Assembly: GCF_001042615.1 (NCBI RefSeq)
Contig: NZ_AP012327.1
Coordinates: forward strand, 2,170,001 to 2,234,000
DNA from: Bifidobacterium catenulatum subsp. kashiwanohense JCM 15439 = DSM 21854
GTDB taxonomy: Bacteria; Actinomycetota; Actinomycetes; Actinomycetales; Bifidobacteriaceae
DNA length: 64,000 bases
Reading direction: 5' to 3'
In this document: piece after piece, positions 1-64,000 of the stretch
How positions within the stretch are numbered: the stretch's first letter is position 1
Layout: each line of letters begins with the position of its first letter
Translations under genes and position numbers: made by a program
The notes under the pieces: model-generated
What the model was told of the DNA's origin: nothing
The model's input: only the letters and a program-made list of their open reading frames with translations
Databases searched by the model: none

Positions 1-923
1 TTGCGTGCCACCTCATGATGGGCCGCTGCGACTTCGTCCTTGAGCAGGTCGTTGCGACCGACGCCGACCAGCTTGGTCGCTGCGGCGATCTTTGCGACTT
101 CTGCGGCCCGAGCGTTGATGTCGGCTTCAGACAAGGTTCCAGCCTTAACCGCACCTTCCAGCTCACGTACGGAAGTAAAGCCCGGAGACGGCATTTCCAG
201 AGAACCGCCGGCCTTGACTGCTGCGACCGCGGAGTTGGATCCGCCCCAATCGGAGACGACCATGCCGTCAAAGCCCCATTCGTCGCGCAGAATCTCCTGC
301 AGCAAATGCTTGTTTTCGTGCGCGTAGACGCCGTTGATCTCGTTGTAGGAGGTCATAATGGTCAGCGGCTTGGCTTCGCGCACTGCGATTTCGAAACCGG
401 TCAAATACAGTTCGCGCATGGTGCGTTCGTCGACCACGGAGTTGCTCGCCTGACGGCGCAGCTCCTGGCTGTTGACTGCGAAATGCTTCGGGCATGCGGA
501 AATGCCGTTGCTCTGAATGCCGCGAATCAGGCCTGCTGCCATACGTCCGGCGACAATCGGATCTTCGGAGTAGTACTCGAAGTTACGTCCGCACAGCGGG
601 TTGCGCTTGATGTTCAAGCCTGGGCCGAGCAGCACGTTCACGTCAAGATCGTGTGCTTCGTTGCCGAGGGCCTCGCCCATTTCTCCGGCGAGCGCCGGAT
701 CCCAAGAATTAGCCACGGTTCCTGCGGTCGGGAAGCAGGTGGCCGGCTTGGATGCGCCGATGCCGAGATGGTCACCTTCGCCGAGCTGGCGGCGTACACC
801 GTGGGGGCCGTCACTCATCACGAAGCTGGGGATGTCTGCGCGGGCGTTGCCTCGCGAATCCCATTCGGATCCACCGGAAAGCATTGCGGCCTTTTCAACG
901 ACCGAAAGTTCTTCGAGTTCCAT
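1..923 (-). CDS. GH3 family beta-glycosidase (5' part, cut by window edge)
   Basis: The reading frame begins with ATG at 923 and stays open to the left edge, so about 307 N-terminal residues are present and the C-terminus is missing. A start ribosome site (AGGGAGA) lies just upstream. The translation carries the (alpha/beta)8 barrel of GH3 beta-glucosidases: an SDGPHGVR segment near the N-terminus, KRNPLCGRNFEYYSEDP in the middle, CPKHFAVNSQE, and the nucleophile motif GMVVSDWGG with its Asp. No signal peptide is visible, so it should act on imported beta-glucosides or xylosides. Exact specificity cannot be read from this half. The family call is firm. Confidence 0.9.
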   Translation of the reverse strand, partial: MELEELSVVEKAAMLSGGSEWDSRGNARADIPSFVMSDGPHGVRRQLGEGDHLGIGASKPATCFPTAGTVANSWDPALAGEMGEALGNEAHDLDVNVLLGPGLNIKRNPLCGRNFEYYSEDPIVAGRMAAGLIRGIQSNGISACPKHFAVNSQELRRQASNSVVDERTMRELYLTGFEIAVREAKPLTIMTSYNEINGVYAHENKHLLQEILRDEWGFDGMVVSDWGGSNSAVAAVKAGGSLEMPSPGFTSVRELEGAVKAGTLSEADINARAAEVAKIAAATKLVGVGRNDLLKDEVAAAHHEVAR

Positions 924-1139
924 TGGTTCTCCCTTGCACTAAGCACGTCGCAAACCCGCTTCGCCAAGTCTGTATTGCTTGGCTCCACTGTGGTTTTTCT
1001 TGCGATTTTCCCGCTGCCGCACTGCGCTGCATCGTGCCGTGCCGCACGCAGGTTTTCGCCGCTAGTTTGATTGAACCAGCTTTCGCCACACCACCACTGC
1101 TGTATTACACAACCTGTCGTTTTGCCCGCACAATCGGAT

Positions 1140-1161
1140 ATTCCGAAACTGATTTCGGAAT
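1140..1161. promoter_or_regulatory. 22-bp palindrome upstream of the GH3 gene
   Basis: ATTCCGAAA and TTTCGGAAT form 9-bp perfect arms around a CTGA centre. It lies about 217 bases upstream of the GH3 start and 28 bases past the PAP2 stop. No T-run follows on either strand, so it looks more like an operator than a terminator. This is inference only. Confidence 0.4.
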
Positions 1162-1189
1162 CAAAGGAACTCACATGGCAGATACGTTT

Positions 1190-1891
1190 TTACCGCTTCC
1201 CCGCGCTTTCGTATGCGTTCCATACACACCATACGGCGTAGGAAATGAGCGGACAGATGGTGGCGGAAATAATCACGTCGGTCGGATAGTGCAAGCCGAG
1301 CAGCAATCGCGAGCAGGCGACCGCCACGACAAGCGCGACAGCGCCGACGATCGCCCTGCGGAGAAACACCCGTCTTCTATTTGCACGCCCGTCATCTTCT
1401 CCGTCGGGGAAGCATTTGTGCGCGAAATTACGCACGGTAAGAATCATCATGACCGATACGATCACCGCGGCTGCCGTGTGACCACTCGGAAAACTTGGAT
1501 CGCCCGGCAACAGACCATTGCCGACAGACGTGATCGGACGGGGGCGTTCGACCAGCCATTTGACGCCGGTCACGTACAGTATCGGCGCCGCCGACACGAC
1601 GACATCGCGGATGACGACGCGCCTACTGCCGGTAATACGCAAATCGACAGCGGCGAGCGCGGCAACGATTGCGATGCAGCCTGCTGTTGAAAACAGGTAC
1701 GCAAGTACCGTGGAGCAGTCGCGCAACCCTTCTGGTAGCGCCGCTAAAGCCTGCAAAATATTGGTTTCACGCATTGTTGCGATTGCCGAATTGCGTAGTG
1801 CGACGCCAATCATAGGCACAATGCCGCACAATATGGCGGTTGCGATTACCACAGCCGCCGCTCTCGCGATACTTCCGTTCTTCACATGCAT
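1190..1891 (-). CDS. PAP2-family membrane phosphatase
   Basis: A phosphatidic-acid phosphatase type 2 protein of about 233 residues, likely an integral membrane lipid or undecaprenyl-pyrophosphate phosphatase. The three PAP2 signature blocks are present in order: KWLVERPRP, PSFPSGHTAA, and SRLLLGLHYPTDV with the catalytic His. About six hydrophobic segments flank them. The open frame runs far upstream to 2569, but that extension is compositionally unlike a protein and overlaps the GNAT gene on the other strand, so I chose the ATG at 1891. A GTG two codons later is an alternative, and no strong ribosome site decides between them. Substrate unknown. Confidence 0.82.
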   Translation of the reverse strand: MHVKNGSIARAAAVVIATAILCGIVPMIGVALRNSAIATMRETNILQALAALPEGLRDCSTVLAYLFSTAGCIAIVAALAAVDLRITGSRRVVIRDVVVSAAPILYVTGVKWLVERPRPITSVGNGLLPGDPSFPSGHTAAAVIVSVMMILTVRNFAHKCFPDGEDDGRANRRRVFLRRAIVGAVALVVAVACSRLLLGLHYPTDVIISATICPLISYAVWCVWNAYESAGKR

Positions 1892-2104
1892 GATTCCAGT
1901 TAAGCACAGTTCACCGTGCCGTTGCCGTGTGTTCACATCCGGAGTATCCCCGAAAATCGGCGGATTATTCTTCAGGATGCTTCCACGGCTTCCCTGACAC
2001 GCGCGCTGCAAACGGCCGTGCAACGCAAATATGGTATACCCGCACAGAAAATACCGTGAACGATGCGAGAATCGGAGTTGACGTTCAAGAAAAAAGAAGG
2101 AAAT

Positions 2105-2542
2105 ATGACCGAACCGATAGCAATGACCATACGCCATATGAAAATCGAGGATTATCCGCTGGTATACGAACTGTGGATACGATGCACAGGTTTCACTATG
2201 AGAGATATAGACGATTGCAAGGATGCGATAAAGACGTTTCTCGAACGCAATCCCAACACCTGTTTCGTAGCCGAGGACGATGGCGGAAGGATCATTGGCG
2301 CGATTCTTGCCGGCCACGACGGAAGACGGTCGCGCATCTACCACACGGCAGTCGATCCCGACGCGCGTGGTAGAGGCATTGGCTCGATTTTGGTGGACCG
2401 CGTGGTTGAAACGCTTCGTGCGATCGGCCTGCCGAAAGTCGCTGTCGGAGTGCCCGCAGACAACGATGCCGGCAACGATTTCTGGGAACGTCAAGGCTTT
2501 GCAGTCCGTGATGATTTGGTTTATCGAGAACTGCCGTTGTAA
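2105..2542 (+). CDS. GNAT family N-acetyltransferase
   Basis: A 145-residue single-domain acetyltransferase. The acetyl-CoA binding motif A is clear as VDPDARGRGIGSILVDRVVE (roughly residues 81-100), and a motif-B-like NDFWERQGFAVRDD near the C-terminus is typical of RimI-like or YpeA-like members. The start at 2105 is preceded by AAGAAGGAA. The open frame extends 14 codons further upstream but without a ribosome site. It stands alone, divergent from the PAP2 gene. The acceptor (amine, protein N-terminus or antibiotic) cannot be inferred. Confidence 0.87.
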   Translation: MTEPIAMTIRHMKIEDYPLVYELWIRCTGFTMRDIDDCKDAIKTFLERNPNTCFVAEDDGGRIIGAILAGHDGRRSRIYHTAVDPDARGRGIGSILVDRVVETLRAIGLPKVAVGVPADNDAGNDFWERQGFAVRDDLVYRELPL

Positions 2543-2788
2543 TAACGAACCATCCACGATGCCGTGCACGTCGTCTCAGCCCACGTTGTTCGCGGACAGC
2601 GAGTAGAAGCCGACCAGCATGCCGCCCCGCCCATGAACACGTGGGCAACGGCGGCGATGCCGCGGCCCAACGCGTTCATTGCGTGGCGCAGCAGCCACGC
2701 GTCAAGAGGGCCCCTGCCGCGATGGAAGTCCGAGAGGCCATCGATGGTAATCGCTATTCGGACAGAAGACGCGGTCTGTGCGAGCGAG
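2543..2788. other. Non-coding gap with a possible decayed gene fragment
   Basis: No intact gene is seen. On the minus strand an open stretch reads as AWLLRHAMNALGRGIAAVAHVFMGG, and shifting frame at the G-rich run near 2630 it continues as MLVGFYSLSANNVG before a stop. The result is a hydrophobic, protein-like ending. It could be the degraded end of a membrane protein, but I do not recognise the family. Confidence 0.3.
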
Positions 2789-3424
2789 CTATGCCTTGGC
2801 TAGCTTCTTACGTCTGAGGGTGTAAACGGCATCGGCGGAATCGGCGACACGTTTGGAATGCGTCACCACAATGACGCATTTACCGAGTTGATGAGCGGCC
2901 TGCCGCAAAAGATCAATCACCTCATCAGTCATTTCCGGATCCAGGCTACCAGTCGGTTCATCCGCCAGAATCGCGCGGCCGGGTGCCACCAGGGCGCGGC
3001 CGACCGCCACCCGCTGACGTTGGCCACCCGACAAGTGCATGATGTTGCGCTTCGATTCCTCACGGCTCAGCCCCAGATCTTCGAGGATCTTCATATCGGC
3101 CTTGGGATTGACCAGGCGCAGATTCTCTTCGGGAGTGAGATAGTCGATCAAATTATGGTCCTGGAACACCAAGGACACGTGCTCGCGACGGTGCTTTGAA
3201 TAACCCGTCGTAGCTATATCCTCGCCCTCAAAACGGACCACTCCATCAGAGGGGGCATCCAGACCGGCCAGCAGGGACAACAAAGTGCTCTTTCCCGCTC
3301 CCGATGGGCCGGTTATCGCATACATCTTTCCGGATTCGAAATCTACGTTCACATCCGAAAGAACGCGGATCTTCGCCGCGCCATATGAGTAATTGACATG
3401 GTCCAATTGCAGACAGATAGTCAT
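2789..3424 (-). CDS. ABC exporter ATP-binding protein (LolD/MacB type)
   Basis: A 211-residue ABC ATPase that should power the two FtsX-like permeases upstream. Walker A is GPSGAGKST (about residues 39-47), the signature is LSGGQRQR, and Walker B is AILADEPTGSLD. A Q-loop (FQDHNL) and the switch His (VVTHSKR) are also present. Its start is preceded by TTAGGAGATATTAATC, and it begins 12 bases after the permease stop, so it is the last gene of a three-gene operon. Such systems export peptides or lipoproteins or confer bacteriocin/bacitracin resistance. Nothing here fixes the substrate, and no two-component system is adjacent. Confidence 0.93.
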   Translation of the reverse strand: MTICLQLDHVNYSYGAAKIRVLSDVNVDFESGKMYAITGPSGAGKSTLLSLLAGLDAPSDGVVRFEGEDIATTGYSKHRREHVSLVFQDHNLIDYLTPEENLRLVNPKADMKILEDLGLSREESKRNIMHLSGGQRQRVAVGRALVAPGRAILADEPTGSLDPEMTDEVIDLLRQAAHQLGKCVIVVTHSKRVADSADAVYTLRRKKLAKA

Positions 3425-3436
3425 GATTAATATCTC

Positions 3437-4660
3437 CTAACGCATAGAGGAAAGAATGGATTTCGGGGATTTGGCCAGCACTGCGGCGCACGACACGGCG
3501 AGCGCGATTGCGATGACCGCGCATCCGAGCAGCAGGATGAGCAGCGTCTGTTCTGGCGGCAGAGCCTCCACCTGCAATGATTCAAGAGGCGCGACCCCCG
3601 AATCGTGCAGCAGGAGCGAGGACACGTAACCAGACAATAGGGAGCCCGTGCCCAGCGAGCACAGGGCGGCGACTACAGCCATGAGACCGGTTTCGATTGC
3701 GAACTGGGCGATAATCTGCATCTTGCCGACGCCGAGAGCCAGAAGGGTGCCTATCTCATGGATACGTGAGCGAATCCAGAAGACAAGCGCCATGCCCAGT
3801 ACCAACACATCAGCCAAGCAAACGGACAGCAGCACCATACGGACCAGATCGCGCACCGTTTCCACCGACTGCAGCACGCCGGAAAGACGCGCCGAGTCAT
3901 CGGTGACGTCATACTTGTTTCCAGCGATTTTTTTTGCTTGGGCCACTGCGGCGGAAAGAGCCTGCGGACTATCCGAAAGGCACCGGATCGTGCCGACCCG
4001 TTCCTCTCCAGTCAGCGCGGAAACCACTTGGGCACCCGCATAGATAAGATTCTCCGATGCATCTGATGGCATAGGGCTCTGTGCCTGTACATTGCCAGAG
4101 AAGATTCCGGCCACGCGAACGGTGGAATCGCGGTCTTCCTGACTGAGCCGGAGCGTTGATCCCACCGATAGTCCATTCTCACGTGCGAAATCCCGGTGAA
4201 TCAGTACATTCCGGCCATTACTTGAAATGTGGTGTCCTTGTTCCAACCGGTACAGACCACTTTGGAACTCTTCGGACAACGAGGAGTCAGTAGTGCCCAG
4301 CACACTGACCTGCGTAGATAGACCGGAATCCAGTCGAGGACCATGTTCGGGGACAACCGGATGCGCGCCATCCACCCCTGCCAGGGTCTTACGCTCGTAA
4401 ACGGTTTTCCTTACGCCGGGGATGCGCGAGAACCGGCTCGCTTCCTTTAGACTTGCAGGATTCTCGCCTGTGTCGACGGTAAAACCTATTCCCATGCTTC
4501 TGCCGATATCGTCGGACATTTTCTGAAGCGCCGTTGACACTCCGACCTGAGCCACAAGACTGGTGAAAACCATCAGCATCAACAGTCCGATGATTCCGCT
4601 GCGTACCGGTTTACGTACGATTGCCAGCGTGGCACGCTTCCACACGTTCATGCCCATCAT
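3437..4660 (-). CDS. FtsX-like ABC permease (second of operon)
   Basis: A 407-residue permease with the MacB/FtsX layout: one N-terminal membrane helix (SGIIGLLMLMVFTSLVAQV), a long extracytoplasmic region, then three C-terminal helices ending in an FtsX domain. I chose ATG at 4660 because it overlaps the TGA stop of the upstream permease in an ATGA junction (translational coupling), with GGAG five bases before it. A longer open frame to 5059 lies wholly within the upstream gene and is not credible. It is likely to pair with the permease encoded at 4657-6024. Confidence 0.88.
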   Translation of the reverse strand: MMGMNVWKRATLAIVRKPVRSGIIGLLMLMVFTSLVAQVGVSTALQKMSDDIGRSMGIGFTVDTGENPASLKEASRFSRIPGVRKTVYERKTLAGVDGAHPVVPEHGPRLDSGLSTQVSVLGTTDSSLSEEFQSGLYRLEQGHHISSNGRNVLIHRDFARENGLSVGSTLRLSQEDRDSTVRVAGIFSGNVQAQSPMPSDASENLIYAGAQVVSALTGEERVGTIRCLSDSPQALSAAVAQAKKIAGNKYDVTDDSARLSGVLQSVETVRDLVRMVLLSVCLADVLVLGMALVFWIRSRIHEIGTLLALGVGKMQIIAQFAIETGLMAVVAALCSLGTGSLLSGYVSSLLLHDSGVAPLESLQVEALPPEQTLLILLLGCAVIAIALAVSCAAVLAKSPKSILSSMR

Positions 4661-6024
4661 CGGAGCTCCGACAGGCTTCGTGGCGACTTGCGCAGCATCG
4701 GTATGCACGATATGGCAACGCATACCAGCATCACCGCCAGCAGGCCGAGCGATACATACAGTACGGCGGTTGTGTCGATTGATACCGTGAGCGAATCCAA
4801 GGTGCGAACCGACATATTGGACTCGAGATCGCCGCCGACCTGTCCCATGCTGCTCAGCTCCTTCGCCGCGGAGGCGTTCACGGAACGGAGGGCCGAAGTG
4901 CCAAGCCATTGGGCCATTCCTCGTGCGCACAACCATCCGAGGACCAGGGACGGCAGGCCGATCAGAATCATCTCGGTTAGATATTGGGCGATCAGGGATG
5001 GCTTGCCGATGCCGAGGGACACCAATACGCCCATCTCCTGACGTCGGTCGTTCATCCACAGTAAGAGCATGAGACTGAGAACTATCACGGCCGAAATAGT
5101 CACGCCGATCAAAGCGCTGCGCATCATGGAACGCACACCTCGGGCAGCATTCAGCATGCTCGACGTATATTGGTCATTGCGCGTGATCTGGTAGTTGTTC
5201 CAATCCACTGGAAGCTTCTTCGCCTCTTCCATGGTTTTCTCCACGTCGACGCCCTTGTCCAGAACGAAAGTGGCATCCTGGTATATTTCCTTGCCGGCCT
5301 TGTACTGGTACAGAGTACTAGTAGTGTCCAAATCGGTGTACACAGTGTTGGAGGTGAGTTCCGCGCGGCTGGATACCTTTCGGTCGCTGTCCCCTTTGAA
5401 TATTCCAACGATGGTGGTTTTTACAGTTGCCGTCGAATGCGACTCATTGTCGGCATCATATGGATTGGCCTTGAGCGTGAGGGTATCGCCGACTTTAAGC
5501 CCATTGGTTTTGGCGAGATCCTCATGGACCATCGACATATGCTTATCGGATGCCTTGAGATGACGTCCTTCGACCATGCCGAGTGTGTGAGACGTGAACA
5601 CATTGAGTTTTGACGAATCGTTTGTGCCTATGACGTTAGCCGTATTGCCGAACTGCTGTTCTTTCTCCGCATCGTAATCATCGCCGCCAGGGACCTTCAC
5701 CACGCTGGCTCCCACGAGATCGGCGGTGGCGTTCTGCCTGACCATGTACGAGTCAACCCCGGACAGCTTCGAGATTCGTTGCACATCAGCGGGACGAACC
5801 ATTCCGCCTCCGCGAGGTGTCAGCATGCTGCCTTGCAGGTTACTGGCCAGCACGAATCCGCCGACCGCCTGTTTCTCAATCTGTCCAGCCTCATGTTGAG
5901 CTGCCTGAGAAACCGCGGTCGCGGACAGCATACTCGCCGTTATGATGGTCAGCACAATGAACAGCACCGCGGTGCGCACCCGTTTTCTGAGCACATAGCG
6001 CGCCGCCCGTGAGATGAATGTCAT
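4657..6024 (-). CDS. FtsX-like ABC permease (first of operon)
   Basis: About 455 residues, with the same four-helix MacB/FtsX topology as its downstream neighbour: a helix at VRTAVLFIVLTIITASML near the N-terminus, a 230-residue external domain, then three C-terminal helices. The start at 6024 follows an AGGGGG ribosome site. The open frame upstream to 6204 lacks one. The two permeases plus the ATPase make a complete transporter. The paired permeases are related but diverged, consistent with a heterodimer. Confidence 0.88.
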   Translation of the reverse strand: MTFISRAARYVLRKRVRTAVLFIVLTIITASMLSATAVSQAAQHEAGQIEKQAVGGFVLASNLQGSMLTPRGGGMVRPADVQRISKLSGVDSYMVRQNATADLVGASVVKVPGGDDYDAEKEQQFGNTANVIGTNDSSKLNVFTSHTLGMVEGRHLKASDKHMSMVHEDLAKTNGLKVGDTLTLKANPYDADNESHSTATVKTTIVGIFKGDSDRKVSSRAELTSNTVYTDLDTTSTLYQYKAGKEIYQDATFVLDKGVDVEKTMEEAKKLPVDWNNYQITRNDQYTSSMLNAARGVRSMMRSALIGVTISAVIVLSLMLLLWMNDRRQEMGVLVSLGIGKPSLIAQYLTEMILIGLPSLVLGWLCARGMAQWLGTSALRSVNASAAKELSSMGQVGGDLESNMSVRTLDSLTVSIDTTAVLYVSLGLLAVMLVCVAISCIPMLRKSPRSLSELR

Positions 6025-6244
6025 TAATACCCCCTGTAAAGTTGGGATCTTCTCATCCGAAACAATGAAATCTAATTCGATTCTTCGATTGGTCATTCGC
6101 GAGAATACATGGTTCACCTCTGAACATGGCAAGATATGCCTTGAGCGAAAAAGCGAAACGACATTGGTTGCATTATGCTCCGGGGCATCTGTCATTCTGT
6201 TCATTTGACAAACTTTGAGCGGTTATAAAACAGTGCATATACCA

Positions 6245-6276
6245 ATGGAGGCCCCAACCGAAATTGGGGCCTCCAT
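6245..6276. terminator. Hairpin terminator downstream of lacS
   Basis: Arms of 13 bp (ATGGAGGCCCCAA at 6245-6257 and its complement at 6264-6276) enclose a six-base loop. It lies 36 bases past the lacS stop and before the exporter operon promoter. There is no strong T-run, so termination efficiency is uncertain. Confidence 0.7.
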
Positions 6277-6311
6277 CAGAGAGAAAGGAAGGAGTGGCAA
6301 GTATTGGTTAT

Positions 6312-7832
6312 TTACTCAGTCAGAGTCTTAGCCTTTTCGTTGACGGCTTCAACCGTCTCGACCGTCTTGGCTTCCTCGTCGGAGACCTCACCGGCCGCGA
6401 GCTTGGCTTCGAGCTGCTCGACGATTTCGGCGTGCATCTTCTCGTTGATCTTCACCTTGAAGGCGAACACCAGCAGGCTGAGCACAATCAGAACGAGCGG
6501 CGTCCAGAAGGCGCAGACTTCGAAGGTGTGGATGTTCGCGGGGGTCATATCGGCTGCAGTGGCGCTGCCGGTCATACCTGCCGCGACGGCGATGAAGCCG
6601 GTGATGCCGTTCGACAGGGCGCCACCGATCTTGTCGAGCATCGGGCGGACGGACAGAGTGACGGCCTCGTTACGCTTACCGTTCTTCAGCTGGCCGTATT
6701 CGATGGAGTCGGTCAGGGAGAGGATGGCGGTCATCTGGATGAGCGTGCCCGGCACGTAGAAGAGCACCAGTGCGATGAACACTACGACGATGTTGGTGGA
6801 GAAAAGACCCAGCAGAACGTAAGCGACAATCATGGAGATCATGCCACTGATGTACAGGTAGCGGCGTGGGATGCGCTTGTTCAGAATCGGGTACAGCGGA
6901 GCCATGATGAGGCCAGCCACCAGTGCGATGACGCCGGTCGCGGAGTAGGCGGCCGGGTTGTCGAGCACGAACTTGAACAGGAAGAGGAGCACGCCGGTAG
7001 TGGCCACGTTGGCGATGGCGTACAGCAGGTAGGACAGGGCGACCCACAGCAGCTGGTCGTTCTGGAACAGTGCCTTGAATGCCTCGAGCGGGTTGCCGTT
7101 CTTCTGGGCCTTGGCGCGCAGGGCGCTGGTGCTTTCCTTGGTGCCGAAGGCAACGGTCCAAGCAGTGAGGATGCCGAGCAGCATAACGATGATGCCGAAT
7201 GCGGTCCAGCCGCTCTGGCTTTCAGCCTGCTTACCGGTGAACATGTAGCTGAAGTAGGTGACAATCGGGATGACGAAGATAGTGATGCCGTTGTAACCGA
7301 TGGAACCGGTGAAGGATCCCAGAGAGGTGTAGGTGGAACGCTCATGGGAGTCGGAGGACAGTGCCGGAATCATGCCCCAGTAAGAGATATCACGCAGGGA
7401 GTAGAACACGTCGAGCACAACGAAGGTGATGACGAACAGCACGATGAACAGCGTGGTGTTGACATTCACCAGACCGAACATGCCGCTGAAGACGATGGCG
7501 AGCAGCACGGCCGAGACGGCACCGCCGATGAACTGCCAAGGACGGAAGCGTCCCCACTTGGTGGTGGTGTTGTCGACGATGTTGCCCAGCAACGGGTCGA
7601 TGAAGATTTCTGCGATACGGATAATCACCACAAGGCTGGTGATGACGCCGATAAGCTTGGCCGCCAGCGCCTTATCGACGCCAGAGAACAGGCAGCTGGT
7701 CACGTACACAACAAAGTACGTGCTCATGGCGTTGTAGAAGGCAGCTTGGCCCAAGTTACCGCATGCGTAGGCGATGCGCTGACCGAGCTTTCCCTTGCGG
7801 ACTCCACCGTCCGCGGCTGATGCGTTGCTCAT
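6312..7832 (-). CDS. lacS: Lactose/galactoside:cation symporter LacS (GPH family)
   Basis: A 506-residue major-facilitator-type permease of the glycoside-pentoside-hexuronide family, with about 12 hydrophobic segments and the opening GQRIAYACGNLGQAAFYN typical of the family. It should import lactose or related galactosides with a cation. The cytoplasmic C-terminal tail is short and acidic, without the IIA-like domain of Streptococcus LacS. The start at 7832 is preceded by AGAGGAG. The divergent neighbour is lacZ, the classic bifidobacterial arrangement. A promoter TTACTT-17-TATAGT (7890-7918, minus) carries a palindrome in its spacer. Confidence 0.9.
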   Translation of the reverse strand: MSNASAADGGVRKGKLGQRIAYACGNLGQAAFYNAMSTYFVVYVTSCLFSGVDKALAAKLIGVITSLVVIIRIAEIFIDPLLGNIVDNTTTKWGRFRPWQFIGGAVSAVLLAIVFSGMFGLVNVNTTLFIVLFVITFVVLDVFYSLRDISYWGMIPALSSDSHERSTYTSLGSFTGSIGYNGITIFVIPIVTYFSYMFTGKQAESQSGWTAFGIIVMLLGILTAWTVAFGTKESTSALRAKAQKNGNPLEAFKALFQNDQLLWVALSYLLYAIANVATTGVLLFLFKFVLDNPAAYSATGVIALVAGLIMAPLYPILNKRIPRRYLYISGMISMIVAYVLLGLFSTNIVVVFIALVLFYVPGTLIQMTAILSLTDSIEYGQLKNGKRNEAVTLSVRPMLDKIGGALSNGITGFIAVAAGMTGSATAADMTPANIHTFEVCAFWTPLVLIVLSLLVFAFKVKINEKMHAEIVEQLEAKLAAGEVSDEEAKTVETVEAVNEKAKTLTE

Positions 7833-8144
7833 TTTTTCTTCTCCTCTAAGATAGTTGGAGCCGAGATCACCCATTGATCCTGTAGTGCAACTATACGCCG
7901 TTTTATAAACGGAAGTAAAAAACATTAGTAATCAAGGCTTTTGCCGGCGTGTTGCAATAGCTCCCACAATGCCAAGCCCATCCGTCACCGACTTAAACAC
8001 GTTTAATGGGAGTGCTTGAAAAACAGAGGAAACCGTGGCGGTAAATACGATTTGCTTTTTCAGTAAAAAACATTTATCATTACCAGTAAAGGAAGTTTAG
8101 CTTCCACATCATTCACAACGAAGTAATGAAAGAAAGCAGGAAAC
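7833..8144. promoter_or_regulatory. lacS-lacZ divergent control region
   Basis: Toward lacS I see TTACTT (7913-7918) and TATAGT (7890-7895) on the minus strand, 17 bases apart. The 15-bp palindrome CCGTTT-TAT-AAACGG (7898-7912) sits exactly in that spacer. Toward lacZ I see TTGCTT (8052-8057) and TATCAT (8075-8080), 17 bases apart. A second LacI-type palindrome, TTAAAC-AC-GTTTAA (7993-8006), lies 46 bases upstream of that promoter. Spacings are seen; promoter and operator roles are inferred. Confidence 0.65.
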
Positions 8145-11100
8145 ATGGCAAACAGCAATCGTGTTGAGCACGCAGCCGAGACGTGGCTGACCGACGCGAC
8201 TGTGTTCGAGGTCAACCGTACGCCGGCCCATTCCAACCACAAGTGGTTCACGCGTGATCCGCAGAGTGGTGAGTACTCCGATCTCACGCAAAGCCTTGAC
8301 GGAGAATGGCGCGTCGAAATCGTACAGGCTTCCGACATCGACTTCAGCGAAGAGCCATTCGTTGCTGAGAACTTCGATGATTCCGCTTTCTGCCGCGCCC
8401 AGGTTCCGGGCCATCTGCAGATGGCGGGTCTGCTGAAGAACAAGTATGTGAATATCCAGTATCCGTGGGACGGCCACGAGAATCCGCTGGAGCCGAATGT
8501 TCCGGAAAACAATCACGTGGCGCTCTACCGCAGGAAGTTCGTTGTGTCCAAGCGTCTTGCGGATACCAAGGAGTCCGGAGGAAGCGTCTCCATCGTCTTC
8601 CATGGAATGGCAACCGCGATCTACGTATGGGTCAACGGCCTGTTCGCAGGTTACGGCGAGGACGGCTTCACTCCCAACGAGTTTGATATCACCGACCTGC
8701 TGCATGACGGAGAGAACGTCGTAGCGGTCGCTTGCTACGAGTATTCCAGCGCATCCTGGCTTGAAGACCAGGACTTCTGGCGCCTGCACGGTCTGTTCCG
8801 CTCCGTCGAACTGACGGCGCAGCCCCACGTTCATGTCGAGAACATGCAACTCGAAGCCGATTGGGACGCCGAGTCCGGCACCGCCTCTCTTGACGCCGCA
8901 TTGTCCGTGCGCAACGCCTCCGATGCCGCTACCATCTCGGCCACGTTGAAGGATTCCGAAGGCAACGTGGTATGGGAGGCCTCGACCAACGCCGACGCCA
9001 ATACCACGTTCGCAAGCGGTTCTTTGCAGGACCTCAAGCCGTGGAGTGCCGAAAGCCCGTCTCTGTACGAACTTGAAGTCAACGTCATCGACCAGGCCGG
9101 CAACATTGTCGAAACCGTCGTTCAGAAGGTCGGCTTCCGTCGTTTCCGCATCGAAAACGGCATCATGACCCTTAACGGCAAGCGCATCGTGTTCAAGGGC
9201 GCGGACCGTCACGAGTTCGACGCCAAGCGCGGCCGTTCCATCACCGAGCAGGACATGATCGATGATGTGATTTTCTGCAAGCGCCACAATATCAACGCCA
9301 TCCGCACCTCGCACTATCCGAACCAGGAGCGTTGGTACGATCTGTGCGATGAGTACGGCATCTACCTGATCGATGAGACCAATCTCGAAACCCATGGCAG
9401 CTGGTGCCTGCCCGGCGACGTGGTCACCGCCGAAACCGCGGTTCCAGGAAGCAAGGCACATTGGGAAGGTGCCTGCGTCGACCGTGTCAACAGCATGATG
9501 CGCCGCGACTACAACCACCCGAGCGTGGTCATTTGGTCTCTCGGCAACGAGTCCTACACCGGCGATGTGTTCCGCGCCATGTACAAGCACGTGCACGACA
9601 TCGATCCGAACCGCCCCGTGCACTACGAGGGTGTGACGAAGAACCGCGACTACGACGATGTGACCGACATCGAAACCCGCATGTACGCGCATGCCGATGC
9701 GGTTGAGGAATATCTCAAGAACGATCCGCAGAAGCCGTACATCTCCTGCGAGTACATGCACGCAATGGGCAACTCGGTCGGCAATCTGGACGAATACACG
9801 GCACTGGAGCGTTACCCGCACTATCAGGGCGGCTTCATCTGGGACTTCATCGACCAGGCGATCTATGCCACCCAGCCGGATGGCTCCACCCGTCTATGCT
9901 ATGGCGGAGACTTCGGCGACCGTCCGAGCGATTACGAGTTCTCCGGCAACGGACTGGTCTTCGCCGACCGTACTCCCGCGCCGAAGGCCCAGGAAGTCAA
10001 GCAGCTGTACTCCAACGTCCATATCGACGTGACCGATCGTTCGGTGTCCATCAAGAACGACAATCTGTTCATCTCGACCGGCGGATACCAGTTCGTGCTG
10101 CGCATCCTCGCTGACGGAGAGCCGGTATGGCAGTCCGAGCGTCGCTTCGACGTACCCGCCGATTCAGCATGCACGTTCGATGTCGAATGGCCGGTGGATC
10201 TCTACCGCGCCAATGCCGATGAGCTGGTGCTTGAAGTGTCCCAGCGCCTCGCTGAGGCGACCGATTGGGCTCCTGCCGGGTACGAACTCGCCTTCGGCCA
10301 GACTATTGTGGCCGGAACGAAGGCAGCCGAAGACGCGGCCCTGCCTGCGGACGGCATCGTCACTGTTGGTCGTTGGAATGCGGGTGTTCAGGGTTCCGGA
10401 CGAGAGATTCTTCTTTCTCGCACCCAGGGCGGCTTGGTCTCCTACACGTTCGACGGTCACGAATTCGTGCTGCGTCGCCCGGCGATCACCACATTCCGCG
10501 CGCTGACGGACAACGATCGTGGCGCCGGCCATGGATTCGAGCGAGCCCAGTGGATGACGGCCGGCCGTTACGCCCGTTGCGTGGACAATGTCATCGAACA
10601 GGTCGATGAAGACACGCTCAAGGCCGTATACACGTATGAGCTTGCCACGCCACAGTGCACCAAGGTCACCGTCGGATACACCGCCGATACCACTGGCCGT
10701 CTGAACCTGCATGTGGAATATCCGGGCGAGTCCGGCGAGCTACCCACCATTCCTGCGTTTGGCATCGAATGGACTCTGCCGGTCCAGTATTCGAACCTGA
10801 GGTTCTTCGGTGCTGGTCCCGAGGAAACGTACCAGGATCGCAAGCACGCCAAGCTGGGCGTGTGGAGCACCGATGCGTTCAAGGATCACGCTCCGTATCT
10901 CATGCCGCAGGAGACGGGCAACCACGAGGAGGTCCGTTGGGCGGAGATCACCGATGAAAATGGACACGGTCTGCGAGTCAGCCGCGCGAACGGTGCCGCA
11001 CCGTTCGCTGTGAGCCTGCAGCCGTATTCCAGCTTCATGATCGAAGAAGCCCAGCACCAAGACGAGTTGCCGGCTCCGAAGCACATGTTCCTCCGCGTGC

Positions 11101-11216
11101 TCGCCGCACAGATGGGTGTCGGAGGCGACGATTCCTGGATGTCGCCGGTTCACTCCCAGTATCACATCCCCGCCGATCAGCCGATCAGCCTCGATGTCGA
11201 TCTCGAACTGATCTGA
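8145..11216 (+). CDS. lacZ: Beta-galactosidase (GH2, LacZ type)
   Basis: A 1023-residue cytoplasmic beta-galactosidase, the usual length for the LacZ group. Domains in order: sugar-binding jelly roll (about 1-210), immunoglobulin-like domain, TIM barrel (about 325-620), second immunoglobulin-like domain, and the C-terminal beta-sandwich (Bgal_small_N) from about 740. The acid/base Glu is E469 in WSLGNES and the nucleophile Glu is E536 in ISCEYMHAMGNS. The start has AGAAAGCAGGA upstream. It cleaves lactose imported by LacS, including lactose left after fucosidase trimming of fucosyllactose in the neighbouring operon. Confidence 0.96.
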   Translation: MANSNRVEHAAETWLTDATVFEVNRTPAHSNHKWFTRDPQSGEYSDLTQSLDGEWRVEIVQASDIDFSEEPFVAENFDDSAFCRAQVPGHLQMAGLLKNKYVNIQYPWDGHENPLEPNVPENNHVALYRRKFVVSKRLADTKESGGSVSIVFHGMATAIYVWVNGLFAGYGEDGFTPNEFDITDLLHDGENVVAVACYEYSSASWLEDQDFWRLHGLFRSVELTAQPHVHVENMQLEADWDAESGTASLDAALSVRNASDAATISATLKDSEGNVVWEASTNADANTTFASGSLQDLKPWSAESPSLYELEVNVIDQAGNIVETVVQKVGFRRFRIENGIMTLNGKRIVFKGADRHEFDAKRGRSITEQDMIDDVIFCKRHNINAIRTSHYPNQERWYDLCDEYGIYLIDETNLETHGSWCLPGDVVTAETAVPGSKAHWEGACVDRVNSMMRRDYNHPSVVIWSLGNESYTGDVFRAMYKHVHDIDPNRPVHYEGVTKNRDYDDVTDIETRMYAHADAVEEYLKNDPQKPYISCEYMHAMGNSVGNLDEYTALERYPHYQGGFIWDFIDQAIYATQPDGSTRLCYGGDFGDRPSDYEFSGNGLVFADRTPAPKAQEVKQLYSNVHIDVTDRSVSIKNDNLFISTGGYQFVLRILADGEPVWQSERRFDVPADSACTFDVEWPVDLYRANADELVLEVSQRLAEATDWAPAGYELAFGQTIVAGTKAAEDAALPADGIVTVGRWNAGVQGSGREILLSRTQGGLVSYTFDGHEFVLRRPAITTFRALTDNDRGAGHGFERAQWMTAGRYARCVDNVIEQVDEDTLKAVYTYELATPQCTKVTVGYTADTTGRLNLHVEYPGESGELPTIPAFGIEWTLPVQYSNLRFFGAGPEETYQDRKHAKLGVWSTDAFKDHAPYLMPQETGNHEEVRWAEITDENGHGLRVSRANGAAPFAVSLQPYSSFMIEEAQHQDELPAPKHMFLRVLAAQMGVGGDDSWMSPVHSQYHIPADQPISLDVDLELI

Positions 11217-11230
11217 CGATCGGATAGCGT

Positions 11231-11264
11231 GTCCCTCCTCTACTCCTTCCTGTGGAGGAGGGAC
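11231..11264 (+). terminator. Terminator of lacZ
   Basis: The 10-bp arms GTCCCTCCTC and GAGGAGGGAC enclose a 14-base loop, starting 14 bases after the lacZ stop. No long T-run follows. Confidence 0.7.
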
Positions 11265-11270
11265 GGCATA

Positions 11271-11541
<271 letters not shown>

Positions 11542-11608
11542 TAACAAGTTTATCATGTTTCGCCTTAGAAATTCATTGGAAAATGGCGAAATCTCCTTTC
11601 CCATCAAA

Positions 11609-11658
11609 AAATGTTGCGGACCGTCCTCCCCTATTAGGAAAGACGGTCCGCAACATTT
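11609..11658 (-). terminator. Strong terminator of the fucosyl-glycan operon
   Basis: A hairpin with perfect 17-bp arms (AATGTTGCGGACCGTC core) around a 16-base loop, 23 bases beyond the GH95 stop. On the minus strand it is followed by a six-T run. It closes the long fucose operon. Confidence 0.9.
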
Positions 11659-11681
11659 CGTAACGGATATAACGCAGTACG

Positions 11682-14033
11682 TTAACGCCGAATGGTTCCC
11701 TTGAATGGCTTATTCGGAGACAGTGCGACACGTCCCATATCAGTCCCTAGAACGTTCAGCGTAATCTCCGTGGGCTTCGAACAGCGCAACGCATATTCCA
11801 CTGCCTGATCCGTCCATGTCGCATCCACTTGGATTCCACCTCTTGCACGGAGTGCATGGAAGCTCCCCTCATGCCAATCCTCCGGCAGGGCCGGAAGAAC
11901 GCGAATCCAGCCATCGTGGCTTTGGACAAGCATCTCCGATAGGGCCGCCGGGAATCCAAGGTTCCCGTCGATCTGGAACGGCGGGTGGGCGCAGAATCCG
12001 CTGTCGTACACGCCTCCGCCCAGCAGATTGGTTTCAGCGTTCGCATCCACCGGCCGCAGGAACATGCCTATGATTCGCTTGGCGTGCTCCGCATCACGCA
12101 GACGCGCCCACATGATCATGCGCCATACGATGCTCCAGCCGGAACCATCATCGCCACGCACTTCGAGGGATTTCCTAGCGGCTTCCTCCAGATGCGGGGT
12201 CTTAGACGTGATACCTGCACCAGGATGCAGTTCGTAAAGGTGGGACAGATGACGGTGCTGCGGATCGGATTCGATGAATTCGTCGTTCCATTCGAGGATT
12301 CTTCCATCAGCTCCCAATCGCGTTTCAGCCAGTTGGGAACGGACGGATTCCGCTTCCCGGACCAGAGCACTGTCCTCTTCGTCAAGGTTTTCCAAATCGT
12401 AAGAAGCCTGAATTAGATCATCAAGCAGATTACGCACGATGGCCGTGGCATTCTCACTGCTTTGCGCAACGGATACCGGTTCTCCGTTCACCAAGAAACA
12501 GTTCTCCGGTGATGTTGCAGGAGACGGGGCCAGTCCATGCTCCGTCTCCGATAGGAAATCCATGCAGAATCGCGCGTTGTCCCGCATAATCGGCCAGATG
12601 CGGGACAGATACGATGTATCCTGGTTGAACAGATATTCATCGAACAGGTTCCGGCACATCCATGCCTGGCCGAATGGCCAGAACGACCACATCGGATCGC
12701 CGTTCGCAGGAAGGGCCCTACGCCAGAGATCGACATTATGGAAGACCGCCGATCCTCGGCAGCCGAGAATCCTGTCAGCAGCGTCGTGCCCCGGCACTAG
12801 CAGCTCCTCATTCATGGAGACGAGCGGCTCGATAAGTTCTTGGAGGGCGCATGGGCCCGTCATCCAATAGTTCATTTCGACGTTGATGTTCGTCGTGTAG
12901 GCGCTGTACCAGTTCGGGAAATCCTTATGGTTCCAAATCCCCTGCAGATTCGCAGGTTGGGTGTGTGGCCTGGACGAGGAAATAAGCAGATACCGGCCGA
13001 AATCAAACATCGCTTCCGCTAGCATCTCCAGACGATGCGGTTCTTTTTTCTCATCCGAGCGAAGGATCGCCGAGAACGGTAGTTCCGTATCGTCATCATG
13101 GGCTGAACCGAGATGGATAGCCACCCTGTCGAAATATTTGCGGTAGTCCTCGATGTGGCGGTCGAGCATGGTCTGCAGATCAGTCGACCACTCGTCGATG
13201 GTTTTCTCCAAATGGTCGGCGACAACCGTCATGCTTCGTTCCGGCTGCTGGTCGCTTCCCTTGAATCCGCTCATACTGCGGAAGCGGAGCGATAATCCGG
13301 TGATGTTCGAGCATTGCAGACTGTTGTCGCCCACATTGATGTCGCCACCGGTGACGGTAAGGGAGAACGCACCGGCGTACGCCATTCCAGTTCCATCCTG
13401 CTCATCTTCCCAAGGATTTTCGGAAGGATGAGGCAGGAGTCCGATATTGAGTCCAGGCATCCGACCCATGACGATAAGGGTGGCCCGATGGCCGTCGGAT
13501 ACCGTTTCCAACGAGGCGCGCGATTGTTTGAGGAAAGTGCCGGCGACACTGATATTCACATCAACCGGCGCATCCGATGACATCCTGTAGACCAACAGGT
13601 CATCAGGCTCGCTGCACCATGCGTCGATATGAACGTTGGCATCACCCATCTGGAATGTTTCACCGGCGAGTGCCCTTGCAAGATCCAGTTGGCGTTTCAT
13701 GCTCTCACGTCCGCCTGCAGGGGTCGAGTACTGAATACGGGCCGTTCCGAATGGCTCGTAAATCTGTTCGTCCTTTTCCTGCAGTGTGGCTTCCTTGATG
13801 ATTCGCGTGGCGGCGGTGTAATCGTCATGCAACGACGCCTGACGTGCCTTGGCCACAATCTCCGGCGTCACCGGCGAGGTTTCCGCATGTGGATATCCAG
13901 ACCAAAGGGTGTCGTCGTTGAGATACAGCACGTCGGTTTCCGGTTCGGAGCACAGGACCGCTCCCATGCGTCCATTGCCGAGTGGGATGCCTTCTTCCCA
14001 GCACGAAGAGATTCCATCGAATGTGAGTTTCAT
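11682..14033 (-). CDS. GH95 alpha-L-fucosidase (1,2-specific type)
   Basis: A 783-residue protein matching the core of GH95 1,2-alpha-L-fucosidases of the AfcA type. The N-terminal beta domain starts at once (MKLTFDGISSCWEEGIPLGNGRMG), followed by the (alpha/alpha)6 barrel and a C-terminal beta domain. The residues that correspond to the known AfcA catalytic set are visible: N382 and N384 in TNINVEMNYW, the acid E510 in SPEN, and D689 in QIDGNLG. There is no signal peptide or cell-wall anchor, unlike extracellular AfcA, so it acts on imported 2'-fucosyllactose-like glycans. It is the last gene of the operon. The GH29 stop codon sits in its AAGGCGG ribosome site. Confidence 0.95.
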   Translation of the reverse strand: MKLTFDGISSCWEEGIPLGNGRMGAVLCSEPETDVLYLNDDTLWSGYPHAETSPVTPEIVAKARQASLHDDYTAATRIIKEATLQEKDEQIYEPFGTARIQYSTPAGGRESMKRQLDLARALAGETFQMGDANVHIDAWCSEPDDLLVYRMSSDAPVDVNISVAGTFLKQSRASLETVSDGHRATLIVMGRMPGLNIGLLPHPSENPWEDEQDGTGMAYAGAFSLTVTGGDINVGDNSLQCSNITGLSLRFRSMSGFKGSDQQPERSMTVVADHLEKTIDEWSTDLQTMLDRHIEDYRKYFDRVAIHLGSAHDDDTELPFSAILRSDEKKEPHRLEMLAEAMFDFGRYLLISSSRPHTQPANLQGIWNHKDFPNWYSAYTTNINVEMNYWMTGPCALQELIEPLVSMNEELLVPGHDAADRILGCRGSAVFHNVDLWRRALPANGDPMWSFWPFGQAWMCRNLFDEYLFNQDTSYLSRIWPIMRDNARFCMDFLSETEHGLAPSPATSPENCFLVNGEPVSVAQSSENATAIVRNLLDDLIQASYDLENLDEEDSALVREAESVRSQLAETRLGADGRILEWNDEFIESDPQHRHLSHLYELHPGAGITSKTPHLEEAARKSLEVRGDDGSGWSIVWRMIMWARLRDAEHAKRIIGMFLRPVDANAETNLLGGGVYDSGFCAHPPFQIDGNLGFPAALSEMLVQSHDGWIRVLPALPEDWHEGSFHALRARGGIQVDATWTDQAVEYALRCSKPTEITLNVLGTDMGRVALSPNKPFKGTIRR

Positions 14034-14047
14034 GGTGACGTACCGCC

Positions 14048-15484
14048 TTATATCCGCACCACAGCCGCACGGCTGATCATTGGCGTGAACCTTGAATCAT
14101 CCACATGAAGGGTAACCGAAGATACTTCGACATCGTCGAAGCGGAGTATCCTGCGGTATCCCACTGTGCCGAACTGGCCGAGTACACACTCAGTGCCGTC
14201 AGATAGCACACCAGTAACGCGCATATGTTCGATGCGCTGCCCACACTCTATGGCCTCTTCGACTACAACGGCATTGATCGTCGTCAGTTGCGGGAAAGTG
14301 AGCGTGATGGCAGGGGCCACGTCATCGATGCTAGGAGACCAATACGTGTCTTGATTCCCATCGATAAGTCGCATTGCAGCTTCGTTCGCGCTACTGGTCT
14401 TGACTTCGCAACAAGACGAAGCCAATGCTTTGCGGAATTCATTGATACGGCTTCCCAACCCCTTGAGTGACTCCACATCCGGTTCTGCGAACAGTCCTTC
14501 TGGAGACGGAGGAATATTGAGCAGAAGCGACGAATTGCCGCCGACTGCGGAAAGCCAGAGGTCAAAAAGCTGATCTGCGGTCATGACCTTGTCGTCTTCA
14601 TACTTGTGGTAAAACCATCCAGGGCGAATGGAGGTATCGACCTCAGCTGGATACCAACAGATGTCATCCCCGTATCCGGAAACTGCCTCACGGCTTCCAA
14701 GGTCGTCATCTTGAGAGCGGACCGTGGAGGCAAAGGATGCATCGTCCTCCTGCTGTGAATTTTCCATAGTCAGCTCCGCCGAACGCAGGCGACGAGGCAC
14801 GACACTCCATTCGTTGTCACGTACATGTCCGGCTTCATTTCCAGCCCAACGAACGTCGGGACCGCATACGGATATCACCGCATTGGGTTGAAGTGAGCGA
14901 ATGACGTTGTAGTAACGATCCCAGTCGTAATACTGAGTCTTGCCGTTCTTGCCCTCACCATTGGCACCATCCAGCCATACGGAGAAAATCGGTCCGTATT
15001 GGGTGAGCAACTCAGTCAATTGTCCGACGTAGAAATCGTCATATGACTTGCCTTTGCCATAGGAGTCTTCGGTCCGATCCCACGGAGACAGGTATACGCC
15101 GAACTTTAGTCCATGACGTCTGGCTGACTCACTGACCTCACGAACGAGATCCCCTTTCCCGCCCCTCCATGGCGAGGCGGCAATGGTATGCTGCGTGTAA
15201 CGCGATGGCCACAGGCAGAATCCATCATGGTGCTTGCACGTCAAGATGACACCAGTCATTCCACCAGCTACCAGCGCATCCATCCACTGTTCCACATCTA
15301 CATTCTGTGGATTGAACAGCGCCGGATCCTCATGTCCAAGACCCCATTCTCTGTCTGTCATGGTGTTCATGCCGAAGTGTATGAAGGCATACATCTCCAT
15401 ACGCTGCCAGACGAGTTGCCGCGACGAGGGACGTACGTTTGCGAGGTAATTCAAGTTGATACCATCATTTGTTGGATTGCTCAT
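14048..15484 (-). CDS. GH29 alpha-L-fucosidase
   Basis: A 478-residue intracellular GH29 enzyme, expected to remove alpha-1,3/1,4-linked fucose and so complement the GH95 enzyme. The barrel begins at residue 30 or so (FIHFGMNTMTDREWG). The nucleophile is D172 in FSVWLDGANG. The C-terminal 120 residues resemble an F5/8-type carbohydrate-binding module. I chose ATG at 15484 because AGGAG lies five bases upstream. The longer open frame to 15646 overlaps the mutarotase gene. Family assignment is firm; the linkage preference is inferred from the shorter B-type layout. Confidence 0.93.
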   Translation of the reverse strand: MSNPTNDGINLNYLANVRPSSRQLVWQRMEMYAFIHFGMNTMTDREWGLGHEDPALFNPQNVDVEQWMDALVAGGMTGVILTCKHHDGFCLWPSRYTQHTIAASPWRGGKGDLVREVSESARRHGLKFGVYLSPWDRTEDSYGKGKSYDDFYVGQLTELLTQYGPIFSVWLDGANGEGKNGKTQYYDWDRYYNVIRSLQPNAVISVCGPDVRWAGNEAGHVRDNEWSVVPRRLRSAELTMENSQQEDDASFASTVRSQDDDLGSREAVSGYGDDICWYPAEVDTSIRPGWFYHKYEDDKVMTADQLFDLWLSAVGGNSSLLLNIPPSPEGLFAEPDVESLKGLGSRINEFRKALASSCCEVKTSSANEAAMRLIDGNQDTYWSPSIDDVAPAITLTFPQLTTINAVVVEEAIECGQRIEHMRVTGVLSDGTECVLGQFGTVGYRRILRFDDVEVSSVTLHVDDSRFTPMISRAAVVRI

Positions 15485-15503
15485 TTTTGCTCCTACACAG
15501 GAA

Positions 15504-15941
15504 TTAACGGATAACGCCTTTTCTGATAATGATGTTCGCATACTGTGACTGCTCACCTGTTGCAACGATGCAGTAGGCTTTTTCGGCCTCATCATAAAAG
15601 GCGAACCGTTCCAGCATGCCAATAGCCGTTTGCCTGTCAGGCTCATGCTTGGCGATTACCCGACGATACCGATCCCATATCGGGGTGTCGACGGCGTCTC
15701 CAGGAACCTTATCCATCAAAAACACCGGATGCTCCGTATATTGATCCAACGGTATAAGCTGCATCACTGCATCGAGAAGTGGTTCGATGGGCTGACCGTC
15801 GTATCTGATCACATGGGAATGAACCCCCAATGACTCAGCGGGAAAGTGGGCGTCCGCGAGAACTATAGTATCGCCATGGCCCATTTCACTGAGAATCTTC
15901 AATAAATCGGGCTGTATGATCGACGGTATCCCTTTCAGCAT
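15504..15941 (-). CDS. fucU: L-fucose mutarotase
   Basis: A 145-residue RbsD/FucU family protein that interconverts the alpha and beta anomers of L-fucose, speeding use of the sugar released by the fucosidases. The opening MLKGIPSIIQPDLLKILSEMGHGD with its catalytic His, then VLADAHFP, is characteristic. A ribosome site AGGAG lies five bases upstream. It sits between the aldolase and the GH29 gene with short gaps, so it is co-transcribed. Confidence 0.94.
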   Translation of the reverse strand: MLKGIPSIIQPDLLKILSEMGHGDTIVLADAHFPAESLGVHSHVIRYDGQPIEPLLDAVMQLIPLDQYTEHPVFLMDKVPGDAVDTPIWDRYRRVIAKHEPDRQTAIGMLERFAFYDEAEKAYCIVATGEQSQYANIIIRKGVIR

Positions 15942-15976
15942 AGCTGCTCCTGCTTGTCTTCAGACTTATTTGATTG

Positions 15977-16873
15977 TTACTTGCCGAGAATGCTCTGGAT
16001 ATTGCGGTACTGTTCGTCGGTCAGCTGCACGGCGGGTTCATGGATGGACGTGTCGATTGGCAATCCCTTCGCCTTGACCGCGCCCTTGATGGCGCTGATG
16101 AACAGGTCGGCAGTATCGTACAGGCGCATCAGATAGGAAATGCGTTCAGCCGATTTGATGGCCGTGGCGTAATCACCGGACTGCCATGCATGATGCAGGC
16201 TGACGAAAGTCTCCGGCTCCACATTGGTCAATCCGCACAGCACGCCATTGCCTCCACTGATTCGGTTGACGGTGTAGTACTCGTCGAATCCGGACAGCAC
16301 GCTGAACGATGGATTCACCTTACGAACGGCAGCGATGACCTTCCTGGTGTGGCTGATGGTGTCGACGGTGTCTTTGATGCCGATGATGTTCTGGTTCTCC
16401 GCTGCGAGATCCGCCACCAGCTCAGGGGTGAGGTCGTTGCCCGTCCTGGCTGGGAAGTTGTAAAGAATGACCGGCAACGTCGTTGCTTTGGCCACCGCAG
16501 AGAAGTAGCGCTTCGCGCAATCCGGGGATGGTCCGAAATAGTACGGGGATACTGCAACCAATGCATCGGCTCCGGCTGCTTCGCTTTCCGCCGCCAATGT
16601 TCTCACATTGTCTAGGTTGGTGTCTCCCACGCCGACGAGCACCTTCATGCGTCCGGCGACTTTCGAGACGGCGAAACGCACCGCTTCCGCCTTCGCCTTG
16701 ACGTCGATGGCGTAGAATTCTCCGATGCTGCCGAACAGCAGCACACCGTCGATGCCCGCGTCGATGAGATGGTCAAGGTGCTTGCCCCAATTATCGTAGT
16801 CAATGGTCCCATCCGCGTTCGTGATGGTGATGGAGGGGCAGAACACGCCTTCGAATTGGGCGTTGCAAGTCAT
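15977..16873 (-). CDS. DapA-family aldolase, likely 2-keto-3-deoxy-L-fuconate aldolase
   Basis: A 298-residue class I aldolase of the dihydrodipicolinate synthase/N-acetylneuraminate lyase family. GVLLFGSIGEF near residue 45 is the family motif, the conserved Tyr is in VILYNFPARTG, and the Schiff-base Lys is in IIGIKDT. In this operon its expected job is to split 2-keto-3-deoxy-L-fuconate into pyruvate and L-lactaldehyde, the last step of the bifidobacterial fucose route. The start ATG overlaps the lactonase stop (ATGA), with AAAGGA upstream. Function is inferred from context; the family is certain. Confidence 0.9.
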   Translation of the reverse strand: MTCNAQFEGVFCPSITITNADGTIDYDNWGKHLDHLIDAGIDGVLLFGSIGEFYAIDVKAKAEAVRFAVSKVAGRMKVLVGVGDTNLDNVRTLAAESEAAGADALVAVSPYYFGPSPDCAKRYFSAVAKATTLPVILYNFPARTGNDLTPELVADLAAENQNIIGIKDTVDTISHTRKVIAAVRKVNPSFSVLSGFDEYYTVNRISGGNGVLCGLTNVEPETFVSLHHAWQSGDYATAIKSAERISYLMRLYDTADLFISAIKGAVKAKGLPIDTSIHEPAVQLTDEQYRNIQSILGK

Positions 16874-17691
16874 GATTTTTTCCTTTCGACGATATGGTAG
16901 GCGTTCCGCGCGTTATTGAGGAAGAAGTCGTCGTTTCCCGCGAAACGGTTGAGCAGGATTGACAGATGACTGTCGAAATCGGCATATAAACCAACGACAG
17001 GCCAATTCGACGCGTACAGCAACCTCTTGTTCGAGAACGCGGCTTGTGCGAGATCGAGCAGGGTTGAGACGAATCGTAGGTCATCGGTGGGATACCCCGA
17101 TACCTTGACGTACACGTTTGGCAGCTCTCCGAGCCTATGCAGGGCATCGGATGAGGATTCGAGATTATGAAGATCGGATATGTTGCCCATATGGTCAACG
17201 ATGACGGTCGCTTCGGGCACCTGCTCACAAGCCTGAGCTAAATCGCCAAGCTCATCCACTCTTACGCATGCGTCGAATGGCATGTTCTTATCGGCCATAA
17301 GCTGCAAACCGCGGATGAAGTCATTTTGCAGGCACCGGAACCGCGGCGATGTCGGCGTATGCAATGGCTCACGAACGCCATGCGCGTACAGCGGCACGCG
17401 CATGGCCGGTCCGACAGTGGACCGCATAGATGTTGCCAACAGCAGAGGATCATGGTTTTCGGACAGCAGCCGATCTTCCAATGACGTATCTTCCGTGTCG
17501 ACTTCCACATACACACCGCCGATGAAATTGACCGCAGCGTCTGGGTGGTGCTCATTGTATGAGGCATAGGCGCGTTTGAGGCAGTCCATGTCGTAACGGC
17601 GGGTGATGGACCCATCCGTACCGTCGAGCCATGAAAGCGGTTGGACGGATGGGTCCCAGATATGGAAATGCGAGTCGATGATCCTCTGCAT
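16870..17691 (-). CDS. Amidohydrolase-family L-fuconolactone hydrolase
   Basis: A 273-residue amidohydrolase-2 (cog3618-like) protein. The opening IIDSHFHIWDPSVQPLSWL gives the HxH metal motif, then VNFIGGVYVEVD, VDHMGN, and LLYASNWPVVGLY with the final metal Asp/Asn region. Such enzymes open L-fucono-1,5-lactone to L-fuconate. It sits between the sugar dehydrogenase and the aldolase, exactly where the pathway needs it. A ribosome site AGGA lies upstream. The reaction is assigned from family plus position. Confidence 0.88.
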   Translation of the reverse strand: MQRIIDSHFHIWDPSVQPLSWLDGTDGSITRRYDMDCLKRAYASYNEHHPDAAVNFIGGVYVEVDTEDTSLEDRLLSENHDPLLLATSMRSTVGPAMRVPLYAHGVREPLHTPTSPRFRCLQNDFIRGLQLMADKNMPFDACVRVDELGDLAQACEQVPEATVIVDHMGNISDLHNLESSSDALHRLGELPNVYVKVSGYPTDDLRFVSTLLDLAQAAFSNKRLLYASNWPVVGLYADFDSHLSILLNRFAGNDDFFLNNARNAYHIVERKKS

Positions 17692-17701
17692 GTCGTGCGT
17701 C

Positions 17702-18493
17702 CTAGTCGAGTGCCCTATCGAGGTGGACGTATCCGCCGTCGGGGAAGACCCATTGTCCGGTGGTGTGCGAGGACCTGTCGGACAGAAGGAAAACCACGGT
17801 GTCCGCGATTTCCGAAGTCTCGGTCATACGGTGACCGAGAGGAATCCTGTCGGTGATCTTCGCCAACTGCTCACGCTGCGCCTGCTCGTCGCCGAACGTC
17901 TTGATCCATTGCGCGTACAGCGGTGTCCACGCTTCGGCCACGACAACGGCATTGACTCGAACCTCGTCCGGGGCGAGGGCAGCGGCCCACTCGCGGGTCA
18001 GGCCCAGAATCGCGCCTTTTGCCGCAGCGTAGGCGCTAGTCTTGCCCTGACCGGTCAATGCGGTCTTGGAACCGATATTGACCACTGAGCCCTTGCTGGC
18101 CTTGAGCGCTGGCACGCACTGATGAACCAGCTCGTAATAGTGGGTCAGGTTGCCGTGAAGAGACTCCTCGAACTGACGCCATGACGTGGTCTCGAGCGCG
18201 AGATTGTCGTTTCTTCCGGCATTGTTGACCACACCATCGATATGGCCGTATTTCTTCATGACCGATTCAACAATGGGGGCGATCTCGTCGGTGTTGTTTA
18301 GGTCAATCAGATAGGTGTCATACGAATCGGTGATCTGTTCGATATCCTGTCGGAATTCGTCGTCGGCACCATCCGAACGATTCAGCACCACCGGAATGGC
18401 GCCTTCTTCGGCCAGCCGCAGCGTTATGCCCTTGCCGATGCCTTTGAATCCTCCGGTGACAATAATCACCTTGTTCTTAAGATGCAGGTCCAT
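17702..18493 (-). CDS. Short-chain dehydrogenase, likely L-fucose dehydrogenase
   Basis: A 263-residue classical SDR. The cofactor loop is TGGFKGIGKG near residue 15, NNAGRND is in the centre, and the catalytic Ser-Tyr-Lys set is visible as VNIGSKTALTGQGKTSAYAAAKG. It should oxidise L-fucose to L-fuconolactone with NAD(P)+. AAGGA precedes the start, and its stop lies 10 bases before the lactonase start. The residue at the tip of the second beta strand (VVLNRSDG) hints at NADP use, but this is weak evidence. Confidence 0.9.
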   Translation of the reverse strand: MDLHLKNKVIIVTGGFKGIGKGITLRLAEEGAIPVVLNRSDGADDEFRQDIEQITDSYDTYLIDLNNTDEIAPIVESVMKKYGHIDGVVNNAGRNDNLALETTSWRQFEESLHGNLTHYYELVHQCVPALKASKGSVVNIGSKTALTGQGKTSAYAAAKGAILGLTREWAAALAPDEVRVNAVVVAEAWTPLYAQWIKTFGDEQAQREQLAKITDRIPLGHRMTETSEIADTVVFLLSDRSSHTTGQWVFPDGGYVHLDRALD

Positions 18494-18508
18494 CTCAGGT
18501 CCTTCCGA

Positions 18509-19786
18509 CTAGTCCTTGTGCAGGTACTTCATGCATTCGTCGAGCTTCATCTCCGTGCCGTTGCCCGGAGCGAGCGGTGCAACGTATCGTCCGTTCTTGA
18601 TGACGGTTGGATGTACGAAGTACTCATGCTGGTTGTCCACGTATTCGACGACGCGGTCCTCCATCTCGCCAGAGACGGACACGTAATCGAACATCGCAAG
18701 TTGGCTGATGGCTTCGCACAGGCCGACACCACCCGCGTGAGGGCAGACCTTGACGCCGAACTTCTTGGCGAGCAGGTATTCGAGGACGATTTCCTGGGGA
18801 CCGGCGACTCGGGTCGCGTCAATCTGCATGACCTTGAAGCTGCCAGCCTGCAGGTACTGCTTGTACATGACTCGGTTCTGCATCTGTTCGCCGGTGGCCA
18901 CCGGAATTGGATCGATGGCCTTCTGGATTGCAGCATGTCCAAGCACGTCATCCGGGCAGGTCGGTTCCTCAACCCACGCGAGATCGTAGTCATTGAATTT
19001 GCCGATCCATTCAATGGCCTGTGGCACATCCCAGACCTGGTTGGCATCTACGGCGATGGCGATGTCCGGGCCGACCGCTTCACGGGCGAGCTTGAGCCTG
19101 CGCAGATCGTCTTCGAGGTTTTGACCGACCTTAAGCTTGATCTGCTTGAAGCCCATGACCTCGGTCTCTTGCTTGGCCAAACGGACCATCTTCTCGTCGG
19201 AATAGCCGAGCCATCCAGCTGCGGTTGAATATCCCGGATAGCCGACTTCCTTGAGGTGGGCGATGCGTTCCGCCTTGCCTTCCTGGGCGGCACGCAGAAT
19301 CTCGATGGCTTCCTGCGGAGTGAGGGCATCGGTCAGGTAGCGGAAGTCGAGAGTCGCAACGAGCTCTTCAGGCTCCATCTCGGAAAGGAGCAGCCAGAGC
19401 GGCTTGCCGGCGCGCTTGGCCTTGAGGTCCCACAGAGCCGAAAGCACGGCGCCAATGGCCATATGCTCGACGCCCTTCTCAGGGCCGAGCCAGCGCAGCT
19501 GCGAATCGCGCACGAACAGATCCCATGCGAGACGCATGTTGTCGAGCAGTTCCTCGACGTTACGTCCGATAAGGGTTTCGGACATGGAGTCGATGGCTCG
19601 GACGACGACATCATTGCCGCGGCCGATGGTGAAGACGAATCCATTGCCGGAATCACCAGCATCCGTGGCGATGACAACGTAGGCGGAGGAATAATCCGGA
19701 TCGGGGTTCATGGCGTCGGAGCCAGAGAAGGTGGCCGATGTCGGGAATCGGAAATCATAGGTGGTGACTTTGGTAATAACGCTCAC
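18509..19786 (-). CDS. L-fuconate dehydratase (enolase superfamily)
   Basis: A 425-residue enolase-superfamily dehydratase, full length for L-fuconate dehydratases. KQIKLKVG carries the KxK base, AVDANQVWDV the first metal Asp, WVEEPTCPDD the second metal Glu, and CPHAGGVGLCE the general-base His. It converts L-fuconate to 2-keto-3-deoxy-L-fuconate. Translation appears to start at GTG (19786) with GAAGGA upstream. It is the first enzyme gene after the binding-protein gene and lies just downstream of the attenuator hairpin. Confidence 0.93.
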   Translation of the reverse strand: MSVITKVTTYDFRFPTSATFSGSDAMNPDPDYSSAYVVIATDAGDSGNGFVFTIGRGNDVVVRAIDSMSETLIGRNVEELLDNMRLAWDLFVRDSQLRWLGPEKGVEHMAIGAVLSALWDLKAKRAGKPLWLLLSEMEPEELVATLDFRYLTDALTPQEAIEILRAAQEGKAERIAHLKEVGYPGYSTAAGWLGYSDEKMVRLAKQETEVMGFKQIKLKVGQNLEDDLRRLKLAREAVGPDIAIAVDANQVWDVPQAIEWIGKFNDYDLAWVEEPTCPDDVLGHAAIQKAIDPIPVATGEQMQNRVMYKQYLQAGSFKVMQIDATRVAGPQEIVLEYLLAKKFGVKVCPHAGGVGLCEAISQLAMFDYVSVSGEMEDRVVEYVDNQHEYFVHPTVIKNGRYVAPLAPGNGTEMKLDECMKYLHKD

Positions 19787-19826
19787 GATGCGCTTCCTTC
19801 TTTGGAAAAATGTTTAATCTCAAAAA

Positions 19827-19854
19827 GGGAGGACGGCCATTCGGCCGCCCTCCC
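19827..19854 (-). terminator. Intra-operon terminator/attenuator after the binding-protein gene
   Basis: Arms GGGAGGaCGGCC and GGCCGcCCTCCC (one A-C mismatch) surround an ATTC loop. On the minus strand TTTTTG follows. It lies 24 bases past the binding-protein stop and 40 bases before the dehydratase start, so a fraction of transcripts should end here and transporter mRNA should exceed enzyme mRNA. Confidence 0.8.
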
Positions 19855-19877
19855 TAGCAGTGGCGGGCAACCGGATG

Positions 19878-21269
19878 TCAGTCGGCGTCGGTGGTGACCT
19901 TGAAGCCGTTGTCCTTTGCGTAGGTCTTGAGCTTCTGCTGAGCCTTGGCCATAGCGCCGACCATGTCACCGCCAACCTTCATTTCAGGAGTGATGACATC
20001 CTTGTATACGACTCCAACCTGAGACATGAACGGAAGATACTCCCAATCAGTATTGACCTTGTCCATGGACTCGAAGTAGACAGAGTTCACGTCAGTATTG
20101 ACAAAGTATCCATCTGTTTCCTTCATATTGCGGATGTCTTCGCTATCTTGGTAAGCGGAAGCTGCCATGAAGTAGTTGCCATGGTTGTTATCCTGCCAAG
20201 ACTGAATTGCTTCCTTGTCAGAATCGAGCCAGTTGATGAAGGCAAGAGCTGCAGCCTGCTTGTCCTTAGGGCATGCCGCGGAAACACTCATCATGGAGCC
20301 GACGGAAGAAGACTTGAAATCATCGGCAGAATCGCCGAATGCAGGTGGCAGCGTTACCTGAATCAGACCCTTAAGAGATGGATTCTGTCCCTTGTAGGAG
20401 TTGCCTTGCCAGTTCTGAGAAATATAAGTGGCATAGGTACCCTCATTCGTGGCACGGTTGAACGCATCGGTCCAGCCTGGAGCAGCCTCCATGACCCCAT
20501 CTTGAAGGCACTTTTGCAGGAATTCAATGAACTCCTTGGTAGTGCCAGAAGTCATGCTCAGGCTGATGTCATCGACAGAATTGACTTTCCAAGGGCGTGC
20601 ACCAGCCGAACGCAGCAAATCCGTAAAGCAGGAGATATCGTTATTGATGAGGACACCCATGTACTTGCTGGGATCTTCCTTGTGGAGTTTGACGCCTTCT
20701 TCATAGAATTCCTGCCAAGTGGTTGGCACCTTGAGATTATGCTCGTCGAGAATGTCCTTACGCACATACATAGCCAAAGGAGTGGCATCAGTCGGCACGC
20801 CCCACAGGCCACCAGCATAATGCACCTGGCTCCAAGCGGTCTTTGCATAAAGCTTGCTCCACGCCTTTTCGATATCATCGTTGGCGAAATTCAGCAGAGC
20901 TCCAGAAATAGCGTACTGTTCGAATCGGTCAGCACTCATCTGCACGACATCCGGAACATCTTTATTAGCAGCAACGACATTCTGGAACTTGGTGAAATGG
21001 TCACTTGCCGCGCCGGTGTTGGTGAATTTAATTTTGATGTGCGGGTACTTCTTCTGGAAAGCTTCAATCGGCCCTGCCATCTGCTTTCCGGAGAAACCCC
21101 ATACGTTCAGCTCAACTTTTTTGGAAGTATCAGTGAGGGCGCTGTTAATATCTTCTACGGTGACTGCAGTTTTAGTGTCCTTGGCACCGGTACTTGAGCC
21201 ACAAGCCGCAACGCTGGCTACCATAGTAAGCGCCGCCAGCGCACTGACGATTCTGGTCATCTTCTTCAT
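19878..21269 (-). CDS. Sugar ABC transporter binding lipoprotein, probably for fucosylated oligosaccharides
   Basis: A 463-residue family-1 solute-binding protein. A lipoprotein signal peptide is clear: KKMTRI, a hydrophobic stretch, then the lipobox VAAC, with the mature Cys near residue 23. The mature part has the usual two-lobed features ([48 protein letters not shown]). I chose ATG at 21269 for its AAAGGAG site; the upstream in-frame start at 21290 lacks one. Its place between two permeases and the fucose enzymes suggests a fucosyllactose or similar ligand. That ligand is inferred, not shown. Confidence 0.9.
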
Positions 21270-21387
21270 GATTACTCCTTTGTGTGTCATGAATTACTGT
21301 CTTATTGTTATTCTTTAAATGGGTGTGGATGCCGCACGGTCATTAGAGCAACGAATGGGTGATCGTCAATAACCGTGCGGCGAGGGT

Positions 21388-22365
21388 TCACTGCTTGACT
21401 GCACCAGCCGAAAGGCCAGACTGCCAGTACTTCTGCAGGAACATGAATGCGATGATCAACGGAGCAACTGCAATGAGGCAGCCGGTGACAATATAGTTGT
21501 TCGGAATCTGACCGTCCGCAGTACCTTCGGCACCCATCTTCAACCACATGTTCAAACCGACCGTCATCGGGTAATCGTTGGTATCGGAGAGCATGATCAG
21601 CGGCAGGAAGTAGTTGTTCCAGACACCAACCAGCGTGAACAGCAGTACAGTGACGAATCCTGGAGACAATAGCGGGAAGGCAACCTTCCAGAAGATGGTC
21701 CAAGAATTTGCGCCATCGAGCTTAGCCGCTTCAAGGAGAGAAGTAGGCACCGATGTCTGCGCATAAATAATCATCAGGTACAGGCCGAACGGCGTGGCCA
21801 GCTGCGGAATAATCACTGCCCATGGGGTACCAACCAGACCAATCTTCGAGTACATGAGGAACAGCGGGACAGAGATGACCGTGGCCGGAATGGACATGAA
21901 TGCCAAAGTTATCGCCAACAGACTATTACGGCCGGGGAACCGCATTGTAGCAATGGCGTAACCTGCGAGAGTGGCGATGATAGTGGCACCAAATCCGGCG
22001 ACAACTGCATACATCACCGTGTTAAGCAACCACCGCGCATATGTACCATGCTGATATGCAAGAGTTTCCTGAACATTCTGCCAGAACACATTCTTGTCAT
22101 CGAACCATAGACCAAAGGAGCTAAACATGCCCTCGTTGGTCTTTGTTGCAGAGAAGAACACCCAAAGCAACGGCACGAGGCAGTAGATGACCATCATAGC
22201 CATAATGATGTGCAGCAGCCAGTTGAGCACACGCTGCTTGCCGGTCAGCTTTGGAGCTGCCTCACGCTGCTGCATACGCTTATAGCGTTGGCTTGCCTTG
22301 AGCGCCAGCTTGGCGTCTCTGCGCTGCAGCGACTTGGAACGTGGTTTTGCACTTGCTTCACTCAT
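21388..22365 (-). CDS. Sugar ABC permease, MalG type
   Basis: A 325-residue inner-membrane permease with six predicted helices and a basic cytoplasmic N-terminus. The EAA loop that docks the ATPase reads EAAKLDGANSWTIFWKVAFPLL. I chose ATG at 22365, which shares one base with the stop of the partner permease (TGATG) and has GGGAG nine bases upstream. No ATPase gene is present in the operon, so it must use a shared MsmK-like ATPase encoded elsewhere, as bifidobacterial sugar transporters usually do. Confidence 0.92.
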   Translation of the reverse strand: MSEASAKPRSKSLQRRDAKLALKASQRYKRMQQREAAPKLTGKQRVLNWLLHIIMAMMVIYCLVPLLWVFFSATKTNEGMFSSFGLWFDDKNVFWQNVQETLAYQHGTYARWLLNTVMYAVVAGFGATIIATLAGYAIATMRFPGRNSLLAITLAFMSIPATVISVPLFLMYSKIGLVGTPWAVIIPQLATPFGLYLMIIYAQTSVPTSLLEAAKLDGANSWTIFWKVAFPLLSPGFVTVLLFTLVGVWNNYFLPLIMLSDTNDYPMTVGLNMWLKMGAEGTADGQIPNNYIVTGCLIAVAPLIIAFMFLQKYWQSGLSAGAVKQ

Positions 22366-23276
22366 CACTTGTTCTCCCACTTATTGCCAATGACCTTCAC
22401 AACTGCGACAAGACCCATAACGATGACACCAATCACCAAGGAGACAGCTGCAGCGTAGTTGAGGTTCTGGCCGTTGAACGCAAGGTTATATGCGTAGAGA
22501 TTCGGCGTGTAGTTACTGGTGATCACATTCGGCGCGGAATTCATCAAGATGCTCGGTTCGTTGAACAACTGAAGCGTGCCAATCACCGAGAAGAGCACGG
22601 TCATCATAATGGATCCCTTAATCTGCGGAATCTTTACCGACCATGCGATACGCAGCTCGGATGCGCCATCGATACGAGCGGATTCGTATAGCTCGTTCGG
22701 AATACCGATCAGTGCAGAATAATAAATCAGCATGTTGTAGCCAAGAGAACACCAAGTGCAGATGTTTGCAATGGCGAACAGCATGAGCTTTTCAGAAAGC
22801 ATATTCGGCGCAGTGGCCCCGATCATAGACGCAATCTGACCGACAAGTCCATACTTGTCGCCATAGATATATCCCCACATTAGTGCTGCAATCACACCCG
22901 GAACCGCGTATGGCAGGAACAGCAAAATTCGCGGCACTGCGATATGGCGGATTCTCTGGGAGTCCAGAATGAGCGCCGCCGCAAGGGAAAGGATCAAATT
23001 GAGAGGAATCTGAATCGCTGCATAAATCAGCACTCTTCTGAAACCGCTCCACAGTGCTTCATCCTTAAATGCAGCTAGAAAGTTATCGAAGCCCGCGAAT
23101 GTGGTGCCACCGAGAAGGGACTGCTTGAAGAAGCTGAGATAAAGCGCGTAGAACATCGGGATGATCATGCCGAATAGGAAGACCACCACGTATGGAAGAC
23201 AATATAAAATGCCTATGTACTCGCGCTTCGGCTTGCGCATCCCGGAAGTATCCGGTTTCGCCGTTGCATTTGTCAT
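22365..23276 (-). CDS. Sugar ABC permease, MalF type
   Basis: A 303-residue permease, first gene of the fucosyl-glycan operon. Six hydrophobic segments are present, and the EAA loop is ESARIDGASELRIAWSVKIPQI. ATG at 23276 is preceded only by a weak AAAGAGAAAAA site; the longer open frame to 23345 has no better one. Together with the MalG-type partner and the lipoprotein it forms the importer for this cluster. Confidence 0.91.
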   Translation of the reverse strand: MTNATAKPDTSGMRKPKREYIGILYCLPYVVVFLFGMIIPMFYALYLSFFKQSLLGGTTFAGFDNFLAAFKDEALWSGFRRVLIYAAIQIPLNLILSLAAALILDSQRIRHIAVPRILLFLPYAVPGVIAALMWGYIYGDKYGLVGQIASMIGATAPNMLSEKLMLFAIANICTWCSLGYNMLIYYSALIGIPNELYESARIDGASELRIAWSVKIPQIKGSIMMTVLFSVIGTLQLFNEPSILMNSAPNVITSNYTPNLYAYNLAFNGQNLNYAAAVSLVIGVIVMGLVAVVKVIGNKWENK

Positions 23277-23635
23277 AGTTTTTCTCTTTCTTCTTAACCC
23301 GTCTGAATGAGCCTGCCAACAACATCGTTGCCATTGCCGTTTCATCCATCGGTACGTTCTTCAATATACAAGGTTCTGCAAAAAAGAGCAAATAAAACTT
23401 CGCTGCGCGTGGCGAAATTTTCTCTATCTTGTTTTTCCGTCTTAAAAGGGCTTTATTGCAACGATATATGCATATCGCGTTCATCCAGAGAACAGCGGGC
23501 AACCAATGTCCACGACACCCATTTCTGCGATATAGATAGCAACACGCCGATAAAAAAGCTGTTTTAAAGTAACGAAAATTTCGCTATCCTATAGGTAACG
23601 TTTTTGCAGCGTCGCGTACGAAAAAGAGAAGAGTC
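23277..23635. promoter_or_regulatory. Divergent control region of the fucosyl-glycan operon
   Basis: Two copies of an 11-base motif, GCGAAATTTTC, lie here in opposite orientation: plus strand at 23412-23422, and minus strand ending at 23583, where it forms the palindrome CGAAA-A-TTTCG. The second is beside CCTATAGG (23588-23595), near where the regulator promoter should be. I infer they are operators of the adjacent LacI protein. No gene is seen in this gap. Confidence 0.55.
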
Positions 23636-24679
23636 ATGACCACGATCAAAACAACAAACAGACCGAAGGTCTCCGATATCGCCCAAGTGGCGGGAGTATC
23701 CCCTGCCACCGTGTCCAAGGTCATCAACGGCCGTGATGGAGTCTCCGACGAGACCCGCGATAGGGTGGAACTGCTCCTCGAAGAAGCCGGGTTCCGCAAA
23801 AAACTTCCCACAACCAAAACCATGCGGTCAATCGAACTGGTCGTCAGCGAAATGACCAACAACGGATCCATGGAGATGGTCAAGGAGACAACTTCATACG
23901 CCAGAGAGTTTGGCATCGGCATCACCGTAAGCTGCGCCGGACCGGATTCCGAAGAATACTCAACAAGAAACGAGGCCAGCAGCTGTCTCCGTAACGCCAT
24001 CGAACGCAACCCTCTAGGCGTCATACTTCTCTTATCAAATATCTCATCGGCCGAGGAATCGCTACTACAGACGCGGAACATCCCATATGTAATTGTCGAT
24101 CCGGTCGGCCAGGTCTCCGCTGACGCATTGGGGGTGGGCATTGATAACTGGACCGGAGGAATGCTCGCCACGCAATATCTCATATCATTAGGGCACCGAC
24201 GAATCGCCGTCATCACCGGCCCCACCAATTCACAATCCTCGCAAGCGCGACTTAGCGGATACATGGCGGCGCTGCAGAAAAACGGCATCAGCGCGGATCC
24301 GCATCTCATCAAGGTTGGCGACTACGTATCCGACAAGGCATACAAGGCGGCATGCGATCTCCTGGAAATGAGGGAGCAGGACAGACCGACCGCCATCTTC
24401 GCGTTCAATGATCTCGGCGCGATCAACGTCTATCGCGCTGCCCGACAGCACAGCATCAGTCTGCCCGAACAGTTATCGATCATCGGTTTCGACGATGTCT
24501 ATCCTGCGGCAAGCATGTGTCCATCCCTGACGACCATCAGGCAGCCATTCGATCTCATCGCCAGACAATGCATCGATCGGATTCTCGAAGCGCGGGAAGG
24601 AAAGGTAGACCAGAATTACTTCATTCTTCCCACACAGCTCGTCGAACGTGAAAGCTGCACATCGCTATCACTGCTGTAA
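23636..24679 (+). CDS. LacI-family regulator of the fucosyl-glycan operon
   Basis: A 347-residue repressor-type protein. The N-terminal helix-turn-helix is VSDIAQVAGVSPATVSKVIN (about residues 12-31), followed by a hinge and a periplasmic-binding-protein-like effector domain. That domain shows LGHRRIAVITGP, AIFAFNDLGAINVYRAARQ and SIIGFDDVYPAASMCPSLTTIRQP. AAAGAGAAGAG precedes the ATG. Its divergent position beside the fucose operon makes it the likely local regulator, with fucose, a pathway intermediate or a fucosyl-oligosaccharide as inducer. Confidence 0.94.
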   Translation: MTTIKTTNRPKVSDIAQVAGVSPATVSKVINGRDGVSDETRDRVELLLEEAGFRKKLPTTKTMRSIELVVSEMTNNGSMEMVKETTSYAREFGIGITVSCAGPDSEEYSTRNEASSCLRNAIERNPLGVILLLSNISSAEESLLQTRNIPYVIVDPVGQVSADALGVGIDNWTGGMLATQYLISLGHRRIAVITGPTNSQSSQARLSGYMAALQKNGISADPHLIKVGDYVSDKAYKAACDLLEMREQDRPTAIFAFNDLGAINVYRAARQHSISLPEQLSIIGFDDVYPAASMCPSLTTIRQPFDLIARQCIDRILEAREGKVDQNYFILPTQLVERESCTSLSLL

Positions 24680-24908
24680 CATGCAACGGCACTCAGAATC
24701 AGCTTCCGCGAAGCACCCATGCATATGCAATCCACCTCTGTCACAAGCATTTACTTCTGTTTACCAGATGAAAATACAAAAGAAGCGACGAAACCGGCGA
24801 GACCCCGCACCAGAGGGATGCTTACAATGAAGCCACAACAGAACAAACGGCTCCACACGAAGCATGAACCAACAAACGAAACGACGAGCCGCGTGAAAGG
24901 AAGAAAAA
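24680..24908 (+). other. A-rich gap before the 40-residue ORF
   Basis: No credible gene. The sequence is A-rich and T-poor toward its right end. A TACAAT hexamer near 24824 could be a -10 element, but no good -35 partner is seen. It probably holds the promoter and leader of the small ORF that follows. Confidence 0.35.
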
Positions 24909-25031
24909 ATGCAGAACAACACCTTCGACCAGATCGCCAACGCCAACACCGTTTCCATGGATGCCGGCCTCAGCCAGTTCGCCTTCGCCAAGGCCTCCTC
25001 CACCTTGTTTAAGAAGGTTTTCAGCAAGTAA
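24909..25031 (+). CDS. Predicted 40-residue peptide, unknown function
   Basis: ATG at 24909 follows a strong ribosome site (GAAAGGAAGAAAAA) and runs 40 codons to TAA. The first half is polar and Asn/Gln-rich (QNNTFDQIANANTVSMD). The second half, LSQFAFAKASSTLFKKVFSK, is hydrophobic and cationic and could form an amphipathic helix. It has no Cys, so a classic lanthipeptide core is unlikely. A strong hairpin begins 22 bases past the stop, making a compact monocistronic unit. No modification enzyme or exporter gene adjoins it. Candidates include a small regulatory or membrane peptide, a signal or a bacteriocin-like peptide. I recognise no family. Confidence 0.5.
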   Translation: MQNNTFDQIANANTVSMDAGLSQFAFAKASSTLFKKVFSK

Positions 25032-25053
25032 GATTCCATAAAAGTCTTTATCA

Positions 25054-25098
25054 AACGCCTCGGCTGCTGTGATGAACCGGTCCAGCAGCCGAGGCGTT
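25054..25098. terminator. 16-bp hairpin after the small ORF
   Basis: Perfect 16-bp arms (AACGCCTCGGCTGCTG and its complement) surround a 13-base loop. A T-run is lacking on the plus strand, so it may be a processing or stabilising hairpin as much as a terminator. Confidence 0.7.
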
Positions 25099-25139
25099 CC
25101 CATATATATGCTCCTGTCACGGGCAGAGACCGCCACGCT

Positions 25140-25173
25140 TGCATTATTGTATCTTGCAGGATACAATAATGCA
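25140..25173. promoter_or_regulatory. 34-bp palindrome overlapping the toxin start
   Basis: Arms of 14 bp (TGCATTATTGTATC and its complement) flank TTGCAG. The right arm contains the ATG at 25169 and ends two bases before the ATG at 25175. This is the expected position for an operator bound by the antitoxin or toxin-antitoxin complex in autorepression. Confidence 0.75.
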
Positions 25174-25174
25174 T

Positions 25175-25486
25175 ATGGAAATCCAACAAACCGACCAGTT
25201 CCGCAAGTGGTTGCATAGGCTGCGCGACCATGCCGCCAAAGCGCGGATCACTGCCCGGATCAGACAGTGTGCACTGGCGGGACAACCGGTCGGCGATATG
25301 CACCCGGTCGGTAAAGGCGTGAACGAATTGCGTTTCTTCTTCGGCCCAGGCTACCGCGTCTACTTCGCCCAGAAAGGCAATCAAATCATGTTGCTGCTCG
25401 CCGGCGGGGACAAGACCGGACAGGACAAGACCATAAAAGAGGCACAGAAAATGCTCGAATCACTTATCAAGGAGGGACAATGGTAA
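25175..25486 (+). CDS. RelE/HigB-type toxin (type II toxin-antitoxin)
   Basis: A 103-residue member of the RelE/ParE superfamily close to phage Gp49-like/HigB killer proteins. It opens EIQQTDQFRKWLHRLRD, then has ARITARIRQCALAG, the core ELRFFFGPGYRVYFAQKG, and GGDKTGQDKTIKEAQKML. Such toxins cleave mRNA on the ribosome. ATG at 25169 (two codons earlier) is equally possible, and both lie in the palindromic operator. The gene overlaps the antitoxin start by seven bases (ATGGTAA). Toxin first, antitoxin second is the HigBA order. Confidence 0.88.
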   Translation: MEIQQTDQFRKWLHRLRDHAAKARITARIRQCALAGQPVGDMHPVGKGVNELRFFFGPGYRVYFAQKGNQIMLLLAGGDKTGQDKTIKEAQKMLESLIKEGQW

Positions 25487-25773
25487 GCATCAGCAATTTT
25501 GATGCCAGCGAATACATCGAAAACGAAGAAGACGCCATCGCATACCTCAACGCCGCCGCGGAAACCGGTGACCCGGCGCTTCTGCAGGCCGCCATCGGCG
25601 ACATAGCCAAGGCGCGTGGCATGGGCCAAATCGCCAAGGAAGCCGGAGTCGGCCGCGAAAGCCTCTACAAAAGCCTCAACAAAGAAGGCAACCCAAGTTT
25701 CCGCACCATCGTCAAGGTCGTCGATGCCCTTGGAGGCCGACTTGTCATCGAACCCGTGCCCGCCACGGCATGA
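25480..25773 (+). CDS. HigA-type antitoxin with helix-turn-helix
   Basis: A 97-residue addiction-module antidote. The N-terminal third (DASEYIENEEDAIAYLNAA) is the acidic lead segment of this family. The helix-turn-helix follows as MGQIAKEAGVGRESLYKSLN, then NPSFRTIVKVVDALGGRLVIEP. Translation is coupled to the toxin, whose last seven bases contain its ATG, with AAGGAGGG upstream. It should neutralise the toxin and repress the pair through the 34-bp palindrome. Confidence 0.9.
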   Translation: MVSISNFDASEYIENEEDAIAYLNAAAETGDPALLQAAIGDIAKARGMGQIAKEAGVGRESLYKSLNKEGNPSFRTIVKVVDALGGRLVIEPVPATA

Positions 25774-25804
25774 AAGGATTCCATCATTTTTATGCTGCCT
25801 GTCA

Positions 25805-25833
25805 ACTCTGGCAGTCATGCTGACTACCAGAGT
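25805..25833 (+). terminator. Terminator of the toxin-antitoxin operon
   Basis: A nested hairpin: outer arms ACTCTGG/CCAGAGT, inner arms AGTCA/TGACT around TGC. It is followed by CTTTGTTACT and lies 31 bases past the antitoxin stop. Confidence 0.7.
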
Positions 25834-25952
25834 CTTTGTTACTCATCTATGTAAATATTATTCTGATACTGATGCTCTTGCTCGTCCCACATGGGATCAA
25901 CCTTTGCAGCCCACACCGGAAAAACGATTCTGCAAACAGCATGATCCTGTAA

Positions 25953-26069
25953 ATCATTAATCTCATCCTGTCCGCCGCGACCATGCTCGTCATTGCACCG
26001 TTGCTCATCGCGTTCTTCATTTTCCAGCGCCAGTTCATCAGCAGCTTTATGATGTCCGGCATTAAATGA
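25953..26069 (+). pseudogene. C-terminal relic of a MalG-like sugar permease
   Basis: After an in-frame stop at 25950-25952 there are about 38 codons reading LILSAATMLVIAPLLIAFFI, FQRQFISSFMMSGIK and a TGA at 26069. This is the characteristic last helix and tail of MalG-type ABC permeases (FQRQFI..F..SGIK). The rest of the gene is missing, so a sugar ABC transporter once stood here and was deleted down to its end. Confidence 0.8.
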
Positions 26070-26079
26070 TATCGAGTGC

Positions 26080-27846
26080 CTACGCGCCGACCAATTCGAG
26101 CATCTGCGGGATGCTTTTCTTACCGAACTCAACCTGCTGCGTGCCGTCAGCCCGTGTGATGACGATGCAGGGCACGCTCATCGCACCATAATGGTCCTTG
26201 AGCTCGGGGAAGTGCGCAACATCGTAAGCCTCGACGCGCACGGCCGGGTTCAGCGAGGCGATACGCTGGGAAGCGAGCACGGTCTCCGGGCACATCGTGC
26301 AGGTGAGCGAGACGAGAATCATGATGTCCAACGGGTCCGTGATGGACCGCGCCCGTTCGATCAGATCATCGTCCAACGGCTGACCGGGACCGGCCACGTT
26401 GTACAGGCCCAGCACAAACGAATTGAATTCATGGCCGGAAGGCACACCATGGAAGGCGAGGCCGGTCGGCTCGCCGTCCACCACCATGCGCACACATGGG
26501 CGCGCGGCGGGCAGCACACTGTCGACGTCGAACACCGCACGGCCCGTACCGTCCTTCTTGTACTCGCCATCAACCACCGTCGATTTCAGCTTGCCGCCGG
26601 ACAACGCGACCAACGCATCAATGAATCCCCGCAGTTCCGTGGACAGCGGCGTATCGTCCAGTTCCAGAGCAAGCGTGACCGGCCGAGACATGCGGCCAAA
26701 GACCACGTTGAGCTGCTGTCTGGTGGCGTCGGAGAACAATTCGCCGGACTTCCTGACGGTGTTCGCCGCGGCAGCGGCATCGGCGCTGCGTTTGGCGGGT
26801 GCCGGCGCGGGCGTGGTGCCGACCACCGAGGCGGCATTTGTCTTCGCTGTGGACTGCTCATAGACGTAAGAGGCCGGACGCTGTGGCATCAAGCCGGTCT
26901 TCTCGCTCATCCGCTTGGCGTACCGTTCCAACTCCACCGCGGCAATAGCGCCATCAGCGGTGGCAGTAACCACTTGCCGCAGGTTTTTGGTCCGCAGATC
27001 ACCGGCCGCGTACACGCCCGGCACCGAGGTTTCAAGATAGCCGTGCGTGACCACGTAACCATAATCGTCCAGCTCCACCACGCCGCGCACCAAATCCGTG
27101 GCGGGCACATATCCTGCGAACACGAACACGCCGAACGTACCACCGTCAGCAGGCCTCCACGTTTCGGTCTGGCCAGTGGCCCGGTTCAGGATCGCGGCTT
27201 CACGTAAACCGCCTTGCCCAGCAGTGACGCCTTGCAGCTCGACTTGGTAACGCACCTCGATTTTCGGATTGTTTTTGGCTGCGGCGGCTACCGTGGCGTC
27301 GCAGGTGAAGTCCTGTTCCCGCACGAGAACAGTGACTTTGGAGGCGTATGTGGTCAGGAACACGGATTCCTCAGCTGCGGCGAACCCTCCGCCGACCACC
27401 AGCACTTCCTTGCCGGTGAAGAATTCGCCATCGCAGGTGGCGCAGTAGGCCACACCGCGACCAGCGTATTCGGACTCCCCTTCGAACCCTAGTTTGCGTG
27501 GGCTGGCACCGGTGGCAAGGAGAATGCCAAAAGCCTTCAAGTCGCCGCGCGAGGTATGCACGGTTTTGACGTCGCCATGCACATCGAGGCCGATGGCTTC
27601 GGCGGAAAGGAATTCAGCGCCAAAGTCCTGCGCCTGTTGACGCATGGTCTGGGTAAGCGCACGGCCAGTGGTGCGACCGACGCCCGGATAGTTGACCACC
27701 TCATTGGTGATAGTGATCTGTCCGCCGAAATCGTCTTTCTCGAGAATCAACACTCGATATCGGGCGCGGGCCAGATACAATCCCGCCGTCAGACCAGCGG
27801 GACCGCCGCCGACAACTACGACATCGTACAAATCATCTCGAGACAT
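26080..27846 (-). CDS. Thioredoxin-reductase-like protein fused to AhpF-type thioredoxin folds
   Basis: A 588-residue flavoprotein, likely the electron donor for AhpC in peroxide defence. Residues 1-310 are a thioredoxin reductase: FAD motif VVVGGGPAGLTAG, redox pair C135-ATC-C138 in YCATCDG, NAD(P)-binding VVGGGFAAAEE, and GVYAAGD. After an Ala/Pro-rich linker (about 330-365), residues 370-588 resemble the double thioredoxin-fold module of AhpF, with the redox pair in TCTMCPE (near residues 516-519). In E. coli AhpF that module is N-terminal, so the order here is reversed. It lies downstream of ahpC on the same strand. Confidence 0.9.
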   Translation of the reverse strand: MSRDDLYDVVVVGGGPAGLTAGLYLARARYRVLILEKDDFGGQITITNEVVNYPGVGRTTGRALTQTMRQQAQDFGAEFLSAEAIGLDVHGDVKTVHTSRGDLKAFGILLATGASPRKLGFEGESEYAGRGVAYCATCDGEFFTGKEVLVVGGGFAAAEESVFLTTYASKVTVLVREQDFTCDATVAAAAKNNPKIEVRYQVELQGVTAGQGGLREAAILNRATGQTETWRPADGGTFGVFVFAGYVPATDLVRGVVELDDYGYVVTHGYLETSVPGVYAAGDLRTKNLRQVVTATADGAIAAVELERYAKRMSEKTGLMPQRPASYVYEQSTAKTNAASVVGTTPAPAPAKRSADAAAAANTVRKSGELFSDATRQQLNVVFGRMSRPVTLALELDDTPLSTELRGFIDALVALSGGKLKSTVVDGEYKKDGTGRAVFDVDSVLPAARPCVRMVVDGEPTGLAFHGVPSGHEFNSFVLGLYNVAGPGQPLDDDLIERARSITDPLDIMILVSLTCTMCPETVLASQRIASLNPAVRVEAYDVAHFPELKDHYGAMSVPCIVITRADGTQQVEFGKKSIPQMLELVGA

Positions 27847-27883
27847 AACGACTCCCTTTGTGCCTTGATCTGGCTGTTCGAGG

Positions 27884-27910
27884 GGTTGCCCGGAGATTCT
27901 CCGGGCAACC
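27884..27910. terminator. Hairpin between ahpC and the reductase gene
   Basis: Perfect 13-bp arms (GGTTGCCCGGAGA and complement) with almost no loop, and no T-run. It may stabilise ahpC mRNA or attenuate read-through into the reductase gene. Confidence 0.65.
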
Positions 27911-27949
27911 TTGTCGGATTAGATTGATAATTCGTCCATCAAGCGACGA

Positions 27950-28513
27950 TCACAGTTGGCCAACAAGATCGAGGCTAGGTTCGATAGTGTCCTCGCCCGG
28001 AGTCCAGTTAGCTGGGCAGACCTGATCGCCATGTTCGTGGACGAACTGAGAGGCTTGCACACGGCGTAGTAGTTCTTCGGCATTGCGTCCTACGTTAGAG
28101 GAGATGACCTCATAGGCCACGACCTTGCCTTCGGGGCTCACGATGAAGTCACCGCGTTCGGCCATGCCATCAACTTCGTTGTAGGTGTCGAGATCTTTGG
28201 CCAATAGAGCGGTCGGGTCGGCAAGCATCGGATATTGAATCTTAGCAATCTTTTCATTGGCATCATGCCATGCCTTATGCACGAAATGGGTGTCGCAGGA
28301 GACGGAGTAGACCTCGCATCCAATTTCCTTGAACTTGGCGTAGTTGCGGGCCAGATCCTCAAGCTCAGTAGGGCACACGAAGGTGAAATCAGCCGGGTAG
28401 AAGAAGAACAGGGACCAGTGGCCGAGTACATCAGCCTTGGTCACCTCATGGAACTCGTTGTTCTGGAACGCGTTCACCTTAAAATCGGTCAGTTCATGCT
28501 GCAGAAGAGTCAT
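27950..28513 (-). CDS. ahpC: Alkyl hydroperoxide reductase subunit C (2-Cys peroxiredoxin)
   Basis: A 187-residue typical 2-Cys peroxiredoxin that reduces hydrogen peroxide and organic peroxides. The peroxidatic Cys is C47 in FFYPADFTFVCPTE, and the resolving Cys is in VCPANWTPGED near residue 165. I preferred ATG at 28513 because the AAAGGA site is six bases away; the adjacent ATG at 28516 is only three. The downstream flavoprotein gene is its probable reductase partner. This matters in an anaerobe without catalase. Confidence 0.96.
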   Translation of the reverse strand: MTLLQHELTDFKVNAFQNNEFHEVTKADVLGHWSLFFFYPADFTFVCPTELEDLARNYAKFKEIGCEVYSVSCDTHFVHKAWHDANEKIAKIQYPMLADPTALLAKDLDTYNEVDGMAERGDFIVSPEGKVVAYEVISSNVGRNAEELLRRVQASQFVHEHGDQVCPANWTPGEDTIEPSLDLVGQL

Positions 28514-28713
28514 CATCGGTCCTTTCGCTGATTGTCAATCATCGGGCTTCTGCCGTTTTCCATCGTAACGTGATTCTCTGGAACCCGCGCGGACGTAACG
28601 CGTGAGCCTCATCACATCATTAATAACAGTCACGCTGACAGACCATGTGATGCGGGGGTGTTGTGGAATGGGAGCCTCCCGCACGCCGCGGGAAACGAAC
28701 ACCGGAAGAAAAA
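28514..28713. other. ahpC upstream region
   Basis: About 200 bases with no gene, containing the minus-strand promoter of ahpC. I cannot point to a convincing -35/-10 pair or an OxyR-like box. Confidence 0.3.
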
Positions 28714-28723
28714 CAAAAAAAAA

Positions 28724-28757
28724 GGGGTTCCCGGAGCCGAAGCTCGACGGGAACCCC
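28724..28757 (-). terminator. Second rRNA operon terminator
   Basis: Outer arms GGGGTTCCCG/CGGGAACCCC, inner arms GAGC/GCTC. On the minus strand it is followed by a run of nine T. A textbook intrinsic terminator. Confidence 0.92.
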
Positions 28758-28771
28758 AGGGAAATACGAAA

Positions 28772-28815
28772 AGGACCTTCCGGGAATCCCATCAGGGACT
28801 CGACCGGAAGGTCCT
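28772..28815 (-). terminator. First rRNA operon terminator
   Basis: The 12-bp arms AGGACCTTCCGG and CCGGAAGGTCCT are followed on the minus strand by TTTT. It lies just past the 5S end and forms a tandem with the next hairpin. Confidence 0.85.
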
Positions 28816-28828
28816 CCAAACAGTCGAA

Positions 28829-28946
28829 TGCGGCGGCGCGCTACTCTCCCACACCCTCTCGAGTGCAGTACCATCGCCGCAGCCAGGCCTTAGCTTCCGG
28901 GTTCGGAAAGGGACCGGGCGTCTCACCTGGGCCATGACCACCGCAA
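28829..28946 (-). rRNA. 5S ribosomal RNA
   Basis: The minus strand reads GCGGTGGTCATGGCCCAGGT at its start, CCGAACCCGGAAGCTAAGGC in the middle and GGGTGTGGGAGAGTAG near the end. These are the conserved 5S blocks, about 118 nt long. Ends are estimated from the pairing of the terminal stem. Confidence 0.93.
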
Positions 28947-29154
28947 AACCACTCTGAACGGCCGACCACACGGATCGGCCGGGAACGGAACCGACCACGA
29001 TTCCGATCGTGGCGGTCCGGGAACCGGACAACGGACGCGAAGCAAATCAAACGCCTTACCGATCATCGTCATTGTGACCACAGGAAACAGCATTCCCCGC
29101 CATCCAACGAGAAGAACCACCACAGGACGAGACCCAACCCACCAGACATGGATC

Positions 29155-32235
<3,081 letters not shown>

Positions 32236-32693
32236 ACGCCCCGAAAAAACCTGATGATAAGCTTCTCCACGCCAGACGACAGATCATCACACTGTAAACA
32301 ATGATCACAAAACGATCGATCTCGAAACCAGACTCCAAAAAGAAGAGCCTGGCGAAATCGCGATAAAGCAAACGACGGCAAGAAACATGCCATCGCATTG
32401 CTCGCGTCCACTATCCAGTTCTCAAACCACCACGCACCCAAGAAACGATCCGGACACGGCACACCGGCCGGCCGACCGCCCCAAGGGGACACCCGGAAAA
32501 CCGCGCGCGACCAAGTCGCGGGTGGCGGTCCGGGAACCCAAAAGCATATCCGCACCACTCCCCGGACCCACAAAAGGAACCCGCGAAGCCAACGATCTCT
32601 TCCACACCAGCACGCCCACGCGAAACCGGGAACCGTTCCCGACGCATGGGCCGCACGACGGACGCCAAGCCGGCGTCCTGAAAAAAAACTCCG
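32236..32693 (-). other. 16S-23S internal transcribed spacer without tRNA genes
   Basis: About 460 bases. I searched both strands for tRNA T-loops and anticodon stems and saw none, as is usual in bifidobacteria. It contains a 17-base box (32417-32433; minus strand GTGGTGGTTTGAGAACT) that recurs in the 16S leader, probably part of an antitermination or processing signal. Confidence 0.75.
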
Positions 32694-34221
<1,528 letters not shown>

Positions 34222-34500
34222 AAAAAACCTTTCATGAAGAGAACCAACATGTGACTCTCAAAAACAAGAAAATCGACATCCGTTTATAAGGAAAACGGAC
34301 TGTCCGCAAAAACCCCGTCCCGTTTGACCGGCCTCCCGGCACCCACACGCGAACAACACGCGCGGGCCGTAAGACGGACTGGCAATCATTGACTATAAAG
34401 AAGTAGTACAAATACGCTCTTGAGTTCTCAAACCACCACCGCACCAGCAAGCCGCCCCAATCTCCAGAAGCGAGGCCGCCGTGCCGAGCAGCGAGAAGTA
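34222..34500 (-). other. rRNA leader region
   Basis: Transcribed leader upstream of 16S. It contains the box at 34423-34439, whose 17 bases are identical to the spacer copy at 32417-32433. This is expected of NusB-type antitermination or RNase III processing elements. No gene is seen. Confidence 0.6.
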
Positions 34501-34529
34501 AACTTACACGAACCCGCCGATCCACGCAA
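34501..34529 (-). promoter_or_regulatory. Probable rRNA operon promoter
   Basis: On the minus strand TTGCGT (34524-34529) and TAAGTT (34501-34506) are 17 bases apart, about 280 bases upstream of 16S. No other strong pair is seen in the leader. Confidence 0.6.
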
Positions 34530-34899
34530 CCCGAACCCTCACGGACACCCCGCGAACCCTTGCAAAACAACGCATCCACCGGCGTGTCGAAAACACGGGA
34601 AAACGGGCGGCGAACGCCACCGCACGGCACAAGACCGCCGGAAAAACCCCACCGCAAACCAACACCCGGGCGTGTCACACACCGAACTACCTCATTTACG
34701 GCCAATCCCCCTAAGCCAACCCATCCGAGAAAACCTCCCAACTGAAAGCAAAAATAGGAGAAACAGAAGAAAGCAGATCAACGAAACCGCACCGCCGATC
34801 GTCGTCCTGAACAAATTCAGATCTCAACTGATCGAAAGTGTGGTTTTGCATATGCGCGCGCAAGCGACGGCAGAACAAGGCAGCGCAGCCAAAAATCGA
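34530..34899. other. Gap between rRNA promoter and the large membrane protein gene
   Basis: About 370 bases upstream of the rRNA promoter and downstream of the membrane protein stop codon. Open frames here are artefacts of skewed composition (the plus strand is CA-rich). I see no convincing gene or terminator; additional rRNA promoters or a Fis-like upstream element are possible. Confidence 0.35.
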
Positions 34900-37293
34900 T
34901 TAATCGACGCAACCGAAACGGTAGAGGGCCCAACCCTGGCCGTATTGCGAATAATCGGCAACCTTCACCAGCGTGCCGCCATCCACATACGCATCAATCA
35001 ATTCCTCATTATGGAAGGAATCGTATTGGGCGCGATACGGGAACGACTGCAAGCTTTGCGCCTGGTCGCCCATCGTAAGGAAGTACTCCGGAGCGTCGGT
35101 CAGCGGACATACCGTGCCAAGCACCTGCTGCCCATCGCCGGAAGCAAACGCGGTCTCCACTTTGCCGAACGGAGCGGATGGCACATCGGTGCGCGCATTG
35201 ATGATCGGATACAGCATGCTCGCATTGAACAGCGTCTCCGCATACATCGAGCCGTTCAACGGGTCGGAAATGATGGTGGCCTGAGTGCCAGTACGTTCCG
35301 TGACCTTGCGCAGCACAGTGATTTTCTGCTCGGTGAGCTGCTCGTTGGGGTCGCTTTGGTTCAGGCTGGAATGCGCGATGATCGTGTCGCGAGCCGCAGT
35401 ACGAGACGGGCATACGATCTGAGCGGAAACCGCAAGTATCGCAATCACAAGGAATGCGGCGATTGGGCCGATCCAATTGGAAGCGAGAGAAACGTTCTTC
35501 ACGGCGGAAACAGCAGACGCAGAAGAAAGGGAGGGAACGGAAGAAGCACTATTCTTCGCGGAGAAGGAAGATGCAGAAGGAACGAAAGAAGCGGATGCGG
35601 CACACACGGAAACGCATTCGGAAAGCGCGTTGACGCCAATGACAAGCAACGGCAACGCAACCAGCGGAAGCATGGTCATAATGCGGTTTTCATCGCGATA
35701 CCAAGGAGCGCTGATGATATTCGGCAGCGCGCCAACCAACGTGACCGTGCACACGTATACCAGCGTGACCAATAGAAACGCGGCCGTCAACGCGATCACG
35801 TCACGCAGGCGATCGTTGCGGCGAGGTCGAGATGGTTCAGGCGGTGCGAATGAGGAGACGTCAGCAGCATCGGAACACGAAGCAGCCGGCAGGTCGGAAG
35901 CGGAAACCAAGGAAACCGCAGCATCGGAAACCAAAGCATCAGCGTCAGCGGAAAAAGCGGGAGCCACAGTGGAAACAGCAGCCGAAAGCGAATCCGAAGA
36001 GCGCACAGCAGCGCGGCGGAAGGCGCAAACGAAAGCGGCAACGGTTCCCGCAATCAGCAATAATGCGAACAAAATCGCAGGAAAACCGTCAAGGCCATCC
36101 GTGAAGCAGAACAAAATCGACTCCCACAAATTCTTGGACGGCTGATGGCTATGGAACCAGGAAGCGGGATTCGCCCAACGATCCGATTTGAACGACGTAA
36201 GCATCAGGGCCACAAACGCAACCGCGCCGATACACATGGCGATAAACGCACCCAGAATCAGCTTCCACGGCAAACGCAACACAATGAACGGCACCAGAAT
36301 CAGAGCATACGTGAATGCGAGACGCGGGTGTGCAACGAGGCAAACCACGCCTGCGGCAGCAGTGATCGCAAGCCATTTCACTATATGCTCGCGTGCGGCG
36401 ATCGCATCGAACAAGCGCAACGTGGCAGCGATAAGAAACGGCAGCAGCGACGTGGCAAAACCGAATGCGATCAGCGGACCGGCATTCAGTAGTCCGTACG
36501 GGTGGCACACCGAGCTGACAGCAAGCACGGGCACGAACAGTCCAATCAGATTCTGCAGAACGAAAGTAACGTCGAAAGTGGCGTTATATTGCCGATTCAC
36601 AGCTGACGATACCTGCTGATTTGAAACATTCGACGATTCAGATACGGACGACGATTCAGGCGTAGACAATGCTTGCGAAATACGTGAAATTGGATTGCCG
36701 CGATTCCAGCGTTGCAGGAAATACCTGCACAATACCAGCATTCCAGAAGGGAAAATCACGCCCGAAGCGATGATCCATGTGATATTGAATGCCGCGTAAA
36801 TAGAGCATTGCACGCCGAACAGCGCCGCGATTTTGATTACGGAATAAGCGCAAACATGGAATAACGGCGGATAGAACGAATTATGCGGCCACAAATGCAG
36901 TGCCGCCCCCAAACCTTCGTCAAGCAGGCGGCGAATGAAATAGTAATGCGCAGGGGCATCACTGCTGACAATCGGCGTATTCCACACCGTGGAAGGAAAC
37001 CACGCAATCACCAAGCATAGTGCGGATGCGATGCCGATAATCGACGTAATCCACGGCAATAACACGCGGAGCGACGCCGGATGCAGCATCGCGGGACGCC
37101 ATCGCAGGTCACGTTTCCGTTCGGACGGACCGCCATTGGACGAGCCGTCCTGCCGAAGCTGAGTCTGCGCAGGCGTCTGAATCGAGCCATGATTGGCCAT
37201 TACGGAACCGGTATTCGTAATATGTTCGGAAGTCATCGATTCCATCGTAGCGAGTGCCGCAACCATGCTCAACGGTCGATTTTCAGGAATCAT
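34900..37293 (-). CDS. Large multi-spanning membrane protein, GT-C/DUF6541-like
   Basis: A 797-residue protein with a cytoplasmic N-terminus of about 80 residues, then 12 or more hydrophobic helices. The first external loop, TPIVSSDAPAHYYFIRRLLD, has the acidic-plus-His signature of GT-C glycosyltransferases, and FYPPLFH follows. This resembles the actinobacterial DUF6541 group, thought to act in cell-envelope polysaccharide or lipoglycan assembly. A Ser/Ala-rich cytoplasmic loop (about 430-500) interrupts the helices, and a soluble C-terminal domain follows. GGAG lies five bases before the ATG. Enzymatic activity is inferred only. Confidence 0.78.
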   Translation of the reverse strand: MIPENRPLSMVAALATMESMTSEHITNTGSVMANHGSIQTPAQTQLRQDGSSNGGPSERKRDLRWRPAMLHPASLRVLLPWITSIIGIASALCLVIAWFPSTVWNTPIVSSDAPAHYYFIRRLLDEGLGAALHLWPHNSFYPPLFHVCAYSVIKIAALFGVQCSIYAAFNITWIIASGVIFPSGMLVLCRYFLQRWNRGNPISRISQALSTPESSSVSESSNVSNQQVSSAVNRQYNATFDVTFVLQNLIGLFVPVLAVSSVCHPYGLLNAGPLIAFGFATSLLPFLIAATLRLFDAIAAREHIVKWLAITAAAGVVCLVAHPRLAFTYALILVPFIVLRLPWKLILGAFIAMCIGAVAFVALMLTSFKSDRWANPASWFHSHQPSKNLWESILFCFTDGLDGFPAILFALLLIAGTVAAFVCAFRRAAVRSSDSLSAAVSTVAPAFSADADALVSDAAVSLVSASDLPAASCSDAADVSSFAPPEPSRPRRNDRLRDVIALTAAFLLVTLVYVCTVTLVGALPNIISAPWYRDENRIMTMLPLVALPLLVIGVNALSECVSVCAASASFVPSASSFSAKNSASSVPSLSSASAVSAVKNVSLASNWIGPIAAFLVIAILAVSAQIVCPSRTAARDTIIAHSSLNQSDPNEQLTEQKITVLRKVTERTGTQATIISDPLNGSMYAETLFNASMLYPIINARTDVPSAPFGKVETAFASGDGQQVLGTVCPLTDAPEYFLTMGDQAQSLQSFPYRAQYDSFHNEELIDAYVDGGTLVKVADYSQYGQGWALYRFGCVD

Positions 37294-37474
37294 TCAGACT
37301 CCATGCAGGGGTATAACAGTGTTGCGCAAGAAAACAATCACGTTGGAAGCCCAAGATGATTTCACGGGACGCACCATGCGCTACGGGCCTGCCTTGCTGT
37401 GGAGCGCGCGTCCCGGCCAACGCTGACGTCGGCATGCGCCGGCGCGCAATAACAGAGAACTGGAGAAGTACCGC

Positions 37475-38800
37475 ATGTTCGTTCTCAAGAACGCATGGGC
37501 GGCGCTCGGCCGCGTCAAATGGCGCACCGCGCTGATCGCCCTACTCGCACTACTGGTGTCTTTCTCGGCTGCCGTGGATCTGGCAGTCATACGAGCAGAC
37601 GACACCGCCAATAATGGGACATACCAGTCGCAGAAAGCCACTGCGGTGATTCGGCCGACCGCGCAGATCAAAGCCAAGCGCGACGGCGCCGATTCCAGCT
37701 ATACCGACAAGTACTTGACGTGGGAAAAGTACAGCACGTACGCAACGGCCGCACAGAGCAACAGCGTGACCTTCGATTATACGTTGGCAACGTCAGTGCC
37801 GGTGCGTGAAAGCAAGTCATTGCAGGCGATCGCTGCGAAAAGCGATACTAGCGAAGACAAGACCGGCGGCAATCTGACCCTGCAGGCGTTCTACACGTTG
37901 GACGCCGCGAAAATCAACGATTACGGCTACTACAAAGTGGTCAAGGGTAAGCATTTGAGCTATAAGACGCAGAGCGACGGCGTACTCATTTCGCAGGCTC
38001 TGGCCGATAAGAACAATCTCAAGGTCGGCGACAAGGTAACGGTCGGCAATCCGTCGAAGGCTTCCGAAACGTACACGTTCACCGTGCGCGGCATTTACAA
38101 ATACGACAGCGACGTGCCTGAGGGCAACGGTTCCGACGCGAAATACGCGAAGGACAATCGTGAGAACGTGATCTACACGACGTATATCAACTTCGCCAAG
38201 AACGGTCTTGACACGACGGAGGCCACGGGATGGGGCGTTCCGAATCTCAATATTGTGTTCTCTCTGGCGAATCCTTCCACGTATAACAAGTTCGTGCGCT
38301 CGGTGAAGAAGGCCAAGTTAGACACGAAGACGTACGAGATCACCTCGCCGTCGCTTACCGCTTATAAGAAGTCTATCGAGCCGCTTGATTCCGCCGCTTC
38401 GTCCGCGCGCATCGTGCTGTTGGCCATGACGATCGTCGACGGAATCGCGTTGCTGGCATTGATTGTGTGGGCGGCGGTCGGCGGCCGTCGCGATGAGATC
38501 GGTATGGCGATGATCACCGGCGTGACCAAGGGCCGTTTGGGATGGCAATTCATGCTGGAAACGTTCATGATGACGGTTCCGGGTTGGATTATCGGCTTGG
38601 TTGCCGGCGCACTGTTGGCGAAACCGATCGGTACCGCGTGGGCTGGCGGGCAAGCTGTGACGATCACGTCCGCTTCGGTGTGGAATGTGATCTGGTACGG
38701 CTTGGGCACATGCCTGGTGCTTGGCATCGTGGCGTTCGCGCGCGTGGCCTGCTTCAACCTGAACCAACTGTTTGAGGAACGCTCGGAGGTGACGGCATGA
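37475..38800 (+). CDS. FtsX-like ABC permease
   Basis: A 441-residue MacB/FtsX-type permease: one N-terminal helix (TALIALLALLVSFSAAVDLAV), an external domain of about 270 residues, then three helices ending with a tail LNQLFEERSEVTA. GGAGAAG precedes the ATG. Its last codons overlap the start of the ATPase-like gene (ATGA), so the two are co-translated and probably form one complex. In the FtsX/MacB group such units often transmit mechanical force to envelope enzymes rather than moving a substrate. No partner hydrolase gene is adjacent. Confidence 0.88.
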   Translation: MFVLKNAWAALGRVKWRTALIALLALLVSFSAAVDLAVIRADDTANNGTYQSQKATAVIRPTAQIKAKRDGADSSYTDKYLTWEKYSTYATAAQSNSVTFDYTLATSVPVRESKSLQAIAAKSDTSEDKTGGNLTLQAFYTLDAAKINDYGYYKVVKGKHLSYKTQSDGVLISQALADKNNLKVGDKVTVGNPSKASETYTFTVRGIYKYDSDVPEGNGSDAKYAKDNRENVIYTTYINFAKNGLDTTEATGWGVPNLNIVFSLANPSTYNKFVRSVKKAKLDTKTYEITSPSLTAYKKSIEPLDSAASSARIVLLAMTIVDGIALLALIVWAAVGGRRDEIGMAMITGVTKGRLGWQFMLETFMMTVPGWIIGLVAGALLAKPIGTAWAGGQAVTITSASVWNVIWYGLGTCLVLGIVAFARVACFNLNQLFEERSEVTA

Positions 38801-39915
38801 GCGACAATATGAACGATAAGAACGAGAATATCGACGAGACCGTGGTTGACGAGGCTGTGGTTGACCAGACCGCTGAGGCCGAAGCAAGCGAAACCGTCGA
38901 TGATGCTGCGATCGGAGATATTGCAGCTGACGAATCTTCCGCAGATTCCATTGAATCCATCGATTTTACGGTGGTGTACGACGATGACAACGCGGCGGTT
39001 GCAGGCAAGGATACTGCAGATGCCGCCGAAACCGCCGATGCTGCAAATAACGCTGCGGATACCACGAATGACGATTCGGACGTGGCTGCGAATAACGCGA
39101 ATCAAGTAAAGGAAACGCTCGCTTTGCGTTCTTCCGACACACCGACCGCACTGGAAACGCATGAAGCGGTGAAAGCCGATTCCGCAACCAGCGTTTCGTC
39201 ACAGCTTGACAACGAAATCAAGCGCAATCGCAAAAAGGATGAGTTCTTCTTCAAGGCGAATCCGACGTTCGCGCTCGACCATGTGACCGTGACCAATCGC
39301 AAGACCGGCCGCAATATCCTTGACGACCTGTCGTTGTCGTTCCATGCGGGCGCCACGCATGCGGTGCTCGTGGATGCGGAGGATCGCGAACAGCATCAGG
39401 CATTGCTGGCCACCATGGTCGGTATGGCGCGCACGGACCGCGGCAATGTGATGCACAAAAGCGCCAACCTGAGCGACGTCGAACCGGTCGAAATGTTGGG
39501 GCACCGCATCGGATTCATTCCGCAACGTTTTGCTTTCCGCCCCGATCTCGACGCGGAAAGCAATGTGCTGTACGCCATGGATGCGTCGAACCGCAACTTC
39601 CTCAAGCCGAAGCCTGCGATCGCCCGCGAACTGCTCAAGCGCGTGGGCTTCAATGAAGTGACGTCCGGACTGGCAGTCGGCGAAGTAAGCGAACTGAACC
39701 AGCGTCGCGTGGCCATCGCTCGTGCGCTGAGCTGCGAGGCTGAAGTGATCATCGCCGACGAGCCGACCGCTGGATTGGATGCCGACGATGCGGCCGTGGT
39801 GTTGGATCTGTTGAAGAAGTTCAAGCGCGATGCCGATCGCAAACGCGCCATCATCGTGGTGACCACCAATCCGGAAGTCGCCGATGCGATGGATCACAGC
39901 GTGGAACTCGACTAG
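38797..39915 (+). CDS. Degenerate ABC ATPase-like protein with acidic N-terminal extension
   Basis: A 372-residue protein. Residues 1-145 are low-complexity and strongly acidic (Asp, Glu, Ala, Thr) without hydrophobic segments. Residues 155-372 are an ABC ATPase fold: FALDHVTVTNRKTGRNILDDLSLS, then at the Walker A position AVLVDAEDREQHQALLATM, with no GxxGxGK[ST]. The signature is VSELNQRR instead of LSGGQ. Walker B and the D-loop remain intact (EVIIADEPTAGLD), and the switch His is replaced (VVTTNPEV). It is therefore unlikely to hydrolyse ATP normally. Translational coupling with the permease suggests a structural or regulatory partner. Confidence 0.85.
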   Translation: MSDNMNDKNENIDETVVDEAVVDQTAEAEASETVDDAAIGDIAADESSADSIESIDFTVVYDDDNAAVAGKDTADAAETADAANNAADTTNDDSDVAANNANQVKETLALRSSDTPTALETHEAVKADSATSVSSQLDNEIKRNRKKDEFFFKANPTFALDHVTVTNRKTGRNILDDLSLSFHAGATHAVLVDAEDREQHQALLATMVGMARTDRGNVMHKSANLSDVEPVEMLGHRIGFIPQRFAFRPDLDAESNVLYAMDASNRNFLKPKPAIARELLKRVGFNEVTSGLAVGEVSELNQRRVAIARALSCEAEVIIADEPTAGLDADDAAVVLDLLKKFKRDADRKRAIIVVTTNPEVADAMDHSVELD

Positions 39916-39965
39916 CCGCCTAGTGCAACGGGCGCACGAACATAGACTCTTTCGCGCGCCCACAG

Positions 39966-40012
39966 GTAAGCCCTTTGGAATTCTGGTTTTAGCCAAATTC
40001 CAAAGGGCTTAC
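39966..40012. terminator. Bidirectional terminator
   Basis: Perfect 17-bp arms (GTAAGCCCTTTGGAATT and complement) with a 13-base loop, between the convergent ABC pair and the HD-domain gene. T-runs are weak on both sides. Confidence 0.8.
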
Positions 40013-40033
40013 GTGTTCTGAAAACGGTCTGCC

Positions 40034-40825
40034 TTACTCCGCGATACGCATGTGGTACTGCTCGGCGAGCGGCGTAACGTCAAGCACGCCGTATCGTTCG
40101 AGCAGCCGCAGCCATTCGCGCCTGTTGCTTTCGCCGAAACGGGCCGCCTTGCGCGCATAGGCTTCGGCCGTCAGGAACTTCGGCGGAATCGACTTGCTGT
40201 TGTACTTGTCGGCCACCATCACCACTTCCTGCTCAAGATTCATGGGCACATAGTCGGCCGGAGGCAGCGGCAACCCTTGCGATTCCACCGCTTCTTTGGT
40301 GAGTCCCACACCGGTGTGGTTGCGCGCGAACTGCGCGATCGACTCGTCAACACCCTCGTTCAACAAATATTCGTAGCCTTTAAGCCCATGCCGTACGTAA
40401 TTCGGACCGTCGAATTTCAGCGGCCCACCGTCGGAACCGTCTTGTTTGAGCAGAAAATACGTGCCGATATCATGCAGCAGACCACCGATCACCACCAAAT
40501 GCTCGTCGATCAGCCTCGGCGGAACGGTTCCGCCCGTAAGCCCGTCCGATGATGGAACGGAAGGAATGCGAAGCATGCCGAACGATTCGCTGCCATTACC
40601 GTCTTGCGTAAGCCTAAGGCCGAAATTGCCCGCTTTTTCAGGGGCATCGTCCGGTAGCGTGCAGCGGCGGGTGAACAGTGCGTTCTGTCTGCGTGCCATG
40701 CGACGTGCGATGTCAGCAACGACTACGCAATGTCCGTGAATCAAATCGTATGCCGCTTGCGATTGCGCGATTTTTCGATGCAGTTCGTCAACTTGGGCGA
40801 GTGTAGGAATATATCCGGTTGTCAT
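40034..40825 (-). CDS. HD-domain metal-dependent phosphohydrolase
   Basis: A 263-residue HD-superfamily protein. The metal His residues are seen as GHCVVVADIARRMA (residue 30 region), the HD pair in VIGGLLHDIGTYFL, and a later His in FARNHTGVGL. The C-terminal third is rich in charged helices. Such proteins hydrolyse nucleotides or cyclic nucleotides. I chose ATG at 40825; the frame extends to 41026 but runs into the terminator of the next gene. The ribosome site is poor (AGGCGGT right at the ATG), so a leaderless or near-leaderless message is possible. Confidence 0.8.
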   Translation of the reverse strand: MTTGYIPTLAQVDELHRKIAQSQAAYDLIHGHCVVVADIARRMARRQNALFTRRCTLPDDAPEKAGNFGLRLTQDGNGSESFGMLRIPSVPSSDGLTGGTVPPRLIDEHLVVIGGLLHDIGTYFLLKQDGSDGGPLKFDGPNYVRHGLKGYEYLLNEGVDESIAQFARNHTGVGLTKEAVESQGLPLPPADYVPMNLEQEVVMVADKYNSKSIPPKFLTAEAYARKAARFGESNRREWLRLLERYGVLDVTPLAEQYHMRIAE

Positions 40826-40885
40826 ACCGCCTATCTTAGGCGCTGTATGACGATTGCCACATGCTGAATCCGGTCGAAAAAAATG

Positions 40886-40900
40886 TCTGGGAATCCCAGA
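40886..40900 (-). terminator. Terminator of the glutamine amidotransferase gene
   Basis: TCTGGGA-T-TCCCAGA hairpin, then on the minus strand CATTTTTTT. It lies 36 bases past the stop. Confidence 0.82.
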
Positions 40901-40935
40901 TGAAAATTCCAGTCGGAAATTCCGAAATACGGATT

Positions 40936-41820
40936 TCAGATGGAACGCACGCGAAATGCGCCGGTACGGTTGGAAGCGATGATCATCTGATCGTTTTCCA
41001 AACGAGTCCATCCATCTTCGGCACACTGATCGAAACCGGAGCTGGCCACAACCACGCCCTTCGGCTGGCCTGCAGCATGATCCGCTTCGGATTCACCGAG
41101 CGTACGATAGCGCATCACACGATAGTCATGCGCCTGGTTGCCACGGCCGTACTGGTCGTAGATTTCCACGATGCGCTTGGACGTGACCTCACGACCGGCC
41201 GCGCACAGAGCGATGAACTGGTCTTGGCTCTGGATCATGCAGTTGTAGCTGGACTTCGGATAGCTTTTGCGCAGTTCGCGCACAGCCTGCGCGACCGCCT
41301 CGTCGAGTGCGAAACCAAAACCGATGTACTGCAGAATCACTGCGAAGAAAATGGCGGAATCGGAACGGCCGCCGGTGGACTGCACGATGTTCGGATCGAC
41401 CGGGAACGCACGGTTGGTGATGATATTGCGGCCCTGATCGTCGGAGATATCGCCATTGTGGATGAAGCTCAATCCGTTGGCGTAGAACGGCTGCTGGTTC
41501 TCGAGAATCAGCGGCAGGTTCGAGCTGGCCAAACGCAAGTGCCACAGGCCTCCACGAGCCGGAGTGTTCGCAAGCTCGTCGAAAATCGGATCATGTCGGG
41601 CCGCGATCGTGTTCTTATAGATGGCGGTGCCGGTTTCCGGAGTGGGAGCGCCACCGTCACGCAGGTACGGCGACTCGCTCGGCACGGTGACCAGTGCGGA
41701 ACCCCAGCCATCGTTGTGGATTTCGCTCAGATTCCGGAAATCGCGTACGGTCTGCATGCCGAGCACGCCATTGAGACTGGTGTTGCTTCCGGCTGCCGCG
41801 AATCCAAGTAATCTGCACAT
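40936..41820 (-). CDS. Class II glutamine amidotransferase (YafJ type)
   Basis: A 294-residue stand-alone class II (Ntn) glutamine amidotransferase domain. Cys2 (MCRLLGFAA) is the nucleophile exposed after Met removal. LWHLRLASSN, FIHNGDI and GRSDSAIFF correspond to the conserved Arg, Asn-Gly-Asp and Asp substrate-binding motifs. It would release ammonia from glutamine, but the acceptor reaction is unknown. No acceptor domain or partner is adjacent. The start lacks a clear ribosome site. Confidence 0.87.
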   Translation of the reverse strand: MCRLLGFAAAGSNTSLNGVLGMQTVRDFRNLSEIHNDGWGSALVTVPSESPYLRDGGAPTPETGTAIYKNTIAARHDPIFDELANTPARGGLWHLRLASSNLPLILENQQPFYANGLSFIHNGDISDDQGRNIITNRAFPVDPNIVQSTGGRSDSAIFFAVILQYIGFGFALDEAVAQAVRELRKSYPKSSYNCMIQSQDQFIALCAAGREVTSKRIVEIYDQYGRGNQAHDYRVMRYRTLGESEADHAAGQPKGVVVASSGFDQCAEDGWTRLENDQMIIASNRTGAFRVRSI

Positions 41821-41955
41821 GGTTGATTACTCTACAGGGCTTGTGATGCAACGCGCGCATATGGCTATCGACATTGCTTATAGCGTGCGAAAAACAGCGG
41901 GATTCCAACGATTCTTCGCGATAAGACCATGCAAAACCTACAAAATGCCCTACGA

Positions 41956-42009
41956 AAACGGGCTGCACGACGATGGCGGATACGATCACCATCATCGCAC
42001 AGCCCGTTT
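41956..42009 (-). terminator. Terminator of kup
   Basis: Outer arms AAACGGGCTG/CAGCCCGTTT with additional inner pairing (GATGG/CCATC). On the minus strand TTTTCG follows. It lies 12 bases past the kup stop. Confidence 0.8.
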
Positions 42010-42020
42010 CACGGCTTGTT

Positions 42021-44195
42021 TCACACGCGCTTTAGCCGCGGAGGACGCTGAGTCGCGAGGAACAGCGGCTGTATCTCAATCAGCGGATTGTAAGGCGCAA
42101 GGCCGAACCATTTGACCGGAGATCCCGCAAGACGACGAATCGCATACTTGACTTCCAAAGAAATCGCGCCACGCTGCGACACCTTCGACTCAGGCATAAG
42201 CGCCTTGTGAATCAGCACATATCGAATCGGACCGATATTCGGGTCAGCATCGAGCTTCGGATAGCGGCTTTCCTGCCTCGGCAGATCCCCAGACTTCGAC
42301 AAATCGTTCATGATCTGATGAATGTAAGCTGGAATCGACTGAGAAACCTTGAAACCAAGCCGAATGCGAACACGGAACATGTAATCCGTGCCGAAATTCT
42401 CAACCGAATACTCGCGGGTGAACGGCTCATCGGCGGTCTCGACGGAAACCGCCCACCAAGCGCGGGCACGTTTTGGATGGTCGGCGAAAATCGAGAAGAA
42501 GATATCGGTATCGATACGCTTCGTTTCCGGATCCGACGTGAGGTAGACGATATTGTCTGCAAAATATGGAATCGTATCGTCATCATGCAGCCGCTTCAAC
42601 ACCGGTAGACATTCGGCGGGCTGCATATGACGACGCTGCGCACGTTCCAGCTTCGTGCCTTCGTTCCACGTGTACATAACCAGCAGAATCGCGAAGGTAA
42701 GCAACATCGTGAACCAACCACCATGCAGGAACTTCGCCATGGAAGCGAAGAAGAACATGAATTGGATCGCAAGGAACAACACGGTGAATACGACCGCTCC
42801 GATACGACGCCCCGAATGCCATATGTAGACGGCGAGCAGAATGGTGGTGGTGATCATGGTGATGGTCAACGCCAGACCATACGCCGCGGAAATATGCTCG
42901 GAATCGCGGAATAGCGCCAAAACCAACAGCGTGGAAACGCATAGCACCACATTGACCACAGGAATGTACAGCTGACCGCGGGTACGGGCCGGATAACGGA
43001 CTTGAAGATGCGGCATCCAGTTCAGATGGGTGGCTTCAGACACCATCGTGAATGCGCCGGTAATCAACGCCTGCGAGGCGATGACGCCCGCGACCACGGA
43101 AAGCACGACGGCCACGTAACGCACGCTGGGCGTCATCATTTCGAAGAACGGGTTCAAACCGTGCGTGCGGATATACGCCGAATCATCCCAATGATTGAGC
43201 ATCCATGCGCCTTGGCCGAAATAACAGAGCACAAGCGCGACTTTGATGAACGGCCACGTGAAATAGATGTTGCCACGGCCAACGTGACCCATGTCGGAAT
43301 AAAGCGCTTCGGCACCGGTGGTTGACAGGAACACCGTACCCATGATGGCAAGGCCAGCGGCATTATGACTGCTGAACAGGAATCTAACACCATACACGGG
43401 GTTAAGCGCCGCGAACACGCTCCAATACTGACTGAGATTCGCCAAGCCGACAACCGCCAAGAACGAGAACCAGACAAGCACGACCGAACCGAACGCTTTG
43501 CCGATACGCTCAGTGCCACGCGACTGCACAGAGAACAGCATCAGAATGATGGCCGCGGTGATCATCAGAGTCAGCTGCTTGTTTTCAGTAAAAAGTTTTT
43601 CAAAAGCCGGTAGCGTTTCCAAGCCTTCCACTGCCGAGCTGATGGACACGGCCGGGGTAAGCACGGAATCGGCGAGGAACGCGGCTCCGCCAAGCATGGC
43701 AGGAATCGCAAGCCATGCACCGTACTTCCGAACCAACGAGTACAGCGCGAAAATGCCACCTTCGCCCTTGTTGTCGATGCGCATGGCGATCAATACGTAT
43801 TTGACGGTGGTGATAAGCGTGATTGACCAGAACACCAACGAAAGCACGCCAAGTACGGCTTCGCGGTCGGCATGCGCAAGTCCGCCCTGCCCGTTGAGGA
43901 ACGTCTGGTGTACAGCGGCGAGGTACCGATATCGCCATATACCACGCCTAACGCCACAATCGCCATGGCGGGCGTGATTCTGTTCGGCCCGGATTGCAGA
44001 CGGCTCCACCAACGGCCGATGGGACCCTTGCTGGCCACCTGGTCAAGGTGAGCAGCCTCCTGCTGCTTCTCCTCGTGCTGCTTGATCAGCACTTGTCGCT
44101 CTTCCTTGGTCAGCACCTTGTGCGAAACCTTCGGAGCCTGCGTGTATGTGGCTGCGTGAAACAGCGGCTCATCCTCGTTCGGCTCGTTAGCCATA
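42021..44195 (-). pseudogene. kup: Kup-type potassium transporter, frameshifted near its N-terminus
   Basis: The gene starts at ATG 44195 (GGAGG upstream) and reads MANEPNEDEPLFHAATYTQ through VALGVVYGDIGTSPLYT, the hallmark first helix of Kup/HAK/KT potassium uptake proteins. At about 43908 the frame is lost. The next frame continues at once with QTFLNGQGGLAHADREAVLG and KYVLIAMRIDNKGEGGIFALYSL to the normal end at 42021. Adding one C in the ACCAG run restores a protein of about 724 residues with 12 helices. It is either a real one-base deletion or a sequencing error. The downstream part has no obvious own start. Confidence 0.88.
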
Positions 44196-44418
44196 ACGCT
44201 ACCTCCAAGTGGCGGGCCTTCCAACCCACTCCCCAAAATAAACGCAAAAAGGCACGTTAGGAGCCTTACGAAGTCTTGTCAAATCTTCACATTGTTTCTT
44301 GCGATTCCTGATCTCGCACGAAGTAGACTTCCTGTGGGTTTCTTTTTCTTATTTTTCCTCTTGTTTTTCTCTTATTTTCGGATAAATCGTTTCCATCCTG
44401 TCGATTTTCGGAATTTGT
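44196..44418. other. Gap between tatD and kup
   Basis: About 220 bases, T-rich on the plus strand (44335-44385). It should hold the kup promoter. I looked for a c-di-AMP riboswitch, which controls kup in some Gram-positives, and saw no convincing match. Confidence 0.35.
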
Positions 44419-45375
44419 TCAGATTCCGTACACTTCGCGCGTAGTCTTTCGTGCTGCCTGCGCGACTTCCGTCAGCGGTTTATCGAGATAATTCGCCAAC
44501 GACTGCAGGGTGTAGGGAATCATGTACGGCGCGTTGGTGCGACCACGATATGGCATCGGACTTAGGTAGGGGGCATCGGTTTCGACCATGACATGGCTCA
44601 ATCCGACAATGCGCGCCGACTCGCGTATACCATCGTTACCCTTATAGCTGGATGTGCCCGAAAGGCTGAGATACCAACCGTTTTCGCGCGCGATCTCACC
44701 CATTTCGGCATCACCGGAATAGCTGTGGAACACGGTCCGTTCGGGAGCGCCGTCCGCCAGCAGCGTTTCGATGACTTCCTTGTGTGAATCGCGATCATGG
44801 ATCTGCATGGGCAGGTTCAATTCCTTGGCGAGCGCGATGTGCGCACGGAAAGCTTCCCGCTGAAGTTCTTTGGCGGCTTCGCCGGTACGGAAGAGATCCA
44901 TGCCGGTTTCGCCTATGGCCACAACCTGATTGGGGTAGGTGATAGCAAGACGGTGTACTTCGGCCATGGCGTCTTCGAAGCTGGTGTCGTGCCAGGGTTT
45001 GTATTTGAGCGGAAGTCCGTCTGGTCCGGGCACTCCACGATGGCCGTGGAGCACGGATTCGTTGGGGTGTATGGCGATGGCCGCGTGCACGGTTTCGGGG
45101 TGTTCGCGTGCCATATCGATGGCTGTCATGAGGTTCGGCAGTTCGCATCCACAGTCGATGACGCCTTCGACGCCGACTTGTTGCGCCTGGTTCAGCAGCT
45201 CGTCGACGCTGTATATGGGAACTTCCGGCTGTCCTTTTTCTTGCGCTTCATGGCTCATGGCCTGCGAGAACGGCACGACGGACGCCACATGCGTGTGGTT
45301 GTCGATGACGTGCGCATTCTCGGGAAGTGGTTGCGGTGCTGGCGCCCAGCTGCGGTCACGATGGTGTTTGCTCAT
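44419..45375 (-). CDS. tatD: TatD-family metal-dependent hydrolase
   Basis: A 318-residue TIM-barrel metallohydrolase of the TatD DNase group. The metal ligands are visible: DNHTHV (HxH) near residue 25, AIGETGMDLF with the Glu, MQIHDRDS, VFHSYSGD and VETDAPYLSPMPYRG with the final Asp. The N-terminal 20 residues are a family-variable extension. GGAGG lies only one base before the ATG, unusually close. Likely a 3'-5' exonuclease or quality-control nuclease; not part of a sugar operon. Confidence 0.92.
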   Translation of the reverse strand: MSKHHRDRSWAPAPQPLPENAHVIDNHTHVASVVPFSQAMSHEAQEKGQPEVPIYSVDELLNQAQQVGVEGVIDCGCELPNLMTAIDMAREHPETVHAAIAIHPNESVLHGHRGVPGPDGLPLKYKPWHDTSFEDAMAEVHRLAITYPNQVVAIGETGMDLFRTGEAAKELQREAFRAHIALAKELNLPMQIHDRDSHKEVIETLLADGAPERTVFHSYSGDAEMGEIARENGWYLSLSGTSSYKGNDGIRESARIVGLSHVMVETDAPYLSPMPYRGRTNAPYMIPYTLQSLANYLDKPLTEVAQAARKTTREVYGI

Positions 45376-45496
45376 ACCTCCAGCCTACGCTCGATGGCAG
45401 TCTTGCTTCGGAAGCCGCGTTATTCATCGATGGCAGTGGGATTAACCAACGCACCTCTATATGTTTTGCGATGTAGCGCTGAAACGCTTTCCGCGA

Positions 45497-47854
45497 TTAG
45501 TCATGGAGGGTGAGGGTGGTGAAGGACCAGGAGGGGGCGGTGTAGATGCCGCTGGTTAGGTCAAGCGAGATTCCGACTGGAACGGTTGGTGAGGACTTGC
45601 CGATTTCACCAGCGTACGGATCGGCTCCGGCAAGCACAGTGGCAGTTGCCGAAGCGCGGGATTCCGCGGAAACACCAAGCTCGTCAAGCACCTGAGTCAC
45701 ATCCACTTCAGCTTCGGCATCGAGCGCGTTGACGATACGCACGTAAGTGACTCCCTCGGCATCGTTACGAGCCACAGTGACGGTACGACGAGGCTCTTCC
45801 GGCTCTTCAACACCTTGCGCAACAAGCTCTCCATCGATATACAGCTTCATGCTTTCGCCACGATCGGTCACTTCGATGCGCACCTGCCACACGGTTCCGG
45901 GGAACACTTCGTCCATGGACCATTCGGTGCCGTCGAGATTGTAGGCGGTGCCGTCGCGCACCACCTTGATCTCGAAGGCACGGCCGAGCGACGTGATGTT
46001 GTAGTTCTTGCCGTTGATGTCGCCGTGCACCAGCTGCAGACCCCAACGACCCTGATAATAGGTGATGGTGGCGTTGATGGTGTAGGCGTCGGCGTCGATG
46101 TTCAGATTCGTGGCTTTCGGACCGTTGCCCGCGTAATGGCAGTCTTCAAGCTCAATATGGCGACCATCAGCAGTGTCGACGCTGAAGTCGGTGATGTCGG
46201 CGTGAGCAGAGCCTTCCAAACGCAAGCCGACCGTCGACGGCAGTTCGCGACGCAGCGTGGTCTTGCCTTCCACTGCAACCGGCCATGCGGTATCGGACGT
46301 GGTGGTGGCATACATCTGCTGCACCCAGTAGCTGTACGGCAGGTAGGTACGTTCGTTGTCGAAGTAGATCAGATCAGGATTCCAGCTGTGATGCCCGTTC
46401 TTGGCAAACAGCGGCGCATACGAAGACATAACCACTGCATCGCCGTTCAATTCCATGCGACCCATGAACGCCGCTTCAGAAAGACCGTTGATCAGCTGTG
46501 TGTTCCACGAACCATACTCGCCCAAGTACACCTTCGGGCCTTCACGATCCGTGGTGTCGTAGTGGTCGAGATTGTGGAACCACCAGCTGGAAGACTGGTA
46601 GGAATGCTCGTCAACAATGGGAATACCGGCTTCACGTGCATACTGCCAACCAGCCTCATAGTCGGGGCCACTCGGAGCCGGACCGACCGTGCCAACCACA
46701 ACAATATCCGGGTAGGCGGCCTTGACCTCGTCGAAGATCTGCTGGAAGCGGTTCTTGAACACGTCATCGATAAGATCTTCGTTGCCAATGCCCAAATATT
46801 CAAGGTTGAACGGTTCCGGATGACCCATGGCGGCACGCTTGGCACCCCATTCGGTGGTTGCGGCGTCGCCATTGCAGAATTCGACCAAATGCAGCACTTC
46901 ATCGATGTATGCCGGCATGTCTTTCTGCGCGATCGGCACCGGACCTTGGCTGGTATTCTGGCAGCTCACGGCAGCGGGCAGCACCGGTAGCGGCTTCGCG
47001 CCAATGGTTTCGCACAGGCACAAATACTCGTAGTAGCCGATACGGAACGACTGGTGATATCCCCACAGGTTGAAATTGTGCGGCCGATGCTCAACATCAC
47101 CGATGGTGCGATCCCAGTGGTACATGTTATCCATGCCAAGACCGTGGGTGATGCAGCCGCCCGGGAAGCGCATGAAGCGCGGCTGCAGGTCGGCGAGCGC
47201 CTTGACCAAATCGGGACGGAAATGCTTGAGCCCGTTGTAGGTGGTGCGTGGTTCGAGGGTAACGAAATCAAGATCAACGGTACCTTCCGTGGTGAAGGTG
47301 AGTCGCAAAGCGCCTTCATGTACAACGATGGCATTGCTCTCACCGGAAACCGTCAGCGAAACCTCTTGCTTACGCCAATCGTTGGAATCGACGGTGATAT
47401 CTTGTTCTGCAATCGCATTTCCATCGTCGTCAATCAGAGCGACGGTGACGGGAAGTGCGGAAGCTTCGCAATTGTTGGAAATACGCATCCATGCGGAGAA
47501 ATCGTAGGTTTCGCCGGCACGGAAGACCATGCCGTCCCAGCCGATATTTTCAAGCGAAGCCGGCGCCTGTTCGACTTCAACGGACGCATAGTGCGGGTTT
47601 TCTTCGGCTACCGGATTGTCGGTGAGCACGTCGAAGGCTGCGAAGGAGCCGGCGGGCACGATTTTGCGCCAGAAACTGTAGTTGCTCCAGTCGGCGGCAT
47701 CGGCGCGATTGTATTCGAAGGCGCCATTCTGTACGAGGTCGGCGTTCAGGCCGCCGTCGCCGGAGTAGCTGATGTCTTCGAAGAAAATGCCCCACAGGTC
47801 GGTGCTGATGTTGCGTACGCCTGCCTTGTTCAGGATTGCGGTGAGCTTGTCCAT
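45497..47854 (-). CDS. GH51 alpha-L-arabinofuranosidase
   Basis: A 785-residue cytoplasmic GH51 enzyme that releases arabinofuranose from arabinan or arabinoxylan oligosaccharides. It opens with the barrel strand ISTDLWGIFFEDISYSGDGG, followed by an inserted CBM4/9-like domain (about 60-205). The catalytic barrel resumes at RPDLVKALADLQPRFMRFPG. The acid/base is E359 in LGIGNED and the nucleophile is E446 in VYLGEYGSW. A LamG-like segment (about 555-675) is inserted in the C-terminal beta domain. AAAGGAAC precedes the start, and GH27 ends only 16 bases upstream, so the two form an operon. Confidence 0.94.
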   Translation of the reverse strand: MDKLTAILNKAGVRNISTDLWGIFFEDISYSGDGGLNADLVQNGAFEYNRADAADWSNYSFWRKIVPAGSFAAFDVLTDNPVAEENPHYASVEVEQAPASLENIGWDGMVFRAGETYDFSAWMRISNNCEASALPVTVALIDDDGNAIAEQDITVDSNDWRKQEVSLTVSGESNAIVVHEGALRLTFTTEGTVDLDFVTLEPRTTYNGLKHFRPDLVKALADLQPRFMRFPGGCITHGLGMDNMYHWDRTIGDVEHRPHNFNLWGYHQSFRIGYYEYLCLCETIGAKPLPVLPAAVSCQNTSQGPVPIAQKDMPAYIDEVLHLVEFCNGDAATTEWGAKRAAMGHPEPFNLEYLGIGNEDLIDDVFKNRFQQIFDEVKAAYPDIVVVGTVGPAPSGPDYEAGWQYAREAGIPIVDEHSYQSSSWWFHNLDHYDTTDREGPKVYLGEYGSWNTQLINGLSEAAFMGRMELNGDAVVMSSYAPLFAKNGHHSWNPDLIYFDNERTYLPYSYWVQQMYATTTSDTAWPVAVEGKTTLRRELPSTVGLRLEGSAHADITDFSVDTADGRHIELEDCHYAGNGPKATNLNIDADAYTINATITYYQGRWGLQLVHGDINGKNYNITSLGRAFEIKVVRDGTAYNLDGTEWSMDEVFPGTVWQVRIEVTDRGESMKLYIDGELVAQGVEEPEEPRRTVTVARNDAEGVTYVRIVNALDAEAEVDVTQVLDELGVSAESRASATATVLAGADPYAGEIGKSSPTVPVGISLDLTSGIYTAPSWSFTTLTLHD

Positions 47855-47870
47855 GTTCTTGTTCCTTTTC

Positions 47871-49280
47871 TCAGAGGGGACGGATGGCGAACCAGAGTGC
47901 GCCGTGGGCAGGGATGGTCCCGCGGATCACGCGGTCTTCCCCCTCGCCTTCGATGCGTATGTCGGATGGGGTTCCGGGAGCGTCTGCCCACAGGTCGGCA
48001 AGTGTCCAGTCGCGATTCCGGTCGGCGATGCCGACGAAGCTTTGCAGTTGGATGTTGCCTTTGAGCTCATAGGGTTCGTCGCCGGTCCAGAAGATCGCTC
48101 CATAATGGCTGCCCGGATGTGCGCAAGGCGTGCCGTCGGCCCATTTGACCGCGTCGGCGGTCCATACGATGAGGTCGCCGATATAGCTGTCTTCGACGTT
48201 CCATTCGGAAAACAGCCGTTCGCGCACAATCTCACGGTTGTTGGCGGAGCCGGCCGTCACTTCACGCAATGCGGGATTGGTGAGCAGTGCAATCGTGTCA
48301 TCATCGCTGGTAGGCAGATCGCCGCCGACCATCAATGGCGAACGGCCCATGCACCACAATGTCAGCAGCGTCTTCTGCTCATCGAGCGTCAGCCGTGACT
48401 GCCGGTCGTCGCCGCGTTCGGCACGCAATCCGATATGACCGAGCGGCAGCATGTCGGCATCGGCCCAATGGCCGGTCCGTTGCAGCGGTGCCCAACGTGC
48501 CAGGCGAGGGAATTGCTGGAAAATGTCTTCCCACCGATCCCACAGATCGTCGGAAATGCGCCACATCTGCGCAACGTCTCGCAGAAAATCGACATGCGTG
48601 CTGGCCACCCAGCCGCCCGGCGACAGCGAGAGCGTGATCCGGCGGCCATACCGCTTTTCCGCCTTCGCGATGGCATTATGGTAGGCCTCGATCTCTTCCG
48701 GGAAGAATGGCGTCTGCATGTCATCGACCTTCAGAAAATCCAAGCCCCATGAGGCGAACAGGTCGACTTGCGCGTCATACCAGGCCTGAGCGCCGGCATC
48801 ACCACGCTTCAGACCGTAGTTGTCGTGGTTCCACACGCAGTTGTGCTCGGTGTCGGCGACATCCCGCGCGGTGAGATCGGTGTCTTTCACCGGCAGATTT
48901 TCGTGTACGGCCTGACGCGGAATGCCTCGCATCACATGCACGCCGAGTTTCAGACCAAGCTCATGCACCGCATCGGCGAGCGGGCCGAACCCTTTGCCTT
49001 CGGCGGAGCTCGGGAAACGACGTTCGTCGGGCAACTGCCGGCCGTATTCATCGATGCATAGTGGCGTACCGTCGGAATATCCGTGGGCGTGGGCGTTGGG
49101 ATCGAACCAACCGGCGTCGATTACCAGCGTGTCCCAGCCGGCGGCCTTCAGATGTTCCGCCATGAATCGCGCGTTGGCGAGCACCTCGTCTTCGGTGATC
49201 GTGGTGCCATAGGAATCCCAGCTGTTCCAGCCCATTGGTGGTCGCCAGGCCTTCAGCGATGTGTCAGGCAGTGTCGTCAT
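47871..49280 (-). CDS. GH27 alpha-galactosidase / beta-L-arabinopyranosidase
   Basis: A 469-residue GH27 enzyme without signal peptide. PMGWNSWDSYGTTITE opens the barrel, LVIDAGWFD follows, the nucleophile is D186 in FLKVDD, and the acid/base is D244 in RISDDLWD. Bifidobacterial GH27 members can remove alpha-galactose or beta-L-arabinopyranose from arabinogalactan side chains. Clustering with GH51 and GH43 favours a pectic/arabinogalactan substrate, but this is inference. AAAGGAG lies seven bases before ATG 49280; the frame beyond has no site. Confidence 0.92.
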   Translation of the reverse strand: MTTLPDTSLKAWRPPMGWNSWDSYGTTITEDEVLANARFMAEHLKAAGWDTLVIDAGWFDPNAHAHGYSDGTPLCIDEYGRQLPDERRFPSSAEGKGFGPLADAVHELGLKLGVHVMRGIPRQAVHENLPVKDTDLTARDVADTEHNCVWNHDNYGLKRGDAGAQAWYDAQVDLFASWGLDFLKVDDMQTPFFPEEIEAYHNAIAKAEKRYGRRITLSLSPGGWVASTHVDFLRDVAQMWRISDDLWDRWEDIFQQFPRLARWAPLQRTGHWADADMLPLGHIGLRAERGDDRQSRLTLDEQKTLLTLWCMGRSPLMVGGDLPTSDDDTIALLTNPALREVTAGSANNREIVRERLFSEWNVEDSYIGDLIVWTADAVKWADGTPCAHPGSHYGAIFWTGDEPYELKGNIQLQSFVGIADRNRDWTLADLWADAPGTPSDIRIEGEGEDRVIRGTIPAHGALWFAIRPL

Positions 49281-49547
49281 CGAGCCGCTCCTTTGTTTGT
49301 CCGATCTGTGCGATCGCTCGGCATACGTTCCGTATTCCATGGTCGCAATCGTCGGTCCTTCCCGACAATCACTATATGTAACGGTACATATTCTAATAAG
49401 GTTTCAGCATCGCACAAATTGCGCAACCATTCGGTGAGTCTGCTGATTTTTCAGCATTTTTCAGATAAGAAACTCCGATTTTACAGCAACGAAAATATAT
49501 AATATCGTTACATATAATCAGTAGTTCATTCATCGAGGAGGCCATCT
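49281..49547. promoter_or_regulatory. Divergent control region with two ATATGTAACG boxes
   Basis: One box, TATGTA-ACGG-TACATA, lies near 49374-49391. The second, in opposite orientation (minus strand ATATGTAACGATATT), lies near 49501-49517. Both share ATATGTAACG. They flank the promoters of the GH27-GH51 operon and the lacI gene, as expected for operators of that LacI protein. Confidence 0.6.
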
Positions 49548-50651
49548 ATGGCAACCAGCAAGCCGACGCTGCGCGACGTAGCTGCCGCGGCCGGGGTCTC
49601 CCCCATGACCGCCTCGAATGCGCTGCGCGGCAAAACGGGCGTCAAGGAATCGACACGGGCTAGAGTGCTCGCTGCGGCAAAAAAGCTGGATTACCGCATC
49701 AATCTGACCGCCAGCATGCTGAAATCCGGCCGCAGCAACATCATCCACGTCATCGTCAACGAATTCGACTCACCGTTCTATTCGAAACTCACGCAGGCAC
49801 TGAGTAACGAAATCGTGGCACGCGGGCTCACGCCGTTCATCGAACAGACGCGCTATTCCGCCGACGCCGCCGCGCACGCGCTGACCAGCAATCCGTTCTC
49901 CGGACAATTATTCGACGGTGAGATCCTGCATGCCACCGGCCTAGGTACGAATCTGCCACTCGCCAAGCTGAACGGCGGCAGGCCGTTCGTACTGGTGGAC
50001 GCCTGCGAGGAGACACCGACCGTCGATGCCGTGAACTTTCCCAACGAGGAGGCCGAACGCGCGGCGGCCCAGCATCTGATCGACCATGGATGCCGCAAAA
50101 TCGCAATCGTGGGCCATGCCTTTACCAAACGCGCCGACCTGGCCCACGCGCAGAATGCGTTTCTGCTGCGTCTCCGCGGCGCGTGCAACGCACTGCTGGA
50201 CGCAGGATTGCCATATGACGAAACCACCGTTTTCGAAGCGGGCAGCGCCGAAGACGGCATCGCCGCAGGGCATGCGATTGCGCAGCAGATTCTGGCGACG
50301 CGCGGAAACGCCGACGTCGGAGAAGGGGCCGACCCGCCATTCGACGGCGTATGCTGCGCAAATGATTTCGCCGCGTTCGGCGTAATCCGGGGTCTTGCCG
50401 ATCATGGCATCCGCGTACCGCAAGACGTGCAGGTGATCGGATTCGACGGCGTGACCAGCGGATCGTACGCCACACCTTCGCTGAGCACCATCGAGGTGGA
50501 TCTCAATCAGCTTGCCAAGTTCGTGCTTGACATGATCGCCGAACGCGTCGAACGCCGAGGAGAAGAGGACGCCGAGCCGTTACCGCCAAGCCGAGCCACA
50601 ATCGGATACCAACTGGTGGAACGCGAATCCACCGCGCCTCACCTCCTCTAA
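49548..50651 (+). CDS. LacI-family regulator of the GH27-GH51/GH43 cluster
   Basis: A 367-residue repressor. The helix-turn-helix TLRDVAAAAGVSPMTASNAL is at residues 7-26, the hinge (INLTASMLKSGRSN) follows, then the effector domain with HVIVNEFDSPFYSKLTQAL, RKIAIVGHA, GVCCANDFAAFGVIRGL and VIGFDGVTSGSYATPSLSTI. GAGGAGG lies upstream. It is divergent from GH27 and in line with GH43, so it probably responds to arabinose- or galactose-containing ligands. Confidence 0.93.
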   Translation: MATSKPTLRDVAAAAGVSPMTASNALRGKTGVKESTRARVLAAAKKLDYRINLTASMLKSGRSNIIHVIVNEFDSPFYSKLTQALSNEIVARGLTPFIEQTRYSADAAAHALTSNPFSGQLFDGEILHATGLGTNLPLAKLNGGRPFVLVDACEETPTVDAVNFPNEEAERAAAQHLIDHGCRKIAIVGHAFTKRADLAHAQNAFLLRLRGACNALLDAGLPYDETTVFEAGSAEDGIAAGHAIAQQILATRGNADVGEGADPPFDGVCCANDFAAFGVIRGLADHGIRVPQDVQVIGFDGVTSGSYATPSLSTIEVDLNQLAKFVLDMIAERVERRGEEDAEPLPPSRATIGYQLVERESTAPHLL

Positions 50652-50677
50652 ACACCTTCCCCTGATCCTCGAGCCAT

Positions 50678-50695
50678 CTTCCCCTGACGGGGAAG
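50678..50695 (+). promoter_or_regulatory. Hairpin between lacI and GH43
   Basis: CTTCCCC-TGAC-GGGGAAG. The left arm is duplicated 23 bases upstream (CCTTCCCCTGA), so two mutually exclusive pairings with GGGGAAGG are possible. There is no T-run; it may be an attenuator or processing site. Confidence 0.45.
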
Positions 50696-50716
50696 GCCAC
50701 AGACAAAGGAACACCC

Positions 50717-51754
50717 ATGAACACCACCACAGAAGCCTACATTTTCGTGCATTTCATCGGCGACGAGAAAACGCCGACCGACGAACAGCTGTATTTCGCG
50801 CTGAGTCGCGACGGCGTGCACTGGCAGGATCTTCGCCCCGCCGGCAAACCGGCATTGCAATGGCTGAACGGCGAACAGGGTGTGCGCGACCCGCACATCA
50901 CACGCGACCCGCGCGGTGGGTTCCATATCGTGGCCACCGATCTGAGCATCTATTATCGCGGCGGCTGGGGGCCGAACGACGGCGCGACCACGAACGGCTC
51001 GACCGGTCTGGTGATCTGGGACTCCCCCGATCTTGTGCACTGGAGCGAACCGCGCCTAGTGGATGTCGCCTCCAAGATTCCGGGAGCCGGCATGGCTTGG
51101 GCACCGGAAGCCAATTGGGATCCGGTCCGCGAACAGTGGATCGTGTTCTGGTCCACCCAATGCAACATCGAGGAACCAGACAATCCGCTGGCTAACGAGT
51201 TGGGTGACCCGACGAACGTGTATTACGCGACCACGCGCGATTTCGTCACGTTTTCCGATCCGGTCAAATGGATCGACCGCAAGAACGTCATCATCGACTC
51301 GACCATGCTGCTCGACGATGATGGCTGGTGGTATCGCGCATCCAAGGATTCGGAAATCACCATCGAACGCACGCGCAACCCGTACGCGGTAACCTACGAG
51401 GTGTTGCGCACCGACGATCCGAATGAATGGTCATATGTGGGCACGCTCACCGACATCTTCGGCAATGGGCGTTACTCCATGCACTATCTGGAAGGTCCGG
51501 AACTGTTCCGCTACAACGATGCGGACATACATGAAGCGGCCGGAAGGAACATGCCGTTCGGCCTGATGTGCGATCAGTACGCGGAAGCCAAGGGTTATCT
51601 GTCGTTCCGCACCGCTTCGCTCGCCTCGCACGATCCCGCCGATTGGCAGCGTGCCGACGATATCGATTTCGGCACTTTGAAGAAGCGTCACGGTGCGATT
51701 CTGCCGATTACATCCGCCGAATATGACGCCGTACAGGCCGCCTTCAGCCTATAA
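50717..51754 (+). CDS. GH43-like glycoside hydrolase (beta-xylosidase / arabinofuranosidase type)
   Basis: A 345-residue five-bladed beta-propeller of the GH43 type without signal peptide. A family-like RDP block (GVRDPHITRDP, residue 55 region) gives the likely general base. WAPEANWDP is the blade-two motif, IIDSTMLLDDDGWWY contributes the conserved Asp, and YLEGPEL near residue 260 holds the probable acid Glu. AAAGGAA precedes the start. It is probably co-transcribed with lacI. Cleavage of arabinosyl or galactosyl links in pectin side chains fits the neighbours; subfamily not determined. Confidence 0.85.
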   Translation: MNTTTEAYIFVHFIGDEKTPTDEQLYFALSRDGVHWQDLRPAGKPALQWLNGEQGVRDPHITRDPRGGFHIVATDLSIYYRGGWGPNDGATTNGSTGLVIWDSPDLVHWSEPRLVDVASKIPGAGMAWAPEANWDPVREQWIVFWSTQCNIEEPDNPLANELGDPTNVYYATTRDFVTFSDPVKWIDRKNVIIDSTMLLDDDGWWYRASKDSEITIERTRNPYAVTYEVLRTDDPNEWSYVGTLTDIFGNGRYSMHYLEGPELFRYNDADIHEAAGRNMPFGLMCDQYAEAKGYLSFRTASLASHDPADWQRADDIDFGTLKKRHGAILPITSAEYDAVQAAFSL

Positions 51755-51796
51755 GGATTGGAAGACGCTCGTCCGGGCATGGACCGGACGGCTGGG

Positions 51797-51844
51797 CCGT
51801 GCACGATTCGCCCTGAAAGGTCCTCAGGCGAATCGTGCACGGAG
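51797..51844 (+). terminator. GH43 terminator, includes copy 1 of a 49-bp direct repeat
   Basis: Complete 16-bp arms CCGTGCACGATTCGCC/GGCGAATCGTGCACGG flank a loop that itself partly pairs. The hairpin starts 43 bases past the GH43 stop. Most of it lies inside repeat copy 1. Confidence 0.75.
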
Positions 51845-51849
51845 GCCAT
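51801..51849 (+). repeat. 49-bp direct repeat, copy 1
   Basis: Identical over 49 bases to 58526-58574, in the same orientation. It begins GCACGATTCGCC and ends CGGAGGCCAT. The copies bracket the AnmK/ABC/LacI island (6.7 kb apart). Confidence 0.95.
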
Positions 51850-51936
51850 GGGATGAGAACCTCGATCCATAACCCCCTAAGTGGAATATTCCCATTTGGA
51901 AGATATCGATTCACGTGATTTCAAGGAAAAACAAAT

Positions 51937-51974
51937 GCACGATTGCCCGGAACGGTCATTCCGGACAATTGTGC
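51937..51974 (-). terminator. Terminator of the AnmK-ABC operon
   Basis: GCACgATTG.CCGGAA/TTCCGG.CAATtGTGC hairpin with small mismatches. On the minus strand it is followed by ATTTGTTTTTCC. It lies 37 bases past the binding-protein stop. It shares its GCACGATT start with the nearby 49-bp repeat. Confidence 0.82.
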
Positions 51975-52011
51975 ACGACAACAAATCTGAGTGATGCCTT
52001 ATCTGCGTGCC

Positions 52012-52995
52012 TTACTCATACATAGCCTGCTGTACATCATCATCGTCAATGTTATCTGCGTTGTACCAGAAGCACCCCGAATCGATGACCTTGTCGATCT
52101 TTTCACCGTTGAGGCTCTTGACCGCGTTCTCGATGGTCTTGTACCCGATCTGATACGGATTCTGCGACACGGAACCGCTAATCACCCCATCACGAATGTA
52201 CTGTTGCTGCGCCTTGCCGGAATCCACACCTACGAGCAGCACCTTATGCCCTGACTTCAAGGCAGATTCGACAGGAGTGGCGGCTCCCACAACGGTGGCT
52301 TCATTCGTCGCGAAAATAGCGTCGAGATCCGGATTCGCTTGCAGAATGGCACTGGCAATGTCTTGAGCTTTCGCCTGATCGGCATTGCTGTACTGCACCT
52401 CACCGACCATCTCCATATCTGGAGCATTCTTCTTCATATAATCCAAAAAGCCGTCACGGCGTTCCGTGGATGTAGCGTCGGTCTGGCTGTGCGCAATCAC
52501 AGCATACTTGCCTTTGCCATTCAACAGTGCAATCAGATTCTCAGCAGCGACCTTGCCGACTTCCCTATTGCTGGTTTTCACCGTGGAGGTGATGGCATCA
52601 GCATTCGTTTCAAACGCGGTGTCGAAGGCGAACAAAGGAATGCTGGCACTCTTCGCGCTTTGCACGGCCGGCGTAAGGGCGGCTTCATCGAGTGGAGCGA
52701 TGGCCACGGCATCCGGTGACTTATTGATCGCATTCTGCACCATATCGGCCTGCTTATCCACCTGACTGTCATTGTCTGGACCATTGAAGGTGACCGTCGC
52801 ACCATACTTCGCCGCCGCATCGTCTGCGCCCTGGTGCACCGAAACCCAGAAGCTTTGCGAAAAGCCCTTGGCCACCATTGCAATCTCATAATTCTTGGAT
52901 TCGCTGCCATTGGACTGCCCAGCGCCGCAGGCACTGAGAGGAGCAACGGTGAAAGCGGCGACCGCAGCCAAAGCGATATACTTACTCTTCTTCAT
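52012..52995 (-). CDS. RbsB-type sugar-binding lipoprotein
   Basis: A 327-residue periplasmic-binding protein of the ribose/galactose family (peripla_BP_4). The signal peptide ends in the lipobox LSAC (mature Cys at residue 23). The core has FWVSVHQGADDAAAKYG, IAPLDEAALTPAVQSAKSAS, IFATNEATVVGAA and LLVGVDSGKAQQQYIRDG. It is the last gene of the operon and should deliver a small sugar to the RbsC/RbsA-type permease and ATPase upstream. The ligand is not readable; the operon's kinase hints at an anhydro-sugar. Confidence 0.92.
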   Translation of the reverse strand: MKKSKYIALAAVAAFTVAPLSACGAGQSNGSESKNYEIAMVAKGFSQSFWVSVHQGADDAAAKYGATVTFNGPDNDSQVDKQADMVQNAINKSPDAVAIAPLDEAALTPAVQSAKSASIPLFAFDTAFETNADAITSTVKTSNREVGKVAAENLIALLNGKGKYAVIAHSQTDATSTERRDGFLDYMKKNAPDMEMVGEVQYSNADQAKAQDIASAILQANPDLDAIFATNEATVVGAATPVESALKSGHKVLLVGVDSGKAQQQYIRDGVISGSVSQNPYQIGYKTIENAVKSLNGEKIDKVIDSGCFWYNADNIDDDDVQQAMYE

Positions 52996-53098
52996 TGAAG
53001 TCTCCTTGTAGTTGTCAGGATGAATCTGTTTGATAATCGTTGTTCAGTTATGAATACCGTGTAGACAGCACTGTCATGAGTGCCGTGAACTTGACCGA

Positions 53099-54103
53099 TC
53101 ATTTGGCCTTTTTGGCATTGTGCTGCCGATAGATGTCGACCAGGACTGCGGCGATGACCACAATGCCGAGGAACACCTTCTGCCATGGGTCAGGCACGGA
53201 CATGATTTGCAGACCATTGTTGATCGTGGTGATAATCAACGCACCGATTACGGTACCCGTAATGGAGGCCCGTCCACCGGCAAGAGAGGCACCGCCGATG
53301 ACAGCTGCCGCGATGGCGTACATCTCATATCCGGAGCCAGTAGCTGGCTGAGCCGCAGACAGACGCGAAGTCATCACCACGCCGGACAGGCCGGTAAAGC
53401 AACCCGCCAGAACGTAGACGGCCCACTTCCAACGACGTACGTTCACGCCGGACATACGGGTGGCTTCTTCGTTGGAACCCATGGATAGTGCATACCGGCC
53501 CAGTCGGGTCTTGTTCAGCACAATCCACGAAATCACAGCTACGGCGAGGAAGATCCACACTGCATTGGGAATTCCCAAAATCTGCGTGCCGCGTGCGATT
53601 CGGTCGAAGCCAACTTCATCAGTGGTATATACGGGCTTGGAACCGGACAAAATCAGTGCGACGCCTTGCGCAACCAGCATCATCGCCAATGTCGCAATCA
53701 TGGGCTGAACGCCAAAACCCGCAATGAGCAGACCGTTGATCCAACCAAGCACCGCACCGGAAAGGATGCCGGCCAATACCGCCAGCCAAATGGGCAGATG
53801 GAATGCCGTCATGCACATGGCAGTGATGACGCCCGTCATGGCCATGCCCAGGCCAGGAGTGATATCGATGCCACCCGTGGCGATGGTGAATGTCACACCA
53901 AGCGCCTGAATGCCCGTCACCGCGGAAGCCAGTAGCAGCGCTACGATATTGCCCATGCGCATGAAGTGCGGATCGGCGATGGAAAATCCGATGAGGAGCA
54001 CAATCCATGTAGCGAAAATCAGCAACTGCTGCAACGAATTGGAGTTGAACCGCTTGCGCAAAGAGTTCTTCGCCATATCGAGGGTTTCATTGGTCGACGT
54101 CAT
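53099..54103 (-). CDS. RbsC-type sugar ABC permease
   Basis: A 334-residue permease with 8-10 hydrophobic segments. The RbsC core is obvious: GGIDITPGLGMAMTGVITAM, the LNKTRLGRYALSMGSNEEATRMSGVNV loop that contacts the ATPase, and GGASLAGGRASITGTVIGALI. AAAGGAG lies upstream. It begins 14 bases after the ATPase stop. Confidence 0.94.
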   Translation of the reverse strand: MTSTNETLDMAKNSLRKRFNSNSLQQLLIFATWIVLLIGFSIADPHFMRMGNIVALLLASAVTGIQALGVTFTIATGGIDITPGLGMAMTGVITAMCMTAFHLPIWLAVLAGILSGAVLGWINGLLIAGFGVQPMIATLAMMLVAQGVALILSGSKPVYTTDEVGFDRIARGTQILGIPNAVWIFLAVAVISWIVLNKTRLGRYALSMGSNEEATRMSGVNVRRWKWAVYVLAGCFTGLSGVVMTSRLSAAQPATGSGYEMYAIAAAVIGGASLAGGRASITGTVIGALIITTINNGLQIMSVPDPWQKVFLGIVVIAAVLVDIYRQHNAKKAK

Positions 54104-54117
54104 TTTGACTCCTTTGT

Positions 54118-55638
54118 CTATTTACGGAATGTGGTGGCGAGCTCCATGATGTTTTCCTGAGTCGCCTCGCTATGGTCAAGTTCGCCGGTGATGGATCCGT
54201 TGCACATCACCAGGATGCGGTCGGAGACTCGAAGCAATTCCTCGAGCTCGGACGAAATCACGATGATGGCATGACCATCGTGCGCGAGTTCATCCAGAAG
54301 TTCATAGATTTCCTGTTTAGCTCCCACGTCGATGCCTCGGGTCGGCTCGTCGAAGATCAGTACGTCGCAATCGCGCGCAAGCCATTTTGCAATGACCACT
54401 TTCTGCTGATTGCCGCCGGACAGGTTTTTCACCAACTGTTTTGAGCTCGGGGTTTTGATACTCAACGCATCGATATATTGCTTCGATGTCCTTGCGATTG
54501 CCGTATCTCGGATCCAGCCAATCGCATTGACATAGTTCTTCAGCGAGGCGAGCGCAACATTGTCATCAATCGTTTTGTCGAGAACCAGACCATACTGTTT
54601 GCGATCTTCAGACAGATACGCTATTCCGGCTTCCACTGCATCGGATGGTCTGCGTATGTCAACGGTCTTGCCGCCAACCATCACCTGTCCTGCGCTACGG
54701 GAGTCAGCCCCGATAATGGCACGAGCCAGTTCGGTTCGCCCGGCGCCAGCCAAACCACCAAATCCTAGGATTTCTCCAGGATAGACATCAAATGATGCAT
54801 CCTTGACCATCGCATTCGTGATGTTTCGCACGCTCATCGCGGCAGGTGCGCCTTCGACTCGAGCCGACGGACGGGAGTAGGCAGTGATGTCTCGGCCGAC
54901 CATGAGCTTGACAATTTCATCTCTGCTGGTCTCCTCCGTCTTGACTTCTTTGACAAAGCGCCCATCGCGGAATACGGTGATGCGGTTCGATATGCGCATC
55001 AGCTCCTCCATACGATGCGAGATATAGATTACCGCAGTCGTTGGGGAGACGAAATCGTGAATGAGCTTGAACAGTGCATCTACCTCGCGATCGGTTAGGG
55101 CCGCCGTCGGCTCGTCCATCACCAAAAGCTGGGAATCAAAAGAAATCGCCTTGGCGATTTCCACCATCTGCTGGCTGGCTACCGGCAGATCGCGCACCAA
55201 CACTTTGGAACTGAAAGTCACGCCGATGGATTTAAGCAGCTCGTCCGCTTTGGCAGCAGCCTGTTCCTCGGAGAGGAATACGCCTGTCTTGCCCATCGGT
55301 TCACGCCCGAGGAAAATGTTCTGGGCCACTGTGAGGTCCGGCACCAGATTGAGCTCCTGATGTATCAGACTGACGCCTTTGGATTGTGCATCGGCAGGCC
55401 CATCCGGCTGGTAGGGTTGGCCTTTGAAGGTAATCGTACCCCCGTTTGCCTTGTGGATTCCTCCGATGATTTTCATCAGCGTCGATTTTCCAGCACCGTT
55501 CTCACCCATCAGAGCATGGACTTCGCCGGGGCGGATCTTCAATGACACTCCATCAAGTGCAAGGACTCCAGGAAACTTCTTGGTGACGTTGGACACTTCC
55601 AACAGCAAAGAAGTCCGGTCAGTAGTGGAATCGATCAT
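54118..55638 (-). CDS. RbsA-type sugar ABC ATPase (two nucleotide-binding domains)
   Basis: A 506-residue tandem ABC ATPase. Domain 1 has GENGAGKST, Walker B LLVMDEPTAALTDRE and HRMEEL. Domain 2 lacks a full Walker A (GGLAGAGRTELARAI), as is usual in the RbsA family, but keeps LSGGNQQK and LIFDEPTRGIDVG. I chose ATG at 55638 because TGGAG lies seven bases upstream; the frame to 55695 lacks a site. A dedicated ATPase is notable because the CUT1 importer in the fucose operon has none. Confidence 0.94.
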   Translation of the reverse strand: MIDSTTDRTSLLLEVSNVTKKFPGVLALDGVSLKIRPGEVHALMGENGAGKSTLMKIIGGIHKANGGTITFKGQPYQPDGPADAQSKGVSLIHQELNLVPDLTVAQNIFLGREPMGKTGVFLSEEQAAAKADELLKSIGVTFSSKVLVRDLPVASQQMVEIAKAISFDSQLLVMDEPTAALTDREVDALFKLIHDFVSPTTAVIYISHRMEELMRISNRITVFRDGRFVKEVKTEETSRDEIVKLMVGRDITAYSRPSARVEGAPAAMSVRNITNAMVKDASFDVYPGEILGFGGLAGAGRTELARAIIGADSRSAGQVMVGGKTVDIRRPSDAVEAGIAYLSEDRKQYGLVLDKTIDDNVALASLKNYVNAIGWIRDTAIARTSKQYIDALSIKTPSSKQLVKNLSGGNQQKVVIAKWLARDCDVLIFDEPTRGIDVGAKQEIYELLDELAHDGHAIIVISSELEELLRVSDRILVMCNGSITGELDHSEATQENIMELATTFRK

Positions 55639-55718
55639 ATTTGCTCCAGATTTGATATGGTCGGCGCAGGAGCCCTGCGCTTCCGCACCGACCAATTACC
55701 GATTGGATATAGAATGCA

Positions 55719-56933
55719 TCAGTCGGTCAGCTTGGCCTGGCTCGGCGGAAGCACCAGCTTGCCAAGCACGCCGAACTTCGTCGCACCGCATGCCGCCGGA
55801 ATGTTGTCGGCGATGCTACGCTTCGTAGAGAAGGCGATCGTAGCAAACTTGATAGCCTCCTTATACTGCGGCGGAATGCCGATGACGTCGGAAGTTTCCA
55901 ACTTGACGCCTTCTGGCAGGCGTTCGGCAATCATCTTCATCAATGTAGCGTTACGCACGCCACCGCCGGAAGCGATCAAGCGATCAACGCCCAAGCCCGT
56001 CGGGAGAATGAATTCACTGAACGCACGGGCGATGGCCTCGGCGCTGAACGCGGTGATGGTGGCCAGCTTATCCTCACTGGACAGGTTGGCGTACTTATCG
56101 AGCATCGACTGGGTGTACTCGGCACCGAAATCGAGACGCCATGCGCATCTTGGAATCTCGCGTTTGAAGAACGGATGCTCGAGCATCTCGGCAAGCATCT
56201 CCTCATTGACGGTGCCCTGTGCGGCGACTTCGCCGTTGGCGTCATATTCCTTGCCATACAGTACGCGCATGGCCTGATCGATCATGACATTGCCCGGACC
56301 GCAATCGAATGCGCGCATCTTGGAACGATCAGCGCAGGCGACATGGCAGTTAGAGATGCCTCCGATGTTCAGAGTCGCGGTTGGCTTGTCGTTGCGGAAC
56401 AGCACATAGTCAAAGTATTGCATCAACGGAGCGCCCGTACCCTGCAACGTATGGTCTACGCTACGGAACTGCGTTACGACTGGGGCATCGGTCAGCACGG
56501 ACACCACACCCGGTTCACCGATTTGCAGACCACAGGGATATCCGTACTTGGTCCACATCTCGTAGAATGGAGAGGATGCATCGTACTGCTTCATCTGGTC
56601 ATGTTCCGGCGGTTCCTGGTAAATGGTCTGGCCGTCGTACCCGATGACGTCGATATCCTTGCCGGTGAGGTTGTGCTTCTTCATCAATTCAGAAGCAGCT
56701 TGCGCGAACACTGCGCCACATACATAGTTCAGACGGGTCAGTTTGAAAATACCCAGGGTATCGTCAAATGCCGCAAGCACCTGCTGTTGAATGTCTTCCG
56801 GCCAGTCGATGGACAAGGCATCGATATACTTCGGCGGCAGAACACTGCCGTCTTCAGCCTGATTGATCTCAATAAGTACGGCGTCGACACCGTCAAATGA
56901 GGATCCGCTGTTCAGACCGATTGCATATGCCAT
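55719..56933 (-). CDS. AnmK-family anhydro-sugar kinase
   Basis: A 404-residue kinase of the anhydro-N-acetylmuramic acid kinase family. These enzymes open the 1,6-anhydro ring of anhMurNAc (or of levoglucosan in related eukaryotic kinases) while phosphorylating O6. The phosphate loop is GLNSGSSFDGVDAV instead of the common SGTSxDGxD. ATLNIGGISN and FDCGPGNVMIDQAM are conserved, as is LIASGGGVRNATLM. It is the first gene of the operon, and AAAGGAG lies upstream. Clustering with its own sugar importer and LacI regulator, without murein genes, suggests catabolism of an imported anhydro-sugar. Confidence 0.9.
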   Translation of the reverse strand: MAYAIGLNSGSSFDGVDAVLIEINQAEDGSVLPPKYIDALSIDWPEDIQQQVLAAFDDTLGIFKLTRLNYVCGAVFAQAASELMKKHNLTGKDIDVIGYDGQTIYQEPPEHDQMKQYDASSPFYEMWTKYGYPCGLQIGEPGVVSVLTDAPVVTQFRSVDHTLQGTGAPLMQYFDYVLFRNDKPTATLNIGGISNCHVACADRSKMRAFDCGPGNVMIDQAMRVLYGKEYDANGEVAAQGTVNEEMLAEMLEHPFFKREIPRCAWRLDFGAEYTQSMLDKYANLSSEDKLATITAFSAEAIARAFSEFILPTGLGVDRLIASGGGVRNATLMKMIAERLPEGVKLETSDVIGIPPQYKEAIKFATIAFSTKRSIADNIPAACGATKFGVLGKLVLPPSQAKLTD

Positions 56934-57158
56934 GGTTGTACTCCTTTGTTGATAATTGATATGCTAAACGTTTATTTTCTCAGCATGGCAAACGTTGTAC
57001 TGCCCAATGCCGATGAGAAGAGGAGAACCCGCCTCCGCCAATCGATGGCGTCAGCCCACAGTTCATCCCACACGAAGAATTCGTCGAATCAACTGGATTA
57101 CCGAATTGCAACTTCGCAGTCGAAATCCTTCGACACTATCGAAAAACCTTGGTTGTTA
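56934..57158 (-). promoter_or_regulatory. AnmK operon promoter region with LacI operators
   Basis: GCTAAACGTTTA (56963-56974) matches the paired sites in front of the lacI gene at 58217-58258. A weaker GGCAAACGTTGT lies at 56987-56998. A TTGCCA hexamer on the minus strand near 56990 could be a -35. The remaining sequence up to the lacI stop shows no gene. Confidence 0.6.
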
Positions 57159-58202
57159 TCAACTGCTCCTCTCTGTGTTTTCATTCCAATTCACACACGA
57201 ACGGCGCTCAATCAGCCTTACCGGAATGATGAGGTTTTGCCCGGCCAATGCATTGCCACGAATGGCATCCACCACGAAACGGCCTGCCTGTCGGCCAATC
57301 TCATCCATATTCTGTGAAATGACCGTCAGCGGAGGAGTGAGCATAGGAGCCCAGTCGAAATCATCCATGGCAATCAACGAGATATCGCGACCGATATGGA
57401 AGCCGTTCTCCTGCAAAGCGCGGAAAGACCCCATCGCCATCATCGTGTTCAGAGCGAATACCGCATCGCAACGGGATGAACCGTCGCTCTCCTGAAGTTT
57501 GCGAGACATGTTTTCGTAAGCGGACTCAGGGTTGTTGTCGCACTCCACCACCGTCACATCAGCTCCGCAACGTTCGGCGGCTTCACGAAGACCTGTGATA
57601 CGAGCCTTGCAGGTAGGCCAGGAAGACGGATAAGAGACCGCCGCAATATTCTTGTGCCCCAAACCCCCCAAGTAATCGCCGGCGATTTTTCCCGCCTGCC
57701 GATTGTCGCTTCCGACAAAAGGCCATTCTCCAGCCACTGCCGAAGGGGAATCCACAAAAACAACCGGCACATGGAACGATTCTATGATCTTCAAAGCGGA
57801 TTTACTCAAGGCATACGTTGCCACAATTGCCGCAGGGCGCTGCTCGAACAGTAGGCGCAAGGACTGTTCTTCAGGCTCACCCATTCCCGCACGGTCCTTC
57901 AACATGTCGCTGACCACGGCATAGTATCCATATTCACGTAGGGTGCTATCAATCACCTGAGCAAGCATGGAGTAGTACTGGTTTCGGCCGCTTGCAGTAA
58001 GAATGCCAACGGTGTGGCTGTTCTTCTTACGCAGACCGGCAGCCATTTCATTACGCACGTAACCCAGCTCGGAAGCCGCGCGCTCCACACGTGCCCGTGT
58101 GGATGCGGCCACTCCGCTTTCGCCGCGAAGGGCACGCGACGCAACATACACGGAAACGCCGGCGGCAGCACCCACATCTTTGAGTGTCGGCCTCGTATTC
58201 AT
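57159..58202 (-). CDS. LacI-family regulator of the AnmK-ABC operon
   Basis: A 347-residue repressor. The helix-turn-helix TLKDVGAAAGVSVYVASRAL is at residues 6-25, the hinge follows at GYVRNEMAAGLRKKNSHTVG, then the effector domain with VVFVDSPSA, GHKNIAAVSYPSS, DAVFALNTMMAMGSFRAL and SLIAMDDFDWAPMLTPPLTVI. AAAGGAG lies upstream of ATG 58202; the frame to 58247 runs through operator sequence. It is upstream of and parallel to the AnmK operon. Confidence 0.93.
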   Translation of the reverse strand: MNTRPTLKDVGAAAGVSVYVASRALRGESGVAASTRARVERAASELGYVRNEMAAGLRKKNSHTVGILTASGRNQYYSMLAQVIDSTLREYGYYAVVSDMLKDRAGMGEPEEQSLRLLFEQRPAAIVATYALSKSALKIIESFHVPVVFVDSPSAVAGEWPFVGSDNRQAGKIAGDYLGGLGHKNIAAVSYPSSWPTCKARITGLREAAERCGADVTVVECDNNPESAYENMSRKLQESDGSSRCDAVFALNTMMAMGSFRALQENGFHIGRDISLIAMDDFDWAPMLTPPLTVISQNMDEIGRQAGRFVVDAIRGNALAGQNLIIPVRLIERRSCVNWNENTERSS

Positions 58203-58214
58203 CGCTCGCTCCTT

Positions 58215-58259
58215 TGCTAAACGTTTGTGATGATTCCAAGATATCACAAACGTTTAGCA
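58215..58259. promoter_or_regulatory. Perfect 17-bp inverted operator pair
   Basis: TGCTAAACGTTTGTGAT (58215-58231) and its exact complement (58243-58259) are separated by 11 bases, just upstream of the lacI ATG. Each arm holds the AAACGTTT core typical of LacI operators, and the same core recurs upstream of anmK. Strong candidate for autoregulation. Confidence 0.8.
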
Positions 58260-58711
58260 TGCACTATCAGCGTGTCGTTTCGGATTTCTCGTGATTCATT
58301 GCACATATTCCGTCGTTCAGCAACTTTGCGATGACGAATTTCCGGCGAACGGCTCTTCTGCCCACCGCTGATTCCCTCTTTGTTGAATCACAAAAACACT
58401 TCTCCGATGCAACAACACTCGTTCACCATGGCAAGGAGTGATCCGAACAGGCTTTCTTCCGGTAGGAATGGCACCGGGACGCACTGCCGATCGAACCAAT
58501 GGCAGACACATGGGTTATGGAGAGCGCACGATTCGCCCTGAAAGGTCCTCAGGCGAATCGTGCACGGAGGCCATATGTTAGGGAGCGTATATTCAGGTCT
58601 TTTGCCATCTTGCATGGCCGATTTCCCTATCATTAAGCCCTCCATCTCACATATGAAAAACATGATTCCCCAAAATGTCGATTCTGGGAAATCATGCATG
58701 CATCCTGTCTC
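58260..58711. other. Gap between lacI and GH36
   Basis: About 450 bases. It contains the second 49-bp repeat. Apart from that I see no gene or RNA. Open frames on both strands lack ribosome sites and family resemblance. Confidence 0.45.
58526..58574 (+). repeat. 49-bp direct repeat, copy 2
   Basis: Identical over 49 bases to 51801-51849. Here the left arm of the hairpin is incomplete: the bases before GCACGATT differ, so the symmetrical stem is 12 bp instead of 16. Copy 2 therefore looks like the derived one. Confidence 0.95.
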
Positions 58712-61165
58712 CTATGTATGCCGAATGGCGAAGATTCGGGCCGAAGGACACTCGGTGGCAGCCGCGGTCAGACGAACGGTTTCCGGATCGAGCCGTTCAA
58801 TGGTCCACGGCTTGGTTTCGGGTGCATGATCGGGATTGCCCGGATCGGGGAAAATCTGTTCGATCTCATCACCTTGGGCCAAAGGCATGCAGAGGGATGG
58901 GGTGCCGCCTCGACGCCAGATGATGATGTAATCAGTCTGAGGGCCCGTATCCGATGAACCGCCTTCCGTCTCGCTCCGCCAACGGGAGGCGGCTTCCGTA
59001 TGGCGCAGGCCGGAGGTAAGCCACTCCGCGTTGAAACCAGGCAGACCGGCGGGCCAAAACGGCACAAGGGCGGACTGTTCGGCGAGAATCCGCCGATGCA
59101 GGGCGATGGCATCGCGCACCAAGCTCAGTCGCGGTTCGGTCATGCGATCGATGAATCCAGACAGATACAGGCGGCCCATCACGCCAGTCGCCAGCGTGAA
59201 CACGGCCGTCTCATCGTTCATTTCTTCTTGGGCGTAGCCCCAATTGCCTTGCTGTTCCGGTGGAATCGTCAGCCCTGCCCCGGCCGCAATGGCGGCGTAC
59301 ACCAGCGGATCGCACTGATCGGAAGTCGACTGCAGGTCCAGCCGCGACAGCTGCGCGTAATCGGCGCGCATGGCTCCGGAGCCGCAATTCTCGATCATCA
59401 CATCCGGATGGCGGCGGCGCAAGTCATCAAGCCAATCCAAGTAGGCGCGGCAATGCGCGAGCAGACCTTCACCGGCCGACCCGGCATCGACATCGGTGCC
59501 GACCCCGGGAATGGTGTTGTAATCGAATTTGAAGAAGACCGCACCGAAATCGTCGATCAGCCGATCGACGGTACGCGTGACATGCGCACGGGCCTCAGGC
59601 GAACGGAAATCAAGCAGATAGCGCCCGGAATCGCACACGCGCACACCATGACGCTGGAAGAAGGCGCTGTCCGGAAGCGTTTTGGCGAGCGGTGATTGCA
59701 CACCGATCACCTCGGGTTCGAGCCACAATCCCAAACCCATGCCATGCTCGCGAATGATGTCGGCCAATCCCTGCAATCCGACTTCGCCGAAACGATTCGT
59801 GGAGGCCCGCCATTCGCCGACCATATCCCACCAGCCGCCGTCGGTGCTGTCATACCAGCCCGCGTCGATGCAGAAGATGTCGGCGCCGACGCCCGCTGCA
59901 CCTTCGACCAGTGGCAGCTCCTTGTCGATGCGAGGGTCACCGAACAACGTATTCATATAATCGTTGTAAATCACCAAGCCTTGCGTTCGCTCGAATTCCG
60001 CGGTACGACCCAGCTCGCGGGCCTTGGCCGCCCGCAGGGCGCGACGTTGCAGCGTCATTTCCGCGACGGCATCCTGCCAGTCACCGGCAACGATGGCGAA
60101 CGATACCGGCACGGATTCGAAATCGTTGCCTTCGCCTAGATTCGTAAACCACTGATGATCCTGATATTCCGGACCGAACGCGGCGATATGCAGACCCGGA
60201 TCATCCTCGCCGACCTCCCATTCCCACGGACCGTTGTGCTCGATCTGCCACATCACGGAAAAGTCGCGGACCTTACGGGAACGGTGACGCTTCGATTCCT
60301 CAACCTACACGATGCCCGCCGGTTCATGCATGCCAGTGCTCCATATGGAGGTGGAGCTCAGTGCGAAACGGGAACTGGATTGACCGGGGTTGATGCGCTG
60401 ATTACGATCGCGCACGCTGGTTTCACGAAGCGGCCGCATATGCCAGTCGTTCTCCACGGCCCAAGCCGCGTCGCCCCAGAGCAGGTGGGAACTTTCCACC
60501 GTTCCGCCGTTAACGGTCAAGGGCACGGTGAGGTTCATGGAGGAGACCGCCTCGACGGAGAACGGTTCCGGCGAGCGCAACCTGGTGTGGGTGCGTACGG
60601 CCGACAGACCCGGATAGGCTTCAAAGACGCTGGTTACGGTCAGACCGGGTTGAGGGGCATCCGTAGCGTTGCCGGGAATCGTTGGCGATGCTTCGATGCC
60701 TTGCGCCCGTTCGCAATGCGGGGAAGGGGCAGCGTCTTCGGAAGGGCGGTCCCGTTCCGTGGCAACGGGTTCGAATTCGCGGCCCATCGGCTGAAGCGCA
60801 TCGTAGGAGGCGAATTGGGTGATTTCCAAACGGTACGGATCGCCGGAATCCTCTGCCGGCTCGCTGGCATGGGCCGAAACGAAACGCAACTTGCCGCCGG
60901 CGACGGTGGCTATCAGCGATAGACGGTTGTCTTGCGATCCGGTGTTGGCGGCGCGTACCTCGACGATTGGCCGCGCATCGCGTTCCACCACCGCAACAGC
61001 CCCCGATAAACCCCCTTCTGCGGCGGCCATGCCTCGACCGGCGACATTGGCAAGCCGGACCGGGGAATCCCCCGTAACATCAAACAGCATGGAAATCACG
61101 CCATTGCCCCATGCAAGACGGCCGTCCGATTGAGGAAGCAGTGGAATCATGTTGCCATCGGCCAT
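58712..61165 (-). pseudogene. GH36 alpha-galactosidase gene interrupted by in-frame TAG
   Basis: One reading frame spans the gene from ATG 61165 (AAGGAG nine bases upstream) to 58712, but it contains TAG at 60305-60307. The upstream piece, 286 residues, is the N-terminal beta-sandwich. The downstream piece includes WQIEHNGPWEWEVGE, IDAGWYD, the nucleophile motif FFKFDYN, and ENCGSGAMRADYAQ with LDLQSTSDQ carrying the acid/base Asp. Neither half alone is a normal GH36 (about 730-820 residues). A GTG at 60256 could restart the C-terminal part, but no good ribosome site precedes it. Either a recent nonsense mutation or a sequencing error. Confidence 0.88.
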
Positions 61166-61396
61166 AGTGCAGCTCCTTCGCTCTCCAACATTCGTTGGAC
61201 AATACGCATCGTTTTACGCAATAAACACTAGCTTACGCAGTGCATGCGAGGGGGGCGGTGCGCGTGTGTCCGCTCAACCGAGCATGCAATCCCCCGATAT
61301 GAGGGCCGTATGTCCAAACGTCAGCCTCTCTTCAGCCCGACAGCATGACGATCAGAGCGGAAAAGGCTGCCGCGGCACGGCCAACCAAGCCGAACG
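61166..61396. other. GH36 upstream region
   Basis: About 230 bases with the presumed GH36 promoter. A GC-rich TGCCGCGGCA element near 61367-61376, followed by GCCTTTT on the minus strand, may be the terminator of the next gene. No gene is seen. Confidence 0.35.
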
Positions 61397-62134
61397 CTAC
61401 TCGAATCGCAGATATTCGACGAATCTGACCGGCATCTCCTTGCTCTTGGTGACGTTGCTGAATCCGAGGATCATCTGCTGCTGCGGCAATCCTTTGACGG
61501 ACTTCCACACCTTCGACTTGGACAGGTCAAACCCTACGGCCTTCTTCACATCCGTAACCGGATTGCCCTTGGCATCGACCAGCGAATCCCTGATCCGTTC
61601 CAGTTGCGCCTCGCCCATTATCTCCGCCGGCTTGGTAATGTCACCTCGATTATTGACTTCCGCGAACGTATCGGCATCGGTGACAATCATGTTGATCTGC
61701 CCGGCGGAGACCATGGCGAGCAGACGCGCGGAACCGTCCTGCGCATTTTCGGAATCACCGAGGGAGATGGACGTGTCCATTTGCACCAGCCGGCTGTCGG
61801 AGATCTTCTCCGCCTTGACGAAGTCGGAGCCGAGCCGGTCGAGCTGGTCGGCGTACCCGCCCATATTGATGCCTTCGACGCTCAGTTCGGCGCGCGGCCC
61901 CTTGGTGAGGTAGGAAACGCCGAACGCGGCGACGATGACGACCACAACGGCGATGATGACGGCATAGGAAAGAAAGTTTTCCTTGAAATACGGCCATTTT
62001 TCAGCTATCGGCAACTCATGTAGCGTCTTCCATTTCGACTGCTTCGCGTACACGTTGGATCGGGAAAGCTCGGCTACGGCCGCCTTCTGCTCGTCGGAAA
62101 GTGCATAGTCATCATCATGCCGTCCATCGGCCAT
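61397..62134 (-). CDS. Membrane-anchored protein of unknown function
   Basis: A 245-residue protein with an N-terminal cytoplasmic part of about 55 residues, one membrane helix (SYAVIIAVVVVIVAAFGVSYL) and an external domain of about 165 residues. That domain resembles an extracytoplasmic solute-binding lobe in texture (LLAMVSAGQINMIVTDADTFAEV) but has no catalytic motif that I recognise. I chose ATG at 62134, which has GAGG six bases upstream, over in-frame ATGs at 62152 and 62161. It lies between GH127 and GH36 in the same direction, so a link to glycan use is possible but unproven. Confidence 0.72.
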   Translation of the reverse strand: MADGRHDDDYALSDEQKAAVAELSRSNVYAKQSKWKTLHELPIAEKWPYFKENFLSYAVIIAVVVVIVAAFGVSYLTKGPRAELSVEGINMGGYADQLDRLGSDFVKAEKISDSRLVQMDTSISLGDSENAQDGSARLLAMVSAGQINMIVTDADTFAEVNNRGDITKPAEIMGEAQLERIRDSLVDAKGNPVTDVKKAVGFDLSKSKVWKSVKGLPQQQMILGFSNVTKSKEMPVRFVEYLRFE

Positions 62135-62268
62135 ATTGATCCTCGTTTTCATCACTGCCATTTACGCATTCTACGGGCAGTCTACACCATCGCCTTTCGT
62201 TTTCGCTGGGGGTATGGACTGCCCGCAGAATTCCGTATGCCGTCCAACGGGATGTTGGCCGTCAAACG

Positions 62269-64000
62269 TCAGCTGCGCAGGAACACCGTCATCTCGGTTT
62301 CGCCACGATTGGCCCATGCGAAATACGGGATCAGCGTGACTTCCGTCGGTTGACGTTGTGCCGGCTGCCACAGTGCGTACAGCGACTTGTCGGCGGCGCC
62401 CTGCGAGGACTCCCGCCAAGCGGGAATGGTCAGCGTGACCATCGGCAGATCGACCGGTTCCACTTCGCCCAAGCCTCGTTCGTCCTGTGCGGCGGCCTGC
62501 GCATGGAAGGTGATTTCGTTGACTTTGACGGCGTCCGGATCGGCGGCGATCGTCTCGGCATCAGCATGTAGCAGATGCAGATTGTCACCATTGTCGGTGC
62601 CTTCCGCGCAGTAGGCCAGCGGGCCGCGGATGAAGGCGACCTTGCCTGCGTCTTCGCGTACGAGAGGATTGGCCGCAATCATCCTGACCGGCATGGGGAA
62701 GTCGAAATCGATGACGTCACCGTCACGCCAAGTACCGGTGAGGTAGAGGTAGCCGTCACGGATGGTGCGTGTGATGCGAGAATCCTTCTCACCCGCGGCA
62801 TGGATGGAGTCGGCGGCCGACTCGCCACCGGCCCAGGCAGGCAGGCGAAGGGCCAAGGCAAAGGACTCCGGAACCTGCCCCTCATCGGAGGAAGGAAGGG
62901 TCACGGTGATGGCACCGGCGCCATTCCACGGCATATCGGCCCGCACTTCAAGGGAGACATCGGAACCGCCGAGTTTCGCGGACACCACGCCACCCATATA
63001 CAGGTGCACATACAGCGTGGAGGCATCGTCGGCCACCGTGTAGGCGTACTGTTGCACGCTTTCGACCATGCGGGCGATGTTCGGTGGGCAGCACGCGCAG
63101 CCGAACCACTTCTGACGTACCGGCTTAACGTGGAACTTGCGTTCGTCGCGATGGCAGGCTTCGGGCACGACCTCCAACGGATTCACATAGAAGAAGCTTT
63201 TGCCATCGAGCGCCATGCCGGCCAGCGTGGTGTTGTACAAGGCCGATTCCATGACGTCCGCATATTCGGATTTCGGCTGAATCTCAAGCATACGGCGCGC
63301 AAAGAACGCGAGTGCGATGGCCGCGCAGCTTTCCGAGTAGGCGGTGTCGTTCGGCAGATCATAGTCGAAGGAGAACGCCTCGCCCATATGCGTGGCACCG
63401 ATGCCGCCGGTGATATACAGTTTCCTGTCGACGATGTTGCGCCAGAGCGTCTCGCAGGATTCCAGCAGTGTTGCTTCCTCGGTGATTCTCGCCACGTCGG
63501 CCACGCCTGAGTAGAAGTAGGCGGCGCGCACGGCATGACCGAACGCCTCCGTTTGTTCCGTGACCGGCTTGTCGGCTTGATAGTAGGCGTAGTTCTGTTC
63601 ACGTGGCTCGTAGTTGCGACCGTCCTCTTCGGCACGGCGGCGATCTTCGAGTGCAAAGTACAGTGGTTGCTGGCCACGCTGCCGTACGAAGTATTCGGCC
63701 AGGCCGGCGTAACGGGTCTCGCCGGTTACCGCAGCCAGCTTCACCAGCGCCATCTCGGCGATCTCATGGCCCGGATAGCCGTGCAGCCTGCCTTCTTCCG
63801 TACCGAATCGGGAATCGATGTAATCGGCGAAACGGCAGGCCGCATCAAGTAGCTTGCGTTTGCCCGTGGCCTCGTAGTAGGCGACCGCGCCTTCGACCAG
63901 ATGCCCGAAGCAGTACAGTTCGTGATGGTCCTTCAGATTGGTGAAGTGGCGGTCCATGCCGTTGAGAATGTAGTAGGTGTCAAGGTAGCCGTTGTCCAGC
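62269..64000 (-). CDS. GH127 beta-L-arabinofuranosidase (5' end beyond window)
   Basis: At least 576 residues, open to the right edge (LDNGYLDTYYILNGMDRHF at the start of the visible part), so the N-terminus is missing. It matches the HypBA1 family that cleaves beta-1,2-L-arabinofuranose from hydroxyproline-linked arabino-oligosaccharides. The (alpha/alpha)6 barrel holds FTNLKDHHELYCFGH and GGIGATHMGEAFSFDYDLPND. The zinc-binding and catalytic cluster has its Glu in NPLEVVPEACHRDE, and the Cys pair with the nucleophile in FGCACCPPNIARM. No signal sequence can be judged. Confidence 0.94.
   Translation of the reverse strand, partial: LDNGYLDTYYILNGMDRHFTNLKDHHELYCFGHLVEGAVAYYEATGKRKLLDAACRFADYIDSRFGTEEGRLHGYPGHEIAEMALVKLAAVTGETRYAGLAEYFVRQRGQQPLYFALEDRRRAEEDGRNYEPREQNYAYYQADKPVTEQTEAFGHAVRAAYFYSGVADVARITEEATLLESCETLWRNIVDRKLYITGGIGATHMGEAFSFDYDLPNDTAYSESCAAIALAFFARRMLEIQPKSEYADVMESALYNTTLAGMALDGKSFFYVNPLEVVPEACHRDERKFHVKPVRQKWFGCACCPPNIARMVESVQQYAYTVADDASTLYVHLYMGGVVSAKLGGSDVSLEVRADMPWNGAGAITVTLPSSDEGQVPESFALALRLPAWAGGESAADSIHAAGEKDSRITRTIRDGYLYLTGTWRDGDVIDFDFPMPVRMIAANPLVREDAGKVAFIRGPLAYCAEGTDNGDNLHLLHADAETIAADPDAVKVNEITFHAQAAAQDERGLGEVEPVDLPMVTLTIPAWRESSQGAADKSLYALWQPAQRQPTEVTLIPYFAWANRGETEMTVFLRS

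Follow-up and report, generated by a model that had tools for sequence, protein, structure and literature searches.

Short leaderless proteins that form co-regulated families are not without precedent. In families under Agr/LytTR control, several short leaderless peptides are scattered over the chromosome with one promoter type, and small regulatory proteins of about 40 residues, such as those of the Escherichia coli SgrT kind, act on a partner. Leaderless bacteriocins are a third point of reference; for these, one study (PMC11580447) reports a leaderless bacteriocin operon in one Bifidobacterium MAG.

Bifidobacteria are dominant, well-studied human gut commensals, yet the peptide family presented here is without a match in the sequence libraries used. 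Our starting point was a gene in the window (the whole 64,000-nucleotide stretch of DNA that was analyzed), which an earlier note had singled out as encoding an unrecognized, Cys-free 40-residue peptide. Full-length paralogues and orthologues exist, so the unit is more than a chance arrangement, and the ORF is almost certainly a real, co-regulated gene. Judged from sequence comparison, the source genome carries four class-1 copies and one class-2 copy with a common promoter type. Unlike most orphan small ORFs, the gene comes with a candidate switch: one regulator gene occurs in exactly the same genomes.

The peptide gene and its transcript

The features of the unit are collected in Table 1. 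Coordinates, length, and lack of Cys were all confirmed for the encoded peptide, MQNNTFDQIANANTVSMDAGLSQFAFAKASSTLFKKVFSK (40 residues), as were the ribosome site and the hairpin that the earlier note had assigned to it. The AAAGGA motif lies at most 22 nt from the start in 38 of the 44 family copies read. The GC-rich hairpin (−36.8 kcal/mol, z −6.97) was equaled by 0 of 200 shuffles and probably marks the transcript end; it has no proper T tract and is absent from the terminator-scan output. A scan of positions 24600 to 25250 for sigma-70-like sites, such as an antisense RNA antitoxin might use, gave none, and the same scan also misses the peptide gene's own promoter.

Table 1. Features of the peptide unit and its surroundings, in window positions
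Feature	Positions	Strand	Basis or remark
LacI-type regulator	23636-24679		upstream of the peptide gene
Conserved unit block	24690-25138	+	blastn; L034 aligns at 90.4%
38-nt promoter box	24764-24801	+	PWM and alignment; begins upstream of the −35 region and extends into it; consensus of the family, CCCGATGAATATACAAAAGAAGCGACGATAGCGGCATG
−35-like hexamer GAGACC	24799-24804	+	sequence and alignment; weak, 18-nt spacer; putative hexamer assignment
−10 element TACAAT	24823-24828	+	TAnnnT in 26/26 aligned copies
Predicted leader, 74 nt	24835-24908	+	conserved start region, beginning ACAACAGAA; predicted start site
Leader stem	24848-24891	+	CGGCTC 24848-24853 / GAGCCG 24886-24891; 2/200 shuffles reach it
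Shine-Dalgarno AAAGGA	24896-24901	+	7 nt before ATG
40-residue small-protein ORF	24909-25031	+	ATG at 24909, TAA ends at 25031; paralogues, orthologues, purifying selection
GC-rich hairpin	25054-25098	+	perfect 16-bp inverted repeat, 25054-25069/25083-25098
Gp49/HI1420-type toxin-antitoxin pair	25169-25486, 25480-25773		downstream of the peptide gene

Taken over its full length, the leader of the window copy has no unusual stability (z −0.25). In subfamily I, a predicted stem closes a loop of 14 to 36 nt before the Shine-Dalgarno sequence, and its sequences differ between copies (CGGCTC/GAGCCG, GCGGC/GCCGC, GCGGCG/CGCCGC, CGCGGCCG/CGGCCGCG, and GCCGC/GCGGC), which suggests a conserved leader stem. 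The subfamily-I stems other than that of the window copy are reached by 0 to 26 of 200 shuffles. For L089 to L093, L101, and L102, shuffled sequences form stems as good as the best one in the leader.

The window peptide has no Cys and no Trp, a GRAVY of −0.11, and a net charge of +2, with −2 in the first 20 residues and +4 in the remainder. The amphipathicity that the earlier note gave to the cationic end is not borne out in this copy, since 235 of 500 shuffles of its residues have a C-terminal hydrophobic moment at least as high. Hydrophobic moments are high in class III/3, where 1 to 20 of 500 shuffles are as high. Net charge runs from +1 to +4 over 16 representatives, and the C-terminal half of class-1 peptides is basic (+2 to +6). 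AlphaFold2 gave a single long helix at low confidence (pLDDT 75 and 71, pTM 0.32).

As the earlier note had supposed, this compact gene has no match to a described family: searches of Pfam, NCBIfam, PHROGs, PADLOC, and PDB sequences gave no family match for the window peptide, whose best Pfam match (E 0.042) fails that model's cutoff. PHROGs gave no match to the peptides at E ≤ 0.1, save one line at 0.1 for class 3. Six peptide strings had no match in the literature texts searched, and topic searches returned nothing on the family; a table in PMC7903761 contains one novel B. longum protein, of 57 residues.

Family members and their distribution

The source genome (G000; one contig of 2,337,234 bp) has class-1 copies at 2156403, 2158716, 2194909 (the window copy), and 2327643, which are 63 to 100% identical over 40 residues; those at 2156403 and 2158716 encode identical peptides. 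A search with a single peptide gave matches in 13 of 112 Bifidobacterium genomes. Profile A2, run over 189 genomes of the family at E ≤ 0.05, matched 27, all of them Bifidobacterium. The final tally is likewise 27 of 112, after removal of G104 (a partial match with TAG inside) and addition of G050; G053, which scored weakly with the profile (E 0.012), was counted as positive on its promoter. Class-1 relatives are found in none of the 77 other family genomes (15 other genera), a number given by 189 less 112, with the 112 taken as included. Named records with the peptide include B. merycicum, B. ruminantium, B. moukalabense, B. pongonis, and B. erythrocebi. Among 396 genomes sampled across the order, credible matches occurred only in Bifidobacterium; seven further matches (E 0.002 to 0.01) were rejected, as they either lacked both an ATG at the right place and the conserved leader or fell within long frames. 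By these searches, the family appears so far only in Bifidobacterium.

Class 2 is represented in the source genome by a 43-residue peptide, MNKNQIFSAIKRGFEISGINALSMAAGSPSVNKALQEMIDEQR. At E ≤ 0.05, a search with this class matched 20 of 112 genomes, and 17 of these were accepted; G104 and G077 were dropped after their frames were read, and G099 was dropped as a near-copy with a stop inside. Homology between classes 1 and 2 was not detectable by hhalign (probability 5.4 and 0.15). Class 3 (G050 and G009) is diverged class 1. In G030 and G041, a second peptide follows close behind the first, without a box of its own.

Several individual loci deserve description. The class-2 gene of the source genome (G000:C1:1242108-1242236; L145) lies outside the window, has a related promoter, and adjoins what looks by eye like an FHA-type gene, and class-2 peptides form tandem pairs in G027 and G051 (L150 and L151). 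More distant class-2 peptides (L166 to L173 and L179 to L181; for example, MLNKKKIMAAVLRGLEVSGVNALAQAGYSESTLNAIEAIEKR) are preceded by a different stretch, conserved-looking by eye, of the form TTTTACAAA...TTTTCAGAAGTCG...TATATT. Seven of their genomes are without class 1 or the AraC-type regulator, and the set may form another peptide regulon. Individual copies have also been damaged or lost: at L031:442-561 (G045:C4), the ATG has become ATT and the upstream half of the promoter is replaced, and at L154 (G064:C2, ∼400086-400177), a relic of the window-type promoter and leader is left and the coding part is gone.

Coding constraint

Absence of frame conservation in relatives had been named in the earlier note as grounds for discarding the gene; the frame is in fact conserved at full length across 26 subfamily-I copies. 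An alignment of 21 subfamily-I sequences has 14 invariant columns of 41, and the conserved residues are D18, G20, Q23-F24-A25, A27-K28, S30, K35, and K40. The ratio pN/pS is 0.146 in group A (window type, 5 copies), 0.240 in group B (beside trxB, 5 copies), and 0.187 in group C (near a DUF4032 gene, 10 copies), and by these substitution patterns the three orthologous groups are evidently under purifying selection. Group D (six copies) shows no clear constraint at 0.72; the ratio is 0.60 for the five syntenic copies that adjoin an MFS_2 gene and 0.24 for four of these. For all 26 copies together, pN/pS is 0.465 in frame versus 0.70 (+1) and 1.66 (+2), and a 14-copy subset gives 0.479, where 40 column shuffles average 0.834 and go no lower than 0.533.

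A shared promoter

The long promoter block is common to nearly all copies, and its 38-nt box is likely to be an activator site. Its distance to the −10 element is 57 to 58 nt in 26/26 aligned copies (alignment A3), and in most copies ACAACAGAA follows the −10 element, where the transcript should begin. A box, a −10 element, and a weak −35 in this arrangement would have the anatomy of an activator-dependent promoter. In a B. breve promoter map (PMC5746004), the 60 bp that precede the −10 element are reported to lack a clear consensus.

Model R1, built from 26 of the 48 sites described below, scores the window box at E 1.4e-17 with the window copy in the training set. When R1 was run over 112 genomes with the stricter filters applied for >40 genomes, it gave 48 sites at E ≤ 1e-3, of which 46 stand before intact ∼40-residue peptide ORFs: 39 of class 1, 2 of class 3 (G050 and G009), and 5 of class 2. 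The other two belong to a G045 copy without ATG and to the G064 relic. The class-2 and class-3 sites were outside the training set. In the source genome, R1 at E ≤ 10 gave five sites, corresponding to the four class-1 genes and one class-2 gene (150 of 691 candidates scored). Before the class-2 genes of G037, G019, and the source genome there are weak partial matches (E 0.001 to 0.01), and the G040 class-2 gene has no R1 match. In G063 and G064, peptide and regulator are kept and most of the box is lost. Beyond E 1e-3, eight stretches with R1 sites were read and held no convincing peptide. One weak box-like site in G053 (L264/L218; G053:C1, 419459-419504; E 0.006) lies directly before the AraC-type regulator gene described below, with no peptide found after it; it may reflect either a lost peptide or an autoregulatory site. 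AraC proteins often use direct-repeat operators. Such an arrangement of the box was considered and found no support: a shift of 20 scored best, but 500 of 500 column permutations reach this score.

A candidate AraC-type regulator

In eight genomes (G056, G063, G064, G030, G041, G034, G009, and G111), a gene for an AraC-type protein of ∼250 residues lies divergent to a class-1 peptide gene across a gap of 158 to 205 nt, with an R1 site inside the gap in 6 of the 8. HTH_18 was found in the four proteins tested (E 1e-21 to 1e-24, one reported as 4e-22). An orthologue (74 to 100% identity, E ≤ 5.6e-126) is present in 27/27 peptide-positive and 0/85 negative genomes, and the next best match in any of the 112 genomes has 32% identity (E 5e-30). 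In the source genome, the regulator lies outside the window at G000:C1:836583-837323, and no box was found before it. In G056 (L096), the AraC-type gene is flanked by two class-1 units, one on either side.

Since the co-occurrence statistic (Fisher p 1.6e-26) ignores descent, a neighbor-gene tree was built from a histidine-phosphatase-type gene, which comes next after the regulator in 9 of 10 loci inspected and is present in 85 of 112 genomes. The tree comprises 59 of the 60 genomes sampled (27 positive, 33 negative; G039 left out) and represents a linked neighboring gene, not the species. On this tree, the peptide label changes eight times and the regulator changes along with it each time; four of the eight joint changes fall on well-supported branches (sign test p 0.125), and a single clade for the peptide carriers is rejected (AU p 0.001). 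A LytTR gene used as a control makes 13 changes and does not follow the peptide. From this co-occurrence and from the divergent arrangement, the AraC-type protein is very probably the regulator of the peptides.

A LytTR regulator was also considered as the switch and rejected. A LytTR/GHKL pair lies near group C, but its orthologue (≥60% identity) is carried by 17 of the 27 positive genomes and by 39 of the 85 negative ones (Fisher p 0.18), and a search of the positive genomes G000, G034, G045, and G050 gave no LytTR match. At L029:15720-15866, a 49-residue stump of a LytTR response regulator remains; relatives have an intact LytTR gene and GHKL kinase at the same place (L052:14534-16077), so the L029 strain seems to be one from which a two-component system has recently disappeared.

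Genomic surroundings

The neighbors named in the earlier note, a sugar regulator and a toxin-antitoxin pair, were seen as the LacI-type gene and the Gp49/HI1420-type pair; beyond the pair lie a gene for an AhpF/TrxB-like flavoprotein and then AhpC. In L034, the unit is kept, the LacI gene is ∼7 kb away, and the pair is missing. The conserved block stops at 25106-25107 in L031, L032, and L035, where alignment resumes at 26081-26082 without the pair, and L033 retains the pair. Both neighbors are incidental, because relatives that lack them, or have them elsewhere, still keep the unit. A nearly perfect 34-nt palindrome (25140-25173) marks the start of the toxin-antitoxin pair and is probably its operator; no alignable pair adjoins the peptide in four of the five group-A relatives compared.

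Peptide copies mostly stand alone, their neighbors vary, and no gene common to the surroundings of all groups was found. An MFS_1 gene lies 179 to 429 nt from the group-C copy in six stretches (L029, L036, L038, L039, L042, and L052), and a relative of it was sought in L041 and L049 and not found. An MFS_2 sugar transporter gene lies 256 to 415 nt from five of six group-D copies (L040, L047, L048, L050, and L053). Neither gene was seen beside group B. These genes are mostly convergent to the peptides, and their presence could be due to chance or could hint that a transporter is the partner.

Of the 22 class-1 copies in nine single-contig genomes, 21 are found no more than 10% of the contig away from its start, taken by convention as the origin, and 20 of these point toward it; because of synteny, these represent far fewer than 22 independent cases. 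The peptide had no match in plasmids and none in viral contigs. An origin in a mobile element or phage was considered and rejected: of two matches in a phage collection, one, with E 4, is due to chance, and the other, MT837054, is a scaffold without annotation that has chromosomal-looking ORFs, judged by eye, and a broken peptide frame. This record (MT837054.1; L156) was deposited as "Bacteriophage sp."; it resembles Bifidobacterium chromosome, with MurJ- and TrxB-like ORFs by eye, and its peptide gene is broken by a deletion or a misassembly.

Proposed mechanism and alternatives

The account toward which we lean, by a small degree, is that of a Bifidobacterium regulon switched by the AraC-type protein and acting through intracellular mini-protein effectors. 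The AraC-type protein would bind the conserved box just upstream of the weak −35 and contact RNA polymerase in fixed phase with the −10 element. All copies would be switched on together, with several copies serving as dose. The product would be a soluble, largely helical, leaderless peptide with a basic C-terminal end, whose conserved residues would dock on a conserved partner, either within the cell or on the inner side of the membrane, and modulate what that partner does. Docking on a partner is favored because specific residues are constrained. We give the intracellular step itself somewhat less than even weight, and rank release to kill or to signal lower; scattered copies and two unrelated co-regulated peptides fit a released peptide system equally well.

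Such release, without a leader, as a population signal or a membrane-active, bacteriocin-like set, with the AraC-controlled promoter as the output of a sensing circuit, strikes us as doubtful. The operon in a Bifidobacterium MAG (PMC11580447) speaks for it, as do the multiple copies of helical peptides that lack Cys and are basic in their C-terminal half, the sharing of one promoter by two unrelated families, the high hydrophobic moments of class III/3, and the transporter genes beside groups C and D. Those transporters, however, differ by group, and neither was seen by group B, L041, or L049; the amphipathicity of the window copy is what its composition gives, and net charge reaches only +1 to +4. 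Bacteriocins diversify fast, unlike these strongly constrained peptides. Among the roles floated in the earlier note, a released signal is possible, but nothing points in particular to a bacteriocin-like product: the window peptide has a net charge of +2, subfamily I is without Trp, and no GG of the kind found in GG-type leaders occurs in 21 aligned members.

The remaining alternatives fare worse. A type I-like toxin or other addiction peptide is very improbable: the genes are small, mostly stand-alone, and multicopy, with their own promoter and hairpins, but the product is not a hydrophobic membrane-spanning peptide (GRAVY −0.11), PADLOC gave no match, and copies have decayed or been lost. 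A shared AraC-type regulator would also be atypical, as addiction-peptide genes are not usually run by one. That the gene functions through its transcript and not through the peptide is also very improbable, despite the leader stem, the strong 3′ hairpin of the window copy, and the conserved promoter; 26 subfamily-I copies keep the full-length frame and show constraint when read in it, the protein persists in several distant subfamily-II copies with a leader stem no better than shuffles, and an Rfam search of the window matched nothing beyond three rRNAs. A chance ORF, which has only its short length in its favor, has a negligible probability; it is refuted by conservation, as seen in paralogues, orthologues, promoter, selection, and regulator co-occurrence.

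Returning to the AraC-switched regulon, we offer a wider reading tentatively: a Bifidobacterium-specific circuit in which one AraC-type switch turns on leaderless helical mini-proteins of two families unrelated to each other, with several of the genes near the replication origin. If true, this would be a communication, competition, or stress system in gut bifidobacteria, of a kind not described before.

Comparison with known systems

The nearest NCBIfam model of the candidate regulator is TIGR04094 (YSIRK-targeted surface antigen regulator), with which it shares an HTH_18 DNA-binding domain. Because its score of 131.8 (residues 22 to 240 of 251) is under the cutoff of 200, it is not a TIGR04094 equivalog; it also differs from that family in being tied to 40-residue peptides. 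Leaderless bacteriocins of the aureocin A53/lacticin Q type are likewise small, Cys-free, helical, and leaderless. The present family differs from them in its low charge, the absence of Trp in subfamily I, the lack of a sequence match, and purifying selection, and in having scattered paralogues under one promoter, whose copies do not all share a transporter or immunity gene. With proteins of the SgrT kind, likened here without sequence comparison, it has in common size, solubility, and a short mRNA of its own, whereas its multiple copies and two unrelated families set it apart. In the Agr/LytTR-controlled families, as here, scattered peptides stand under one promoter type; the regulator that co-occurs with the peptides described here is of the AraC type.
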